Shown one piece after another: positions 1-49,755 of a DNA stretch of 49,755 nt (positions are counted from its first letter, which is position 1; every line of letters begins with the position of its first letter). The notes under the pieces are model-generated. The model was not told the origin of the DNA, searched no databases, and was given only the letters and a program-made list of their open reading frames with translations. The DNA lies in assembly GCA_016185345.1 (NCBI GenBank), contig JACPNS010000001.1:1-49755 (forward strand). The letters are read 5' to 3'. Position numbers and translations under genes: made by a program. This DNA comes from Solirubrobacterales bacterium (GTDB taxonomy: Bacteria; Actinomycetota; Thermoleophilia; Solirubrobacterales; JACPNS01).

Positions 1-55
1 CAACGAGCAACTTCCGAGACTTGACGCAGGTCTTGGCGTTAGCGTGGATGTTCAT
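1..55 (-). CDS. IS481-family transposase, N-terminal fragment
   Basis: Only 18 residues are in the window, beginning MNIHANAKTC and running off the left edge. IS481 transposases characteristically begin M-(N)-x-H-x-NA before the first helix-turn-helix, and the AAAGGAA ribosome site sits a few bases upstream of the ATG. The DDE catalytic core is outside the window. Identification rests on this short motif, the terminal repeat at 77-87 and the matching C-terminal fragment at the other window end. Confidence 0.7.
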   Translation of the reverse strand, partial: MNIHANAKTCVKSRKLLV

Positions 56-87
56 TCGGTTTTCCTTTGGGTCTGTGGTCTTAGACA
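1..87 (-). mobile_element. IS481-family element, 5' end (partial)
   Basis: This is the upstream terminus of an insertion sequence that continues off the left edge. On the minus strand the outer end reads TGTCTAAGACC, followed by a purine-rich ribosome site and the transposase start codon at 55. The IS end at 49621 begins TGTAAGACC, so both start with TGT and share AAGACC, as expected for terminal inverted repeats of one family. The boundary at 87 is inferred from the terminal TGT/ACA. Confidence 0.75.
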
Positions 88-117
88 ACCTCAGGGTCCA
101 AAGGAGACCGGATGAAC
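50..117. repeat. Diverged head-to-head copy of the IS 5' leader (inverted repeat)
   Basis: Arm 50-78 on the minus strand and arm 89-117 on the plus strand align at about 23 of 30 columns. Both contain CCAAAGG, then A/G-rich sequence, CCG and ATGAAC, that is, a transposase ribosome site and start. The right arm is therefore probably a degenerate 5' leader of a second IS481-like element facing away from the first. The divergence argues against a simple amplification or assembly fold-back. The last residues of the neighbouring restriction gene fragment are encoded inside this arm. Confidence 0.6.
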
Positions 118-1026
118 AACGTTGTTAGGAACTACAGCTAGCTCATCCGGATCGACTTGCTCGATTGCACGTTCGAGTAGGTCGATGGGCACCTCGACTT
201 CAGATCGCGCATCATCGTCAGAGAGCCAGCGAAGAACCCGCGCCAGAAGACCGTGGTGTTCTTCAAGCGCTGAAACAGCATTCGACCGGAGGTCTGTGGC
301 ACCTTCAACACGGGCCAGCAGGAGCGCATACGTGACCGTCTGCGCATATGCATCCGCAAACTGTTCATCATCAGCGTCGGCGAAGAAATAGTCTCGCCAT
401 TCCTCGGCCAACTTGGCGAGTGCAGCGCCCTCCCGATCCATCTCGATCGAAACCGTGTCTCGCAGGTACCTCGTCAACGGCGCGAGGAGGTCCGCAAGAG
501 CCTTAGGCGACTTGGGCACTATTGGCGTCCAGTTGAGAAAATCCCTCAGTAGTGCTTCGATCTGGCCCGGCATCTCCGCGCCCACTGCCGTCTCGCCGGT
601 CTTCGTCATGTCTCCATCGGCGGCGATCAGCTTTCCTACTACTGCGCCGCTTCGATATAACGCAAACTCGTTGCCGTCGGTGTAGATCAGGTTCGGGAGG
701 TCCTGGAGCTTTGTGAACTGATCCTTGTCGTGTTTATCCCAAGCCTTACTCGGCTTAACACCCTTGCCTGGAGCCTTTAGTTCAATGTGGCCGGTGAGCA
801 ATCCGCGAACGCTCACTCCGAAATCCGGACGCACTCCACCTTGAGACGTCGCCTCGCTGTTCGCTACCGCGTCGAGACTCAGCGACTCCGCAAAACCCTC
901 GACAAGTCGCTTGATCGGCGACTTGAGTTGATCCTCGCGCTGGCCGGGGTTTTCGCCCATCGCCCCGAAGCTTTTGCTCAACGTCGTCGCAAAGTCAGTG
1001 AGCAGATCTTGGATAGTCGCGGACAC
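91..1026 (-). pseudogene. Truncated type ISP-like restriction-modification protein, N-terminal nuclease part
   Basis: The fragment is 311 residues, while type ISP or related single-chain restriction-methylation enzymes exceed 1000. The N-terminal PD-(D/E)xK-like nuclease motif is visible as Asp68 in RPDFG and Glu82-Leu-Lys84 in HIELKAPGKG, followed by the family-typical segment LPNLIYTDGNEFALYRSG. Helicase, methyltransferase and target-recognition domains are missing. The reading frame ends within an inverted IS leader and three bases from the IS481 terminus, so loss of the 3' part by IS activity is the likely cause. The start is a GTG without a clear ribosome site. A standalone nuclease role is possible but unlikely. 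Confidence 0.7.
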
Positions 1027-1064
1027 AGTCGGTCGATTCTCTATTAGGTGGCCGACGGAGTGAA

Positions 1065-1694
1065 CTATGCCGACAGCAGGATCAGCGCTACGGCGCTGAA
1101 CCAGGTGAACATCGCCAGATAGAAGATGCGTTCGACCAGGCCGAAGTAGTCGGTGAGCACCGCTCTGCGGGTCAAGCCCGTCCAGAACGCCGCAGCGATT
1201 ACCGCGATTCCGAGCGCCCTCAGTAGCGGCAGGTAGTCGTTCCAGAAGGGGTCGTCTGCAACAAGCAGCGGGAAACTCCCGGCAACGATCGCGATCGCAG
1301 CAAACGCGATCGCAGCAAGCAACGTGTGGGAGCGCCCGACCGAGGTCCCCTCATCTTCTTCGAGGTCCGTCGGGAAGATCGTGATTGCAGTCCGGGTCGC
1401 CGCGAAGACCAACATCAGCATGATCGTGAGCGTTGGCTTGGGAAACATCGCGTCGCCAAGCATCACTGCGGTCAGGACGCCAGCGACGCCCATCCAGATC
1501 GCCGCCAGTCGATAGAACCACGCGTACTCGCGCGCGCCGTAGTCAGAGACCGCATCGCGCATTGGATTCACGCCACGATCGAGCAGATGAACGCTGATCA
1601 GCGAGATCAGCGATCCCGCCACCAACACGAGGATGAAGGTCGCGAGCATCTCCGTCGTGCTTGAGACTGACGTGATGAGGTTTCCGGTCTGCAT
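1065..1694 (-). CDS. DUF998 family membrane protein
   Basis: A 209-residue integral membrane protein with about six hydrophobic segments, the first at about residues 16-36. The HLLDRGVNPMRDAVSDYGAR segment followed by an aromatic-rich stretch and the second helix is typical of DUF998 proteins, whose function is unknown. The ATG start lies 45 bases from the divergent GTG of the MeaB gene, so a shared promoter region is possible. It precedes the restriction fragment on the same strand with 38 bases between them. Confidence 0.7.
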   Translation of the reverse strand: MQTGNLITSVSSTTEMLATFILVLVAGSLISLISVHLLDRGVNPMRDAVSDYGAREYAWFYRLAAIWMGVAGVLTAVMLGDAMFPKPTLTIMLMLVFAATRTAITIFPTDLEEDEGTSVGRSHTLLAAIAFAAIAIVAGSFPLLVADDPFWNDYLPLLRALGIAVIAAAFWTGLTRRAVLTDYFGLVERIFYLAMFTWFSAVALILLSA

Positions 1695-1738
1695 TGCGGG
1701 CGGCAGCCTAGCCAGCGGCGACCGTAGACTCCCTCACC

Positions 1739-2716
1739 GTGAACGGGCAGAACTTGATCTCCCACGAAGATGCGGCCGAGCTCGGCAGGCGGCTGGCCGC
1801 TGGCGACCGCTTGGCGGCCCCTCCCGCGCTGAACCTGCTTGAGCAGCGGGGCGCAGAGGCGCAGGAGCGCGCAGATTTACTGCTCGCAGAGATCTCGCCG
1901 GCAAAGCTCGGCCACGAGTCGCCAGGCGTGATCGTCGGGATCACTGGACCCCCCGGCGCGGGCAAGTCCACATTGCTTTCGGAATTGATCGCGCTTTGGC
2001 GGAAGCGCGACAAGTCTGTTGCCGTACTAGCGATCGATCCGTCCTCCAAACGCTCTGGCGGATCGCTGCTGGGTGACCGTGCGCGAATGGCAGTCGACTC
2101 CCGCGACGACGCGGTTCTGGTGCGTTCAAGCGCCACGGCGACACGGCTTGGCGGCTTGGCCCCGACCACGCGTGAATCGGCGATGGCGCTGGCTGCAACC
2201 TTCGACGTGGTGATCGTGGAGACGGTCGGCGTGGGTCAGTCCGAAACCGACATCGCCGAACTCGCCGACATCGTCGTGGTGATAGTCCAGCCCGCGAGCG
2301 GCGACGTGCTCCAGTTCATCAAATCCGGTGTGATGGAAATCCCTGACTTGCTCGTTGTGACGAAGCAGGACCTCGGGAAGATTGCACTGAACGCCTCGCG
2401 TGATCTGCACTCAGCACTTCGAGCACTGGGCTCAAAAACGCCTGTGCTCCTCGTTTCTTCCGTAGCGCCGACGAGCGGTGTCGACGATTTGATCGGAACC
2501 GTCGAAGAGCAGTTCGCCGAGCTCGATTTGACAGAACGCCGCTCACGTGTCAGACGCCTCGCCGCACTTGACTCATTCACACAGGAGAACGGCGAGCGTG
2601 GACTGCGTGCGCTGGGCGGACGCCGCGAAGCCGAGAAGCTCTTGACGGCGCAGGATCCGGCCATGGGCCATCGCCAGTTGCGCCAGCTTCTCGATCAAAC
2701 CGCGACCGGACAATAG
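1739..2716 (+). CDS. meaB: MeaB/ArgK-family GTPase, methylmalonyl-CoA mutase chaperone
   Basis: A G-protein chaperone that protects and reactivates B12-dependent acyl-CoA mutases in the propionyl-CoA to succinyl-CoA route. The 325 residues are full length. The Walker A motif GITGPPGAGKS is at 67-77, the metal-binding region AIDPSSKRSGGSLLGDR follows, then the switch sequence VIVETVGVGQSE and the guanine-specificity motif TKQD, all diagnostic of this family. The start is a GTG; no upstream ATG fits. No mutase gene is in the window, so the partner must lie elsewhere. It fits the acyl-CoA genes at 4938-10625, although it is not in their operons. Confidence 0.92.
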   Translation: MNGQNLISHEDAAELGRRLAAGDRLAAPPALNLLEQRGAEAQERADLLLAEISPAKLGHESPGVIVGITGPPGAGKSTLLSELIALWRKRDKSVAVLAIDPSSKRSGGSLLGDRARMAVDSRDDAVLVRSSATATRLGGLAPTTRESAMALAATFDVVIVETVGVGQSETDIAELADIVVVIVQPASGDVLQFIKSGVMEIPDLLVVTKQDLGKIALNASRDLHSALRALGSKTPVLLVSSVAPTSGVDDLIGTVEEQFAELDLTERRSRVRRLAALDSFTQENGERGLRALGGRREAEKLLTAQDPAMGHRQLRQLLDQTATGQ

Positions 2717-2717
2717 G

Positions 2718-2749
2718 AAGGCCCGCCCCGCAGCGCGGAACGGGCCCTT
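2718..2749. terminator. GC-rich hairpin between convergent genes
   Basis: AAGGCCCG at 2718-2725 pairs with CGGGCCCTT at 2741-2749 with one bulged base and a 15-base loop. It begins two bases after the meaB stop and ends before the stop of the convergent lipoprotein gene. There is no proper U-tract on either side, so it would be a stem-only terminator of the kind common in GC-rich actinobacteria. Confidence 0.5.
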
Positions 2750-2773
2750 CAAAAATTCAATCGATCTGCGGGG

Positions 2774-3295
2774 CTACTGCCCTAGGATCTGGATTCTCCA
2801 CTCGCCGCCTTCTTTGATCAGCGAGAGGTCCTGCGACTGCACTGCCTTGTTGACGTTTGATGTCACGTCCACGACGGCGGTCGCTTCCTTGCCGCTCTTG
2901 TCGACCTTGACGGACTTGACCGTGATCTTGAAGTCCTTCAACTGCGCGCCGGACTGGCTGAACGTCTTCTCACAGTCGCCGCCGATCTTCCGCGCGGACT
3001 TCGAGAGGATCTCCGTGCAAAGCTTCTTGTAGTTCTGTGCGGCAGTTGCGTCGCCGAACTCGCCGATGCGATCGACGACCGCCTGCTGCTGGGCGTCAAA
3101 CTCCGCGCCCTTGCCAACGACAACCTTCTCGGCCTTGCCGACGGTGTCACCGGATTCAAGATTTCCCGCGGCTGCAGTGCTGCCGGTGGCCGATTTGTTG
3201 TCTTTGTCGCCCCCACAGCCGACGACTACGAACGCAGCCAGCGAGAGAACTGCGGCTACGGCAAGCAGCCGTGCAGCGATCCCAACCTTCTTCAT
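2774..3295 (-). CDS. Secreted lipoprotein, NTF2-like/DUF4878-type
   Basis: A 173-residue protein starting at the ATG at 3295, chosen because an AAGGAAC ribosome site precedes it and the signal peptide begins there (MKKVGIAARLL). A hydrophobic stretch leads to a lipobox VVGC around residue 24, followed by a Gly/Asp/Lys/Ser-rich linker, so it should be lipid-anchored outside the membrane. The rest resembles small NTF2-like alpha+beta folds (YKKLCTEILSKSARK, then alternating strands ending in EGGEWRI). Two cysteines in the mature part could pair. Function unknown. The frame remains open upstream to 3646, but that part runs antisense to the next gene. Confidence 0.75.
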   Translation of the reverse strand: MKKVGIAARLLAVAAVLSLAAFVVVGCGGDKDNKSATGSTAAAGNLESGDTVGKAEKVVVGKGAEFDAQQQAVVDRIGEFGDATAAQNYKKLCTEILSKSARKIGGDCEKTFSQSGAQLKDFKITVKSVKVDKSGKEATAVVDVTSNVNKAVQSQDLSLIKEGGEWRIQILGQ

Positions 3296-3319
3296 CAAAG
3301 TTCCTTTCAAAAATTGTCT

Positions 3320-3376
3320 GCCGAAGCACTGAACAGTCATTCGGCACGTAAGTCTCGGCTCCTTATGGCGGAGCCG
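3320..3376. repeat. Two inverted repeats in a divergent intergenic region
   Basis: GCCGAA at 3320-3325 pairs with TTCGGC at 3340-3345, and CGGCTCC at 3356-3362 pairs with GGAGCCG at 3370-3376 with a 7-base loop. They lie between the divergent lipoprotein gene and the gene starting near 3449. They could be operators or leader hairpins. Nothing further identifies them. Confidence 0.4.
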
Positions 3377-3448
3377 CCCCCTTAACCAAGCTTTCATACG
3401 GTATTGCATGCCGACCGCACACCCGCCGCTGGCCCTAAACTCTGCCCC

Positions 3449-4021
3449 GTGGAATCTTTTGGACCCCCAGACGACGTAGGCGCATGGCTTCGGTGTTACC
3501 GCTGCTGGTCGCGCTCCCTCGAGGTCCAGCTGCACGTCGAGGGCATCTACAAGATCGACCCCGAGACCGCGGAGCGCACAGAAACCGTCGACGAGCTGCA
3601 CGAGGCCGTGATCCAGTGCGTCGACTGCCTGCATGATCAACCCCACCTGACTCTGTTGGACGGCCGCATCGCACCGGTCGAAGACCGCTGGGAGCGAATG
3701 GTCACTGGCACGCCGTGGGTCGCATCCGCGATCGTCGCGGTGCCAGAAGAGTCAGTCGAGGTCTGCGCCGGTCCCGAAGCCGCCGAGTCGCTGACCCACG
3801 CGGCCTTCGGCGAATCAGGAATTCGTGAGTTCTTCGCCCACGTGCGTTTTCACAAGCACGAAGACGGGCAGATCGTCATTCACATGCTCATCGAGCTTTA
3901 CGCACGCAATGCCGACGAGGCCGCGGGCGTTCTCGAGGATGCCTCGCGCGGAACCCTCACGATCGCTTCGCTCGCGGAAGAGTCGCGCCCGCCAGCCTCG
4001 ACACCCAACGGCCACCACTGA
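3449..4021 (+). CDS. Conserved-looking hypothetical protein with two CxxC pairs
   Basis: About 190 residues from a GTG at 3449. A TTG at 3404 in the same frame is an alternative start, and neither has a strong ribosome site. I do not recognise the family. Two cysteine pairs, in LRCYRCWSRSL near the N terminus and in VIQCVDCLHD about 40 residues later, could bind zinc. The protein is acidic overall. Its stop overlaps the start of the SRPBCC gene (TGATG), so the two are probably co-translated. No transmembrane segment or signal peptide is evident. Confidence 0.55.
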   Translation: MESFGPPDDVGAWLRCYRCWSRSLEVQLHVEGIYKIDPETAERTETVDELHEAVIQCVDCLHDQPHLTLLDGRIAPVEDRWERMVTGTPWVASAIVAVPEESVEVCAGPEAAESLTHAAFGESGIREFFAHVRFHKHEDGQIVIHMLIELYARNADEAAGVLEDASRGTLTIASLAEESRPPASTPNGHH

Positions 4022-4452
4022 TGATCGTCCATCACTCGATCGTCATTGACAAGCCGTTTGACGAGGTCTGGGCTGTCTTTGACGACCCGTCGCTCCAGCC
4101 GAAGTGGCTCGGAATGATGAAATCGTTCAAGCAGGTCAAGGGGATGGGCAACGAGAAGGGCGCTCTGCAGAAGGTCGTGTTCACACGCGACTCCGGCGAC
4201 ACCGAGCTGACCGTCACGATCCTCGACCAGGACCCTTCAGGCCATGTCGTCGCCCGCTACGAGGGCATGCAGCTTCCGTTCGTCCTGACCAGCAACTTTG
4301 TAGTTCTCGATGACGATTCGACCGAATGGGCCGCAGAGATCGAAGTCAAGCTGAGCCTGTTGCAGAAGGCGCTGACGCCAGTCCTCAAGGGCGCGATGGG
4401 CGATCTTGCCAAGCAGATGGGCTCCGACTTCAAGAAGTACGTTGAAGCCTGA
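4021..4452 (+). CDS. SRPBCC (START-like) domain protein
   Basis: A 143-residue single-domain protein of the polyketide cyclase/dehydrase-like helix-grip superfamily. The N terminus MIVHHSIVIDKPFDEVWAVF with the following DDPSLQPKW is the usual first strand and helix, and the C-terminal amphipathic helix KGAMGDLAKQMGSDFKKYVE closes the ligand cavity. Such proteins bind small hydrophobic ligands; the ligand cannot be predicted. Translation is coupled to the upstream CxxC protein by a one-base overlap. Confidence 0.78.
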   Translation: MIVHHSIVIDKPFDEVWAVFDDPSLQPKWLGMMKSFKQVKGMGNEKGALQKVVFTRDSGDTELTVTILDQDPSGHVVARYEGMQLPFVLTSNFVVLDDDSTEWAAEIEVKLSLLQKALTPVLKGAMGDLAKQMGSDFKKYVEA

Positions 4453-4470
4453 GCCCCGCGTTTACCGCAA

Positions 4471-4495
4471 GCTCGAAGCGCGCTTCGCTTAGCTC
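4471..4495. repeat. Palindrome between convergent genes
   Basis: The 12-base perfect palindrome GAAGCGCGCTTC at 4475-4486 is flanked by weaker AGCT arms. It lies in the 36-base gap between the SRPBCC gene and the convergent membrane gene. It may serve as a bidirectional stem terminator, but there is no U-tract. Confidence 0.35.
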
Positions 4496-4875
4496 GTGAG
4501 CAGGTGGACCGCGAATGCGACCGTCCCGACGCTGACCAGGCTGAACGACACCGCCTGCGCAGCAATCGCCTTCAGGTCAGTCGGCTTCTTGTCGCTCCAC
4601 GCGGCGGGCAGAAACAGCAGCGCGTTCGTCCAGGCGCCGACCACAAGGATCACCGACCACGGTTCCGGAAAATCAGGCGCAGCCGTGCCGACGGCGATCA
4701 GGATCACCCCCATGATGATCAGATCCAGGTGAGCTTGGAAGATCCGGCGCGGCGAACGCACGCCGATCTTCTTCAGCCAGTCGGTGTCGGTCGCCATCCA
4801 GACGGCCCAGCCCGAAAGCGCGCCGACCGCCAGCTCGACGGCTCCCGCCTGCGTGATCCATGAGACGTTTTGCAT
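4489..4875 (-). CDS. Small four-helix membrane protein, HabA-like
   Basis: A 128-residue protein with four hydrophobic segments (about 9-30, 48-66, 74-92 and 104-126). The arrangement, with RRIFQAHLDLIIMGVILIAVG as the second helix, recalls the hydroxylaminobenzene-mutase-like HabA membrane family, but the match is weak. Function unknown. It is on the same strand as the MaoC gene 62 bases upstream and could be its distal partner. Confidence 0.5.
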   Translation of the reverse strand: MQNVSWITQAGAVELAVGALSGWAVWMATDTDWLKKIGVRSPRRIFQAHLDLIIMGVILIAVGTAAPDFPEPWSVILVVGAWTNALLFLPAAWSDKKPTDLKAIAAQAVSFSLVSVGTVAFAVHLLTS

Positions 4876-4937
4876 ATGAAGGCCGCCGGCCGCCTACTGC
4901 AGCGTGCAGAGTGCGGCCGGCGTGCAGACAGTTGGAA

Positions 4938-5456
4938 TCAGGCGTCCCGCTTGGGAACGAGCACCTTGCGCTGGAAGGTGGTCACCAGCTCGTTGTGCTG
5001 GTTGAAGACGTCTGTGCGGACGGTAACGACGCCGCGGTCATCCTTGGTTGACGACGGGACCTTCTCGAGGACTTCGGACTCCGTGTAGAGCGTGTCGCCG
5101 TGGAAGACCGGCTTGGTGTGCTTCAGGCCGTCGGTCGCGAGGTTGGCGATTGCCTTGCCCGAGACGTCACGCACGCTCATGCCGAGCGCGAGTGCGTAGA
5201 CGTAACTGCCGACAACGACGTTGCGGCCCTGCTGGCTCTCGGACGCGTAGCGGTCGTCGAGGTGCAACGGGTGGTGGTTCATGGTCATCAGGCAGAAGAG
5301 GTGGTCTTCACTCTCCGTGATCGTCTTTCCGGGGACGTGCTTGTAAGTCGCACCCAGCTCGAAGTCCTCGAAGTAGCGCCCGAAGGGCACCGATCCTGAT
5401 TCCTCGCGGCTTGCGAGGTCGAAAGTTGTTCCTGTCTGCTCGGCAGTTTCAGCCAC
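4938..5456 (-). CDS. MaoC-family (R)-hydratase, possible mesaconyl-CoA hydratase
   Basis: A single hot-dog-domain enoyl-CoA hydratase of 172 residues. The start chosen is the GTG at 5456, five bases after a strong AAAGGAG; an ATG at 5480 is possible but lies inside the upstream gene. The hydratase-2 type segment MTMNHHPLHLDD supplies the Asp/His pair seen in MaoC enzymes, followed by VVGSYVYALALG and a GLKHTKPVFHGDTLY strand. It follows an SCP2-like protein and an acyl-CoA dehydrogenase and lies near an MCL-type lyase. Hydration of mesaconyl-CoA to beta-methylmalyl-CoA would link these steps; that substrate is inference. Confidence 0.78.
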   Translation of the reverse strand: MAETAEQTGTTFDLASREESGSVPFGRYFEDFELGATYKHVPGKTITESEDHLFCLMTMNHHPLHLDDRYASESQQGRNVVVGSYVYALALGMSVRDVSGKAIANLATDGLKHTKPVFHGDTLYTESEVLEKVPSSTKDDRGVVTVRTDVFNQHNELVTTFQRKVLVPKRDA

Positions 5457-5808
5457 CGTGTCTCCTTTGTTGTTTTTCAATCACTTTGCCGACCAGCTTG
5501 ACCATGCCGCCTTCGCCACTGATCTTGATCTTTCCCTGGTCGTACGCCTCGATCCACTCGTTCATTCCGTTTCGAGGGTCGAGAATGGCATTGAAGTCTT
5601 GGCGCATCACAAGAAGTTCGATCATCGCCGGGGAACCGTCTGCCTTGCTCACTTCCGGTCCCGGGAAGGTCAATCGGTACTGCTGGTGGTCGCCCTTGGC
5701 CTGCAGGTCGACGTTGACGATCAGCGCCAGCGGCGCGAGCGCGGGAACAGCGGATATGAATCGCTGACCTGCTTCTTCGAGCTGGTGCTTTGTGTCCACC
5801 GTGTTCAT
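5449..5808 (-). CDS. SCP2-like sterol/acyl-CoA binding protein
   Basis: A 119-residue protein. The C-terminal half (NEWIEAYDQGKIKISGEGG followed by MVKLVGKVIEK) resembles the end of SCP2 domains, where a G-K/R-I-x-x-G-D/E-G strand precedes the closing helix. Such domains bind fatty acyl-CoA or lipids. Its start is two bases after the acyl-CoA dehydrogenase stop and its end overlaps the MaoC start, so it belongs to that operon. Assignment is moderate because the N-terminal half is not distinctive. Confidence 0.55.
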   Translation of the reverse strand: MNTVDTKHQLEEAGQRFISAVPALAPLALIVNVDLQAKGDHQQYRLTFPGPEVSKADGSPAMIELLVMRQDFNAILDPRNGMNEWIEAYDQGKIKISGEGGMVKLVGKVIEKQQRRHGG

Positions 5809-5810
5809 CG

Positions 5811-7025
5811 TTAAATCTTGTGCTTCTCGATCAGCTTGCGGCCGATCACCATGCGCTGGATCTCGCTGGTGCCTTCGCCGATCAGGAGCAACGGTGCGTC
5901 ACGGTAGAGGCGCTCGATCTCGTATTCCTTCGAGTAGCCGTAACCGCCGTGGATACGGAAGGAGTCTTCGACGACTTCCTTGCCAACCTCGGAGGCGAAC
6001 AGCTTGGCCATGCCGGCCTCGACCTCGGAGCGCAAGCCTGCGTCCTTCATGCGGGCTGCCTTGAGGACCATCAGGCGTGCGGCCTCGAGCTTCGTTCCCA
6101 TGTCGGCGAGCTTGAACTGAATCGCCTGGTGCTGGGCGATCGGCTTGCCGAACGTCTTGCGCTCCTGGGCGTACTTGATGCCCAGCTCGAACGCGCGCTG
6201 CGCGATGCCGACGCCTCGGGCGGCGACGTTGACGCGGCCGACTTCCAGCGCGTCCATCATCTGGATGAAGCCCTTGTTGAGTCCGGCCTCTTCGCCGCCG
6301 AGGATGTTCTCGGCCGGACACTTGTAGCCGTCGTAGACGAGCTCCGTGGACTCGACGCCCTTGTAACCCATCTTCTTCAGCTGCGGCGGAACCGTGAGGC
6401 CCGCGTACTCGCCGGTGTTCTCGCTCACGCCCGGCTCCTTCTCGGTGATGAAGCAGGTCATGCCCTTGAACGGTGGTGACGCCTCGGGGTCGGTCTTGAC
6501 CAGCAGGAACACGAGCCCGGACCTCAGACCATTCGTGACCCACATCTTCTGGCCGTTGATCTCATAGTTGCCGTCATCCATCTTCTTGGCGGCAGTCTTG
6601 ATCGCCTGCACGTCGGAGCCGAGCTCGGGCTCGCTCATCGAGAAGGCGGCGCGGATCTCGCCGGTCGCCATCTTCGGGAGCAGCCGCTCCTTCTGCTCGT
6701 CCGAACCGAACTTCATCAAGAGGTAGGAGCCGATGAAGTGAGTGTTGACGATTCCGGCGACGCTGATCCAGCCGCGCGAGAGTTCTTCGACGATCATCGC
6801 GTAGGTGGTGAGGTCAAGCCCCATTCCGCCGTACTCCTCCGGGATCGTGACACCGAAGAGGCCGAGCTCCTTCATCTGCTCGACGACTTCGTCGGGGAAG
6901 GAGTCTTCGTGGTCGTGCTTCTCGGCCACCGGGAGGACCTGCTCATCGACGAACTGGCGCACCATTTCGGTGATTGCAACTTGCTCGTCGGTCTTGTCAA
7001 GAAAGTGTGTTGCGGTAGTAGTCAT
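5811..7025 (-). CDS. Acyl-CoA dehydrogenase
   Basis: An FAD-dependent dehydrogenase forming the alpha-beta double bond in acyl-CoA, passing electrons to ETF. The 404 residues are full length. Visible signatures are the FAD-binding AFSMSEPELGSDVQAIKT, the signature KMWVTNG, and the C-terminal RLYRDAPLLLIGEGTSEIQR with the catalytic Glu in EGT. Methylsuccinyl-CoA dehydrogenases are usually longer, so a short or branched-chain acyl-CoA is the safer prediction. It is the first gene of the leftward operon. The 109 bases to the divergent lyase gene must hold both promoters. Confidence 0.93.
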   Translation of the reverse strand: MTTTATHFLDKTDEQVAITEMVRQFVDEQVLPVAEKHDHEDSFPDEVVEQMKELGLFGVTIPEEYGGMGLDLTTYAMIVEELSRGWISVAGIVNTHFIGSYLLMKFGSDEQKERLLPKMATGEIRAAFSMSEPELGSDVQAIKTAAKKMDDGNYEINGQKMWVTNGLRSGLVFLLVKTDPEASPPFKGMTCFITEKEPGVSENTGEYAGLTVPPQLKKMGYKGVESTELVYDGYKCPAENILGGEEAGLNKGFIQMMDALEVGRVNVAARGVGIAQRAFELGIKYAQERKTFGKPIAQHQAIQFKLADMGTKLEAARLMVLKAARMKDAGLRSEVEAGMAKLFASEVGKEVVEDSFRIHGGYGYSKEYEIERLYRDAPLLLIGEGTSEIQRMVIGRKLIEKHKI

Positions 7026-7134
7026 GGGCCAGAGGATAGACCTTCGTCGACCGCTTCCGAAACGGCGCTAACGCGCTTCGCGAGGGGCATCCGTGCCCGT
7101 TCACCGTACAGACGTTCGGCTATCATGCCGCGCC

Positions 7135-8199
7135 ATGCGCAACCCACGAGACTTTCTTCAACCCCAGGCGATCGGCGCGCCGGATCCGCTCAAAGAGATC
7201 CCCATCAAGCCGTCGCGAATGATCCACTTTTTCGACCCGTCGAACCCGAAGATGCTGGAAAAGCTCCCAGACCTCGCCACCAAGACCGACATCCTGCTCG
7301 GCAACCTCGAGGACGCCGTCCCGGTCGACCGCAAGATCCCGGCCCGCGAGGGTCTGATCAAGATCGGCAAGGAAGTTGACCTTGGCAACACGTCACTCTG
7401 GACCCGGATCAACAGCCTTGACAGCCCATGGATGCTCGACGACCTGACGCAGCTCGTGACCGAGATCGGCGACAAGCTGGAAGTCGTCATGGTTCCAAAG
7501 GTTGAAGGCGCCTGGGACATCCACTACGTGGACCGCCTGCTTGCCCAGCTCGAGGCGAAGGCCGGTCTTGACCGCCCGATCCTCGTCCACGCGATCCTCG
7601 AGACCGCTCAGGGCGTCACAAACGTCGAAGAGATCGCGGCCGCCAGCCCCCGCATGCAGGGCATGAGTTTCGGGCCGGCCGACCTCGCCGCATCTCGTCG
7701 CATGAAGACGACCCGCGTAGGCGGTGGCCACCCCGGATACCGCGTGGTCGAAGATCCAAATCCGGACGACCCCGAGGCACCCCGCCCATCCTTCCAGCAG
7801 GACCTCTGGCACTACTCGATCGGCCGCATGGTCGACGCGTGCGCCGGCAACGGAATCCTGCCGTTCTACGGGCCGTTCGGCGACATCGGTGACGACGTCG
7901 GCTGCGAGGCCCAATTCCGCGCTGCTTTTCTCATGGGATGCGTGGGAACCTGGTCGCTGCACCCGCGCCAGATCGCGATCGCCAAAAAGGTCTTCAGCCC
8001 CGACCCCGACGAGGTCCGCTGGGCCCTCAAGGTGATCGAGGCGATTCCGGACGGCAAGGGCGTGCACATGATCGACGGCAAGATGCAGGACGACGCCACC
8101 TGGAAGCAATGCAAGGTGATGGTCGACCTGGCCGAGCTGCTCGCCAAGAACGACCCGGAACTGGCCGAGGAGTACGGGCTCACCCCCGTCAACGCCTAG
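7135..8199 (+). CDS. mcl: L-malyl-CoA/beta-methylmalyl-CoA lyase (MCL)
   Basis: An HpcH/HpaI-superfamily Mg-dependent CoA lyase that reversibly splits malyl-CoA to acetyl-CoA and glyoxylate, and beta-methylmalyl-CoA to propionyl-CoA and glyoxylate. The 354 residues resemble the Chloroflexus-type enzyme throughout: [42 protein letters not shown] with the metal-binding Glu, [20 protein letters not shown] and the tail [14 protein letters not shown]. The ATG at 7135 is preferred over a GTG at 7093 because homology begins at [15 protein letters not shown]. It heads the rightward operon with the CoA-ligase subunits 49 bases downstream. Confidence 0.93.
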
Positions 8200-8248
8200 T
8201 TCGAACCTTTCTCTAGAGACCCCCGAAACAGAACGCCCAGGAGCAGAC

Positions 8249-9457
8249 GTGAGATTTTTCGAGTACGAGGCGCGCGAGATCGTCAAGCGCGCCGGAATCC
8301 CGGTGACCGATTACGGCTTCACCAAGACCGCCGACGAGGCACGCACAATCGCGGAGCGCATCGACGGACCGGTCGTGATCAAGTCGCAGGTTCTCTCCGG
8401 CGGTCGCATGAAGGCCGGCGGAGTGCAGTTCGCTGACACTCCCGACGAGGCAGCAGAGCACGCAGCCAACGTCCTGAAACTGGAGATCAACGGCCACATA
8501 CCCCGCGGGATCCTGGTCGACCCGAAGGCCGACCTCAAGCAGGAGTACTACCTCGGAGTCGTCTGGGACGGCATCCGCAAGAAGCCGGTGATGCTCTTCT
8601 CCGACATGGGCGGCATCGACATTGAGGAAGTCGCAGAGCAGCACCCCGGCCACGTCGGCCGCCAGCACTTCTCGAGCCGCACCGAGCCGCTCGACTACCT
8701 CGCCAAGCAGTGCATCGCCCAGACCGGCGTGACCGGCCGCGCACTGCAGCGCATCACGCCGATCCTTTCGCGCCTCGCGAAGCTCTTCCTCGAGCGCGAC
8801 ATGACGCTGGCCGAGATCAACCCGCTCGGCGAGCTCAAAGACGGCTCGTTCGTGGCGCTCGACGCGCACATGGACATGGAGAACGAGGCGCGTCCGCGTC
8901 AGAAGGCCCTGCTCAAGGACCTTGAGATCGGCGACGAGGAGACCCGCGAAGCCCGCGAAGCCACACCGTTCGAGATCGCAGGCGAAGCGGTTGACGGCAT
9001 GGACCACCGCGGTGTGGCCGGAAACGTCACAGAGTTCGACGGCAACCTCGGCCTGGTGATCGGCGCAGGCGGCGGTTCGCTGACGCTTTTCGACGCGGTT
9101 CGCAAATACGGCGGGGAGCCCGCCAACTACTGCGAGATCGGCGGCAACCCGTCGGTCGCGAAGGCCTGTGGCCTCGCGAAGCTCGTGCTGCAGAAGCCGG
9201 GCGTCGACAAGATTGCCGTGATGATGTCGATCGTTTCCAACACCCGCGTTGACATCGTCGCGCGTGGCGTGATCAAGGCCTGCCTTGAACTCGGTTACGA
9301 CCCGGCCGAGAAGATCGCGATTTTCCGTATCCCGGGCGCCTGGGAGGACGAGGGCTACAAGATCCTCGACAAGTACGGCGTTGAGTACTGCGACCGCTCT
9401 GTCTCGATGCACGAGGCAGCCAGGCGCGCGGTTGAGAAGATCGGAGCAGCAGCATGA
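8249..9457 (+). CDS. sucC: Succinate/malate-CoA ligase-type ATP-grasp subunit (beta)
   Basis: The nucleotide-binding subunit of an ADP-forming CoA ligase, 402 residues. It starts at a GTG preceded by AGGAG. The N-terminal ATP-grasp domain opens with RFFEYEAREIVKRAGIPV and holds VVIKSQVLSGGRMKAGGVQF; the C-terminal CoA-ligase domain includes NYCEIGGNPS. Position directly after mcl and before the alpha subunit recalls the mtkAB-mcl arrangement of malate thiokinase, but sequence alone does not separate succinate from malate as substrate. The N terminus differs from the common NLHEYQAK form. Confidence 0.85.
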   Translation: MRFFEYEAREIVKRAGIPVTDYGFTKTADEARTIAERIDGPVVIKSQVLSGGRMKAGGVQFADTPDEAAEHAANVLKLEINGHIPRGILVDPKADLKQEYYLGVVWDGIRKKPVMLFSDMGGIDIEEVAEQHPGHVGRQHFSSRTEPLDYLAKQCIAQTGVTGRALQRITPILSRLAKLFLERDMTLAEINPLGELKDGSFVALDAHMDMENEARPRQKALLKDLEIGDEETREAREATPFEIAGEAVDGMDHRGVAGNVTEFDGNLGLVIGAGGGSLTLFDAVRKYGGEPANYCEIGGNPSVAKACGLAKLVLQKPGVDKIAVMMSIVSNTRVDIVARGVIKACLELGYDPAEKIAIFRIPGAWEDEGYKILDKYGVEYCDRSVSMHEAARRAVEKIGAAA

Positions 9458-10398
9458 GCATCCTTCTGAGCGAAGACACAACCTTCATCGTCCAGGGCAT
9501 CACCGGCCGCGAGGCAGTGAACCTGACCAAGGAATGCCTCGAGTACGGCAAGGGTGCGAAGGTGGTCGGCGGAGTGACCCCTGGTCGCCTCGGTCGTGAG
9601 GTCCATGGCGTGCCGGTGTTCGACACCGTCGAGCAGGCCGTCAAGCACCACGGTGGTCCGATCGACGGTTCCGTCGTCACGGTGCCGCCGGCCTTCACCA
9701 AGGACGCCGTGATCGAAGCCCTCGCCAACGACATCAAGATCATCGTGATCGTGACCGAGCGCATCCCGCGCCAGGATGTCGCCCAGATGGTCGAGTTCGC
9801 CAATCAGTGCGACGCCCGCATCATCGGGCCGAACTGTCTGGGCGCGATCGTCCCGGACGTCATCAAGATGGGCGGGATCGGCGGTCCCGCAAAGGACGCC
9901 GCCAAGGCCTACACCCCCGGCTCGATCGGCGTGATGTCGCGCTCCGGCGGTATGACCACGGAGATCTCCTCGACGCTGACCGCAGCTGGCCTTGGCCAGT
10001 CCACGGCGGTGTCGATCGGCGGAGACGCGATCATCGGCTCAACCTACACCGAGCTGATGCCGATGTTCGAAGCCGACGAGCAGACCGAAGCAATCGTGAT
10101 CTACACCGAGCCCGGTGGCCGCATGGAGGCCGAGCTCGCCGAGTGGGTCACTGAAAACAACTCCCGCCTACCGATCGTGGCCTTCATGGCCGGCAAGTTC
10201 ATGGACGAGATGCCCGGTATGAGCTTCGGCCACGCCGGAACAATCGTCGAGGGCAAGGCAGACACGGCAACCGAGAAGATCGCCCGGCTGAAAGAGGCCG
10301 GCATCGCGGTCGCCGAGGAGATCGCTGAGATTCCCGACCTCGTCAAGGCTCAAATCGCCAAAAAACAACAAGCAGGCCAGCAGGAGGTGACGGCATGA
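9454..10398 (+). CDS. sucD: Succinate/malate-CoA ligase alpha subunit
   Basis: The CoA-binding and phosphohistidine subunit, 314 residues. The Rossmann-type CoA-binding domain begins with TTFIVQGITGREA, the GGVTPGRLGREVHGVPVFDT loop follows, GPNCLGAIVP is mid-protein, and the active-site histidine lies in SFGHAGTIVEGKADT. The ATGA overlap with the beta subunit indicates coupled translation. Together they form an alpha-beta CoA ligase, either for the TCA-cycle succinyl-CoA step or for making malyl-CoA for the adjacent lyase. Confidence 0.88.
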   Translation: MSILLSEDTTFIVQGITGREAVNLTKECLEYGKGAKVVGGVTPGRLGREVHGVPVFDTVEQAVKHHGGPIDGSVVTVPPAFTKDAVIEALANDIKIIVIVTERIPRQDVAQMVEFANQCDARIIGPNCLGAIVPDVIKMGGIGGPAKDAAKAYTPGSIGVMSRSGGMTTEISSTLTAAGLGQSTAVSIGGDAIIGSTYTELMPMFEADEQTEAIVIYTEPGGRMEAELAEWVTENNSRLPIVAFMAGKFMDEMPGMSFGHAGTIVEGKADTATEKIARLKEAGIAVAEEIAEIPDLVKAQIAKKQQAGQQEVTA

Positions 10399-10625
10399 CC
10401 GTCGCAGAAAACCTGTTCATCGACGTCAACGTCGATGACTCGATCAAGAACGATCCCGAGATCACGACCAAGCTGGTCGACGCCTGCCCGGTCGACATCT
10501 TCGCCGCAAACGAGGATGGCTCGCTCGAGATCGTCACCCAGAACCTCGACGAATGCGTGCTTTGCATGCTGTGCGTTGACGCAGCGCCTGCGGGCACCGT
10601 CGACGTGATCAAACTCTACGAGTAG
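10395..10625 (+). CDS. Small ferredoxin-like Fe-S protein
   Basis: A 76-residue protein overlapping the sucD stop by ATGA. It has four cysteines, Cys31 in DACP and Cys54, Cys57, Cys60 in ECVLCMLC, enough for one [4Fe-4S] cluster. The order (a CP motif before the CxxCxxC motif) and the internal GSLEIVTQNLDEC resemble the core of FixX-type ferredoxins that work with ETF-quinone oxidoreductase. Its place at the end of a CoA-ligase operon is unusual. It may take electrons linked to the acyl-CoA dehydrogenase, but no direct evidence exists. Confidence 0.72.
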   Translation: MTVAENLFIDVNVDDSIKNDPEITTKLVDACPVDIFAANEDGSLEIVTQNLDECVLCMLCVDAAPAGTVDVIKLYE

Positions 10626-10652
10626 AGCCCTTATTCGCGAGCCCTTATTCGC
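10625..10652. repeat. Perfect 14-bp tandem duplication
   Basis: GAGCCCTTATTCGC occurs twice without a gap, 10625-10638 and 10639-10652. The second copy contains the stop region of the RmlC-like gene and the first begins at the last base of the ferredoxin gene's stop codon. This is probably a slippage duplication between convergent genes. Confidence 0.85.
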
Positions 10653-11172
10653 TTAGCGCCGCCAGCTGTCCAACCAGCTCGGACAGCGGCGGTAGCTGAG
10701 CGTCACGGGGCGCGATCGTCGCTTCCTGGTGTGACCACGGGATGGCCAGATCGGGGTCGTCCCAGCGGCAACCGAGTTCGTCCGCGAGATCCCAATAGTG
10801 CGACACGGCGTAGACGTGGATGCTCGCCTCGGGGAAGTAGAAGCCGTGCGCGACGCCGGGCGGGATCGCGACGGCCTGCGGTTCGTCTGAGCGAAGCTCA
10901 AGCGTGAGCGCGGCGCCGTGGCTGGGGCTCTGTGGGCGCAGATCGCAGAGGCCGAGAACCATACTTCCGTCGACGACGACCAGGTAGTCGTGGTGCGTCA
11001 CATGCACGTGTACGCCGCGCAGCACGCCAGCAACTGACCGCACGACATTCCATTGCACCGGTTCAGTCGCACTGTTCCACTCGTCGCGAAACAGCTCGGT
11101 GAAGACACCGCGTTCGTCGTGGTGGGGCTCGAGCGCGTGCAGTTCAACTCCGTCCGGAAGTGCTGCGCTCAT
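10645..11172 (-). CDS. dTDP-4-dehydrorhamnose 3,5-epimerase family cupin (RmlC-like)
   Basis: A 175-residue cupin. Family features are DERGVFTELFRDEWN near the N terminus (the ERG/F region), the WNVVRSVAGVLRGVHVH segment with the active-site His, and the IPPGVAHGFYFPE strand. RmlC-type enzymes epimerise dTDP-4-keto sugars. The rest of a dTDP-rhamnose set is absent here. It overlaps the Gfo/Idh gene by four bases (ATGA), which suggests a shared sugar-modification route for surface glycans rather than rhamnose synthesis itself. Confidence 0.82.
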   Translation of the reverse strand: MSAALPDGVELHALEPHHDERGVFTELFRDEWNSATEPVQWNVVRSVAGVLRGVHVHVTHHDYLVVVDGSMVLGLCDLRPQSPSHGAALTLELRSDEPQAVAIPPGVAHGFYFPEASIHVYAVSHYWDLADELGCRWDDPDLAIPWSHQEATIAPRDAQLPPLSELVGQLAALSE

Positions 11173-12116
11173 ACAACGACACCACGCGGAGCTGCGGCGA
11201 GGACGGCGTCGATCACGGCCTGGATGCTCCGCACCACCAGCAGGCCCTCCTGTGCAGATGATTTCGGCGGCGGTCCGCCGTAGACATGCCCGACAAATGC
11301 GCGCAGTTCGGCGAGCAGTGGAAGTTCGCCGGGCGTGTCAACCGTGTAGTCATCCGAGCCGCCGGCGCGTCTGACCGTGATCTGCTCACTCCAACCGCCG
11401 TCGAGCATCGCGGAGGCTTCGCTGCCAACCACTCGCAGCTCGCGCCGGTGCGCAGGTGCAAGGTCCGAAACTTCAATCGCGACCCATGGGTCCTCGCCAA
11501 GCATGATCTGTGCTCCGCGGAGTTCGCCGCGTGAGAATTCACCACGCGCGTGCGCGAGCGGCGGAATCTCACCAAGTATCTCCAGGGCAATTGAGTAGTC
11601 ATGCGGCGCGTGGGTCCAGAGCGTGAGGACGTCGGCATGCGGGTTCCCGGTCGAGACGCGTCGCATCGAGATGTTGCGGAGTTCGCCGAGTTCGCCTGAT
11701 TTCGTCAGCCGAGCAAGCTCGAGCACTCCCGGGTGATAACGCCACTTGTCCATCACGAAGAGTCGGTCGTGCAGCGTTGCCACAAGCCGTTCGGCCTCAG
11801 CGACATCCGCCGTCAACGGCTTCTCACAAAAAATTGGCCCGGCCTGATGGGCCGCCAGGGCCTCCACGACCTCGGCATGGCGCGTCGCCACCGGTGCGGC
11901 GACTGCCGCCTCGACCGCAGGAAGCTCCTCGACTGTCCTAACGATGCTGGTCGCTCCGCCTTCGCGGGCGCGAGCGATCGACTCGTCCGAGCGAGCCACC
12001 GCATGCACTTCGCAGCCGAGTGAGACGAGGTCGCGCAGAATCAGACCGCCCCAGTGCCCGACTCCAGCGAGCGCGATCACGGGAGTATCGGAGTGATTGG
12101 CGTGGCCGGCGTGCAT
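11169..12116 (-). CDS. Gfo/Idh/MocA family oxidoreductase
   Basis: A 315-residue NAD(P)-dependent sugar dehydrogenase-type protein. The Rossmann fold starts at IALAGVGHWGGLILRDL, and the conserved EKP motif appears in GPIFCEKPLTADVAEAERL. The C-terminal domain is the usual alpha+beta dimerisation part (WTHAPHDYSIALEILGE). The substrate is unknown. It is co-translated with the RmlC-like epimerase and divergent from the glycosyltransferase, consistent with synthesis of a nucleotide-linked keto or amino sugar. Confidence 0.85.
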   Translation of the reverse strand: MHAGHANHSDTPVIALAGVGHWGGLILRDLVSLGCEVHAVARSDESIARAREGGATSIVRTVEELPAVEAAVAAPVATRHAEVVEALAAHQAGPIFCEKPLTADVAEAERLVATLHDRLFVMDKWRYHPGVLELARLTKSGELGELRNISMRRVSTGNPHADVLTLWTHAPHDYSIALEILGEIPPLAHARGEFSRGELRGAQIMLGEDPWVAIEVSDLAPAHRRELRVVGSEASAMLDGGWSEQITVRRAGGSDDYTVDTPGELPLLAELRAFVGHVYGGPPPKSSAQEGLLVVRSIQAVIDAVLAAAPRGVVV

Positions 12117-12156
12117 CGGCAGCAGTCTAGGAGCGTTCTGCGCCTACCATGGCGCC

Positions 12157-13359
12157 ATGCTCGCGCTGCCATCGCCGGAGCCCGGCCACACCGTCGAACT
12201 TTCCGTGGTCGTGATGTTCACCTACGACGCGGAGCTCGCCGACCGCTGTCTGCGCGCGGTCGCGCGAATCGCCGATGAGCTGCCGAATACCGAGACTGTG
12301 CTGGTGCTCAACTCCGCCAGTGGGGCCGTGCGCGATGTGGTCGCCGGCACGACAGGCGCACGGGTCATCGAATCGCCGGTCAACACCGGTACGGCCGTCG
12401 CCTGGCAGCTCGCGTTCACGCTCGCGCAGGGTGCGTTTGTGCTGCTTCTTCACGAGGATGCCGAGCCTCTGCCCGGGATGGTGCCGCGACTGATTGCGAC
12501 GCTCGGCGACGACCGATCGATCGCGGTCGCGGGGCCCTGGCTTGACGAGGGCGGCGAGCGCGCGGGGACCAACGCCGGCTGGCTCCGCTTCGCCGAACGT
12601 GGAGCCCGCATCACGCCAGGGGATCTTCCACCCGGCCTCGCCGAGGCTCCGTACGCGGTCGACGAAGTCAGCACCGCTGCCTCGCTGTGGCGACGAGCGG
12701 CATGGGATGCGATCGGGGGATTCGAAGAGCGCACGTTCCCAGCGATTGGAGTCGAGGTCGAGAGTTTCGCCGGCCTGCGCGCGCGTGGATACTCGGTGCT
12801 GGTCGATCCCTCCGCCCGCGCTCTTCACAGATCGGGCACGATGGACGGCGCGCCGGGCCTGCTCACGGGAGGACATATCCGGCACTTCCTCGGGTCGCGT
12901 TATGAGCGCCTGATGGACGAACACTGGCAGGACTTGATGGAGCGGCACGTAAGCCTGGCCGCCCACGGCTGGGATGGCGGCGAGGAGATTCCGAGCTCGG
13001 CCATCCATGCCGAGCTCGCGGCGGCGCAATTGCGGCTCAGCGCGCCGTGGCGGCTCGATCACCCACCGATGGCCGGTCATCCAATCACCAACCCCGAAGG
13101 GCGCACACCCGCTCCAGTGGCCGTCGAGAACGCGATCGAGGAGCGACTGCGCGCCGCAGAAAAGGCCGTCACCGACGAATACACACGCTGGTTGATCGCG
13201 CGTGACGCCGAGCTCAGCCGCCTGTACGACGAGGTTTACGCCGCCTACAACGAGCTCAGCGAGAGGAGCGAAGAGCGGCAGCGCGCGTTCGATCGCGTGG
13301 TCAGCTCCCGCTGGTGGCGGCTCGGAGCACGTCTGCGCCGGCTCGTCAGGCGCTCCTGA
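12157..13359 (+). CDS. Family 2 glycosyltransferase with C-terminal coiled region
   Basis: About 400 residues from the ATG at 12157; an upstream in-frame start would run through the divergent gene. The GT-A domain opens with ELSVVVMFTYDAELADRCLRA, the nucleotide-binding acidic motif is LLLHEDAEPLPG, and the acceptor region contains EVSTAASLWRRAAWDAIGGF with a WDAIGGF loop typical of rhamnosyl/galactosyl transferases. The last 80 residues are predicted helical and end in SSRWWRLGARLRRL, a tail common in actinobacterial cell-surface glycosyltransferases. It is probably cytoplasmic or membrane-associated. Confidence 0.82.
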   Translation: MLALPSPEPGHTVELSVVVMFTYDAELADRCLRAVARIADELPNTETVLVLNSASGAVRDVVAGTTGARVIESPVNTGTAVAWQLAFTLAQGAFVLLLHEDAEPLPGMVPRLIATLGDDRSIAVAGPWLDEGGERAGTNAGWLRFAERGARITPGDLPPGLAEAPYAVDEVSTAASLWRRAAWDAIGGFEERTFPAIGVEVESFAGLRARGYSVLVDPSARALHRSGTMDGAPGLLTGGHIRHFLGSRYERLMDEHWQDLMERHVSLAAHGWDGGEEIPSSAIHAELAAAQLRLSAPWRLDHPPMAGHPITNPEGRTPAPVAVENAIEERLRAAEKAVTDEYTRWLIARDAELSRLYDEVYAAYNELSERSEERQRAFDRVVSSRWWRLGARLRRLVRRS

Positions 13360-13462
13360 TTCCAGTTCCGCCGTCTGAACATCCACATCGCTACTCCCAC
13401 CATCGCCAGGCCGCCAACCGCGGCGAGGCTCAACAGTCCACGACGCGCGTTAGCCTCGGCGC

Positions 13463-14959
13463 GTGACCGAAGGGCCGTTCACGAGCTTTCCGGCGATCGT
13501 CGATCGCCTTGCCGTCGATCCTCCGGGCCCGGCGTTGATCGAACTTGCTCGCGACGGCTCGCGCCGGGAATACGCGTTCGACGAGGTCGTGGACGCCGCC
13601 GCGCGCTACGGCGGTGCGTTCGCCGAGCGGGGCGTCAGGTCCGGCGACGTCGTGATCACGTTGATCGGTAACCGTCCGGAGTGGGTCTTTGCGATGCTCG
13701 GCTGCTGGCGGACGGGCGCAGTCGTTCTGCCCTGCAACGAAATGTTGCGAGCGAAAGATCTGGCCTTGCGCATCGCCAGCGCCGCCCCGAAGCTTGTCGT
13801 CACCGACGAACGCAATCACGCCGAACTTGAAGGCTCTGACTGGGACGGGCCGACGATCGTAATTCCCAACGAGTCCTTGCTTGATTACGAGCCGGCACCG
13901 CTGTTTGACGCTGCGCCTGACGATCCCGCCCTGATGATCTTCACGTCCGGAACAACGGGCGAGCCCAAGCCGGTGGTCCACACCCATGGCTGCCTGCCTG
14001 GTCAGCAACTGCAGGCCGAGCACTGGTTCAACGCCCGGCCGGGCGAAATTGCCTGGTGCACCGCGGCCAGCGGCTGGTCAAAATCCGCGCGCAACGTATT
14101 CCTCACGCCATGGCTGTGCGGGGCCGCGGCGGTGCTGCACGACGGGCGCTTCGACCCCGCCGAACGCATGACCACGATTGCAACAGAGAATGTCAACGTG
14201 CTCTGCATGGCGCCGACCGAGTACCGCGTGATCGCGCGTCGACTTGAACTTGAGCGGATCGACTCGCTGCGTCAATGCGTCTCCGCAGGCGAAGCGCTCA
14301 ACGCCGAGATCTTCAAGAACTGGCATGACGGCCTGGGCGTGGACATTCACGACGGTTACGGACAGACCGAGACCGGCGCGATCACAGCTGTCAGGCCGGG
14401 AGACGTGATCAAGCCGGGATCCATGGGACGACCGATGCCCGGTATCGAAATTCACATCGAGGAAGGTGAACTCTGGGTCGATCCGACAACCGTCCCGACG
14501 TTCTTCGCCGGTTACGGCCGACCCGGCGAACTCGAACTTCCAGGACTGCACACAGACCCCGAGGGCCGTAAGTGGTGGCGCACGGGCGATCTGGTCAGTC
14601 AGGACGAGGACGGATACCTCTGGTTCGACTCGCGCAACGACGACATCATCTCATCGGCCGGCTACCGGATCGGACCGTTCGAAGTCGAGAGCGCGCTTAT
14701 CTCCCACCGCGCCGTCGCGGAAGCCGCTGCGGTGGCGCTGCCAGACGCCGAGCGCGGATCAGTCGTGCGCGCCGTGGTGGTGCTGAAGGACGGCTACGAG
14801 GGCGACGAGGCTCTCGCGACCGAACTCCAGGATCACGTCAAGAGCGTGACCGCGCCGTACAAGTACCCGCGGGTAATCGATTTCGTTGACTCGCTGCCCA
14901 AGACGGCAAGCGGCAAGATCAGGCGCGCCGAGCTGCGGCGGCTCGGTCCCTCGCAATAG
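13463..14959 (+). CDS. Acyl-CoA synthetase, medium-chain (MACS/ACSM) type
   Basis: An AMP-forming ligase of 498 residues. The phosphate loop is MIFTSGTTGEPKPVVHTHG, the adenine-binding motif is DGYGQTETG, the linker motif is WWRTGDLVSQDEDGYLWFDSR followed by DDIISSAGYRIGP, and the C-terminal acyl-adenylate lysine is in PKTASGKIRR. The segment CTAASGWSKSARNVFLTPWL is characteristic of medium-chain rather than acetate enzymes. The acid substrate is not predictable. The ArsR-like regulator gene follows by 39 bases. Confidence 0.92.
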   Translation: MTEGPFTSFPAIVDRLAVDPPGPALIELARDGSRREYAFDEVVDAAARYGGAFAERGVRSGDVVITLIGNRPEWVFAMLGCWRTGAVVLPCNEMLRAKDLALRIASAAPKLVVTDERNHAELEGSDWDGPTIVIPNESLLDYEPAPLFDAAPDDPALMIFTSGTTGEPKPVVHTHGCLPGQQLQAEHWFNARPGEIAWCTAASGWSKSARNVFLTPWLCGAAAVLHDGRFDPAERMTTIATENVNVLCMAPTEYRVIARRLELERIDSLRQCVSAGEALNAEIFKNWHDGLGVDIHDGYGQTETGAITAVRPGDVIKPGSMGRPMPGIEIHIEEGELWVDPTTVPTFFAGYGRPGELELPGLHTDPEGRKWWRTGDLVSQDEDGYLWFDSRNDDIISSAGYRIGPFEVESALISHRAVAEAAAVALPDAERGSVVRAVVVLKDGYEGDEALATELQDHVKSVTAPYKYPRVIDFVDSLPKTASGKIRRAELRRLGPSQ

Positions 14960-14998
14960 ATCGTTCGATGGGCGTCGAACCACCGCTATATTTTTCTT

Positions 14999-15313
14999 GT
15001 GACCGGTCAGATCCAGCAGCCGAACCTGAGCGAAGTCTCACTCGAGACCGCGCTCCAGGCACTCGCCGACGAAACGCGGCTCTCGATCGTGCGCTCACTC
15101 GCGTCGGCGCCCGAGCCCAGCGCCTGCGGATCATTCGGACTCGAGGTCAGCAAGGCAACGCGCTCGCATCACTTCAAGACGCTGCGCGAAGCAGGCATCA
15201 CGAACACTGAGATTCTCGGCACCAGGCGACTCGTCTCATTGCGTCGCGCAGAGTTCGACCAGCGTTTCCCGGGCCTGCTCGACGCCGTGCTCCAGCCGAC
15301 TGCGATCGGCTGA
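14999..15313 (+). CDS. ArsR-type winged-helix regulator
   Basis: A 104-residue DNA-binding protein beginning with a [19 protein letters not shown] is the classic ArsR first helix pair and [19 protein letters not shown] the recognition helix, followed by a short wing with [13 protein letters not shown]. No metal-binding cysteine pair (ELCVCDL-like) is present, so it probably senses something other than arsenite. It lies between acyl-CoA synthetase and YyaL genes and might control either. Confidence 0.82.
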
Positions 15314-15326
15314 GCTTTCGCAGCCT

Positions 15327-17339
<2,013 letters not shown>

Positions 17340-17424
17340 GCCTGAAGTCAAGTCCTTTCGGCGAAATGTTTTCTTTGCCCCTTACACCATTTCGAGTTGC
17401 GCCACTGGTACAAATGTCCAGACC

Positions 17425-17967
17425 ATGAGCGAGCTACGTCGTGCACCACTTTCGAATCGCCGTGCTCCCGATCAGTGGATCGAGACGAGTACCCCGTCGG
17501 GCGACCGGATCTTTGTCGCCTTCAGCGCGAACGGAATTTCCTTCGTCGCGCCGGCAACCGACTCCGCTGACTTCGTCATGCGTTACTTCGAGCGCACCGG
17601 CCGCATGGCCACCGCGGCAAGTGCCGAGGATCATCAGGGCCTGATCCGAACGATTCGTGGCGGCCGCACGGTCTCGCACCAGTGCGACCTCGAGGACCTC
17701 TCGCCTTTCACGCGTCGCGTGCTCGAAGCGACCTGCGAGATCCCGCTCGGCGAAACGCGCAGTTATGACTGGATCGCCAACAGCATTGGAATGCCCGACG
17801 CTGCGCGCGCAGTCGAGAACGCCCTCGCTTCCAACCCCGTGCCGATGGCGATTCCATGCCACCGCGTACTCGGTCGGAATGGCGAGCTCGGCGAATACGC
17901 ACTTGGACGGGCGACCAAACGCGCACTGCTTGCGGCCGAAGGCCTCGAGATTCCCGTCGCCGCGTAG
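17425..17967 (+). CDS. ogt: Methylated-DNA-protein-cysteine methyltransferase (MGMT/Ogt)
   Basis: A suicidal DNA repair protein removing O6-alkyl groups from guanine. The 180 residues carry a degenerate N-terminal domain and the conserved C-terminal domain: TRRVLEATCEIPLGETRSYD, the arginine-finger region ARAVENALASNP, and the acceptor cysteine Cys145 in IPCHRVLGRNGELGEYALG. The usual ArgAla-Val-Gly-Asn sequence has Glu in place of Gly. An inverted repeat CGAAATG/CATTTCG at 17362-17394 lies upstream of the ATG; its role is unknown. Confidence 0.93.
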   Translation: MSELRRAPLSNRRAPDQWIETSTPSGDRIFVAFSANGISFVAPATDSADFVMRYFERTGRMATAASAEDHQGLIRTIRGGRTVSHQCDLEDLSPFTRRVLEATCEIPLGETRSYDWIANSIGMPDAARAVENALASNPVPMAIPCHRVLGRNGELGEYALGRATKRALLAAEGLEIPVAA

Positions 17968-17984
17968 TTACTGGTGCTGTACTT

Positions 17985-20195
17985 CTAGCGATATCTGGAG
18001 CTTCCGCCGATCCGGGTCCAATCCGGGAGCGGTGTTTCAGCTGGCGCGGCCGGGGCTGAGGCGCCGTTGCTCGGTGTCGCCGACGGCAGGATCTGCTGCT
18101 CGCCCGGGAGCGAGATCTGCTGTCGCTGAGCAACCGCAGTGCCCTCCCGCGTCGCGTCGAACCTCGCGGGCCACCACAGCTTCTCGCCGAGCATGAAGCC
18201 CAGCGCCGGCACAAGAAGCGTGCGCACGATCAACGCATCAAAGAGCACACCGATCGCGATCGCAAATCCGATCTCTGTGAGCACGGTCATCGGCATCGCC
18301 GCCATCACGAAGAAGGTCCCCGCGAGCACGATTCCCGCCGACGTGATCACGCCTCCGGTGACGATCAGCCCGCGCCGCATCGCTTCACGCGCACCATACT
18401 TTGCCGCCTCCTCGCGGACGCGCGCCATCAAGAAAATGTTGTAGTCGACGCCCAACGCGACGAGGAAAATGAAGACGAATATCGGGACGTACTCGTCCAC
18501 TCCCGAGTAGCCGAAGATGTTGTCGAAGGCCCAGAAGCTTGCACCCATCACGGCAAGGAACGACGCGACCACGGTGATCATCAGCAATAGCGGGGCAATC
18601 AGCGAACGCAGCAGTATCAAGAGGATCAAGAAGACGACCAGAAGCACCAGCGGCATGATCAGCTTGTTGTCCTTCGCAGCGAAGTTTCTGCTGTCCGACT
18701 CGATCGCTGTTGCACCTGAGACCAGCGCTGTCCCTCGCGAGACCTGCGCTATCTGAGTTCGCACGCGCGCGACGGCATCGATCGCTGCGTCGCTGTATGG
18801 GCTGTATTTCAATGTGGCTTCGATTCGCGTGGCGCCCTCGCCCGGTTGGATGATTCCGACCGTGGCAACATCACCGGAGCGTTTGAGCGTGCGCGTCACG
18901 CGCCCGACCTGACGCGGGTCCGAGACGAGCACCGTCATCGGGCCTGTCGCACCTGGCGGCAGTGCCTGCTCGAGCACGCGCATGCCCTCGACGGAGTCAA
19001 CGGAGTTGCGGAAGCTGTTGGTGATGTCGAGGCCGCCCGGACGGTTGAGCAGGCCGAGGGCCATCACGCCCATCAGCGCGAAAACCACGAGCGTGACCAT
19101 CCCCGGCTTGCGGGCGATCACGGCTGCGAGGCGCGACCAGAAGTTGACCGGCAGCGCTGCGGAAGAAGTTCCCGACCGCGGGATGAACGGCCAGAAAACG
19201 GGTCGGCCGCCGATCAGCAGAAGCGCCGGCAAGAGCGTGAGCATCGCCAACATCGCGATCGCGATGCCCATTGCACCGATCGGCCCTGCTCCGGCCGTCG
19301 CGTTGACGTCGGCGAGCATCAGGCAGAGCAGCGCCGCGATCACGGTCGCCGCAGAGGCGAGGATCGTCGGACCACAACGCGTCAGCGCCACTGCCATCGC
19401 CTCGTGCGCGTTCTCGCGGTGGCGTAGCTCATCGCGATATCGCGCGATGATCAGCAACGCATAGTCCGTGCCAACGCCGAAGACAAGCACCGTCATCAGA
19501 GCTGCCGACTGAGAGGTGATCGTTGCACCGCGTTCGGCGAGTTCAGTGCCGAGGCCGCGCGAGGTGACCTCGGCGATGCCGACGGCCGTGAGTGGCAGTA
19601 GCCAGAGGAATGGGCCGCGGTAGATCAGAAGCAACAGGAACGAGATCAGCAGCACGGTTCCAAGCAGCAGATTGCCGTCGATCGTGTCGAAGATCTCGGC
19701 CTGGTCATTGAAGAAGCCGGCCTGTCCCGTCAGGTTCACCGTCATGTCGGGTGGAGCCTTGGCTGCGAGGGCTTCGAGCTGCGCATTGGCGGCGAACAGC
19801 ACCTCCTTTGAGCCTTTGGCGCGCATCTGGAAATAGATTGCTGCGGTCTTGCGGTCCTTCAGAAAGAGCGGTGCTGGCTTGCCGAACTGACCCTCGACGG
19901 GCTGTTTGGTCAGCGCCGCCGTCGCGGCCAGCACCGCGGCCTTGTCCTGCTTCGTCATCCCGTCGGAGTTCTGGTAGACGAGCAGGCCCGTCAACAGCTC
20001 ATCCCCGAAGGCTTTTTCTTCAATATGGATCGCCTTCAGCGACTCCGCCGATTGCGGCAGATAGTTGGCGTCTTTGTTGTTCTGCGCGTCGTTGAACCCG
20101 AGCGCGGAGCTACCGAAGAGTAATAAAATTGCTGTCCAGCCAGCCAGAAATAACCATTTCGTCCTTCGGCCAGCAGGTAAGCGGAATACATTCAT
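17985..20195 (-). CDS. MMPL-family (RND superfamily) membrane transporter
   Basis: A 736-residue inner-membrane exporter with the MMPL plan: one N-terminal helix (KWLFLAGWTAILLLFGSSAL), an extracytoplasmic loop to about residue 170, a block of five helices, a second loop (about 390-490) and a second helix block. VFGVGTDYALLIIARYRDEL and VALGVDYNIFLMARVREEA are the paired helix-4-type motifs with Asp residues for proton relay. Actinobacterial members export lipids, antibiotics or siderophore-like compounds. It converges with the MGMT gene and stands alone. Confidence 0.9.
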   Translation of the reverse strand: MNVFRLPAGRRTKWLFLAGWTAILLLFGSSALGFNDAQNNKDANYLPQSAESLKAIHIEEKAFGDELLTGLLVYQNSDGMTKQDKAAVLAATAALTKQPVEGQFGKPAPLFLKDRKTAAIYFQMRAKGSKEVLFAANAQLEALAAKAPPDMTVNLTGQAGFFNDQAEIFDTIDGNLLLGTVLLISFLLLLIYRGPFLWLLPLTAVGIAEVTSRGLGTELAERGATITSQSAALMTVLVFGVGTDYALLIIARYRDELRHRENAHEAMAVALTRCGPTILASAATVIAALLCLMLADVNATAGAGPIGAMGIAIAMLAMLTLLPALLLIGGRPVFWPFIPRSGTSSAALPVNFWSRLAAVIARKPGMVTLVVFALMGVMALGLLNRPGGLDITNSFRNSVDSVEGMRVLEQALPPGATGPMTVLVSDPRQVGRVTRTLKRSGDVATVGIIQPGEGATRIEATLKYSPYSDAAIDAVARVRTQIAQVSRGTALVSGATAIESDSRNFAAKDNKLIMPLVLLVVFLILLILLRSLIAPLLLMITVVASFLAVMGASFWAFDNIFGYSGVDEYVPIFVFIFLVALGVDYNIFLMARVREEAAKYGAREAMRRGLIVTGGVITSAGIVLAGTFFVMAAMPMTVLTEIGFAIAIGVLFDALIVRTLLVPALGFMLGEKLWWPARFDATREGTAVAQRQQISLPGEQQILPSATPSNGASAPAAPAETPLPDWTRIGGSSRYR

Positions 20196-20275
20196 TCGGA
20201 GTTACAGAAGATTAGGGAGAGCATCGGCAATACCTACCTAGAACGGAGGACTGCCGCAAAAGTTGCACGTTCGAT

Positions 20276-21637
20276 CTACAAGATCGGCAGATAACGTTCA
20301 AGCTCCCACTGCGTGACCTGCGTGCGGTAGCTCTCCCACTCGTTGCGCTTGATTTCGATGAAGCGCTTGAACATGTGCTCGCCAAGCGTGCGCAGCACGA
20401 GTTCAGAGGCCGAGGCGATCTCGACGGCTTCTCCCAAGGTCTCCGGCAGGTGTTCGACGCCCAGGCGACGGCCCTCCTCGGAGTTCAGGTGGTAGAGGTT
20501 CTTCTCCATTGGTTCGGGCAGTTCGTAGCCCTTTTCGATTCCTTCGAGTCCAGCCTGAAGCAGTGCGGCAAAGGTCAGATACGGGTTGCACGCCGGGTCC
20601 GGGCAGCGCAGTTCGGCGCGCATCGCCTGTCCGTCGGCGTTTGAGCCGGTCGAGCGGTACGGAGGGACGCGCACCAGCGCAGAGCGGTTGCGGCGCGACC
20701 AGGCGAGGTACACTGGCGCCTCAAATCCCGGCACGAGGCGCTTGTACGAGTTGACCGACTGGGCAAAGATTGCGCAAATCTCGCGGGCGTGTGTGAGCTG
20801 GCCGGCGATGAAGGCCTTGCCGGTCTCTGAGAGCTTGTAGCGGTCGTTCTCGTCGTAGAAGGCGTTCTTGCCGTCCCTGAAGAGCGACTGGTGGGTGTGC
20901 ATGCCTGAGCCGTTCTCATCAAAGAGCGGCTTGGGCATGAAGCTCGCGTGGTAGCCGTACTGCTGGGCGTACTCCTTGACGACGATGCGGTAGGTCATGC
21001 AGTCGTCGGCCATCTTCATTGCGTCGGCGTAGCGCATGTCGATCTCGTGCTGCGAAGGGCCAGCCTCGTGGTGGGTGTACTCGACGTGAATACCCATCTT
21101 CTCGAGGGCGAGCACGGTGTCGCGGCGAATGTCTGAGCCGGCGTCGAGCGTGGTCAGGTCGAAGTAGCCGCCGGTGTCTAGCGGAACCGGGCCGGCGCCG
21201 GGCACGACCTCGCTGTCCTTGAAGTAGTAGTACTCGAGCTCCGGGGCGACGTTGAAGACATCGAAGCCCATGTTCTGAGCGCGCTGAACGGCGCGACGAA
21301 GTGCGTGGCGCGGGTCGCCCTCGTACGGCTGAAGGTCCGGGGTGACGATGTCGCAGAACATTCGAGCTACGCCCTGCTCTTCTGGACGCCATGGAAGGAT
21401 CGAGAAGGTCGATGGGTCCGGCATCGCGACCATGTCGGACTCTTCTATTGCGTTGAAGCCGGTGATCGAGGAGCCGTCAAAGCTCGCGCCACCATCGAAG
21501 GCGTCGCGCAGCTCGGCGCTGTTGATCGAGAAACTCTTGAGCTGACCGAGGATGTCGGTGAACCAAAGTCGCACGAAGCGAATGTCGTGCTTCTCGACCT
21601 CGCCGAGAACATTTACGGGCGTTTTTGTATCCGGCAC
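20276..21637 (-). CDS. glnA: Glutamine synthetase, type I
   Basis: Makes glutamine from glutamate, ammonium and ATP. The 453 residues include the beta-grasp (VRLWFTDILGQLKSF), the latch DGSSITGF, metal ligands in PELEYYYF and HHEAGPSQHEID, the ATP region GSGMHTHQSLF and NRSALVRVP. Near the C terminus KNLYHLNSEE keeps a Tyr but lacks the usual adenylylation context NLYDLPPEE. The length and that region suggest a GSI-alpha-like, possibly non-adenylylated enzyme. Start is a GTG preceded by AGGAGAGG. It is 98 bases downstream of the riboswitch-controlled membrane protein gene. Confidence 0.95.
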   Translation of the reverse strand: MPDTKTPVNVLGEVEKHDIRFVRLWFTDILGQLKSFSINSAELRDAFDGGASFDGSSITGFNAIEESDMVAMPDPSTFSILPWRPEEQGVARMFCDIVTPDLQPYEGDPRHALRRAVQRAQNMGFDVFNVAPELEYYYFKDSEVVPGAGPVPLDTGGYFDLTTLDAGSDIRRDTVLALEKMGIHVEYTHHEAGPSQHEIDMRYADAMKMADDCMTYRIVVKEYAQQYGYHASFMPKPLFDENGSGMHTHQSLFRDGKNAFYDENDRYKLSETGKAFIAGQLTHAREICAIFAQSVNSYKRLVPGFEAPVYLAWSRRNRSALVRVPPYRSTGSNADGQAMRAELRCPDPACNPYLTFAALLQAGLEGIEKGYELPEPMEKNLYHLNSEEGRRLGVEHLPETLGEAVEIASASELVLRTLGEHMFKRFIEIKRNEWESYRTQVTQWELERYLPIL

Positions 21638-21735
21638 GGGCCTCTCCTGGAATCAGCGGCGCGACGGATCGATCGCACCGGGGCGAATCCTAGTGGGCTG
21701 AGCGCGCGGACGCTCGACCGTGTTGGACAGCTTGC

Positions 21736-22146
21736 TCAGGTACCGGTGGCGATCGCTACGAGAATCATGAAGACACCCATGAACAGCGCCCACTGGGCGG
21801 CGCGGTCGGGGCGACGGTCGTAGCGGTCGATCTGCACCGCGAGGCTGCGCTGAGCATTTCGTCTTTGGACACCGCTGCGGCGCGGCGGAGTGGCTTGGCC
21901 AGAGATCTTGACGGTGCGGACGCCATCGGCGTCGATGCGGGACTTCTCTTCTACTGGGGCGCGGCGAGCGCGCTCGGGGCGAGGTGCGTGGGATTCTGCG
22001 CGACGAGCGCGCGCGGCGGCGCGGTCGTAGCTCGCGTGAGCGCGCGGCTGTAAAGACGTGCGAACACCACCCCTCTGATCAGAAGGGCGACCGTACGTCT
22101 CTAGATCGTGCTCATCACCGATGACCGGCTCGCGAAACGAACTCAC
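21736..22146 (-). CDS. Arginine-rich protein with single C-terminal membrane anchor, c-di-AMP riboswitch-controlled
   Basis: A 136-residue protein I cannot assign to a family. Residues 1-110 are polar, disorder-like and very rich in Arg (AAARARRAESHAPRPERARR), and the last 20 (AAQWALFMGVFMILVAIATG) form one membrane helix, so it would be tail-anchored with a basic cytoplasmic domain. The GTG start lies about 7 bases after a GAGGAAG ribosome site that borders the 3' end of a c-di-AMP aptamer. Riboswitch control argues that the gene is real and tied to cell-wall or osmotic homeostasis. A role in binding nucleic acid, teichoic or lipid phosphate is speculation. Confidence 0.7.
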   Translation of the reverse strand: MSSFREPVIGDEHDLETYGRPSDQRGGVRTSLQPRAHASYDRAAARARRAESHAPRPERARRAPVEEKSRIDADGVRTVKISGQATPPRRSGVQRRNAQRSLAVQIDRYDRRPDRAAQWALFMGVFMILVAIATGT

Positions 22147-22149
22147 TTC

Positions 22150-22318
22150 AGTGCTTCCTCTTTCATAGTGCTTACGGGGTTAGCTGACGGACTCGCGAGA
22201 AAGAGTCTCGCTACGCGCCGGACGTGAGTCCTTTGCGATTCGCCCCTGCCATTTATGCCGAATGGCATCAATGACACTGGGTCCCCCGCGTCTTGAACGA
22301 TTCTGCAGGCCTAAGTGC
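22150..22318 (-). promoter_or_regulatory. c-di-AMP riboswitch (ydaO/yuaA class)
   Basis: Read on the minus strand, the region carries in order the conserved core elements of the ydaO aptamer: GCGGGGGACCCA, then AGGGGCGAATC, a variable hairpin with GGACTCACGTCC, and GAGTCCGTCAGCTAACCCC continuing into GTAAGC. A ribosome site (AGAGGAAG) follows immediately, before the GTG at 22146. In Gram-positive bacteria this class turns genes off when c-di-AMP is high, typically K+ uptake and wall-hydrolase genes. Outer limits are approximate. It occupies most of the otherwise gene-free stretch 22147-22475; I see nothing else definite in the remaining 150 bases. Confidence 0.93.
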
Positions 22319-22475
22319 AAAATCAGACTTCAGCGGATACTGGAGCAGGATGCTAACAAGGCTGCCCGACGACTGTCCACCAAAAAACCTGCAAATCCCC
22401 GCAAAATGGCGAAAATTAGCTCGAACGAACGGCCTTATTGGTAAACCTGGACCCGGTTGCTAGCTTTGCGCGCCG

Positions 22476-23504
22476 ATGGTTCTCGTCTTCGGCGCCACAG
22501 GATTTTCCGGATCTCTTGTCGTCCAGCGACTGGTCGAACGAGGGATTCCCGTGCGCATCGCGGCGCGCTCGCAGGAGAAGCTCGAGTTGCTTTCGGATCG
22601 TTTCGGAGGATTGGAAACAGCGCTCGCGGACGTTGCACATCCCGGCACCGTGGCCCGCGCTGCCGCGGGCACGGAGCTGATGATCACAACCGTCGGGCCG
22701 TACACGAGTTCCGGCCATGTTGCGGCCGAGGCGGCGCTCGGCGCTGGCGTACCGTACATCGACATCTCCGGCGAGCCCGGCTGGCTGCGTCGCGTATTCA
22801 TTGAGTTCGGCCCGCGCGCGGCGAGCCTAGGACTCGCAATGCTCCCCGCCTTCGGTTACGACTACGTGCCCGGCAACCTCGCTGGTGCGATCGCGCTCGA
22901 GCGGGGCGGAGAGGCCGCTGTGCGCGTTGACATCGGATACTTCCTCCGCGGAAAGAGCAGGCGCACGACTGAATCCTTCAGTCAGGGGACGCTCGACTCG
23001 TTGAAGGCATCCTCCAAGGAGGTTCCGTACGAGTTTCGCGATGGCGCCCTCGCTGATGTCACGGGCGCCAAGCGCATCCTCGAATTTGAGTTCGACGGCG
23101 AGCAGGTCACGGCGGTCGCGATCGGAGGCACCGAGCACTTTGCTCTCCCCCGCCTCGCCCCGTGGCTGACCGACGTGAACGTCGGACTCGGGTGGTTCAC
23201 CCCCAGCGGCGAAAACGAATCCTTGACGGAGATCGTGCCGGCCGATGGCCCGACCGAGGAAAGTCGCGCCAAGGCCCGCACCAACGTGATCGCGATCGCA
23301 CGTGACGCGGCGGGCACCGAGCTGGCCGAGGTCCGCGTCGATGGTCCCAATCCGTACGACCTCAGCGGCGTGCTGACGGCGTGGGCTGCCGAGCGGATGC
23401 TCGCGGGCGCAGTGACAGGCACGGGAGCGCTGGGGCCGGTCGATGCGTTCGGGCTGGAGCAGCTTCGAGCTGGCTGCGAAGAAGTTGGCCTTACGGCCGG
23501 CTGA
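22476..23504 (+). CDS. Saccharopine dehydrogenase-like / trans-acting enoyl reductase family protein
   Basis: A 342-residue NAD(P)-binding protein. The N terminus MVLVFGATGFSGSLVVQRL is a Rossmann GxxGxxG motif starting almost at residue 1, and MITTVGPYTSSGHVAAEAAL followed by GVPYIDISGE is typical of the saccharopine-dehydrogenase-like family that includes the mycobacterial trans-acting enoyl reductase. The central catalytic-domain region (AMLPAFGYDYVPGNLAGAIA) also fits. Mycobacterial relatives act in complex lipid synthesis; the substrate here is unknown. It stands alone, divergent from the riboswitch. Confidence 0.8.
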   Translation: MVLVFGATGFSGSLVVQRLVERGIPVRIAARSQEKLELLSDRFGGLETALADVAHPGTVARAAAGTELMITTVGPYTSSGHVAAEAALGAGVPYIDISGEPGWLRRVFIEFGPRAASLGLAMLPAFGYDYVPGNLAGAIALERGGEAAVRVDIGYFLRGKSRRTTESFSQGTLDSLKASSKEVPYEFRDGALADVTGAKRILEFEFDGEQVTAVAIGGTEHFALPRLAPWLTDVNVGLGWFTPSGENESLTEIVPADGPTEESRAKARTNVIAIARDAAGTELAEVRVDGPNPYDLSGVLTAWAAERMLAGAVTGTGALGPVDAFGLEQLRAGCEEVGLTAG

Positions 23505-23510
23505 GAAGTA

Positions 23511-24020
23511 CTACTTGCCGGCGACTGCTGCGACGTATGCAGACACGAGTTTGCTGTCCTCGCCAGAGAGCAGGCCAGCCGGCATCTGCTTGCCGGTGAC
23601 TCCGCCGGTCTTGATCGCGCCTTCGACGCGGGCGGCAGTTGCCTTCGGGTCCGCGCCGGGCGTGCCGAGCGCGACGTCGAGGTCCGGGCCGTAGACGCCA
23701 CGGGCGTTGGCCGCACTGAGGGAGTGGCAGCTGGCGCAGGTCTGGCGGAAAATGACTGCGCCTTCGCGCTCGGTCTTCGTTGAGTTCAGCGTGTAGGTAC
23801 CGACATCACTGGGGACTCGGTTGCTGGTCTTGCTCAGCACGACTGCCGGAAGACCGACGACGAGAAAGATGGCTCCGAGCGCGATGGCAATCTTTGCGCC
23901 GCCGTCCATGCTCCCCTTGTAGGAGGGCTTGGCGTCTTTGTCGCGCGTGATGTACATCGCGACAATCAAGACGGCGAGGGCAGCGACTACCCACACGAGG
24001 ACGAAAAGCAAGGCGTTCAT
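23511..24020 (-). CDS. Membrane-anchored mono-heme cytochrome c
   Basis: A 169-residue protein with two N-terminal membrane helices (about 4-24 and 43-62) and one extracytoplasmic class I cytochrome c domain. The heme-binding motif CASCH is at 95-99 and the distal methionine ligand is in GKQMPAGLL. It would carry electrons at the outer face of the membrane, for example to a terminal oxidase, but no oxidase genes are adjacent. Its stop is convergent with the saccharopine-like gene, six bases apart. Confidence 0.88.
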   Translation of the reverse strand: MNALLFVLVWVVAALAVLIVAMYITRDKDAKPSYKGSMDGGAKIAIALGAIFLVVGLPAVVLSKTSNRVPSDVGTYTLNSTKTEREGAVIFRQTCASCHSLSAANARGVYGPDLDVALGTPGADPKATAARVEGAIKTGGVTGKQMPAGLLSGEDSKLVSAYVAAVAGK

Positions 24021-24095
24021 CGGCGCGCATCATATACGGCTCAAAGACGGTCTTTTGTGCCGATCGAAGCTTGCGCGAATGCAAATGCCCATAAG

Positions 24096-24122
24096 AAAGA
24101 CCCGCACGAGGCGGGCCTTTCC
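24096..24122 (-). terminator. Rho-independent terminator of rnpB
   Basis: On the minus strand AAGGCCCGC pairs with GCGGGTCTT around a CTCGT loop (one G-U pair) and is followed by TTTCTT. It lies a few bases beyond the 3' end of the RNase P RNA gene. Confidence 0.85.
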
Positions 24123-24126
24123 CTTA

Positions 24127-24577
<451 letters not shown>

Positions 24578-24680
24578 AGAAACTGACAAGGTCATTCTAG
24601 AGCTTCCGCAAGATCCCGTGTGCGGAATGCAAGCCGTATTTTGTTCCAAAGAGCGGGATATTCAACGAACGATCCAGAGA

Positions 24681-25433
24681 TCAGCGACCGACGTCGGGAA
24701 TTTCTCCGCGAATCCAACTGCGGTATCCCGAGTCGAGCTCAAGCTTCCAGATCGGCGCCTCGGCCTTGACGCGGTCGATCGCCTCGCGGGCCGCTGCAAA
24801 TGCCGCAGGTCGATTGCGCGAGGAGACGGCCACAATCACGCTCGGCTCGTTCAGCGGGACTGCCCCGATGCGATGTTCGATCGCCACCGCTTCGAGCTTG
24901 TAGGTCTCAAGCAGCTGCGCGACGATTCGTTCGATTCGCGCCTGTGCCATCTCTTCATAGGCCTCGTACTGGAGCATCTCGACGTCGCGCGTCGTTCCGG
25001 TGAAGGTGACGATTGCGCCTGTGCCATCGGTCATGACCATGTCGTGGAGCTTCTGCAGGTCCAGCCGCTCGGATGTGACTCGAACATAGGCCGGCGCTCC
25101 TCCGGAGATCGGCGGGATCAGCGCGAGCTCGTCGCCGGGCTCGACGATCAGGCTCGGGTTGGCGTACTCCCTGTTGACTGCCAGGCGGACCGAATCATTC
25201 AATCCGTAGGCCTCATCAAGGCCAGCGGCCTTCAGCGTCTTGGCGATCACTGACGAGGCACGCACGCCGCGCGGCAGGTCAAGCGTGATCACCCGCGTGT
25301 CGGCGAGCTCAGCGACCCATGCGAACAGCTTGACGTCTGCGCTGAAACGCTCGACGGGCTTGCGCGCGGCCGGCTCCTCCGGGGTGGCGGAGCCGGTTCC
25401 GCGACGATGCAGGGCACGCTGGCGGTTAGACAT
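24681..25433 (-). CDS. moaX: MoaD-MoaE fusion, molybdopterin synthase (MoaX-like)
   Basis: Both subunits of molybdopterin synthase in one 250-residue chain. The start at 25433 overlaps the moeA stop and has AAGG upstream; a longer frame to 25499 lies inside moeA. Residues 30-112 are the MoaD ubiquitin-like fold ending in PPISGG at 107-112; residues 116-250 are MoaE, with active-site lysines in RVKAEAPIWK. In MoaD the Gly-Gly must be C-terminal to receive sulfur, so cleavage after Gly112, as known for mycobacterial MoaX, is expected. It is the distal partner of moeA. Confidence 0.92.
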   Translation of the reverse strand: MSNRQRALHRRGTGSATPEEPAARKPVERFSADVKLFAWVAELADTRVITLDLPRGVRASSVIAKTLKAAGLDEAYGLNDSVRLAVNREYANPSLIVEPGDELALIPPISGGAPAYVRVTSERLDLQKLHDMVMTDGTGAIVTFTGTTRDVEMLQYEAYEEMAQARIERIVAQLLETYKLEAVAIEHRIGAVPLNEPSVIVAVSSRNRPAAFAAAREAIDRVKAEAPIWKLELDSGYRSWIRGEIPDVGR

Positions 25434-26670
25434 CAACCTTCTCGCATTCGACGAATAGTCCGTTGTGAGCGGCGCTCTCACCTGGTGGCAGTGTGGCAAG
25501 GGCGTTGCAGTCGGCGATCACGGTCACGTCATCGGACTCTGTTCGGCGCGGGGCGAAGCTACGGGCGCCGAGCAGTGTGGTGGTCCGTCCGGGAAGGGCC
25601 AGTGAGCGACCGTTGCCACGTTGCACTGCCTCGGTGAGCTCGGCTTCGAATCGAACCGGCATCGCTTGGCCGAGCATCTGGCGGATGTGGCGTCGCACGT
25701 AGAGCTGGAAGCACACCCAGCTCGACAACGGATTGCCGGGCAGGCAGAAGACCGTCACGCGGCGCGATCCGACGGGAAGCACCGCGACTGCGAAGCGGCG
25801 CCCGGGCCGAGCGGACGTGCCCGAGAGGATCAGCTCTCCCCCCAGCTCATCGATTGCCCCGGCGACGTGGTCGTGGTCGCCAACCGAGATTCCGCCTGAG
25901 GTCACTACGAAATCGGCGTCTGTTGCAGCCGCGCCGAGAAGCTCGCGTACAGCCACGCGATCGTCTCCGGCGTAGCGGTGACTCGAAACTGCGCAGCCCG
26001 CGCCACGCATCAGCGCACCGAGCATCGGCGAATTGCAGTCGTAGACCGCTCCGGCGACGATCGGATCGCCGGGCGCGAGCAGTTCGTCGCCGCCGCCGAT
26101 CATCGCTGCGCGCGGGCTGCGGCGCACCGGAACGTGGGCGATGCCGAAGGCGGCGACCATCGCCAGCTCCCCCGCACTGATCCTCTGGCCTGCTGCGACG
26201 AGCAGGTCGCCTTCGCGCTTGTGGCGCCCGGCCTTGCGGACGAACTCGCCGGCCAGCGGCGCAACGTCCACGACCAGCTGTCCGTCAATCTCGCGGCCTT
26301 CTTCGACCGGCACAACCGCGTCTGCTCCGATCGGCAGTTCGGCGCCTGTCGAGATGCGCACGGCGCTTGCCGCCAGCAACGAGTCCCCGAATGGGACGCC
26401 GGCGCGAGACTCGCCGAGCAACTTGAACTGGCGCGCGCCCGAGGCTGCGCGGACGGCCCAACCGTCCATTGCCGAGTTCGAGAATCGCGGGTACATCGCG
26501 TCGGCCTCGAGGTCCTTGGCGAGGATTCGGCCATGAGCATCGGCTGCGTTGATCACCTCGACGCCGACCGAGTCGGCGAGCTCGACCGAGAGCTTCATCG
26601 CCTCGTTGATCGAGGCGTCGCGCGTGATTGTTGACTCGCTAGATTCGCTCACATGGACCACCTGACGCAC
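25426..26670 (-). CDS. moeA: Molybdopterin molybdotransferase MoeA
   Basis: Inserts molybdate into adenylated molybdopterin. The 414 residues (or 408 if the GTG at 26652 is the start) show the MoeA linker region NAADAHGRILAKDLEA, the active-site segment FSNSAMDGWAVR, the MPT-binding-fold motif VVTSGGISVGDHDHV with its acidic pair, and CLPGNPLSSWVCFQLYV. The first bases overlap the divergent moaC start, so the two promoters would lie inside each other's 5' ends. It is followed directly by moaX. Confidence 0.93.
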   Translation of the reverse strand: MRQVVHVSESSESTITRDASINEAMKLSVELADSVGVEVINAADAHGRILAKDLEADAMYPRFSNSAMDGWAVRAASGARQFKLLGESRAGVPFGDSLLAASAVRISTGAELPIGADAVVPVEEGREIDGQLVVDVAPLAGEFVRKAGRHKREGDLLVAAGQRISAGELAMVAAFGIAHVPVRRSPRAAMIGGGDELLAPGDPIVAGAVYDCNSPMLGALMRGAGCAVSSHRYAGDDRVAVRELLGAAATDADFVVTSGGISVGDHDHVAGAIDELGGELILSGTSARPGRRFAVAVLPVGSRRVTVFCLPGNPLSSWVCFQLYVRRHIRQMLGQAMPVRFEAELTEAVQRGNGRSLALPGRTTTLLGARSFAPRRTESDDVTVIADCNALATLPPGESAAHNGLFVECEKVDV

Positions 26671-27129
26671 CTCGATGAAAGCGGCGCCGCGCGCATGGTT
26701 GACGTGGGCGACAAGGCTGTTACTGACCGACGCGCAGTTGCTGGCGGTCGTGTCTCGATGTTTCCCGAGACGGCCGCGCTAGTTGCTGCCGGGAATGCTC
26801 CCAAGGGCGACGTGATTGGCACTGCGCGCATCGCGGGGATCCAGGCCGCCAAGCGCACCGCCGAGTTGATCCCACTGGCACACAACGTGCCGCTGTCGTT
26901 CGTGGATGTTCGGCTCGACGTAGATGCCGAGGCCGGGATCGTCACTATCGAGTGCGAGGCGCGCACGATGGATCGAACCGGCATTGAGATGGAAGCGTTG
27001 ACCGGCTGCAGCGTCGCCGCGCTGACCCTGTACGACATGGTCAAGGGGGTTGAGCGCGGAGTGCGGATCGAAGGGATCAAGCTGCTCGAGAAGTCCGGCG
27101 GCAAGTCCGACTGGAAGGCGTCTGACTGA
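26653..27129 (+). CDS. moaC: Cyclic pyranopterin monophosphate synthase MoaC
   Basis: Second enzyme of molybdenum cofactor synthesis, working after MoaA. The 158 residues are full length: MVDVGDKAVTDRRAVAGG near the N terminus, KRTAELIPLAHNVPLSFVDV with the catalytic Lys/His, and the helix GIEMEALTGCSVAALTLYDM. It is followed without a gap by mogA (TGA then ATG). Confidence 0.95.
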   Translation: MDHLTHLDESGAARMVDVGDKAVTDRRAVAGGRVSMFPETAALVAAGNAPKGDVIGTARIAGIQAAKRTAELIPLAHNVPLSFVDVRLDVDAEAGIVTIECEARTMDRTGIEMEALTGCSVAALTLYDMVKGVERGVRIEGIKLLEKSGGKSDWKASD

Positions 27130-27582
27130 ATGCGCGTCGCGGTGCTGACGATCAGCAGCTCGCGCAAAGAGCACAACGACGCCAGCGGCGACGCGCTCGT
27201 TGAGGCGATCGACGCGGCAGGGTTTGACCTCTCCGCTCGGGAGCTTGTCTCTGATGATCGCTCTGCAATCGAGTCGAAGTTGAAGTCACTCGCCGGCGTT
27301 GCGGACTGCGTACTCACGACGGGCGGCACCGGGATCACCGCCGACGATGTGACACCTGAGGCAACTCTGGCCGTATGCGATCGCGAAGTTCCGGGCATCG
27401 CCGAGGCGCTGCGTGCTTCGTCAACGGCGGAGACGCCGATGGCGATGCTCTCGCGGGCCGTCGCAGGGACGCTCGGGAACACGCTCATCGTGAACCTTCC
27501 CGGCAGTCCGAAGGCCTGCCGCCATTGCTTCGCAGCGTTGGAGCCTGTGCTCGAACACGCATCGGCCCAGTTGAACCGCTGA
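27130..27582 (+). CDS. mogA: Molybdopterin adenylyltransferase MogA/MoaB
   Basis: Adenylates molybdopterin ready for MoeA. The 150 residues carry the MPT-binding signature VLTTGGTGITADDVTPEAT and the loop IVNLPGSPKACRHCF. The N terminus MRVAVLTISSSRKEHNDASG is standard. Its last 98 bases overlap the 3' end of modC on the other strand, an unusually long tail-to-tail overlap. Confidence 0.93.
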   Translation: MRVAVLTISSSRKEHNDASGDALVEAIDAAGFDLSARELVSDDRSAIESKLKSLAGVADCVLTTGGTGITADDVTPEATLAVCDREVPGIAEALRASSTAETPMAMLSRAVAGTLGNTLIVNLPGSPKACRHCFAALEPVLEHASAQLNR

Positions 27583-28186
27583 CGGTGCGTGCTGGCTGCT
27601 CGATGCGGCCGCGCTCAATCCGAAGAATGCTCGCGCAGATGCGACGAAGTCGCGGGAGGTCGTGGCCCGCGATCACAATCGGCGCGCCACCGATGTTCGC
27701 TCGGTGGAGGATGAACTGTTCGACCAGTTCGGCTGAGTCGAGATCCAGCCCGGCGAACGGTTCGTCGAGCAAATACATCTCGCGTGAAGGCACGAGCGCC
27801 CGTGCCAGCGCGGCGCGTCGGCGCTGACCTCCAGATAGCGCCGCCGGGAGATTCTTGGCGCTGGCAAGCAGGCCGAGTTCGTCGAGAGCGCGTTCGCCGA
27901 TCTCACGTGCTTCACGCTTTCGCATCCCTGACGCGCGCAACGGATAGGCGACGTTGTCGAGAGCGGACATGTGCGGGAACAGCCCGTCACGCTGACCGAG
28001 GTAGCCGACCTCGAGGTCTGGAATCGAGCCGCGTGCTTCGGGCTCGAGTCCGGCGAGGGCGCGGATGATGCTGGACTTTCCCGAGCCAGATGGTCCCACC
28101 AGCGCGACCGCGCCTTCGATCCTTAGACTCACATCGACATCAAACTCCGTGCGCTCCAGACGCACTTCTGCATTGACCGTGCTCAT
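27485..28186 (-). CDS. modC: Molybdate-type ABC transporter ATPase ModC
   Basis: An ATP-binding subunit of 233 residues. The ATG at 28186 overlaps the modB stop (ATGA) and has GGAG upstream; an in-frame ATG at 28198 is less likely. Walker A is GPSGSGKSS, the signature is LSGGQRRRAALARAL, and Walker B is MYLLDEP. The C-terminal molybdate-sensing TOBE domain of classic ModC is largely missing, replaced by a short basic tail, so regulation by bound molybdate is not expected. It is the last gene of the nitrate operon. Confidence 0.82.
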   Translation of the reverse strand: MSTVNAEVRLERTEFDVDVSLRIEGAVALVGPSGSGKSSIIRALAGLEPEARGSIPDLEVGYLGQRDGLFPHMSALDNVAYPLRASGMRKREAREIGERALDELGLLASAKNLPAALSGGQRRRAALARALVPSREMYLLDEPFAGLDLDSAELVEQFILHRANIGGAPIVIAGHDLPRLRRICASILRIERGRIEQPARTVSGSTGPMRVRAQAPTLRSNGGRPSDCREGSR

Positions 28187-28992
28187 CGCGTCTCCCACTG
28201 GGGACGCGATCCGTAGATTCGGGCGGCTACTGAGATCGCGATCGTCAATACGAGCAGCAGTACGGCCAGCGCAAAAGCGGCGTCCTCGTTCGCGTCGAGC
28301 GAGCCGTAGATCGCCAACGTGATCGTCTGCGTGACTCCGGCGACGCTTCCGGCGAAGATCATCGTCGCGCCGAACTCTCCAAGCGCACGCGCGCCCGAGA
28401 GCGCCAGCCCGCTGAGCATTCCGCTCCTGGCAAGCGGCAGCTCGACCTGCATGAAGTGACGCATCGGGCCCGCTCCGGTGGTCCGCGCGGATTCGAGCAC
28501 GTCGGGCTCACAGGCCGAAAAGGCCGTCTGCGCCTGGCGGATGTAAAGCGGCGCCGCGACGAAGGTGAGCGCGAACACCACGGCCACGCGGGTGAACGAA
28601 ACCTGCAGTCCAAACTGCGCCAGCAGTTCGCCGATCGGACCGCCCTCGCCGAACGCCGCGAGCAGCGCGATCCCGGCGACTGCCGGCGGCAGAACGAGCG
28701 GGAGATCAAAGAGGACCTCGAGAGCGCTGAGCAAGGGGCCACGCTCGCCGCGGGCGAGGAGGTATGCGACCGGAGTCCCGAAGGCAACGATCAGCAACAG
28801 CGCGCAGGTGACGGCGCCAAGGCTGATCATCAGCGCGTACATCGACTCGGGTCGAGCGAGTTCTTGCAAGGCCGTGTGTGGCGAGATCTGCGTCACGAGC
28901 GCGAGCAGCGGGACGAGAACAAATGCAGCCGCGACTCCGACCGCCAGGGCAAAGCCGGTGCCCGCCAAGCGCTTGTGCGCCAGCGCGGTCAC
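28183..28992 (-). CDS. modB: Molybdate-type ABC transporter permease ModB
   Basis: A 269-residue inner-membrane permease with about six helices and the permease-ATPase coupling loop in SARTTGAGPMRHFMQVELPLARSGMLSGLALSGARALGEFG, where the E-A-A-x3-G-type motif is replaced by the ModB/CysT-like form. It starts at a GTG five bases after moaA. No ModA binding protein is encoded next to it. Tungstate or sulfate specificity cannot be excluded, but the Moco setting favours molybdate. Confidence 0.82.
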   Translation of the reverse strand: MTALAHKRLAGTGFALAVGVAAAFVLVPLLALVTQISPHTALQELARPESMYALMISLGAVTCALLLIVAFGTPVAYLLARGERGPLLSALEVLFDLPLVLPPAVAGIALLAAFGEGGPIGELLAQFGLQVSFTRVAVVFALTFVAAPLYIRQAQTAFSACEPDVLESARTTGAGPMRHFMQVELPLARSGMLSGLALSGARALGEFGATMIFAGSVAGVTQTITLAIYGSLDANEDAAFALAVLLLVLTIAISVAARIYGSRPQWETR

Positions 28993-28997
28993 GGGGT

Positions 28998-29993
28998 TCA
29001 GCCGCCGATCTGGGACATGCTTCGTCCGGGTTGCGTGAAGAATTCGTTGCCGATCTGATGGCCAATGGGCTTGCGCCAGATCGCGCTGCTGATCAAGTCT
29101 TCGAGTTCTCCGTTGGTGACGCCGTCGCGCATCGGGCCGCGTAGGTCGGTCTCGCCGAGGGCGAAGAGGCAGGTTCTGAGCTGACCGTCAGCGGTCAGGC
29201 GCGCGCGATCGCAGGTGCCGCAGAACGGTTCGCTCACCGGGCTGACGAAACCCAGCTCACCGGCGTTGTCGGCAAAGGCGAAACGGCTGGATGTCGCAGC
29301 CGACTCATTGGGCAACGGCACAAGGTCGTGCACCGACTCGACGACCCTGCGGATCTCGGCGCCGGTGAGCAGGACGTCGTCACTCCACTTCTCATCAGCA
29401 TCGAGTGGCATGAATTCGAGGAAACGCACGACGTACGGCTTGCGCCTGGCGAGCTCTGCGAAGCCGAGAATCTCGAGGTCAGACATGCCGCGCACGGCCA
29501 CGACGTTCACCTTGATCGGCCCGAGCTGCGGATACCTCTCAAGCGCGGCAAGACCAGACAGCACCTTCTGAAGTCCGTTGCGACGCGTGATTTCGCGGTA
29601 TCGCTCTGGCGTCAGAGCATCGAGGCTCACGTTCACGCGCGTAAGTCCCGCATCGATCAGTGGCTCGATCATCGACTCGAGCAGGATGCCGTTGGTAGTG
29701 AGCGAAATGTCCTCGATCGCGTGGATCGCCGCAATGCGTTCGACCAGTTCGGGGAGTCCGCGCCGCACCAGCGGTTCGCCGCCGGTCAGGCGCACGCTGC
29801 GCACCCCAAGCTCGGCAAACAGCGACACGAGGCGCTCGATCTCTGCGAACTCGAGCTCCTCCTCCTTCGGGGCCCACGCGAGACCCTCGGCTGGCATGCA
29901 GTAGTGGCAGCGAAGATTGCAGCGGTCGGTCACGGAGATGCGCAGATCGCCGATCTCCCGTCCGAAGGTGTCAACCAATGCGCCGCGCGTCAT
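28998..29993 (-). CDS. moaA: GTP 3',8-cyclase MoaA
   Basis: The radical SAM enzyme starting molybdenum cofactor synthesis from GTP. The 331 residues begin at the ATG at 29993. The first cluster is bound by Cys25, Cys29, Cys32 (TDRCNLRCHYCMP), the SAM motif includes RLTGGEPLVRRGL, the second cluster is in CGTCDRARLTADGQLRTCL, and the chain ends in the conserved QIGG. It is within the nitrate operon, four bases after nirD. Confidence 0.95.
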   Translation of the reverse strand: MTRGALVDTFGREIGDLRISVTDRCNLRCHYCMPAEGLAWAPKEEELEFAEIERLVSLFAELGVRSVRLTGGEPLVRRGLPELVERIAAIHAIEDISLTTNGILLESMIEPLIDAGLTRVNVSLDALTPERYREITRRNGLQKVLSGLAALERYPQLGPIKVNVVAVRGMSDLEILGFAELARRKPYVVRFLEFMPLDADEKWSDDVLLTGAEIRRVVESVHDLVPLPNESAATSSRFAFADNAGELGFVSPVSEPFCGTCDRARLTADGQLRTCLFALGETDLRGPMRDGVTNGELEDLISSAIWRKPIGHQIGNEFFTQPGRSMSQIGG

Positions 29994-29997
29994 CGCT

Positions 29998-30354
29998 CTA
30001 CTCCGACTCTCCGGGCAACAGCCAGACCGTTCCATCGCGTACTTCGAGCGGGTAGGTCTGAACGGTTTCGCTCTGGTCCTTTACGGTGCCATCGCGAAGG
30101 TCGATACGCCAGCCATGAAGCGGACAGGTCACGCATGCGTCGGCGAGGATTCCGTCCGAAAGCGGCCCGCCCTGATGCGGGCAGTCGTTGTCGATCGCGA
30201 AGAATCCGGCGGCGGTGTTGAACACCCCAACGCGACGGTTGACCAACGCGACGCTGCGGCCTTCGCCGAACGGAACGTCGGCCTCCAGGCAGATCGCAAT
30301 CGCACCCTGCGGGAGCGACGGATCTGTACCGACGGCCGTCTCGAGCGGTCTCAT
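29998..30354 (-). CDS. nirD: Nitrite reductase small subunit NirD, Rieske type
   Basis: A 118-residue Rieske [2Fe-2S] protein forming the small subunit of NADH-dependent assimilatory nitrite reductase. Cluster ligands are Cys58/His60 (DCPHQGG) and Cys77/His80 (CPLHGW). The ATG at 30354 overlaps the nirB stop by ATGA; the frame is open upstream but that is within nirB. Unlike NirD proteins that lost the ligands, this one keeps all four. Confidence 0.93.
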   Translation of the reverse strand: MRPLETAVGTDPSLPQGAIAICLEADVPFGEGRSVALVNRRVGVFNTAAGFFAIDNDCPHQGGPLSDGILADACVTCPLHGWRIDLRDGTVKDQSETVQTYPLEVRDGTVWLLPGESE

Positions 30355-32783
30355 GCATTTCCTCCTTCGATCAGCGCTGCGGCCGGTGGACCGACCGGTG
30401 CCAGCGCGGGCTCGCTGTCGAGCTCTGAGAACTGCCTGGGATGTACGGGGTTGTTGCGTTCGAGCCACGGGTCCACGACCGCGGCCTTCGCGATGCGGAA
30501 GCGCTCACGCAGACGGTCGGGTTCGCCCGATTCCTCATTGAGGATCGCTTCCTTTATGAAGTCAAGTCCGACGCGTTCCACGTAGCCATATGTGCGTTCG
30601 AGGTACTCCGCGTTCTCGCGGTAGTGCTGAAGGAAGGTCGTCGAAATGCGCATCGCTTCGGCCTTCGTGTCCACTGTCGCGAGGATGTCGCCTTCGCGAA
30701 CAGAAGCTCCGGCAGCTCCGCCGATACGGATCTGCCAGCCGCCTTCGACGGCGATCAATCCGATGTCCTTGGTACTTGCCTCGGCGCAGTTGCGCGGGCA
30801 TCCCGAGACGGCGGCCTTGACTTTGTGCGGCGTGTAGAGACCCTCCCACTCGTGCTCGAGTTCGATGCCGGTCGCGATCGAGTCATCAAGACCGAAGCGA
30901 CAGAAGTTCTCGCCGACGCAGGTTTTCACAGTTCTTACCGCCTTGGCATAGGCGTGACCAGAGGGCATGTCGAGCTCTTCCCAGATCGCCGGCAGGTCTT
31001 CCTTCTTGATGCCAAGCAGGTCGATCCGCTGACCACCGGTGATCTTCACCATCGGCACGTTGTACTTGTCAGCGACGTCAGCGATTCGGCGCAATTCGTC
31101 GGGAGAGGTCACGCCGCCGTAGATGCGCGGCACGACCGAAAACGTTCCGTCCTTCTGGATGTTCGCGTGGACGCGGTCATTGATATACCGCGCGTGGCGC
31201 TCCTCGCGGTGGCGGTTGTCGTTGATCTCGGAAACGAGATATGCGATGCCCGGCTTGCATCCACCACATTCGCGGGTAGCGCCGCAGCACTCGGCAACTT
31301 CGCTGACCGACTTCGCGCCGTTCTCGCGGATCGAATTGGCGATGTCCTCGCCGGTGAGTTTGCGGCATGGGCAGAGATAGGCCTGCTCGTCGCCGGCGCC
31401 GCCGGTTTCGATCTGGACCAATTCAGTGACGAGTGACCTGCACGTTCCGCATCCGGCGCCGGCGCGCGTGACGGCAACTACCTCCTGGGTGCCGGTAAGT
31501 CCACGCTCGCGAATCGCATCGACGATCTCGCCCTTGCAGACTCCGTTGCAGTTGCAGACCTGGGCGCTGTCAGGCAGTTCGGCCGCCGTGGCCTCGCTCG
31601 CTTTGGAGAGCGTCTCGAGCGGGTTGATCACCTCGGCGCCGGTCTTGGCTTTGTCGAGGAGCAGCTCGTAGCCGCGCGTGTCGCCCATCAGCACGGCACC
31701 CGTGAGCTTGCCGTTGATAACTGCGAGCTTGCGGTAGACGCCCGCTTCGGGATCGCTGACCGTCACGGTCTCGCCGCTCGCGATGTCACCGATCGAAACG
31801 AGGTCGACGCCCATCACCTTGAGTTTGGCGCTCGGGATCGATCCGCTGTAGGCCGCGGCGTCGATTCCGGCGATGTTGCGCGCGGCAACCTCGCACTGGT
31901 CATAGATCGGGGCGACGATTCCATAGACGATGCCGTTGTGCTGGGCGCACTCTCCGACCGCAAACACGCCCGCCGCCGAGGTCTGCATCGCGTCGTCAAC
32001 GACCACACCGCGCTCCACGTTCAAGCCGGCTTCCTTCGCCAGGTCAGTTCGTGAGCTGATTCCAACGCTCATCACGACGAAGTCGCAGTCGAGCGTGTCG
32101 CCGTCGGCGAAGCGCAGGCCGGTCGCGTGATCCTCGCCCATGATCTCCACGGTCGATCGCTCAGTGAGAACCTCGACGTTGATTTCCTTCATCGCCGCGA
32201 GCAAGAGGTCCGCTGCGGGTTGGTCCAGCTGGCGCTCCATCAGGCGATCCATCAGGTGCACGACTGTGACGTCGCAACCGAGCGCCGCCAAAGCCTTCGC
32301 AGCCTCGAGGCCAAGCAATCCGCCGCCGATCACGGCCGCGCGTCTGCCCGGCGCTGCCTTCTCGACGATCATCTCGCAGTCGACCGGGTAGCGGTATAGA
32401 TAGACGCCGTCGCGGTCGATCCCCGCGATCGGCGGCACGAGCGCTTCACTGCCGGTCGCAAGGCAGACGCTGTCGAACTCGCGCGACTCGTCGCCGAGCG
32501 TCACGATGCGTGTTGTTGTGTCCACGGCACTCACGCGCTCGCCGACCACGCACTCAATCTTGTTGTCCTCGTACCACTCATCCGGGCGCAGGCGCAGGTC
32601 TGCGACCTCGGCACCCTTCTCGATCAGCTCGGTGAGACGAACGCGGTCATAAGGCAGGTGCGCCTCACCGCAGTAGAGCGTGATCGGCAGGTTGCTGTCG
32701 TGCTTGCGTACCGCCTCGATCAGTGCCTGGGCGGCCATTCCGCCGCCGATCACTGCAAGGCCCTTGGGCGCTGCGTTGCTCAT
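30351..32783 (-). CDS. nirB: NADH-dependent nitrite reductase large subunit NirB
   Basis: A six-electron reductase converting nitrite to ammonium in the cytoplasm. The 810 residues contain the FAD/NAD module (GGGMAAQA at 13-20, GGGLLGLE at 153-160), two BFD-type [2Fe-2S] regions (Cys 410, 412, 445, 448 and Cys 471, 473, 506, 509), and the siroheme/[4Fe-4S] domain with Cys622, Cys628, Cys662 and Cys666. All modules are intact. It overlaps the Cys4 protein gene upstream and nirD downstream. Confidence 0.96.
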   Translation of the reverse strand: MSNAAPKGLAVIGGGMAAQALIEAVRKHDSNLPITLYCGEAHLPYDRVRLTELIEKGAEVADLRLRPDEWYEDNKIECVVGERVSAVDTTTRIVTLGDESREFDSVCLATGSEALVPPIAGIDRDGVYLYRYPVDCEMIVEKAAPGRRAAVIGGGLLGLEAAKALAALGCDVTVVHLMDRLMERQLDQPAADLLLAAMKEINVEVLTERSTVEIMGEDHATGLRFADGDTLDCDFVVMSVGISSRTDLAKEAGLNVERGVVVDDAMQTSAAGVFAVGECAQHNGIVYGIVAPIYDQCEVAARNIAGIDAAAYSGSIPSAKLKVMGVDLVSIGDIASGETVTVSDPEAGVYRKLAVINGKLTGAVLMGDTRGYELLLDKAKTGAEVINPLETLSKASEATAAELPDSAQVCNCNGVCKGEIVDAIRERGLTGTQEVVAVTRAGAGCGTCRSLVTELVQIETGGAGDEQAYLCPCRKLTGEDIANSIRENGAKSVSEVAECCGATRECGGCKPGIAYLVSEINDNRHREERHARYINDRVHANIQKDGTFSVVPRIYGGVTSPDELRRIADVADKYNVPMVKITGGQRIDLLGIKKEDLPAIWEELDMPSGHAYAKAVRTVKTCVGENFCRFGLDDSIATGIELEHEWEGLYTPHKVKAAVSGCPRNCAEASTKDIGLIAVEGGWQIRIGGAAGASVREGDILATVDTKAEAMRISTTFLQHYRENAEYLERTYGYVERVGLDFIKEAILNEESGEPDRLRERFRIAKAAVVDPWLERNNPVHPRQFSELDSEPALAPVGPPAAALIEGGNA

Positions 32784-33115
32784 GATGCCCTCTCTTCGTT
32801 GCCAGTTTGTTGATGGGCTCGCGGTCGCGGGGCTCGCACGATCGTTCCGTCGTGCGCGATGCGCGGAACGCCGCCGCGCGCGAGTTCCTGGTCCTTGTAA
32901 CGACGAAGACCTTTAAAAATGCATTGCGAAAACCATTCGCCAGCTGGGTGGTAGAGCTTTACCCACTGCTTGTGCGCGGTGCACCAGCCGAAGTTCAGTC
33001 CACTCTCGTCGCGCTCGAAGTTCTTGCAGTCGCGGCAGTCGCGCAGCTTCACGCGGCGCTCGTCGACGACGTCGTCGAGCATGCGCAATGTGCCGTCCTG
33101 GTTGATCGCGTCCAC
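32780..33115 (-). CDS. Small four-cysteine protein between molybdoenzyme and NirB
   Basis: A 111-residue protein of no family I can name. The GTG start overlaps the molybdoenzyme stop (TAGTG) and the end overlaps the nirB start (ATGA), so it is certainly part of the operon. Cys27, Cys30, Cys45 and Cys65 (spacing x2, x14, x19) lie in an aromatic context (DCRDCKNFERD, GWCTAHKQW, WFSQCIFKG), which suggests one Fe-S cluster, HiPIP-like in spacing, or a zinc site. The tail is basic and probably disordered. No signal peptide is present, so it acts in the cytoplasm. An electron-transfer partner for the molybdoenzyme is inferred from position. Confidence 0.78.
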   Translation of the reverse strand: MDAINQDGTLRMLDDVVDERRVKLRDCRDCKNFERDESGLNFGWCTAHKQWVKLYHPAGEWFSQCIFKGLRRYKDQELARGGVPRIAHDGTIVRAPRPRAHQQTGNEERAS

Positions 33116-33771
33116 TACGCCTCCTCGAGAAGATGGAATCGGTCGATCAGGCCCTGAGGAACCGCGCCGTCGACGTCGCCGACCTTGGTCTCCCACGGAC
33201 CTGCGTCCATGTGGTCGGTGAGGCTCAGCGCGCAGACCCACTTGACGCCCTTGTAGCCCCAGAGGTATGGCGGCTGCAGCCAGCGCACCGGACCGCCATG
33301 AATCACGGGCAGTGCCTCGCCCTCGAGCTCAAGTGCGAACCAGCCATCACGCGCCTGCTCGATCGGGACGCAGGACGCATAGGGACTGTCGGCCGCAGCG
33401 AAACGCACGTGCGTCGCGGCAGCCTGGACTCCGGCGGCGTCGATCAACTTGCCCGCCGGTACCCCGACCCAATTGACCTTCGGTCGGCTCCAACCCCAGA
33501 CACAGTGGAAATCGCTACTGATCGGCTCGGTGCCGAACGAGCGCAGCGTTTCGAGTGAAAACTCAATGGGCACATCGACGAGGCCGCCGACGGAGACCGT
33601 CCACTCATCGCGCTGCGGCGGTTCGAGTTCAAGGTGCACAGGCGCAAGCTGATCAATCAGCCGCTGGACTCGCGGCTTCCCGTTCTCGAACGGCAATGGC
33701 GACGGGCGGTCTCCCGCTCCACCCGACGCCACCTCGCCATCCTGGCTCTCACTGTTCATCCGTGAACTCAT
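33115..33771 (-). CDS. SUOX/YedY-fold molybdopterin oxidoreductase, candidate nitrate reductase
   Basis: A 218-residue protein consisting of a single Oxidoreductase_molyb domain. The start at 33771 follows GAGG; an ATG at 33759 is possible. Cys90 in SSDFHCVWGWSRP is the predicted molybdenum ligand and HGGPVRWLQPPYLWGYKGVKW (157-177) is the cofactor-binding strand. There is no Mo-co dimerisation domain, heme domain or Tat signal, so it is cytoplasmic. The closest look is to the YuiH/sulfite-oxidase-like bacterial group of unknown substrate. Its position between nrtABC/tatA and nirBD is that of the assimilatory nitrate reductase, which is missing here. Eukaryotic nitrate reductases use the same fold. 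Confidence 0.87.
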   Translation of the reverse strand: MSSRMNSESQDGEVASGGAGDRPSPLPFENGKPRVQRLIDQLAPVHLELEPPQRDEWTVSVGGLVDVPIEFSLETLRSFGTEPISSDFHCVWGWSRPKVNWVGVPAGKLIDAAGVQAAATHVRFAAADSPYASCVPIEQARDGWFALELEGEALPVIHGGPVRWLQPPYLWGYKGVKWVCALSLTDHMDAGPWETKVGDVDGAVPQGLIDRFHLLEEA

Positions 33772-33781
33772 TTCCTCGCCA

Positions 33782-33949
33782 TCAGACCTTGTCCGCGTCG
33801 GGCTTGCTCTCCGAGCTGACCGACTGCTTGAACTCACGCATTCCGCCGCCCAGGCCGCGACCAAGTTCAGGCAGCTTCTTTGGTCCGAAGACGACGAGCG
33901 CGATCGCCAGGACAATTCCTATTTCCAGCGGTCCGATTCCGGGCATCAT
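33782..33949 (-). CDS. tatA: TatA-like twin-arginine translocase subunit
   Basis: A 55-residue protein. The sequence begins MMPGIGPLEIGIVLAIALVV, giving one short membrane helix, then the hinge FGPKKLPELGRGLGGG and an amphipathic helix (MREFKQSV), all hallmarks of TatA/E. The start at 33949 overlaps the ABC ATPase stop. No tatC is nearby. Within this operon the obvious client is the substrate-binding protein NrtA, which has a twin-arginine lipoprotein signal. Confidence 0.9.
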   Translation of the reverse strand: MMPGIGPLEIGIVLAIALVVFGPKKLPELGRGLGGGMREFKQSVSSESKPDADKV

Positions 33950-34749
33950 GCTGCTTCCTCCGTGACTTCAGGGATCGCCAACTCGTGTTCGAGCAGGTAG
34001 ACGAGTCGCTCGCGGACGCGCTGAAATTCCGGATCGCGCGCGATCTCTGCGCGGTCACGCGGGCGCTCGATGTTCACTTCGATGATTTCTGCAATCGAAG
34101 GCTTCGGCGGGTTACCCATCACGACGATGCGGTCGGCCAGGAAGATCGCCTCCTCGATTCCGTGCGTGACCATCACGACGGTCTCGGTCTCGGCCTCCTT
34201 GGACCACATGTCGATCAGCTGCTGCTGCAGGTTGGAGCGCGTCAGCGCGTCGAGCGCGCCGAACGGTTCGTCGAGCAGCAGGACCTTGGGGCCGACGGCG
34301 AAGGCACGTGCAACCGCAGTGCGCTGGCGCATGCCGCCGGAGATCTCGCCCGGCTTCTTGTCTTTGTGAATCCACAGGCCCGTGCTCCGGATGTATTTTT
34401 CGGCGATCGCACGATTGTCGTCGGCCGAGCGATCCTTGCGTGCCGAGAGCGTTGCCTCGACGACGTTGTCGTAGACCGACATCCATGGCAGCAGCGAGTA
34501 ATTCTGAAAGACGATCGCGCGGTCGGGACCGGGGCCTTCGACGCGAAAGCCGTCGAGCACGACCTTTCCGCTGGTTGCCGGCTCCAGGCCGCCGATCACA
34601 TTGAGCAGAGTTGATTTGCCGCAGCCGCTGTGCCCGATGATCGCTACAAACTCGCCCGTCTCGATCGCCAGGTCAACGCCGCGGAGCACCTCCTGCGAAC
34701 CCGACGTGGTGCTGAACGACTTTCGAATCGCAGTGATGTCAAGCGACAT
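33946..34749 (-). CDS. nrtD: Nitrate-type ABC transporter ATPase (NrtC/D, SsuB-like)
   Basis: A 267-residue ATPase. Walker A is GHSGCGKSTLLN, the signature ISGGMRQRTAVARA, Walker B VLLLDEPFGALDA, and the H-loop VTHGIEEAIFLADR. The C-terminal segment VVMGNPPKPSIAEIIEVNI is typical of the nitrate/taurine/sulfonate group. There is no fused substrate-binding domain as in cyanobacterial NrtC. It follows the permease without a gap (TAAATG). Confidence 0.9.
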   Translation of the reverse strand: MSLDITAIRKSFSTTSGSQEVLRGVDLAIETGEFVAIIGHSGCGKSTLLNVIGGLEPATSGKVVLDGFRVEGPGPDRAIVFQNYSLLPWMSVYDNVVEATLSARKDRSADDNRAIAEKYIRSTGLWIHKDKKPGEISGGMRQRTAVARAFAVGPKVLLLDEPFGALDALTRSNLQQQLIDMWSKEAETETVVMVTHGIEEAIFLADRIVVMGNPPKPSIAEIIEVNIERPRDRAEIARDPEFQRVRERLVYLLEHELAIPEVTEEAA

Positions 34750-35634
34750 TTAGACCATCTCCTTATAGGCAACGCGGGCTTGCAAGCGGCCAAAGCCGAA
34801 GTCGAGTGCCATGCCGATGAAGCCGATCAGGAAGATCGCCGCCGCGACGTTGGCGAGGTTCGACGCGTTGTATGCGTCCCAGACGTAGAAGCCGATTCCG
34901 GTCCCGCCCGAGAGCATTTCGGCCGCGACGATCACCATCCAGGCGATGCCCATCGAGATGCGCATTCCAGTCACCACCGACGGCAGGCTGTAAGGCAACA
35001 GCACGTGGCGCACGTACTTGACCCGACTGAACTGGAAGACCCGCGCAACGTTTTTGTGGGCCTGCGGGACCGACGAGACGCCGAAGGCGGTATTCAGGAG
35101 CGTCGGCCAGATTGAGGTGATGAAGATCACGAAGATCGCGGCCAACGGCGCAGCCTTGAGAACGACCAGTCCGAGCGGAAACCAGGCCAGCGGCGATACC
35201 GGGCGCAGCAACTGCACTACTGGATTGAACATCGCCCAAGCTGACTTGCTCGCTCCCATCAGAAATCCAAACGGGACGGCGACTACGGTCGCGATTCCGA
35301 ACCCGATGAACACGCGTTGCAGCGAAGTCACCAGCTGGATTCCAATCCCCTTGTCATTGGGGCCGTTGTCCTGAAACGGAGTCCTCAGAAGTTCGATCAG
35401 CGCGCTGATCGATTCTGCTGGAGTGGGCAGTCCATCGGAGAAGGCCGCGATCATCGCCCAGAGGGCGAATAGCGCGGCAAATCCCGCGGTTCCCAGGGCG
35501 ATCGTCAGGCCGACGCTCCCGAGCCGATCGACGAGCTTGCCGCCACGTTGGGCGGCTGACCGGCGCGGTGCCTTGTCGAGCCGGGCAGCTCCGGCCTCTG
35601 CCGCGACCGCTTCGATGTGGGTATCGGGGGTCAT
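34750..35634 (-). CDS. nrtB: Nitrate-type ABC transporter permease
   Basis: A 294-residue permease with about six helices. The coupling motif is around KYVRHVLLPYSLPSVVTGMRISMGIAWMVIVAAEML, typical of the NrtB/SsuC/TauC family. The N-terminal 25 residues are charged and cytoplasmic. The ATG overlaps the nrtA stop by four bases. Confidence 0.9.
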   Translation of the reverse strand: MTPDTHIEAVAAEAGAARLDKAPRRSAAQRGGKLVDRLGSVGLTIALGTAGFAALFALWAMIAAFSDGLPTPAESISALIELLRTPFQDNGPNDKGIGIQLVTSLQRVFIGFGIATVVAVPFGFLMGASKSAWAMFNPVVQLLRPVSPLAWFPLGLVVLKAAPLAAIFVIFITSIWPTLLNTAFGVSSVPQAHKNVARVFQFSRVKYVRHVLLPYSLPSVVTGMRISMGIAWMVIVAAEMLSGGTGIGFYVWDAYNASNLANVAAAIFLIGFIGMALDFGFGRLQARVAYKEMV

Positions 35635-36926
35635 GCGCGGTTGGCCTCCTTCTGCGGGTCCTTGGGGTCGAAGTAGGTGTTGTCGAGCTTCACCGTGAAC
35701 GGGTCCATACCGTCGTCGGGCACCTTCACGCCCTCGGACTTGGCGACCTCCGCGTAGAGATCACTGAGCAGCACGCTCTCGGCAATCTTCTCGTAGGCCG
35801 GAGCCTTGTCGAGGTAGCCGAACCGCTGGTACTGCGCGAGAAACCAGATGACTTCGCTCGCTCGCGGAACGTTGGTCTCCCCGTCACGGAAAAAGCGCAT
35901 CCGCCTCGGGCCGAACTGCTTGGTGCCAAGGCCGGCGCCGAGGTCGTAGTTGCCGAGAAGTCGCGGCTCGATGGCCTCGGGCTCAGCATTGACGAGCGCC
36001 GGCGTACCGATCGTCTTCGCGACCTTTGGAATGTTCTTTTCGTCGTCGCAGAACTGACAGGCGTCAAGCACGGCGGCCATGACCTCCTTGAGTTCGGACT
36101 TGCGCTTGGTCGCGAAGTCATCGCTTACGACCAACGCCTTTTCAGGGTGGTTGGTCCAGATGTCCTGCGAAGCGATCGTCGTGAATCCGATCTTCTTGTC
36201 AACCGCAACTGCGTTCCAGGGCTCGCCCACGGAGTATCCGTTCATGTTGCCGGCGGTCATGTTCGCGACCATCTGCGGCGGCGGGATCGGAATGATTTTG
36301 GCCGCGTCCATCGACACGCCCATTGCCAAAAGCCAGTAGCGCAACCAGGCGTCGTGGGTGCCGCCGGGGAAAGTCATCGCGAATGTCTGCCCCTTGCCGC
36401 CGTTGATCGCGGCCTTTGCCTTGGCGAGATCGCCGTATCCGGCGGCAGCAAGATCCTCCTTCAGCGTGATCGCCTGACCGTTGTTGTTCAAGGTCATCGC
36501 GATCTTCAGCCTGTCGGTGGGCGGCTGGCCGCCGAGTCCGGCGGCGCCCGCCAGGGGCATGCTGTAAAGGCAGTGCGCAGCGTCTATGTCGCCGTTCAGA
36601 AGCGCGTCGCGCGTCGCCGGCCAGGATGCCTGCTTGACGACCGATACGTTGAGCCCGCGCTGTTTGAAATAGCCAAGAGCGTCGGCCAGGATGATCGGCG
36701 CGCAGTCGGTCAGCGCGATGAAGCCGATCTTGATCTCCTTGGCGCCCGAAGCGCCCCCGCCAGAGCTGCTTTCACTGGTCGCGCCGCAAGCCGAGAGCGC
36801 CCATGCTGGGAGCGCGGCCGCAGCCGCCACCGCACTGCTGCGGACAAGAACGTCGCGACGCGAAATCGGACGATTGAGCGGATTCGCGAGTTTCGCCTCG
36901 AGGGCATTCCGCGGGTCTTGGGGCAT
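35631..36926 (-). CDS. nrtA: Nitrate ABC transporter substrate-binding lipoprotein NrtA
   Basis: A 431-residue binding protein heading the operon, with an AAGGAGA ribosome site. The signal region has a twin arginine (SRRDVLVRSS, Arg23-Arg24) and a lipobox ending LSAC with Cys47, so it is a Tat-exported lipoprotein. The mature part begins with KIGFIALTDCAPIILADALG, then VVKQASWPATRDALLNGDIDAAHCLYSMPLA, both characteristic of NrtA/CmpA nitrate- and bicarbonate-binding proteins. With nirBD downstream, nitrate or nitrite is the expected ligand. Confidence 0.92.
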   Translation of the reverse strand: MPQDPRNALEAKLANPLNRPISRRDVLVRSSAVAAAAALPAWALSACGATSESSSGGGASGAKEIKIGFIALTDCAPIILADALGYFKQRGLNVSVVKQASWPATRDALLNGDIDAAHCLYSMPLAGAAGLGGQPPTDRLKIAMTLNNNGQAITLKEDLAAAGYGDLAKAKAAINGGKGQTFAMTFPGGTHDAWLRYWLLAMGVSMDAAKIIPIPPPQMVANMTAGNMNGYSVGEPWNAVAVDKKIGFTTIASQDIWTNHPEKALVVSDDFATKRKSELKEVMAAVLDACQFCDDEKNIPKVAKTIGTPALVNAEPEAIEPRLLGNYDLGAGLGTKQFGPRRMRFFRDGETNVPRASEVIWFLAQYQRFGYLDKAPAYEKIAESVLLSDLYAEVAKSEGVKVPDDGMDPFTVKLDNTYFDPKDPQKEANRA

Positions 36927-36975
36927 TGCCGTCTCCTTGAGATTCAGTCACCGAGCGGCACTCCTTGGCCATCCG

Positions 36976-37004
36976 GCAACACTGATGGGGGTCAGTGGTG
37001 TTGC
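36976..37004. promoter_or_regulatory. Inverted repeat in the nrtA leader
   Basis: GCAACAC at 36976-36982 pairs with GTGTTGC at 36998-37004, and alternatively CACTGA pairs with TCAGTG around a six-base loop. It lies 50-78 bases upstream of the nrtA start. It could be an operator for a nitrogen regulator or a leader hairpin. The loop does not match the ANTAR consensus (A at 1, G at 4) known from NasT systems. Confidence 0.45.
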
Positions 37005-37255
37005 TGTACCGAATGTAGGTCCGTACTCAATGGGGCAGCGAGGCCTGTAGGACAAAGATTCAGGGGGTCGCCTGTACGAATGGAGAGTGCGTGGCCGGGT
37101 CCGTTAACAGCGGCTTTTTTCCTGCAAATCTGCGGTTTTTGTTGGGCCGTTGCCGGTCGTACATTCGCTACGACTGGCCAATCTGCCGACTTCCTGACAG
37201 AATTTGTACTTCTGCACAGACCGCCGACTATGCGCTCACGTGGGCACTCGAACGG

Positions 37256-37623
37256 GTTTCCGTAGGGGCCGCGGTGGAGAATCTGCAAACAGAGTCCATC
37301 GTTCACTTCGAGCACGTGGACCGGCCCGAGCGCCACAGGAGCCTTCTTCAGGGCAAGCGCTTCGCGCGCGTCGGCAATCTGCTGCTCGGTGATCCACTCA
37401 GGAATCTGGAGCAGGACCGTCCACTCCCATTCATCGCGCTTGCCAACCACGAACGCAGGTTTGTCCTCTGAGCTGCACCTGGCCGAGAGCGGTCCGACGA
37501 CGAAGTCGCGGACGTCCTGCTTCCTGGCAGTCAGCCTCAACGGGTACGCGAGCGCGTAAAGCGCGGTGAAGGCGTTGATGAACTCCTGCGCCGAGGCTGG
37601 ATCGCCACGACCGTCGGCGGCGA
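37256..37623 (-). pseudogene. Decayed GyrI-like small-molecule-binding protein
   Basis: The conceptual translation reads DGRGDPASAQEFINAFTALY near its start, then RLTARKQDVRDFVVGP, AFVVGKRDEWEWTVLLQIPE and LQILHRGPYGN, matching the middle of GyrI-like proteins of about 200 residues. The expected start is missing (in-frame TAG at 37624-37626), and after GPYGN the frame continues to 36992 with unrelated sequence. Both ends are therefore lost. It lies between lexA and the nitrate operon and may be a remnant of a rearrangement at this junction. Confidence 0.65.
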
Positions 37624-37726
37624 GCTACCGAAGTGAGGGCACCTCGATCAGCTAGAAATCTCTCGCCGATGGCAGTAGACCTCCCGGAACTCGCGTTCGA
37701 AATCGAACTTGTCCTCGCGGACCAGA

Positions 37727-38404
37727 CTAGAGGACGCGCCGAAACACTCCGACCACGGATCCGACCACTGCGGCCTCGCGCGTGCGAATCGGTTCGTAGG
37801 CGTCATTCTCTGGCTGGAGGCGAATGTGGTCACTCTCGCGGAAGTAGCGTTTGACTGTCGCTTCATTCTCAATCAGTGCGACCACGATCTCACCGTCGCG
37901 AGCGGTCTGCTGCGACTTTACGACCACGAAGTCGCCGTCGAGAATGCCCGCCTTCTCCATCGAGTCTCCGCGCACGGAGAGGACGAAGTCTGCATTGTCA
38001 CCGCCGGCGATGCGCGGGATGTCGATGTACTCCTCGATGTTCTGCTCGGCGACGATCGGACCACCTGCGGCTACTGAGCCGATCAGTGGCAGTCCGGAGG
38101 TGGCGTCTGAGATCGATTGACCGATGCGCTCGGCGGCGCGGCGCGTGGCGCCAGCTGCGCCGTTGACCTTGTCGCCAAGAATCTCGAGTGCGCGCGGCTT
38201 GGTCGGGTCTCGTCGGATTGCGCCGGCCTTTTCCAAATTGGCAAGGTGGGCATGCACCGTCGACGAGGAGGTGAGACCAACGGCCCCGCCAATGTCGCGG
38301 ACCGTCGGGGGGTACCCGTTGGTGTCGAGATACTCCTGAATGAAGTCGAGAATCTCTGATTGGCGCCGCGTGAGCGGTGCCGGAGTCTCTGTCTGCTCAA
38401 TCAT
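37727..38404 (-). CDS. lexA: LexA repressor
   Basis: SOS-response repressor of 225 residues. The start at 38404 gives MIEQTETPAPLTRRQSEILD, the normal N terminus; the longer frame is upstream leader. The winged-helix DNA-binding domain (YPPTVRDIGGAVGLTSSSTV) is followed by the self-cleavage site Ala113-Gly114 in SVAAGGPI, catalytic Ser148 (RGDSM) and Lys185 (ATVKRY). Two SOS boxes lie about 125-175 bases upstream, one over the predicted -35 and one beyond a TATATT -10, indicating autorepression and a leader of roughly 130 bases. Confidence 0.96.
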   Translation of the reverse strand: MIEQTETPAPLTRRQSEILDFIQEYLDTNGYPPTVRDIGGAVGLTSSSTVHAHLANLEKAGAIRRDPTKPRALEILGDKVNGAAGATRRAAERIGQSISDATSGLPLIGSVAAGGPIVAEQNIEEYIDIPRIAGGDNADFVLSVRGDSMEKAGILDGDFVVVKSQQTARDGEIVVALIENEATVKRYFRESDHIRLQPENDAYEPIRTREAAVVGSVVGVFRRVL

Positions 38405-38528
38405 TGGTCGTCTCACCTTCGACTCGTCGACGTTGTTAAAAACAACTGTGCATTGCTTGTGCGTTCCGCCTCTCGGACCTCCCGTGGTGTCTGGACGACT
38501 GACGACTCCAAACACACAATCTCTGAGG

Positions 38529-38542
38529 CGAACACCTGTTCG
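38529..38542. promoter_or_regulatory. LexA-binding SOS box 1
   Basis: CGAACACCTGTTCG is a perfect match to the Gram-positive LexA consensus CGAAC-N4-GTTCG. It is immediately downstream of a TATATT hexamer (minus strand) taken as the lexA -10. Confidence 0.9.
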
Positions 38543-38565
38543 GAATATAAGCGGAGCCGCCGGAC

Positions 38566-38579
38566 GGAACGTTTGTTCG
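38566..38579. promoter_or_regulatory. LexA-binding SOS box 2
   Basis: GGAACGTTTGTTCG matches the same consensus except the first base. It overlaps the expected lexA -35 and lies 40 bases before the start of the divergent thioesterase gene, so LexA could affect both. Confidence 0.8.
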
Positions 38580-38618
38580 TATGACGAATTGCAACAACTG
38601 AGGGCTAATCTCGCCCGC

Positions 38619-39539
38619 GTGAGCCCTGGTTTCCCCTTGAAGATCGAGATCGACCAGAAGTACGCGTTCGACTCCGAGATCACTCGCAAGTTCACGGCGA
38701 ACACTTTTCCGGGCTGGCTCGGCTTCGAGATCCTCGAGCTCGGCCCCGAGCGCACCGTCGGCAAAATGGTTGTGAGCGAGCGCCACCTCCACAACGTCGC
38801 CTACATGCACGCTGGTGCCTGGACCGCGTTCGCCGACAGCATCGCCGGCTGGGGTGCCGCGCGCCTTCTGCCCGTCGGCTGGAACTTCACCACCGCAGAG
38901 ATGAAGACGAACATCTTTCACACGGCGAGCGCTGGCGATGAGCTGCTCGCGGTCGCCTACCCACTTCACGTCGGCCAGCGCACTCACGTCTGGGAAGTCC
39001 GCATCGCGCGCGACGACATCCAGGTCGCGAACTTCATCTGTACCCAAGTGTTGCTTGCACCCAAGCCGGACCAGCCGAAGAAGTCGACCAGCGAGGTCCC
39101 GCCCGAGGCCGTCGGCCGCGAAGGCCACGAGCGCACCCCCGAAGTGGAGCCGCTCGAGATTCCGCAGGGTCCCTACGCCACGCACCTTGGCATCGATGCG
39201 ATCGAAATCAGCAAGGACCGCGCGATCGGTCGCATGGTGATCGACGAGCGCCACCTGCACAGCGGCAAGTTCATGCACGGCGGCGTCTGGGCGACGCTCG
39301 GCGACACAGTCGCTGGCTGGGGCACGCGTGAGAATCTGCGCGAGGGCCAAGTCTTCAGCAGCTCAGACCTGAAGGTCAACGTAATCGGCGCCGGCAAGCT
39401 CGGGATGGTGCTCGACGCTGAGGCCACCCCGCTCCACGTCGGCGCCCGAACTCAGGTCTGGATGGTCGCGATTCGCAGCGACGGCAAGATCGTGGCTGAG
39501 TTCATGAATACGCAGATGGTTCTCACGCCCGACGCGTGA
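38619..39539 (+). CDS. Tandem hot-dog PaaI-type thioesterase
   Basis: About 306 residues from the GTG at 38619; the frame is open further upstream only as an antisense of lexA. It contains two PaaI-like domains: the first with ERHLHNVAYMHAGAWTAFAD, the second with ERHLHSGKFMHGGVWATLGD, each followed by AGWG and a VGQRTHVW or VGARTQVW strand. The first domain has His-Ala-Gly where the canonical motif is His-Gly-Gly. Such enzymes hydrolyse aryl- or acyl-CoA thioesters. It shares the lexA intergenic region. Confidence 0.82.
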   Translation: MSPGFPLKIEIDQKYAFDSEITRKFTANTFPGWLGFEILELGPERTVGKMVVSERHLHNVAYMHAGAWTAFADSIAGWGAARLLPVGWNFTTAEMKTNIFHTASAGDELLAVAYPLHVGQRTHVWEVRIARDDIQVANFICTQVLLAPKPDQPKKSTSEVPPEAVGREGHERTPEVEPLEIPQGPYATHLGIDAIEISKDRAIGRMVIDERHLHSGKFMHGGVWATLGDTVAGWGTRENLREGQVFSSSDLKVNVIGAGKLGMVLDAEATPLHVGARTQVWMVAIRSDGKIVAEFMNTQMVLTPDA

Positions 39540-39568
39540 GTGTCGGCGTCTACACTTCGCAAGCCCTC

Positions 39569-39654
<86 letters not shown>

Positions 39655-39698
39655 TATATCGCAGTGCCCCCAGGGGCTGCGATCAAGAGCAGGCTTCC

Positions 39699-40490
39699 TC
39701 ACGACTTCGTGAGGCGGCCTACTCGTTCCGTGAGGATCACGTCGAGGTTCCACGGCTCGCCGGGTTTTGCGGGCTTGAACAGCTCTGTTCGCAGGCCGGT
39801 GTCGGCGACGATCTTCTCGACTCCGACGGGCTCGTCGGAGGCCTCTTTGGATTCCACGAGGATCCTTGCGACGTCGCCGCGAGCGGCCTTGGCCATGTGC
39901 GTGACAAGGACTCGTTCGCCGTATTCTTCGACGAACACGCGGACTCCGAGCAACTCGCCGTGCGCGGGCTTCCAGGCCGCGATGTATCCACCGGATCTCA
40001 TGTCAACGACCAGGCCCTCGCTCGGCAGTGCCTCGGTCAGGGCCGGTTTCCAGAACGAAGCGAGCCCCTTCATGCGTGGAAGCGATGCACCGATCCCAAG
40101 CCGGTACGCCGGGATCCGATCCTCGAGTCGAACAACGCCCCACAGCGCCGACTGAATCAGGATGCGTTCGGCAGCGCGTCTGCGTTCGGCGGCCTTGAGC
40201 GAATGCAGGTCGAGGTACTGGTAAAGAACCCCGCTGTAAACATCTGCCGCATCAGCGGCCGGCGCGTTCAAGAGATCCGCGTTGCGCGCGATCTCCCTCA
40301 CCTGCGACTTGCCCAATCCCAGCGCCTTCAGGGCACGCTTCGGATCGATCGTGGTCAGGCCGTCGAGCTTGGCGATCAACCGCTCGCGCTCAGGCGTCAG
40401 CTCGGGGTGAGCGAGCGAAGCAAGGTCAACCGGAGCAGCACCCTCGGGCGCGTCGGTCTTTCCTTCAGATGGCGGGAGCATTACGAACAC
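39699..40490 (-). CDS. yaaA: YaaA (UPF0246) family peroxide-stress protein
   Basis: A 263-residue protein. The N terminus MLPPSEGKTD and the internal SGVLYQYLDLHSLKA and LIQSALWGVVRLEDRIPAYRL are hallmarks of YaaA, which lowers free iron and protects DNA during peroxide stress in E. coli. The GTG at 40490 or an ATG at 40481 can start it. It is convergent with the tRNA gene. Confidence 0.9.
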   Translation of the reverse strand: MFVMLPPSEGKTDAPEGAAPVDLASLAHPELTPERERLIAKLDGLTTIDPKRALKALGLGKSQVREIARNADLLNAPAADAADVYSGVLYQYLDLHSLKAAERRRAAERILIQSALWGVVRLEDRIPAYRLGIGASLPRMKGLASFWKPALTEALPSEGLVVDMRSGGYIAAWKPAHGELLGVRVFVEEYGERVLVTHMAKAARGDVARILVESKEASDEPVGVEKIVADTGLRTELFKPAKPGEPWNLDVILTERVGRLTKS

Positions 40491-40526
40491 GCGCGGCAGC
40501 GTACGCGCAAGAACGGCGGCGTTTGG

Positions 40527-41600
40527 CTACTTGAGCGCCGGAAGCTGGACGGTCTGAATTGCCGGCCATGTCGCGGCATCGATCTGACCGGTCACGGGCA
40601 GCCCGCGACGGGTCTGGAAGTCCCGGACGGCGGCGGTCATCTTTGCGTCGTAGACAAGGCTCGTGTTGAGTTTTGCGCCGGCGGCGTTCAGCTTGAGCTT
40701 GCACCAGCGAACCATGTCATTTTTGTAGCCCTCGCGCAGCAACGGATACGGTAGTGCCGGTTTGGGCGCCGGGGCCGGCAATGACTTTCCGAGCGCGGTC
40801 CAAGTCTTGGGCCGCGTGTCGTGCCAGACCCACCAGCTGTACCCCGGGGCGCGGTAGCGCTTGGCGTACTTGCGGAAAGTCAAGGCCTGGGCTGCAGTGA
40901 CGCCTTCATAGGTCTGACCGAGCGGAAGTATCGGCCGCTGATAGATCTGATTGAGCGTGTAGGTGCGATAGAAAACCTGCGAAATCGCGACATTGAAGGC
41001 GCGGAAGTACATCTGAGGCAAGTTCATCTGTGCGCCGCCCGGTCCGAGGAAGACACTGTATGGAATCGTCGGGTGGAAGTCGGGATAGGCGAAGCTCGTG
41101 AATCCAACCGGGTAATCGCTGCCAACCTGCGAGCGAAGTTTCTTTATGTAGGTCGCGGCCTGAGCATGCTTGCCCCCATACTCGACCTCGGCGTCGATCA
41201 CGATGCAGTCCGCGCCCGACTTGGCGGCGCGCGCCGCGAGGTTCGCCTCGACGAGCGGATACGCACCGTAGACGTACTGCCAGGCGCAGACCTTGAGGCC
41301 CGCTGCCTTGAGCGGTGCGACATACATGTCCCACTGTCTCCACCAGTTCGCCCCGTCGGAACTCTTCACATAGACCGTCTTGATCTTGTTCTTCTTGGCC
41401 TTGGCGGCGATCTTTGCGACGTCGCCCTTCTCGGCCTGAGTTACGTACCACATCCACATGCCCTGACCGTGCATCGGGTTGGATCTGGCGGCGGCGCCCG
41501 CAGGTGCCAGCGCGGCCACCGACAGCGCCGCAATGACGAACACGACCGACGTGAGTGGTCGCGCGCGACGAACGTTTGGATGTACCGAGCCAGGCATCAT
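40527..41600 (-). CDS. Secreted protein with TIM-barrel-like domain and peptidoglycan-binding domain
   Basis: About 357 residues from the ATG at 41600. A signal peptide (LTSVVFVIAALSVAALAPAGAAA) precedes a domain with alternating strands (GMWMWYVTQAEKGD, KTVYVKSSDGANWWRQWD, GADCIVIDAEVEYGGK) resembling lysozyme-like or DUF1906-type barrels with an Asp/Glu pair in the active region. The C-terminal 65 residues (NDMVRWCKLKLNAAG ... AVRDFQTRRGLPVTG) are a PG_binding_1 domain. It is probably a cell-wall-associated hydrolase or binding protein. The catalytic class is uncertain. Confidence 0.75.
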   Translation of the reverse strand: MMPGSVHPNVRRARPLTSVVFVIAALSVAALAPAGAAARSNPMHGQGMWMWYVTQAEKGDVAKIAAKAKKNKIKTVYVKSSDGANWWRQWDMYVAPLKAAGLKVCAWQYVYGAYPLVEANLAARAAKSGADCIVIDAEVEYGGKHAQAATYIKKLRSQVGSDYPVGFTSFAYPDFHPTIPYSVFLGPGGAQMNLPQMYFRAFNVAISQVFYRTYTLNQIYQRPILPLGQTYEGVTAAQALTFRKYAKRYRAPGYSWWVWHDTRPKTWTALGKSLPAPAPKPALPYPLLREGYKNDMVRWCKLKLNAAGAKLNTSLVYDAKMTAAVRDFQTRRGLPVTGQIDAATWPAIQTVQLPALK

Positions 41601-41697
41601 CGTTCTCTTACCCGAACACGTGAGATGACCTTTAGTCGCGGCAATGATGCAATTGACCTTCCGTTCGGAATCATTTCCTGTATTCTTCCCAAAAGCG

Positions 41698-41713
41698 GAA
41701 TGACATGTCATTC
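41698..41713. promoter_or_regulatory. Perfect 16-bp palindrome, probable TetR operator
   Basis: GAATGACATGTCATTC is fully self-complementary and lies 41 bases before the monooxygenase start. A related half-site pair GGAATCATTTCC is at about 41667-41678. The operon's last gene encodes a TetR regulator, so autoregulation through this site is the simplest reading. Confidence 0.7.
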
Positions 41714-41754
41714 TTTGCAAACTTCAATGAAACTCACCCAGCGGGAGTATCGGC

Positions 41755-43263
41755 GTGAACGCCACACAGCAGACCAAGGTCCTCGTAATAGGCGGCGGAT
41801 ACAGCGGAATCGGAGCCGCGATTCGCCTCAACCAAGCCGGAATCGACGACTACATCCTGATCGAGAAGGCAAGCAAGCTCGGCGGCACCTGGCGCGAGAA
41901 CACCTACCCGATGGCCGGCGCCGACACCCCGTCGATCATCTACTCATTCAGTTACGCGCGCAATCCCGACTGGGACTTCACATTCGCCCTCCAGCCGCAG
42001 ATAGAGAAGTACCTCGACGACGTGGCAGACCGCTTCAAGGTCCCTGAGCACGTCCAGTTCAACACCGCCGGCGAGATGGCCGAGTGGGATGAAGAAGCAA
42101 AACACTGGACCGTGCAGACCAACAACGGCACGATCATCGCCAAGTACGTGATCACTTGCGCCGGGCCGATGCACGAGGCCGCACTGCCAAACCTTCCCGG
42201 CGTGGACACCTTCACCGGCGATGCCTTCCACACCGCCAGATGGGACCACGATGTAGAGCTGAAGGGCAAGCGCGTGGCCGTGATCGGCACCGGCGCCTCG
42301 GCCATCCAGTACGTGCCGGTGATCCAGCGCCAAGTCGGCAAGCTGATCCTCTTCCAGCGCACCGCCCCCTGGGTGATGCCGCGCTTCAACCGCAAGGCGA
42401 CCAAGCTCAAGAAGTCGATCTACCGCCGCTTCCCGGCGGTCAACCGCGCGGTCGCCCACGCGATCTACGCCGGTAGCGAGGGCCTGCAGCTGCTCGAACG
42501 CCGTCCCAGGCGCATGCGCCTGCTCGAGAAGGTCGCGCTCGCCCACCTTAAGAAGCAGGTGCCGGACGAGAAGCTCCGCGAAGAGCTCACTCCAAACTTC
42601 GCGATGGGCTGCAAGCGCATTCTCTTCAGCAACACCTGGTACCCGGCGATCACCGCGGACAACGCCGAGATCGTCTCGCACGGAGTCAGCGAGATCACCG
42701 CGACCGGTCTGGTCGACACCGCCGGCGAGCACCACGAGGCCGACGTGATCATCTACTCAACCGGTTTCAAGGTGACGGACCCCGATGTCGCTAAGCGCGT
42801 GCGAGGCCGCGACGGCCAGATGCTCTCCGACCTATGGCAGGGCAGCCCATACGCGTATCAATCAGTCACCGTGCACGGCTACCCGAACGCCTTCGTGATG
42901 CTCGGGCCAAACGTCGGCAATGGGCACGGGTCGGTCACCACGCTGGTCGAGCTGCTCTCGGACTACGTGGTGAACGGCATCGAGACCGCCGAGCGCATCG
43001 GCGCGCAGAGCATCGAGGTAAAGCAGCACGTCCAGGACGTCTGGAATGCCGAGATCCAGGACTCCCTGCGCGGAACCGTCTGGAACGACGGCGGATGTTC
43101 GAGTTACTACATCGACTCCACCGGCCGAAATTCGGCGATCTACCCATGGACGACGCTGCGCTTCCGCCGCGACACAAAGACCTTCGATCTCAACGACTAC
43201 GAAGTGACCTTGCCCGGCGCCCCCGCGCCGGGACAACCCGCCAAAGAAACGGTGACCGCATGA
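41755..43263 (+). CDS. FAD-dependent Baeyer-Villiger-type monooxygenase
   Basis: A 502-residue flavoprotein. The FAD Rossmann motif is VIGGGYSGIG at 11-20, the NADPH motif VIGTGASA at about 176-183, and the Baeyer-Villiger fingerprint FxGxxxHxxxW appears as FTGDAFHTARW at 153-163. Start is a GTG with GGGAG upstream. Such enzymes insert oxygen next to carbonyls in ketones, often from hydrocarbon or steroid degradation. The downstream SDR would supply or consume the ketone. Confidence 0.92.
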   Translation: MNATQQTKVLVIGGGYSGIGAAIRLNQAGIDDYILIEKASKLGGTWRENTYPMAGADTPSIIYSFSYARNPDWDFTFALQPQIEKYLDDVADRFKVPEHVQFNTAGEMAEWDEEAKHWTVQTNNGTIIAKYVITCAGPMHEAALPNLPGVDTFTGDAFHTARWDHDVELKGKRVAVIGTGASAIQYVPVIQRQVGKLILFQRTAPWVMPRFNRKATKLKKSIYRRFPAVNRAVAHAIYAGSEGLQLLERRPRRMRLLEKVALAHLKKQVPDEKLREELTPNFAMGCKRILFSNTWYPAITADNAEIVSHGVSEITATGLVDTAGEHHEADVIIYSTGFKVTDPDVAKRVRGRDGQMLSDLWQGSPYAYQSVTVHGYPNAFVMLGPNVGNGHGSVTTLVELLSDYVVNGIETAERIGAQSIEVKQHVQDVWNAEIQDSLRGTVWNDGGCSSYYIDSTGRNSAIYPWTTLRFRRDTKTFDLNDYEVTLPGAPAPGQPAKETVTA

Positions 43264-44150
43264 ACCGCAATCCCGCACCCATCTCATTGATCGGCGCGAC
43301 TGTCGCAATCACCGGCGCGGCCCGAGGTATCGGCCTCCAAGCCGCCAAGGACTTCAACGACCGCGGCGCCGTCGTCGTGATCGGCGATCTCGATGAGCAG
43401 GCGACGCTCGACGCCGCCACGGCGATCGGCCCGCGGACGCGCGGAATCCAGCTCGACGTGACAAGCCGCGAGTCGTTCTCAAACTTCATTCAGACCATTG
43501 AGCGTGAGATTGGACCGATCGACATCCTCGTGAACAATGCCGGAATCATGCCGGCAGGCCCCTTCCTGGAAGAGCCTGAGTCGGCGATGGACACGCAGAT
43601 CGACGTCAACTTCCGTGGGCCGATGATCGGCATGCGTAAGGTACTCCCGTTGATGATCGAGCGCAAGCGCGGCCACGTCGTGAACGTCGCCTCGATGGCC
43701 GGAAAGTTCCCCGTTCCCGGGCTCGCGGTCTACTCGGGCACCAAGCACGCGGTGGTCGGGATGTCGGCCGCGATCCGCGACGAGCTGGCTGGCACCGGCG
43801 TGTCGATCTCGACCGTCATGCCCAACGCCGTTCGCACCGAGCTGACGAGCGGACTGCCGACCGAACGCATCGGGATCCTCAAACCCGAGCAGGTCGCAGA
43901 GGCAATCGTGAGTTCAGTTGAGAACCGCCGCGAAGAAATCGCCGTCCCGCGCTGGTACAGCGCCTACCCCGCGCTGCCGGTGTTGCTCCCGACGGGTCTC
44001 TTGGCCATGATGAAGAAGCTGATGGGCGTGCACCGCCTGCTCGACCACACTCGAATCGATCGCAAGACCCGCGACAAATACGACGAGCGCATCGCCGGCT
44101 CGAGTTCGCGCGAAAGCGACGCTGCACGCGAAGAATCGAACGTGGCATGA
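43260..44150 (+). CDS. Short-chain dehydrogenase/reductase
   Basis: A 296-residue classical SDR. Cofactor motif TGAARGIG lies near residue 18, NNAG in ILVNNAGIMPAG, and the catalytic Ser/Tyr/Lys in NVASMAGKFPVPGLAVYSGTKHA. The ATG overlaps the monooxygenase stop by ATGA; the frame is open upstream only within that gene. A C-terminal extension of about 50 residues is seen in mycobacterial SDRs paired with BVMOs. The alcohol substrate is unknown. Confidence 0.9.
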   Translation: MNRNPAPISLIGATVAITGAARGIGLQAAKDFNDRGAVVVIGDLDEQATLDAATAIGPRTRGIQLDVTSRESFSNFIQTIEREIGPIDILVNNAGIMPAGPFLEEPESAMDTQIDVNFRGPMIGMRKVLPLMIERKRGHVVNVASMAGKFPVPGLAVYSGTKHAVVGMSAAIRDELAGTGVSISTVMPNAVRTELTSGLPTERIGILKPEQVAEAIVSSVENRREEIAVPRWYSAYPALPVLLPTGLLAMMKKLMGVHRLLDHTRIDRKTRDKYDERIAGSSSRESDAAREESNVA

Positions 44151-44764
44151 CCGCCACAGCAGCTGACCGACGCGCAGCCCGCGCCGAAGCGCGGCGCGAG
44201 GAAATACTCGACGCCGCGCAGCGCATTTTCGCGACCAAGGGCTACAACGAGACCGGGATCGCGGACGTTGCAGCCGAGCTCGGGATCGGTCACGGCACGT
44301 TCTACCGCTACTTCGAGAACAAGCAGGACATCGCCGCCCAGGTGCTCGATCGCGCAATCCTTGACATCGCCTCGGCGCTGTCAGACGAGGACCCTCACGC
44401 ATCCAACGACGTCGATGAATACCGCGCGCAGACCACGCGGATCATGCTGCGGATGTTCGAGAAGCTGGAGTCTCACCCCGAAGCGTTCACGATCCTCCAC
44501 GTCCAGTCGGTCGCCATCGACCCGACCGCAACGCAGCGCTCGTTCGAGGCGTACTCGGCCTACACCGAAGCCTTTCTGCGCAACGGAATCGAAAAGGGCT
44601 ACCTGCGCGCTGACATGGATCTGGAGATCACTGCCCAGGCGCTCGTGGGCCTGATCTTCGAAGGCACGCGCCGCGCGATCGCAGAGGACACCCCGCGCGA
44701 GCTCTGGATGCGCTGGATCAATGCCGGCGTGGCGTTGATGTTCGAGGGTGTCGCTGCTGCCTAG
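44147..44764 (+). CDS. TetR-family regulator
   Basis: A 205-residue regulator. The helix-turn-helix is complete (EEILDAAQRIFATKGYNETG then IADVAAELGIGHGTFYRYFE). The C-terminal ligand domain is divergent as usual. It overlaps the SDR gene by four bases, so it is expressed with the enzymes and probably represses the operon through the palindrome upstream of the monooxygenase. Confidence 0.92.
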   Translation: MTATAADRRAARAEARREEILDAAQRIFATKGYNETGIADVAAELGIGHGTFYRYFENKQDIAAQVLDRAILDIASALSDEDPHASNDVDEYRAQTTRIMLRMFEKLESHPEAFTILHVQSVAIDPTATQRSFEAYSAYTEAFLRNGIEKGYLRADMDLEITAQALVGLIFEGTRRAIAEDTPRELWMRWINAGVALMFEGVAAA

Positions 44765-45246
44765 AGCGGCAGTCGCTCGTCGTCGCCGCGATTCTGGCGC
44801 CGGCGAATCGGCAGCACAAACCACAACAGCGAGAACATCACGATTGACACCGAAGCGGTGAAAATCGTTGCGTAGACGCCGTACAGCAGGTCGGCGATGA
44901 ACGTCAGCGCGCCGACCATCGAGATCGCCGTGAAGACGAGGCCGTAGATCGAGATCTTGTTGAACAGAACGATCATCGAACCCTTGTCCTGATTGCGGAA
45001 ATCGATGCGGTGGATCGCCGAGGGCGCGATCAGCAGCGCCGTCGCAATCGCGGTGCTCGCCAGGGTGGCGAAGAAGATCGCGCGTTCGAATCCGTTGACC
45101 TTGTCGAAGTTGCTGCTCAACGGCACGGCAAGCAGAAACGCGAACAGCACCTGCACGCCCGGCAGCGCAACCTTGAGCTCATTGAGCAGTTCGATCAGCT
45201 CGCGGTCGTAGCGCTCCTTGTTGGTTTCCCCCGGTTGCTTGGTCAT
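44761..45246 (-). CDS. DUF6328 family membrane protein
   Basis: About 161 residues from the ATG at 45246. A charged N-terminal helix (ERYDRELIELLNELKVALPG) precedes four membrane helices, the first with VQVLFAFLLAVPLSSNF, the feature of this actinobacterial family. Function unknown. Its stop overlaps the TetR stop tail to tail. Confidence 0.78.
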   Translation of the reverse strand: MTKQPGETNKERYDRELIELLNELKVALPGVQVLFAFLLAVPLSSNFDKVNGFERAIFFATLASTAIATALLIAPSAIHRIDFRNQDKGSMIVLFNKISIYGLVFTAISMVGALTFIADLLYGVYATIFTASVSIVMFSLLWFVLPIRRRQNRGDDERLPL

Positions 45247-45322
45247 ATGTGAGAAAGTACTTCGAGCGTCAAGGTGGCCTCGCTCCCGGTCGAAGCGCGT
45301 CGTCACATGAGTTCCGCAAACC

Positions 45323-47635
45323 TCAGTCTTGAGTCTCTGTTGTGGCAACGATTTCGATCGGGACGGATGCGACAGCAGATGTCAGCAGCGTTAGCTCCGA
45401 GCGCACATCGTCGTAGATATTGCATCCGGGCGGGCCAGCGATGCTCACGATCAAGCTAAACGGCAGATCGGGAATGCCGCTCCCTCGGGAGATATCGCCG
45501 CCGTCTCGGCTCAGATAATCGAGCCAAATCTGGGGGCGATAGATGCTTGACGCCCTCATGTTGAGACCGCCGCGAACCACGCTCTCCCATTTCCCGCCAT
45601 CGTTCCGCCGTTCACGTTCGTGACGTTCAGGCGCTAGCGGCTTTGTCGACGGCGAGCCGCGGAGCTCCCATCCAGCTTTTTGAAGCTCTCGAATGAGCGC
45701 TGCATCCTTTTCCAAATGAACGGTCTTAGTCCGCCTCGTCGATGGCTCGCGCATGGTGGTCTTCAGGGCATGTGGTCGAAAGCTGAGTTCGATCCCGGCT
45801 TGGGTGTACTCAAACGCGTCCTCGGGCGAAACAGGACTCGCGTACGCGAGGGTCCATCGAAGCGAGTAGGTTCCTGGCGCCAGCACAAGTGGTGCCGGCA
45901 CGGGTACGGAAACCACTTCATCCCTAGCCAGAACGTCCCGATAAAGCACTGTGACCTCATTTTCAGGGCATTCAAGATGGGGTCCGAAGTCTTCAGGAAA
46001 TCGCCCATGACCTACCTCGTCGGAGTGCGCGTCGTCGTGCGGCTCCGAAAAATGCACTGCAAACGCCCGAAGCGTCGTTGCAGACGAGCGCTCCCCGAGC
46101 TCAGCCGAAAGACCGGCTAGCGCGCGAGCGACCGTGGGAGCACTGAAACTGGTGCCGAGCTTTCCGACCGTCTTCTCCCCAGGCTTTGCAGCCATGAATG
46201 GCGTGGCGTTCGTGCCGCCAAACATAACGCCAGACGGTCGTATCCGGGCACCGGCTCTTCCCGGCCCGACATGGCTGTACTCGGCACGCGCCCATGGAGC
46301 AAGGGGCGAGCGCTGGTCACAGGCGCCGACGGCCAATCCGTTGACCATGTCCGCCGGCACGAAGATTCGACGTGCGGGGCGGCTGTTCCCGACGGCAACG
46401 AGGAAGAGGACATCTAACTCATGCGCCAACTGGTCCAGCGTGATCGTCCAATCATGCGGCTCGTCGTCGTCATCAACCTCGTGCGCTGGGGCGACACTTA
46501 TGTTGACGATGCGAGGCTTGTGCTCTCGCACGTATTGCGTTATCTGATTGATCGCCCACGGCATGTGAACTGGGTCGTCCGGCTTCGGCCGAATCACGAC
46601 GTGGTCGACAGCCGCAGGTGGCGTGGGAAGTTGGGCCGCCCGCTCAAGCGGTCCGTAAAGGGCAGCGCTGGCGACTGCTGTTCCGTGGTCTGCGAGAGGC
46701 GCACCAACAGTTCCAACTCCAGCCCGATCGTCCACAGTCACGAAACCATCGAGATACGGGTGATCGTGCTCCACCGGCCCGTCAAAGACGCAGATCCGAA
46801 CTCCGGTCGTCGGCTGCTTTGAGCTCGGCGGGGTCGGATCGATGCCCTCCATAAGTTCCCGGTACTCCGGACCGTCCGGGCCAGAAGAGACGCCCGTCAG
46901 CTCCCGCAATGTCCGAAGGCCGTTGAACTTTGAAACCTCGTCACATTCGTCGTCCGGTATCAGTATTGGCACGAAGAAGAGTCCGCCGAGCACACGAATG
47001 TAATCACCAAGCATCGAGCCGCGTGATCTTCCCACCCACTCGCCGAAACGACCGACAACTGTTCTTGCGGCTGCCGGGGTTCTGCGCCCACTCCGATCGA
47101 CAGGAGGGTGCAGAACAGCGTCGACTGCGATTCGGCCGTCCCCATCTCTGAGCGCGGCGTCGATGTTGACGCGCTCGACGATCCGTGAACCAGCGATGCC
47201 AAAAGACTCGATCTTTCGAAGCTGACGCTGCGTGCCCGTCTCACGGGAGCCCTCAAACAACGCGTTCGAGACCATTGACATCGATTCCGGGGTTGCTGCG
47301 AGCAGCAGGGATTTGGTCGGCTCCCCCGTTTCAGCAGACGGACGTGCACGCGTTCCCACGAAACGGAGGTCTCCGGCATTCAGCACTTGGGCTGGGTAAT
47401 GCGAGTTCGCTATGTAGTCGGAGAAAAGCGTCGCCTCGACGATCACGCGATCCCCACGTTGGTCCGCTGGCATCTCCCTAACGATCGAGCTCAGCCGAGA
47501 GAGTTGCGGCCCTAACTCCTCACGGGTATCGCCAAGAGAACGAAACGGTTCTCGCTCACGGCCACTGCGCTCCTTCTTGACCTGCTGCCGATAGTTTTCG
47601 CCGCCACCAAGCGTCGGTCGAAGCCGTTCTTGCAT
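45323..47635 (-). CDS. S8 (subtilisin-like) serine protease partner of AAA ATPase
   Basis: A 770-residue protein without a signal peptide, so intracellular. Residues 1-270 form an unassigned N-terminal region; the protease domain has Asp285 (CVFDGPVEHDHP), His317 (LADHGTAVASA), oxyanion Asn417 (VAVGNS) and Ser496 (GTSFSAPTVA), a complete catalytic set. About 230 further residues include a beta-rich part. The ATG is three bases after the ATPase stop. This protease/ATPase pairing is widespread in accessory regions; a defence or protein-quality role is inferred from that and from the IS-flanked location. Confidence 0.87.
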   Translation of the reverse strand: MQERLRPTLGGGENYRQQVKKERSGREREPFRSLGDTREELGPQLSRLSSIVREMPADQRGDRVIVEATLFSDYIANSHYPAQVLNAGDLRFVGTRARPSAETGEPTKSLLLAATPESMSMVSNALFEGSRETGTQRQLRKIESFGIAGSRIVERVNIDAALRDGDGRIAVDAVLHPPVDRSGRRTPAAARTVVGRFGEWVGRSRGSMLGDYIRVLGGLFFVPILIPDDECDEVSKFNGLRTLRELTGVSSGPDGPEYRELMEGIDPTPPSSKQPTTGVRICVFDGPVEHDHPYLDGFVTVDDRAGVGTVGAPLADHGTAVASAALYGPLERAAQLPTPPAAVDHVVIRPKPDDPVHMPWAINQITQYVREHKPRIVNISVAPAHEVDDDDEPHDWTITLDQLAHELDVLFLVAVGNSRPARRIFVPADMVNGLAVGACDQRSPLAPWARAEYSHVGPGRAGARIRPSGVMFGGTNATPFMAAKPGEKTVGKLGTSFSAPTVARALAGLSAELGERSSATTLRAFAVHFSEPHDDAHSDEVGHGRFPEDFGPHLECPENEVTVLYRDVLARDEVVSVPVPAPLVLAPGTYSLRWTLAYASPVSPEDAFEYTQAGIELSFRPHALKTTMREPSTRRTKTVHLEKDAALIRELQKAGWELRGSPSTKPLAPERHERERRNDGGKWESVVRGGLNMRASSIYRPQIWLDYLSRDGGDISRGSGIPDLPFSLIVSIAGPPGCNIYDDVRSELTLLTSAVASVPIEIVATTETQD

Positions 47636-47638
47636 CGC

Positions 47639-48790
47639 TCAGGCCACCTTCTCGCTAAACCGCTGGACACGCTTCCCAACCGTTGGGTGGGTCACGCCGA
47701 TGCGGGTAGCGAGTTCCCTGAAGCTCACACCACCGAACCGATGTGCAGCCCAGCAGTATGCGTCTTCGATGTTCTCTCGATCGCCCCCATCGGAATCAAG
47801 AATCGAGGCTAAAACCTCCGCGGCTGCCGCCGTGGGGTCCTCCTGCTCGACATACACGGACCGCGCAACCTCGTCGCACATCGCAGACAGGGCGCCCCCG
47901 TGACGCCCCTCAGAGGCGTTCGCGAGCGCGCGAACAAGCTCCGACGGAAGCTTGATCTTGCGTGCGTCAAAACCGACCGCGAGGATTTCTGTGCGCGCAA
48001 TCAAGTCCGGGAGTGGGAACTCGATCAACTGATCAAATCGGCGTCGAATCGCTGGATCAAGAAGGTGCGGATGGTTCGTCGCAGCGATAAGAAGCTGCCC
48101 GGACGGCCACCGGTCAAGCTCGAGAAGCAGCACGGTGACAAGTCGTTTGAGTTCGCCGATGTCAGAGGCGTCATCCCGATGCTTAGCAAGAGCGTCAAAC
48201 TCGTCGATGAGTACGACTGCCTGCTCTCGCTTGGCGTGCTCAAGCTGTGCCACCAAGTTCTGACCGCTGCGCCCGAGAAGACTCGACAGCACCACCGCCG
48301 GTTCGATGTGAACCAATGGAAGGCCAAGTTCTGATGCGAGCCATCGGGCAGTGTGGGTCTTACCTACGCCTGGCGGGCCGCTCAAGAGCACGGAGCTTGT
48401 GGGTCTAATACCCAACTCAACCAGTCGATCAACGTGGGCTTGCTCGCGAATAAGCCGAGCAAGTCGATCCGCAATAGCCGGAGGGAGCACGGGGGCCGAA
48501 GCCCCCTCGATTATTTCAGCGGCGAGGCCCGGATCCGAAGAGACTGAGGTTCCGCGGAAACTCGGTTCAAGTGCGCGAGGCGAGGCGGTTGGCGTCGCGG
48601 CCCTCATCGCAGCCTCAGGATCCGCCATCAAGGAATCAAGTCGCTCGATCGCTTCTGACGAAAGCACATCAGACCGCCCGGCGAGCCGCCGCAATCTCAT
48701 CGCAGCCTGCCGAACATCATGCGGAGAGTCTCGTAGCCCGGCCTCGACCGCATCGAGAAAGAGTTGTTCTGTCTTGGTGATCTTTGCCAT
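47639..48790 (-). CDS. AAA ATPase with C-terminal helix-turn-helix
   Basis: A 383-residue AAA+ protein. Walker A GPPGVGKT is at 138-145, Walker B VVLIDEFDA at 192-200, sensor Asn239 (ATNHP), and arginine residues at 249-251 (RRRF). The N-terminal 130 residues are helical. The C terminus (VSFRELATRIGVTHPTVGKRVQRF) is a helix-turn-helix-like segment, unusual for a protein-unfolding ATPase. The pair with the downstream subtilase suggests an ATPase that senses or delivers substrates to the protease. A TATAAA -10 element lies at 48823-48828. Confidence 0.88.
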   Translation of the reverse strand: MAKITKTEQLFLDAVEAGLRDSPHDVRQAAMRLRRLAGRSDVLSSEAIERLDSLMADPEAAMRAATPTASPRALEPSFRGTSVSSDPGLAAEIIEGASAPVLPPAIADRLARLIREQAHVDRLVELGIRPTSSVLLSGPPGVGKTHTARWLASELGLPLVHIEPAVVLSSLLGRSGQNLVAQLEHAKREQAVVLIDEFDALAKHRDDASDIGELKRLVTVLLLELDRWPSGQLLIAATNHPHLLDPAIRRRFDQLIEFPLPDLIARTEILAVGFDARKIKLPSELVRALANASEGRHGGALSAMCDEVARSVYVEQEDPTAAAAEVLASILDSDGGDRENIEDAYCWAAHRFGGVSFRELATRIGVTHPTVGKRVQRFSEKVA

Positions 48791-48822
48791 GCCTGCCCCC
48801 TGATTACCGCTCCGCTCCGCTT

Positions 48823-48828
48823 TTTATA
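48823..48828 (-). promoter_or_regulatory. Predicted -10 element of the AAA/S8 operon
   Basis: TATAAA on the minus strand, within an A/T-rich run that contrasts with the surroundings, about 33 bases before the ATG. A triple AGCGG/GCGGAG repeat lies between. No clear -35 is seen. Confidence 0.45.
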
Positions 48829-48932
48829 GCTAGCTGGAAAACATTAGAGCGGACACTCGAGGAAACTTACCAGTGGTCCAAGACGGCAGCGAGCGCTGCG
48901 GCACCCCCTATCGAGCAGTCAGGTCAGCAGTC

Positions 48933-49616
48933 CTACCGGTAGGTAATCATTTCACGTTGCGAGTCGAAGTATCCGTGGGCGTTCCACGTGACGAGGCTCG
49001 TCCCGCTACGCCCCGAGATGACCTTCGTCTCGGAGCAGTTCGCGCAAGTTCGGTTGAGCCGCGTCCAACCATCAGGGCCTAGACCGAGCAGTACCGAGGC
49101 GACGGCGCTGATCGGACCCCCGGAGGTGAACACGAGGATGTTCTTTGCGCCGTCATCTTCGAGCGCCTCGACACCCGCGCGTGCGCGTTCGACAAACTCA
49201 GCCCAGGGCTCGGCGTACTCATCGTCGTGAAGACCCGCCGTCCAACGCGCCAGCGCATCGTCGAACAGCAACTGGAACTGGTGCCGCGGGTCGCCCTTGC
49301 GCGCAAGGTCGGCCACCATCAGCGTCTTTGACTTGTAAGCAGGCTTCTGGCGCACGATCACTTCTTCGTGGTCGAATTCGTTCCAACGTTCGTCAACTCG
49401 CGGCGTGAGCTCGAGCCCCATCCCCGCCAGCGTCGCCTCCGCCGTCTGCGCGTGACGCTTCATTGCGCCACAGATCACGAGGTCGGTGTCGGCCGCTCGA
49501 TCGCGCAGCGACTCGCCCAATGCGCGAGATTGCTCGACCCCAAGATCTGAGAGCTGGTCGTAATTCTTCAGGCCGAACGAGGCCTGACCGTGGCGAATCA
49601 GCCGAATGACCGGCAC
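48933..49616 (-). CDS. Histidine phosphatase superfamily (phosphoglycerate-mutase-like) protein
   Basis: A 227-residue protein. The phosphohistidine motif is RLIRHGQASFG (RHG at 8-10), the acid is in ERWNEFDHEE, and the region of the second catalytic His reads FTSGGPISAV, with Ser where HGG is usual, a variant seen in some actinobacterial members. Start is a GTG that overlaps the stop of the IS481 transposase (TAGTG), only four bases from the IS end, so its native promoter and ribosome site have been replaced by IS sequence. The substrate is unknown. Confidence 0.87.
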   Translation of the reverse strand: MPVIRLIRHGQASFGLKNYDQLSDLGVEQSRALGESLRDRAADTDLVICGAMKRHAQTAEATLAGMGLELTPRVDERWNEFDHEEVIVRQKPAYKSKTLMVADLARKGDPRHQFQLLFDDALARWTAGLHDDEYAEPWAEFVERARAGVEALEDDGAKNILVFTSGGPISAVASVLLGLGPDGWTRLNRTCANCSETKVISGRSGTSLVTWNAHGYFDSQREMITYR

Positions 49617-49755
49617 TAGGTGTAAGACCCGAGCACGTTGTTCCTCTCAAATAGCCTCACGCCGGGCGGCTTGCGACCGAGAGATCGGTGTGGTCTCTCA
49701 AAGTTATAGAACTCAAGCCAGCCAGCAAGCGCCGCCGTGCGCTCAGCTGAGCTGC
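49616..49755 (-). CDS. IS481-family transposase, C-terminal fragment
   Basis: The last 45 or so residues of a transposase entering from the right edge: GWLEFYNFERPHRSLGRKPP and then RNNVLGSYT before the stop, the standard end of IS481/IS3-type rve integrases. The last codons lie in the terminal inverted repeat and the stop TAG uses flanking bases (49618-49616). Confidence 0.85.
   Translation of the reverse strand, partial: SSAERTAALAGWLEFYNFERPHRSLGRKPPGVRLFERNNVLGSYT
49621..49755 (-). mobile_element. IS481-family element, 3' end (partial)
   Basis: The IS terminus begins TGTAAGACCCGAGC at 49621 and the element continues beyond the window. It is in the same orientation as the fragment at the left window edge, so the window is bounded by the two opposite ends of one IS type. 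Confidence 0.78.

What the first reader, a model, noticed from the sequence alone, without database searches (positions are those of the whole stretch)
21736..22318. c-di-AMP riboswitch controls an uncharacterised arginine-rich tail-anchored protein upstream of glutamine synthetase
The ydaO-class core is complete (GCGGGGGACCCA; GTCAGCTAACCCC). The downstream gene encodes a 136-residue protein, basic and disordered with one C-terminal helix, that fits no usual c-di-AMP target (K+ transporters, wall hydrolases). glnA lies 98 bases further on the same strand and could be co-transcribed, which would link c-di-AMP to nitrogen assimilation.
Basis: partly seen in the sequence, partly recalled or inferred. 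Interest (0 to 1): 0.75.

Follow-up and report, generated by a model that had tools for sequence, protein, structure and literature searches.

The report
c-di-AMP switch on enzyme-less wall anchor
A real c-di-AMP-sensing RNA switch sits in front of a small membrane protein that is the membrane-anchor half of a cell-wall protein with the wall-binding and enzyme half missing, and the neighbouring glutamine synthetase gene very probably has its own promoter, so this is wall biology rather than a nitrogen link.

Summary
An RF00379 (ydaO) c-di-AMP aptamer lies at 22317-22153(-) (61.5 bits, E 6e-12), 6 nt before a 136-aa ORF (22146-21736), with glnA 98 bp further on. The interpretation changes. The ORF belongs to an order-wide family (Solirubrobacterales): an Arg-rich tail, a conserved (R)RTVxIxG motif, and a C-terminal membrane helix (RPDRxAxWA...). 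In at least eight relatives, at the same riboswitch-glnA position, this module continues into PG_binding_1 and RlpA-type DPBB 'lytic transglycolase' domains. So the window protein is the anchor half of a riboswitch-controlled wall protein. It is under purifying selection (dN/dS 0.11). The genome's four other c-di-AMP riboswitches precede wall enzymes (two RlpA-like, one M23, one NlpC/P60-like). The aptamer's pseudoknot strand (GAAAGAG) overlaps the Shine-Dalgarno sequence and covaries across relatives, which implies a translational OFF switch acting on this ORF only. The glnA link is not supported: a TAGGAT -10 element is invariant in the diverged 98-bp spacer (5/5 genus genomes; 31/38 order loci against about 5 expected), and in one relative riboswitch and module sit 31 kb from glnA. 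The stand-alone anchor's function is unknown; my guess is a docking adaptor.

The parts
22350..22355 (-). Putative promoter -10 (TAGCAT) of the riboswitch transcript
   Evidence: Promoter scan TGGACA-18-TAGCAT; TAGCAT, TAACAT or TAAGCT at the same place in the five genus genomes. Inferred only.
22153..22317 (-). c-di-AMP riboswitch aptamer (ydaO/yuaA, RF00379)
   Evidence: cmscan 61.5 bits, E 6.2e-12, full length; found at the same place in all genus mates
22199..22205 (-). Pseudoknot 5' strand CUCUUUC (hairpin loop and its closing base)
   Evidence: 7 Watson-Crick pairs with 22164-22158; covaries across 88 riboswitches
22158..22164 (-). Pseudoknot 3' strand GAAAGAG, overlapping the Shine-Dalgarno GAGG (22160-22157)
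   Evidence: sequence
21736..22146 (-). 136-aa riboswitch-controlled ORF: Arg-rich tail, VRTVKISG motif, C-terminal membrane helix; enzyme-less anchor module of an RlpA-like wall protein
   Evidence: ORF; dN/dS 0.11; module HMM links it to PG_binding + DPBB fusions
21898..21921 (-). Conserved cytoplasmic motif VRTVKISG (residues 76-83); family consensus (R)RTVxIxG
   Evidence: alignment A3: R, T and I invariant, G at least 90% in 17 homologues
21739..21801 (-). C-terminal membrane helix (residues 116-136, AAQWALFMGVFMILVAIATGT) after PDR
   Evidence: P-D-R-x-A-x-W-A invariant in the alignment; lies between cytoplasmic tail and wall domains in the fused homologues
21687..21692 (-). Putative -10 (TAGGAT) of glnA's own promoter
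   Evidence: invariant in 5/5 genus genomes within a diverged spacer; similar hexamer in 31 of 38 order loci against 4.7 in shuffles
20276..21637 (-). glnA, type I glutamine synthetase (neighbour; probably not a target of the switch)
   Evidence: TIGR00653, 520 bits against cut-off 429; Pfam Gln-synt_N and Gln-synt_C

Best explanation
The leader is a c-di-AMP riboswitch of the ydaO class. It most likely turns translation of the 136-aa ORF off when c-di-AMP is high: ligand binding stabilises the aptamer pseudoknot, whose 3' strand GAAAGAG overlaps the ORF's ribosome-binding site. The ORF encodes the cytoplasmic tail and single membrane helix (N-in, C-out) of what in several relatives is one protein with extracellular peptidoglycan-binding and RlpA-like domains. 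In this genus and most of the order the extracellular half is absent and the anchor stands alone. It is kept by selection and, like four wall-enzyme genes in this genome, sits behind a c-di-AMP riboswitch. Most likely role: a membrane docking or adaptor piece of the c-di-AMP-controlled wall-remodelling set. Shown by computation: riboswitch identity, shared ancestry of the module, purifying selection, covariation of the pseudoknot. Inferred: translational OFF mode, topology, ancestral state. Guess: the adaptor role. glnA is a conserved neighbour with its own promoter.
For: RF00379 hit. The genome has five RF00379 hits and one diadenylate cyclase gene, PF02457, E 6e-26. The other four riboswitches precede RlpA-like (two), NlpC/P60-like and M23 genes. 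Module HMM built from 31 truncated proteins finds the fused proteins L250 1.5e-19, L253 1.4e-14, L215 3.8e-12, G019 1.8e-10, G011 5e-10, L240 6e-9, G013 2e-7, L244 3e-7, and none of the NlpC or M23 targets. Pfam on four of these fusions: PF01471 and PF03330. Pseudoknot: 88 riboswitches, mean complementary run 6.5 nt against 4.25 with shuffled tails; 30 variant-loop riboswitches 6.27 against 4.64 with permuted partners, 0 of 2000 as high. dN/dS 0.11. Own glnA promoter element. Riboswitch stays with the module in G032. Literature: the C. glutamicum nlpC riboswitch acts on translation and only on the first gene (PMC9960051).
Against: No binding, expression or localisation data exist. A Streptomyces rpfA riboswitch of this class is reported to act by transcription termination (PMC10117811), so a translational mode is not certain here. 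Direction of evolution (repeated loss or repeated fusion) is not settled: fused forms are scattered on the glnA tree (6 rows, at least 5 forced changes) and the DPBB tree is poorly resolved. About ten named loci keep the module without a detectable riboswitch, so c-di-AMP control is not essential everywhere. Nothing tests the adaptor role.
Confidence: 0.62

Rival explanations
1. The riboswitch controls an operon ORF-glnA and so links c-di-AMP to nitrogen assimilation.
For: Same strand, 98 bp gap, no terminator found between; co-directional riboswitch-module-(CMD-HxlR)-glnA order is kept in many relatives.
Against: Invariant TAGGAT in an otherwise diverged spacer in the genus and a promoter-like hexamer upstream of glnA in 31 of 38 order loci against 4.7 expected. 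Riboswitch and module absent upstream of glnA in 25 of 81 rows. In G032 the riboswitch stays with the module, away from glnA. SD masking acts on the first gene only, as shown for C. glutamicum (PMC9960051).
Confidence: 0.1
2. The stand-alone ORF is a decaying remnant of a wall protein, kept only by recent common descent and without function.
For: It lacks the PG-binding and DPBB domains of its fused homologues; the N-terminal tail is highly variable.
Against: dN/dS 0.11 between G000 and G001 and about 0.11 over the last 60 codons between G002 and G003; motif and helix kept in families f1, f2 and f3; riboswitch, SD and start codon kept.
Confidence: 0.12
3. The module is a stand-alone signal peptide or leader peptide that regulates its neighbours by translation coupling rather than acting as a protein.
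For: In fused homologues the helix is followed by AxA-like signal-peptidase sites; some loci have only 28-86 nt to glnA.
Against: Sixty to 160 nt and a promoter element separate it from glnA in this genus; amino-acid conservation of a cytoplasmic motif far from the start codon.
Confidence: 0.07
4. The riboswitch works by transcription attenuation, not by masking the ribosome-binding site.
For: Streptomyces rpfA switch reported to terminate transcription (PMC10117811).
Against: No terminator-like hairpin between aptamer and ORF; pseudoknot strand overlaps the SD here, and across relatives lies just before the start codon.
Confidence: 0.2

Closest known systems
ydaO/yuaA c-di-AMP riboswitch (Rfam RF00379; solved RNA PDB 4QLM/4QLN as cited in PMC5393176)
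   Same: Full-length covariance match, same core sequence, same loop-to-3'-tail pseudoknot
   Different: The pseudoknot's 3' strand overlaps the Shine-Dalgarno sequence; no terminator-type expression platform was seen
Corynebacterium glutamicum nlpC riboswitch (PMC9960051)
   Same: Actinobacterial ydaO switch before a wall gene; translational OFF with RBS pairing proposed there
   Different: Here the product is a membrane anchor without enzyme domain; pseudoknot supported here by covariation, there by reporters
Streptomyces rpfA and other riboswitch-controlled wall hydrolases (PMC10117811)
   Same: c-di-AMP switch on wall-remodelling genes
   Different: Reported transcription termination; target is an enzyme
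RlpA-like wall proteins (PG_binding_1 PF01471 + DPBB_1 PF03330) behind the same riboswitch at glnA in relatives (G011, L253, L250, L215, L240, L244, G013, G019)
   Same: Shared N-terminal tail motif and membrane helix, same locus, same riboswitch
   Different: The window protein stops at the end of the helix and has no extracellular domain

Membership tests
ydaO/yuaA c-di-AMP riboswitch (RF00379) | Covariance-model match above the gathering score | tested here: met
   61.5 against 38 bits, E 6.2e-12, positions 1-134
ydaO/yuaA c-di-AMP riboswitch (RF00379) | Conserved core strings of the two ligand pockets | tested here: met
   GCGGGGGACCCA, GGGGCGAAUC and CCGUCAGCUAACC present; same strings in the solved RNA (PMC5393176)
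ydaO/yuaA c-di-AMP riboswitch (RF00379) | Loop to 3'-tail pseudoknot | tested here: met
   CUCUUUC/GAAAGAG, 7 pairs in the window; covariation in relatives
ydaO/yuaA c-di-AMP riboswitch (RF00379) | Binds c-di-AMP | not testable with these tools
   The genome does encode a diadenylate cyclase
RlpA-like (DPBB_1) wall proteins | DPBB_1 domain PF03330 | tested here: not met
   No Pfam hit above cut-off in the window ORF
RlpA-like (DPBB_1) wall proteins | Peptidoglycan-binding domain | tested here: not met
RlpA-like (DPBB_1) wall proteins | N-terminal anchor module homologous to that of the fused RlpA-like proteins at this locus | tested here: met
   module HMM matches fused proteins at 1.5e-19 to 3e-7
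Riboswitch-controlled glnA operon | glnA depends on the riboswitch transcript (no promoter of its own) | tested here: not met
   Sequence evidence only: conserved -10-like element in the spacer; transcripts not mapped
Riboswitch-controlled glnA operon | No terminator between ORF and glnA | tested here: met
   Pattern scan
Tail-anchored membrane protein | Single hydrophobic helix at the extreme C-terminus, N-terminal part cytoplasmic | tested here: inconclusive
   21 uncharged residues at the C-terminus after an Arg-rich tail; topology inferred from fused homologues whose C-terminal domains bind peptidoglycan; no topology predictor or experiment

The most novel reading that the evidence does not exclude
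A c-di-AMP-controlled, enzyme-less membrane adaptor: the anchor half of a wall protein that in several lineages stands alone and works in trans, docking or limiting the other riboswitch-controlled wall enzymes through its conserved cytoplasmic (R)RTVxIxG motif.
Probability: 0.3. Interest if true: 0.65.

Novelty: new variant of a known kind. Interest (0 to 1): 0.42.

Why it matters
In Actinobacteria, c-di-AMP riboswitches are known to sit before wall genes (PMC9960051). Here the same switch has been kept on a protein that lost, or never had, its wall domain, across a whole order. That suggests the regulated thing includes the membrane anchor and its cytoplasmic motif, not only hydrolytic activity, and it gives a defined motif to test. 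The covarying pseudoknot that overlaps the ribosome-binding site supports, on sequence grounds, the translational mechanism proposed for one Corynebacterium switch. It also removes an attractive but weak claim that c-di-AMP controls glutamine synthetase here.

Tried and rejected
Riboswitch control of glnA: tested by spacer conservation, hexamer enrichment and synteny breaks; not supported. Known family for the ORF: Pfam and NCBIfam gave nothing above cut-off (the IHABP4_N match at E 0.66 is a composition artefact). Wider spread of the module: 18 of 28 order genomes, but 0 of 92 other genomes of the class; phylum-level hits were weak, and the one I read (L275, E 2e-5) is a transglutaminase-like protein with a chance Pro-Asp-Arg helix. 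A tree of DPBB domains to date the fusion was too poorly resolved: one origin with repeated loss is allowed, not shown. The minimum-energy fold of the leader without pseudoknots does not show the aptamer fold and is only weakly more stable than shuffles (z -1.3); it was not used. Structure prediction was not run because the protein is largely low-complexity with one helix.

Full report
Observation. The window holds a complete c-di-AMP (ydaO/yuaA) riboswitch at 22317-22153 on the minus strand (61.5 bits, E 6.2e-12). The 136-aa ORF starts with GTG at 22146 and ends at 21736; glnA follows at 21637-20276. The gap of 98 bp is as stated. The ORF has no Pfam or NCBIfam family above cut-off. It is nevertheless a real protein: against the nearest genus mate the substitutions fall 13/6/44 on the three codon positions, dN 0.073 and dS 0.64, and the last 60 codons show the same constraint.

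The organism and its other switches. The named relatives closest by glnA are Solirubrobacterales and Thermoleophilaceae metagenome assemblies. The genome has five RF00379 hits and one diadenylate cyclase gene. The four other switches precede genes for two RlpA-like DPBB proteins, an NlpC/P60-like protein (weak Pfam match; assigned by its motif) and an M23 peptidase. In a census of 104 riboswitch loci from the order, the first gene carried a wall-enzyme signature by simple motif rules in about 70 cases (32 NlpC/P60-like, 19 M23, 17 DPBB including three fusions, two or three transglycosylase-like); about 20 were the module described here; the rest were unassigned or mis-called. The rules are crude and the counts approximate.

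What the ORF is. Homologues sit behind the riboswitch at the glnA locus across the order. They share a variable Arg-rich tail, a motif (R)RTVxIxG and a C-terminal helix starting RPDRxAxWA; R, T, I, P, D, R, A, W and A are invariant in 17 sequences. In some relatives the same protein continues after the helix into PG_binding_1 and DPBB_1 domains (G011 285 aa, L253 483 aa, G013 241 aa, L240 295 aa by Pfam; L250, L215, L244 and G019 by sequence). A profile built only from the short forms finds these fusions at E 1.5e-19 to 3e-7 and finds none of the NlpC or M23 targets. So the window protein is the anchor half of a riboswitch-controlled wall protein. On the glnA tree of 81 rows there are 31 riboswitch+short, 10 short without a detected riboswitch, 6 riboswitch+fused, 3 riboswitch+DPBB only and 25 with neither; the fused state needs 6 changes, at least 5 forced by supported branches. 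I read this as repeated loss of the outer half, because truncation is easier than repeated identical fusion, but the domain tree does not settle it. Absence of a riboswitch in that table rests on a sequence profile and may miss weak ones. The module is confined to the order in the genomes sampled (18 of 28 against 0 of 92 in the rest of the class).

How the switch works. In 88 riboswitches the loop of the hairpin before GUCAGCUAACC is complementary to the stretch just after P1, over 6.5 nt on average against 4.25 with shuffled tails. In the 30 with a variant loop the match to their own partner (6.27) exceeds that to permuted partners (4.64, 0 of 2000 as high), with pairs such as CUUCUUC/GAAGAAG, CUCCUUU/AAAGGAG and CUCGUUC/GAACGAG. 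Permutation does not model relatedness, but the variants are scattered over families. The solved ydaO RNA printed in PMC5393176 has the same complementarity (CUCCUUCG/CGAAGGAG, my reading). In the window the pair is CUCUUUC 22205-22199 and GAAAGAG 22164-22158, which overlaps the ribosome-binding site GAGG (22160-22157) 10 nt before the GTG. A ligand-stabilised pseudoknot should therefore block translation of this ORF. That is the mechanism proposed, with reporter evidence that only the first gene is affected, for C. glutamicum nlpC (PMC9960051). Streptomyces rpfA is reported to use transcription termination (PMC10117811); no terminator-like hairpin was found here.

glnA. In the five genus genomes the spacer between ORF and glnA is diverged except for an invariant TAGGAT (window 21692-21687), a good actinobacterial -10 by general knowledge. 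A TA[GA][GC]NT hexamer lies upstream of glnA in 31 of 38 loci of the order against 4.7 (maximum 13) in shuffles. In most of the order a CMD-family gene and an HxlR-type regulator lie between module and glnA. In G032 the riboswitch and module are 31 kb away while a CMD gene and glnA stay together without a riboswitch. So the switch travels with the module. Some read-through into glnA remains possible.

Verdict. The riboswitch is an ordinary member of RF00379, found where such switches are expected, among wall genes. The unusual part is the target: a stand-alone membrane anchor derived from, or ancestral to, a wall protein, kept by selection under c-di-AMP control in most of an order. What it does is not known; docking of the wall-remodelling set is my best guess and is untested.

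Noticed in passing
window 24580-24120 (-): RNase P RNA (class A, 198 bits) lies close upstream of the riboswitch-glnA region; the same neighbourhood recurs in many order genomes (L083-L086, L088, L092, L093, L100, L101, L107, L112-L115, L117, L118).
   Followed up: partly
window 22341-22328 (-): A 14-nt element TATCCGCTGAAGTC between the putative promoter and the aptamer is invariant in all five genus genomes, apart from one base in G004; part of it (CTGAAGT) recurs between the ribosome-binding site and the start codon of the ORF. Unexplained.
   Followed up: no
L087, L089, L090, L091 and others, upstream of glnA: A CMD (carboxymuconolactone decarboxylase-like) gene and an HxlR-type regulator sit between the module and glnA in most of the order, a possible redox-sensing pair; both are missing in the window's genus.
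   Followed up: no
L106 and L105 (G032): Riboswitch and module have moved 31 kb from glnA, a natural separation of switch and glutamine synthetase.
   Followed up: partly
L240 and L224: Contigs labelled Bifidobacterium breve and Chlamydiae carry Solirubrobacterales glnA loci, so the record titles look wrong.
   Followed up: no
L227 (Paraconexibacter antarcticus, NZ_CP098502.1): A named isolate keeps the module upstream of glnA without a detected riboswitch; useful as an experimental organism for the protein.
   Followed up: no
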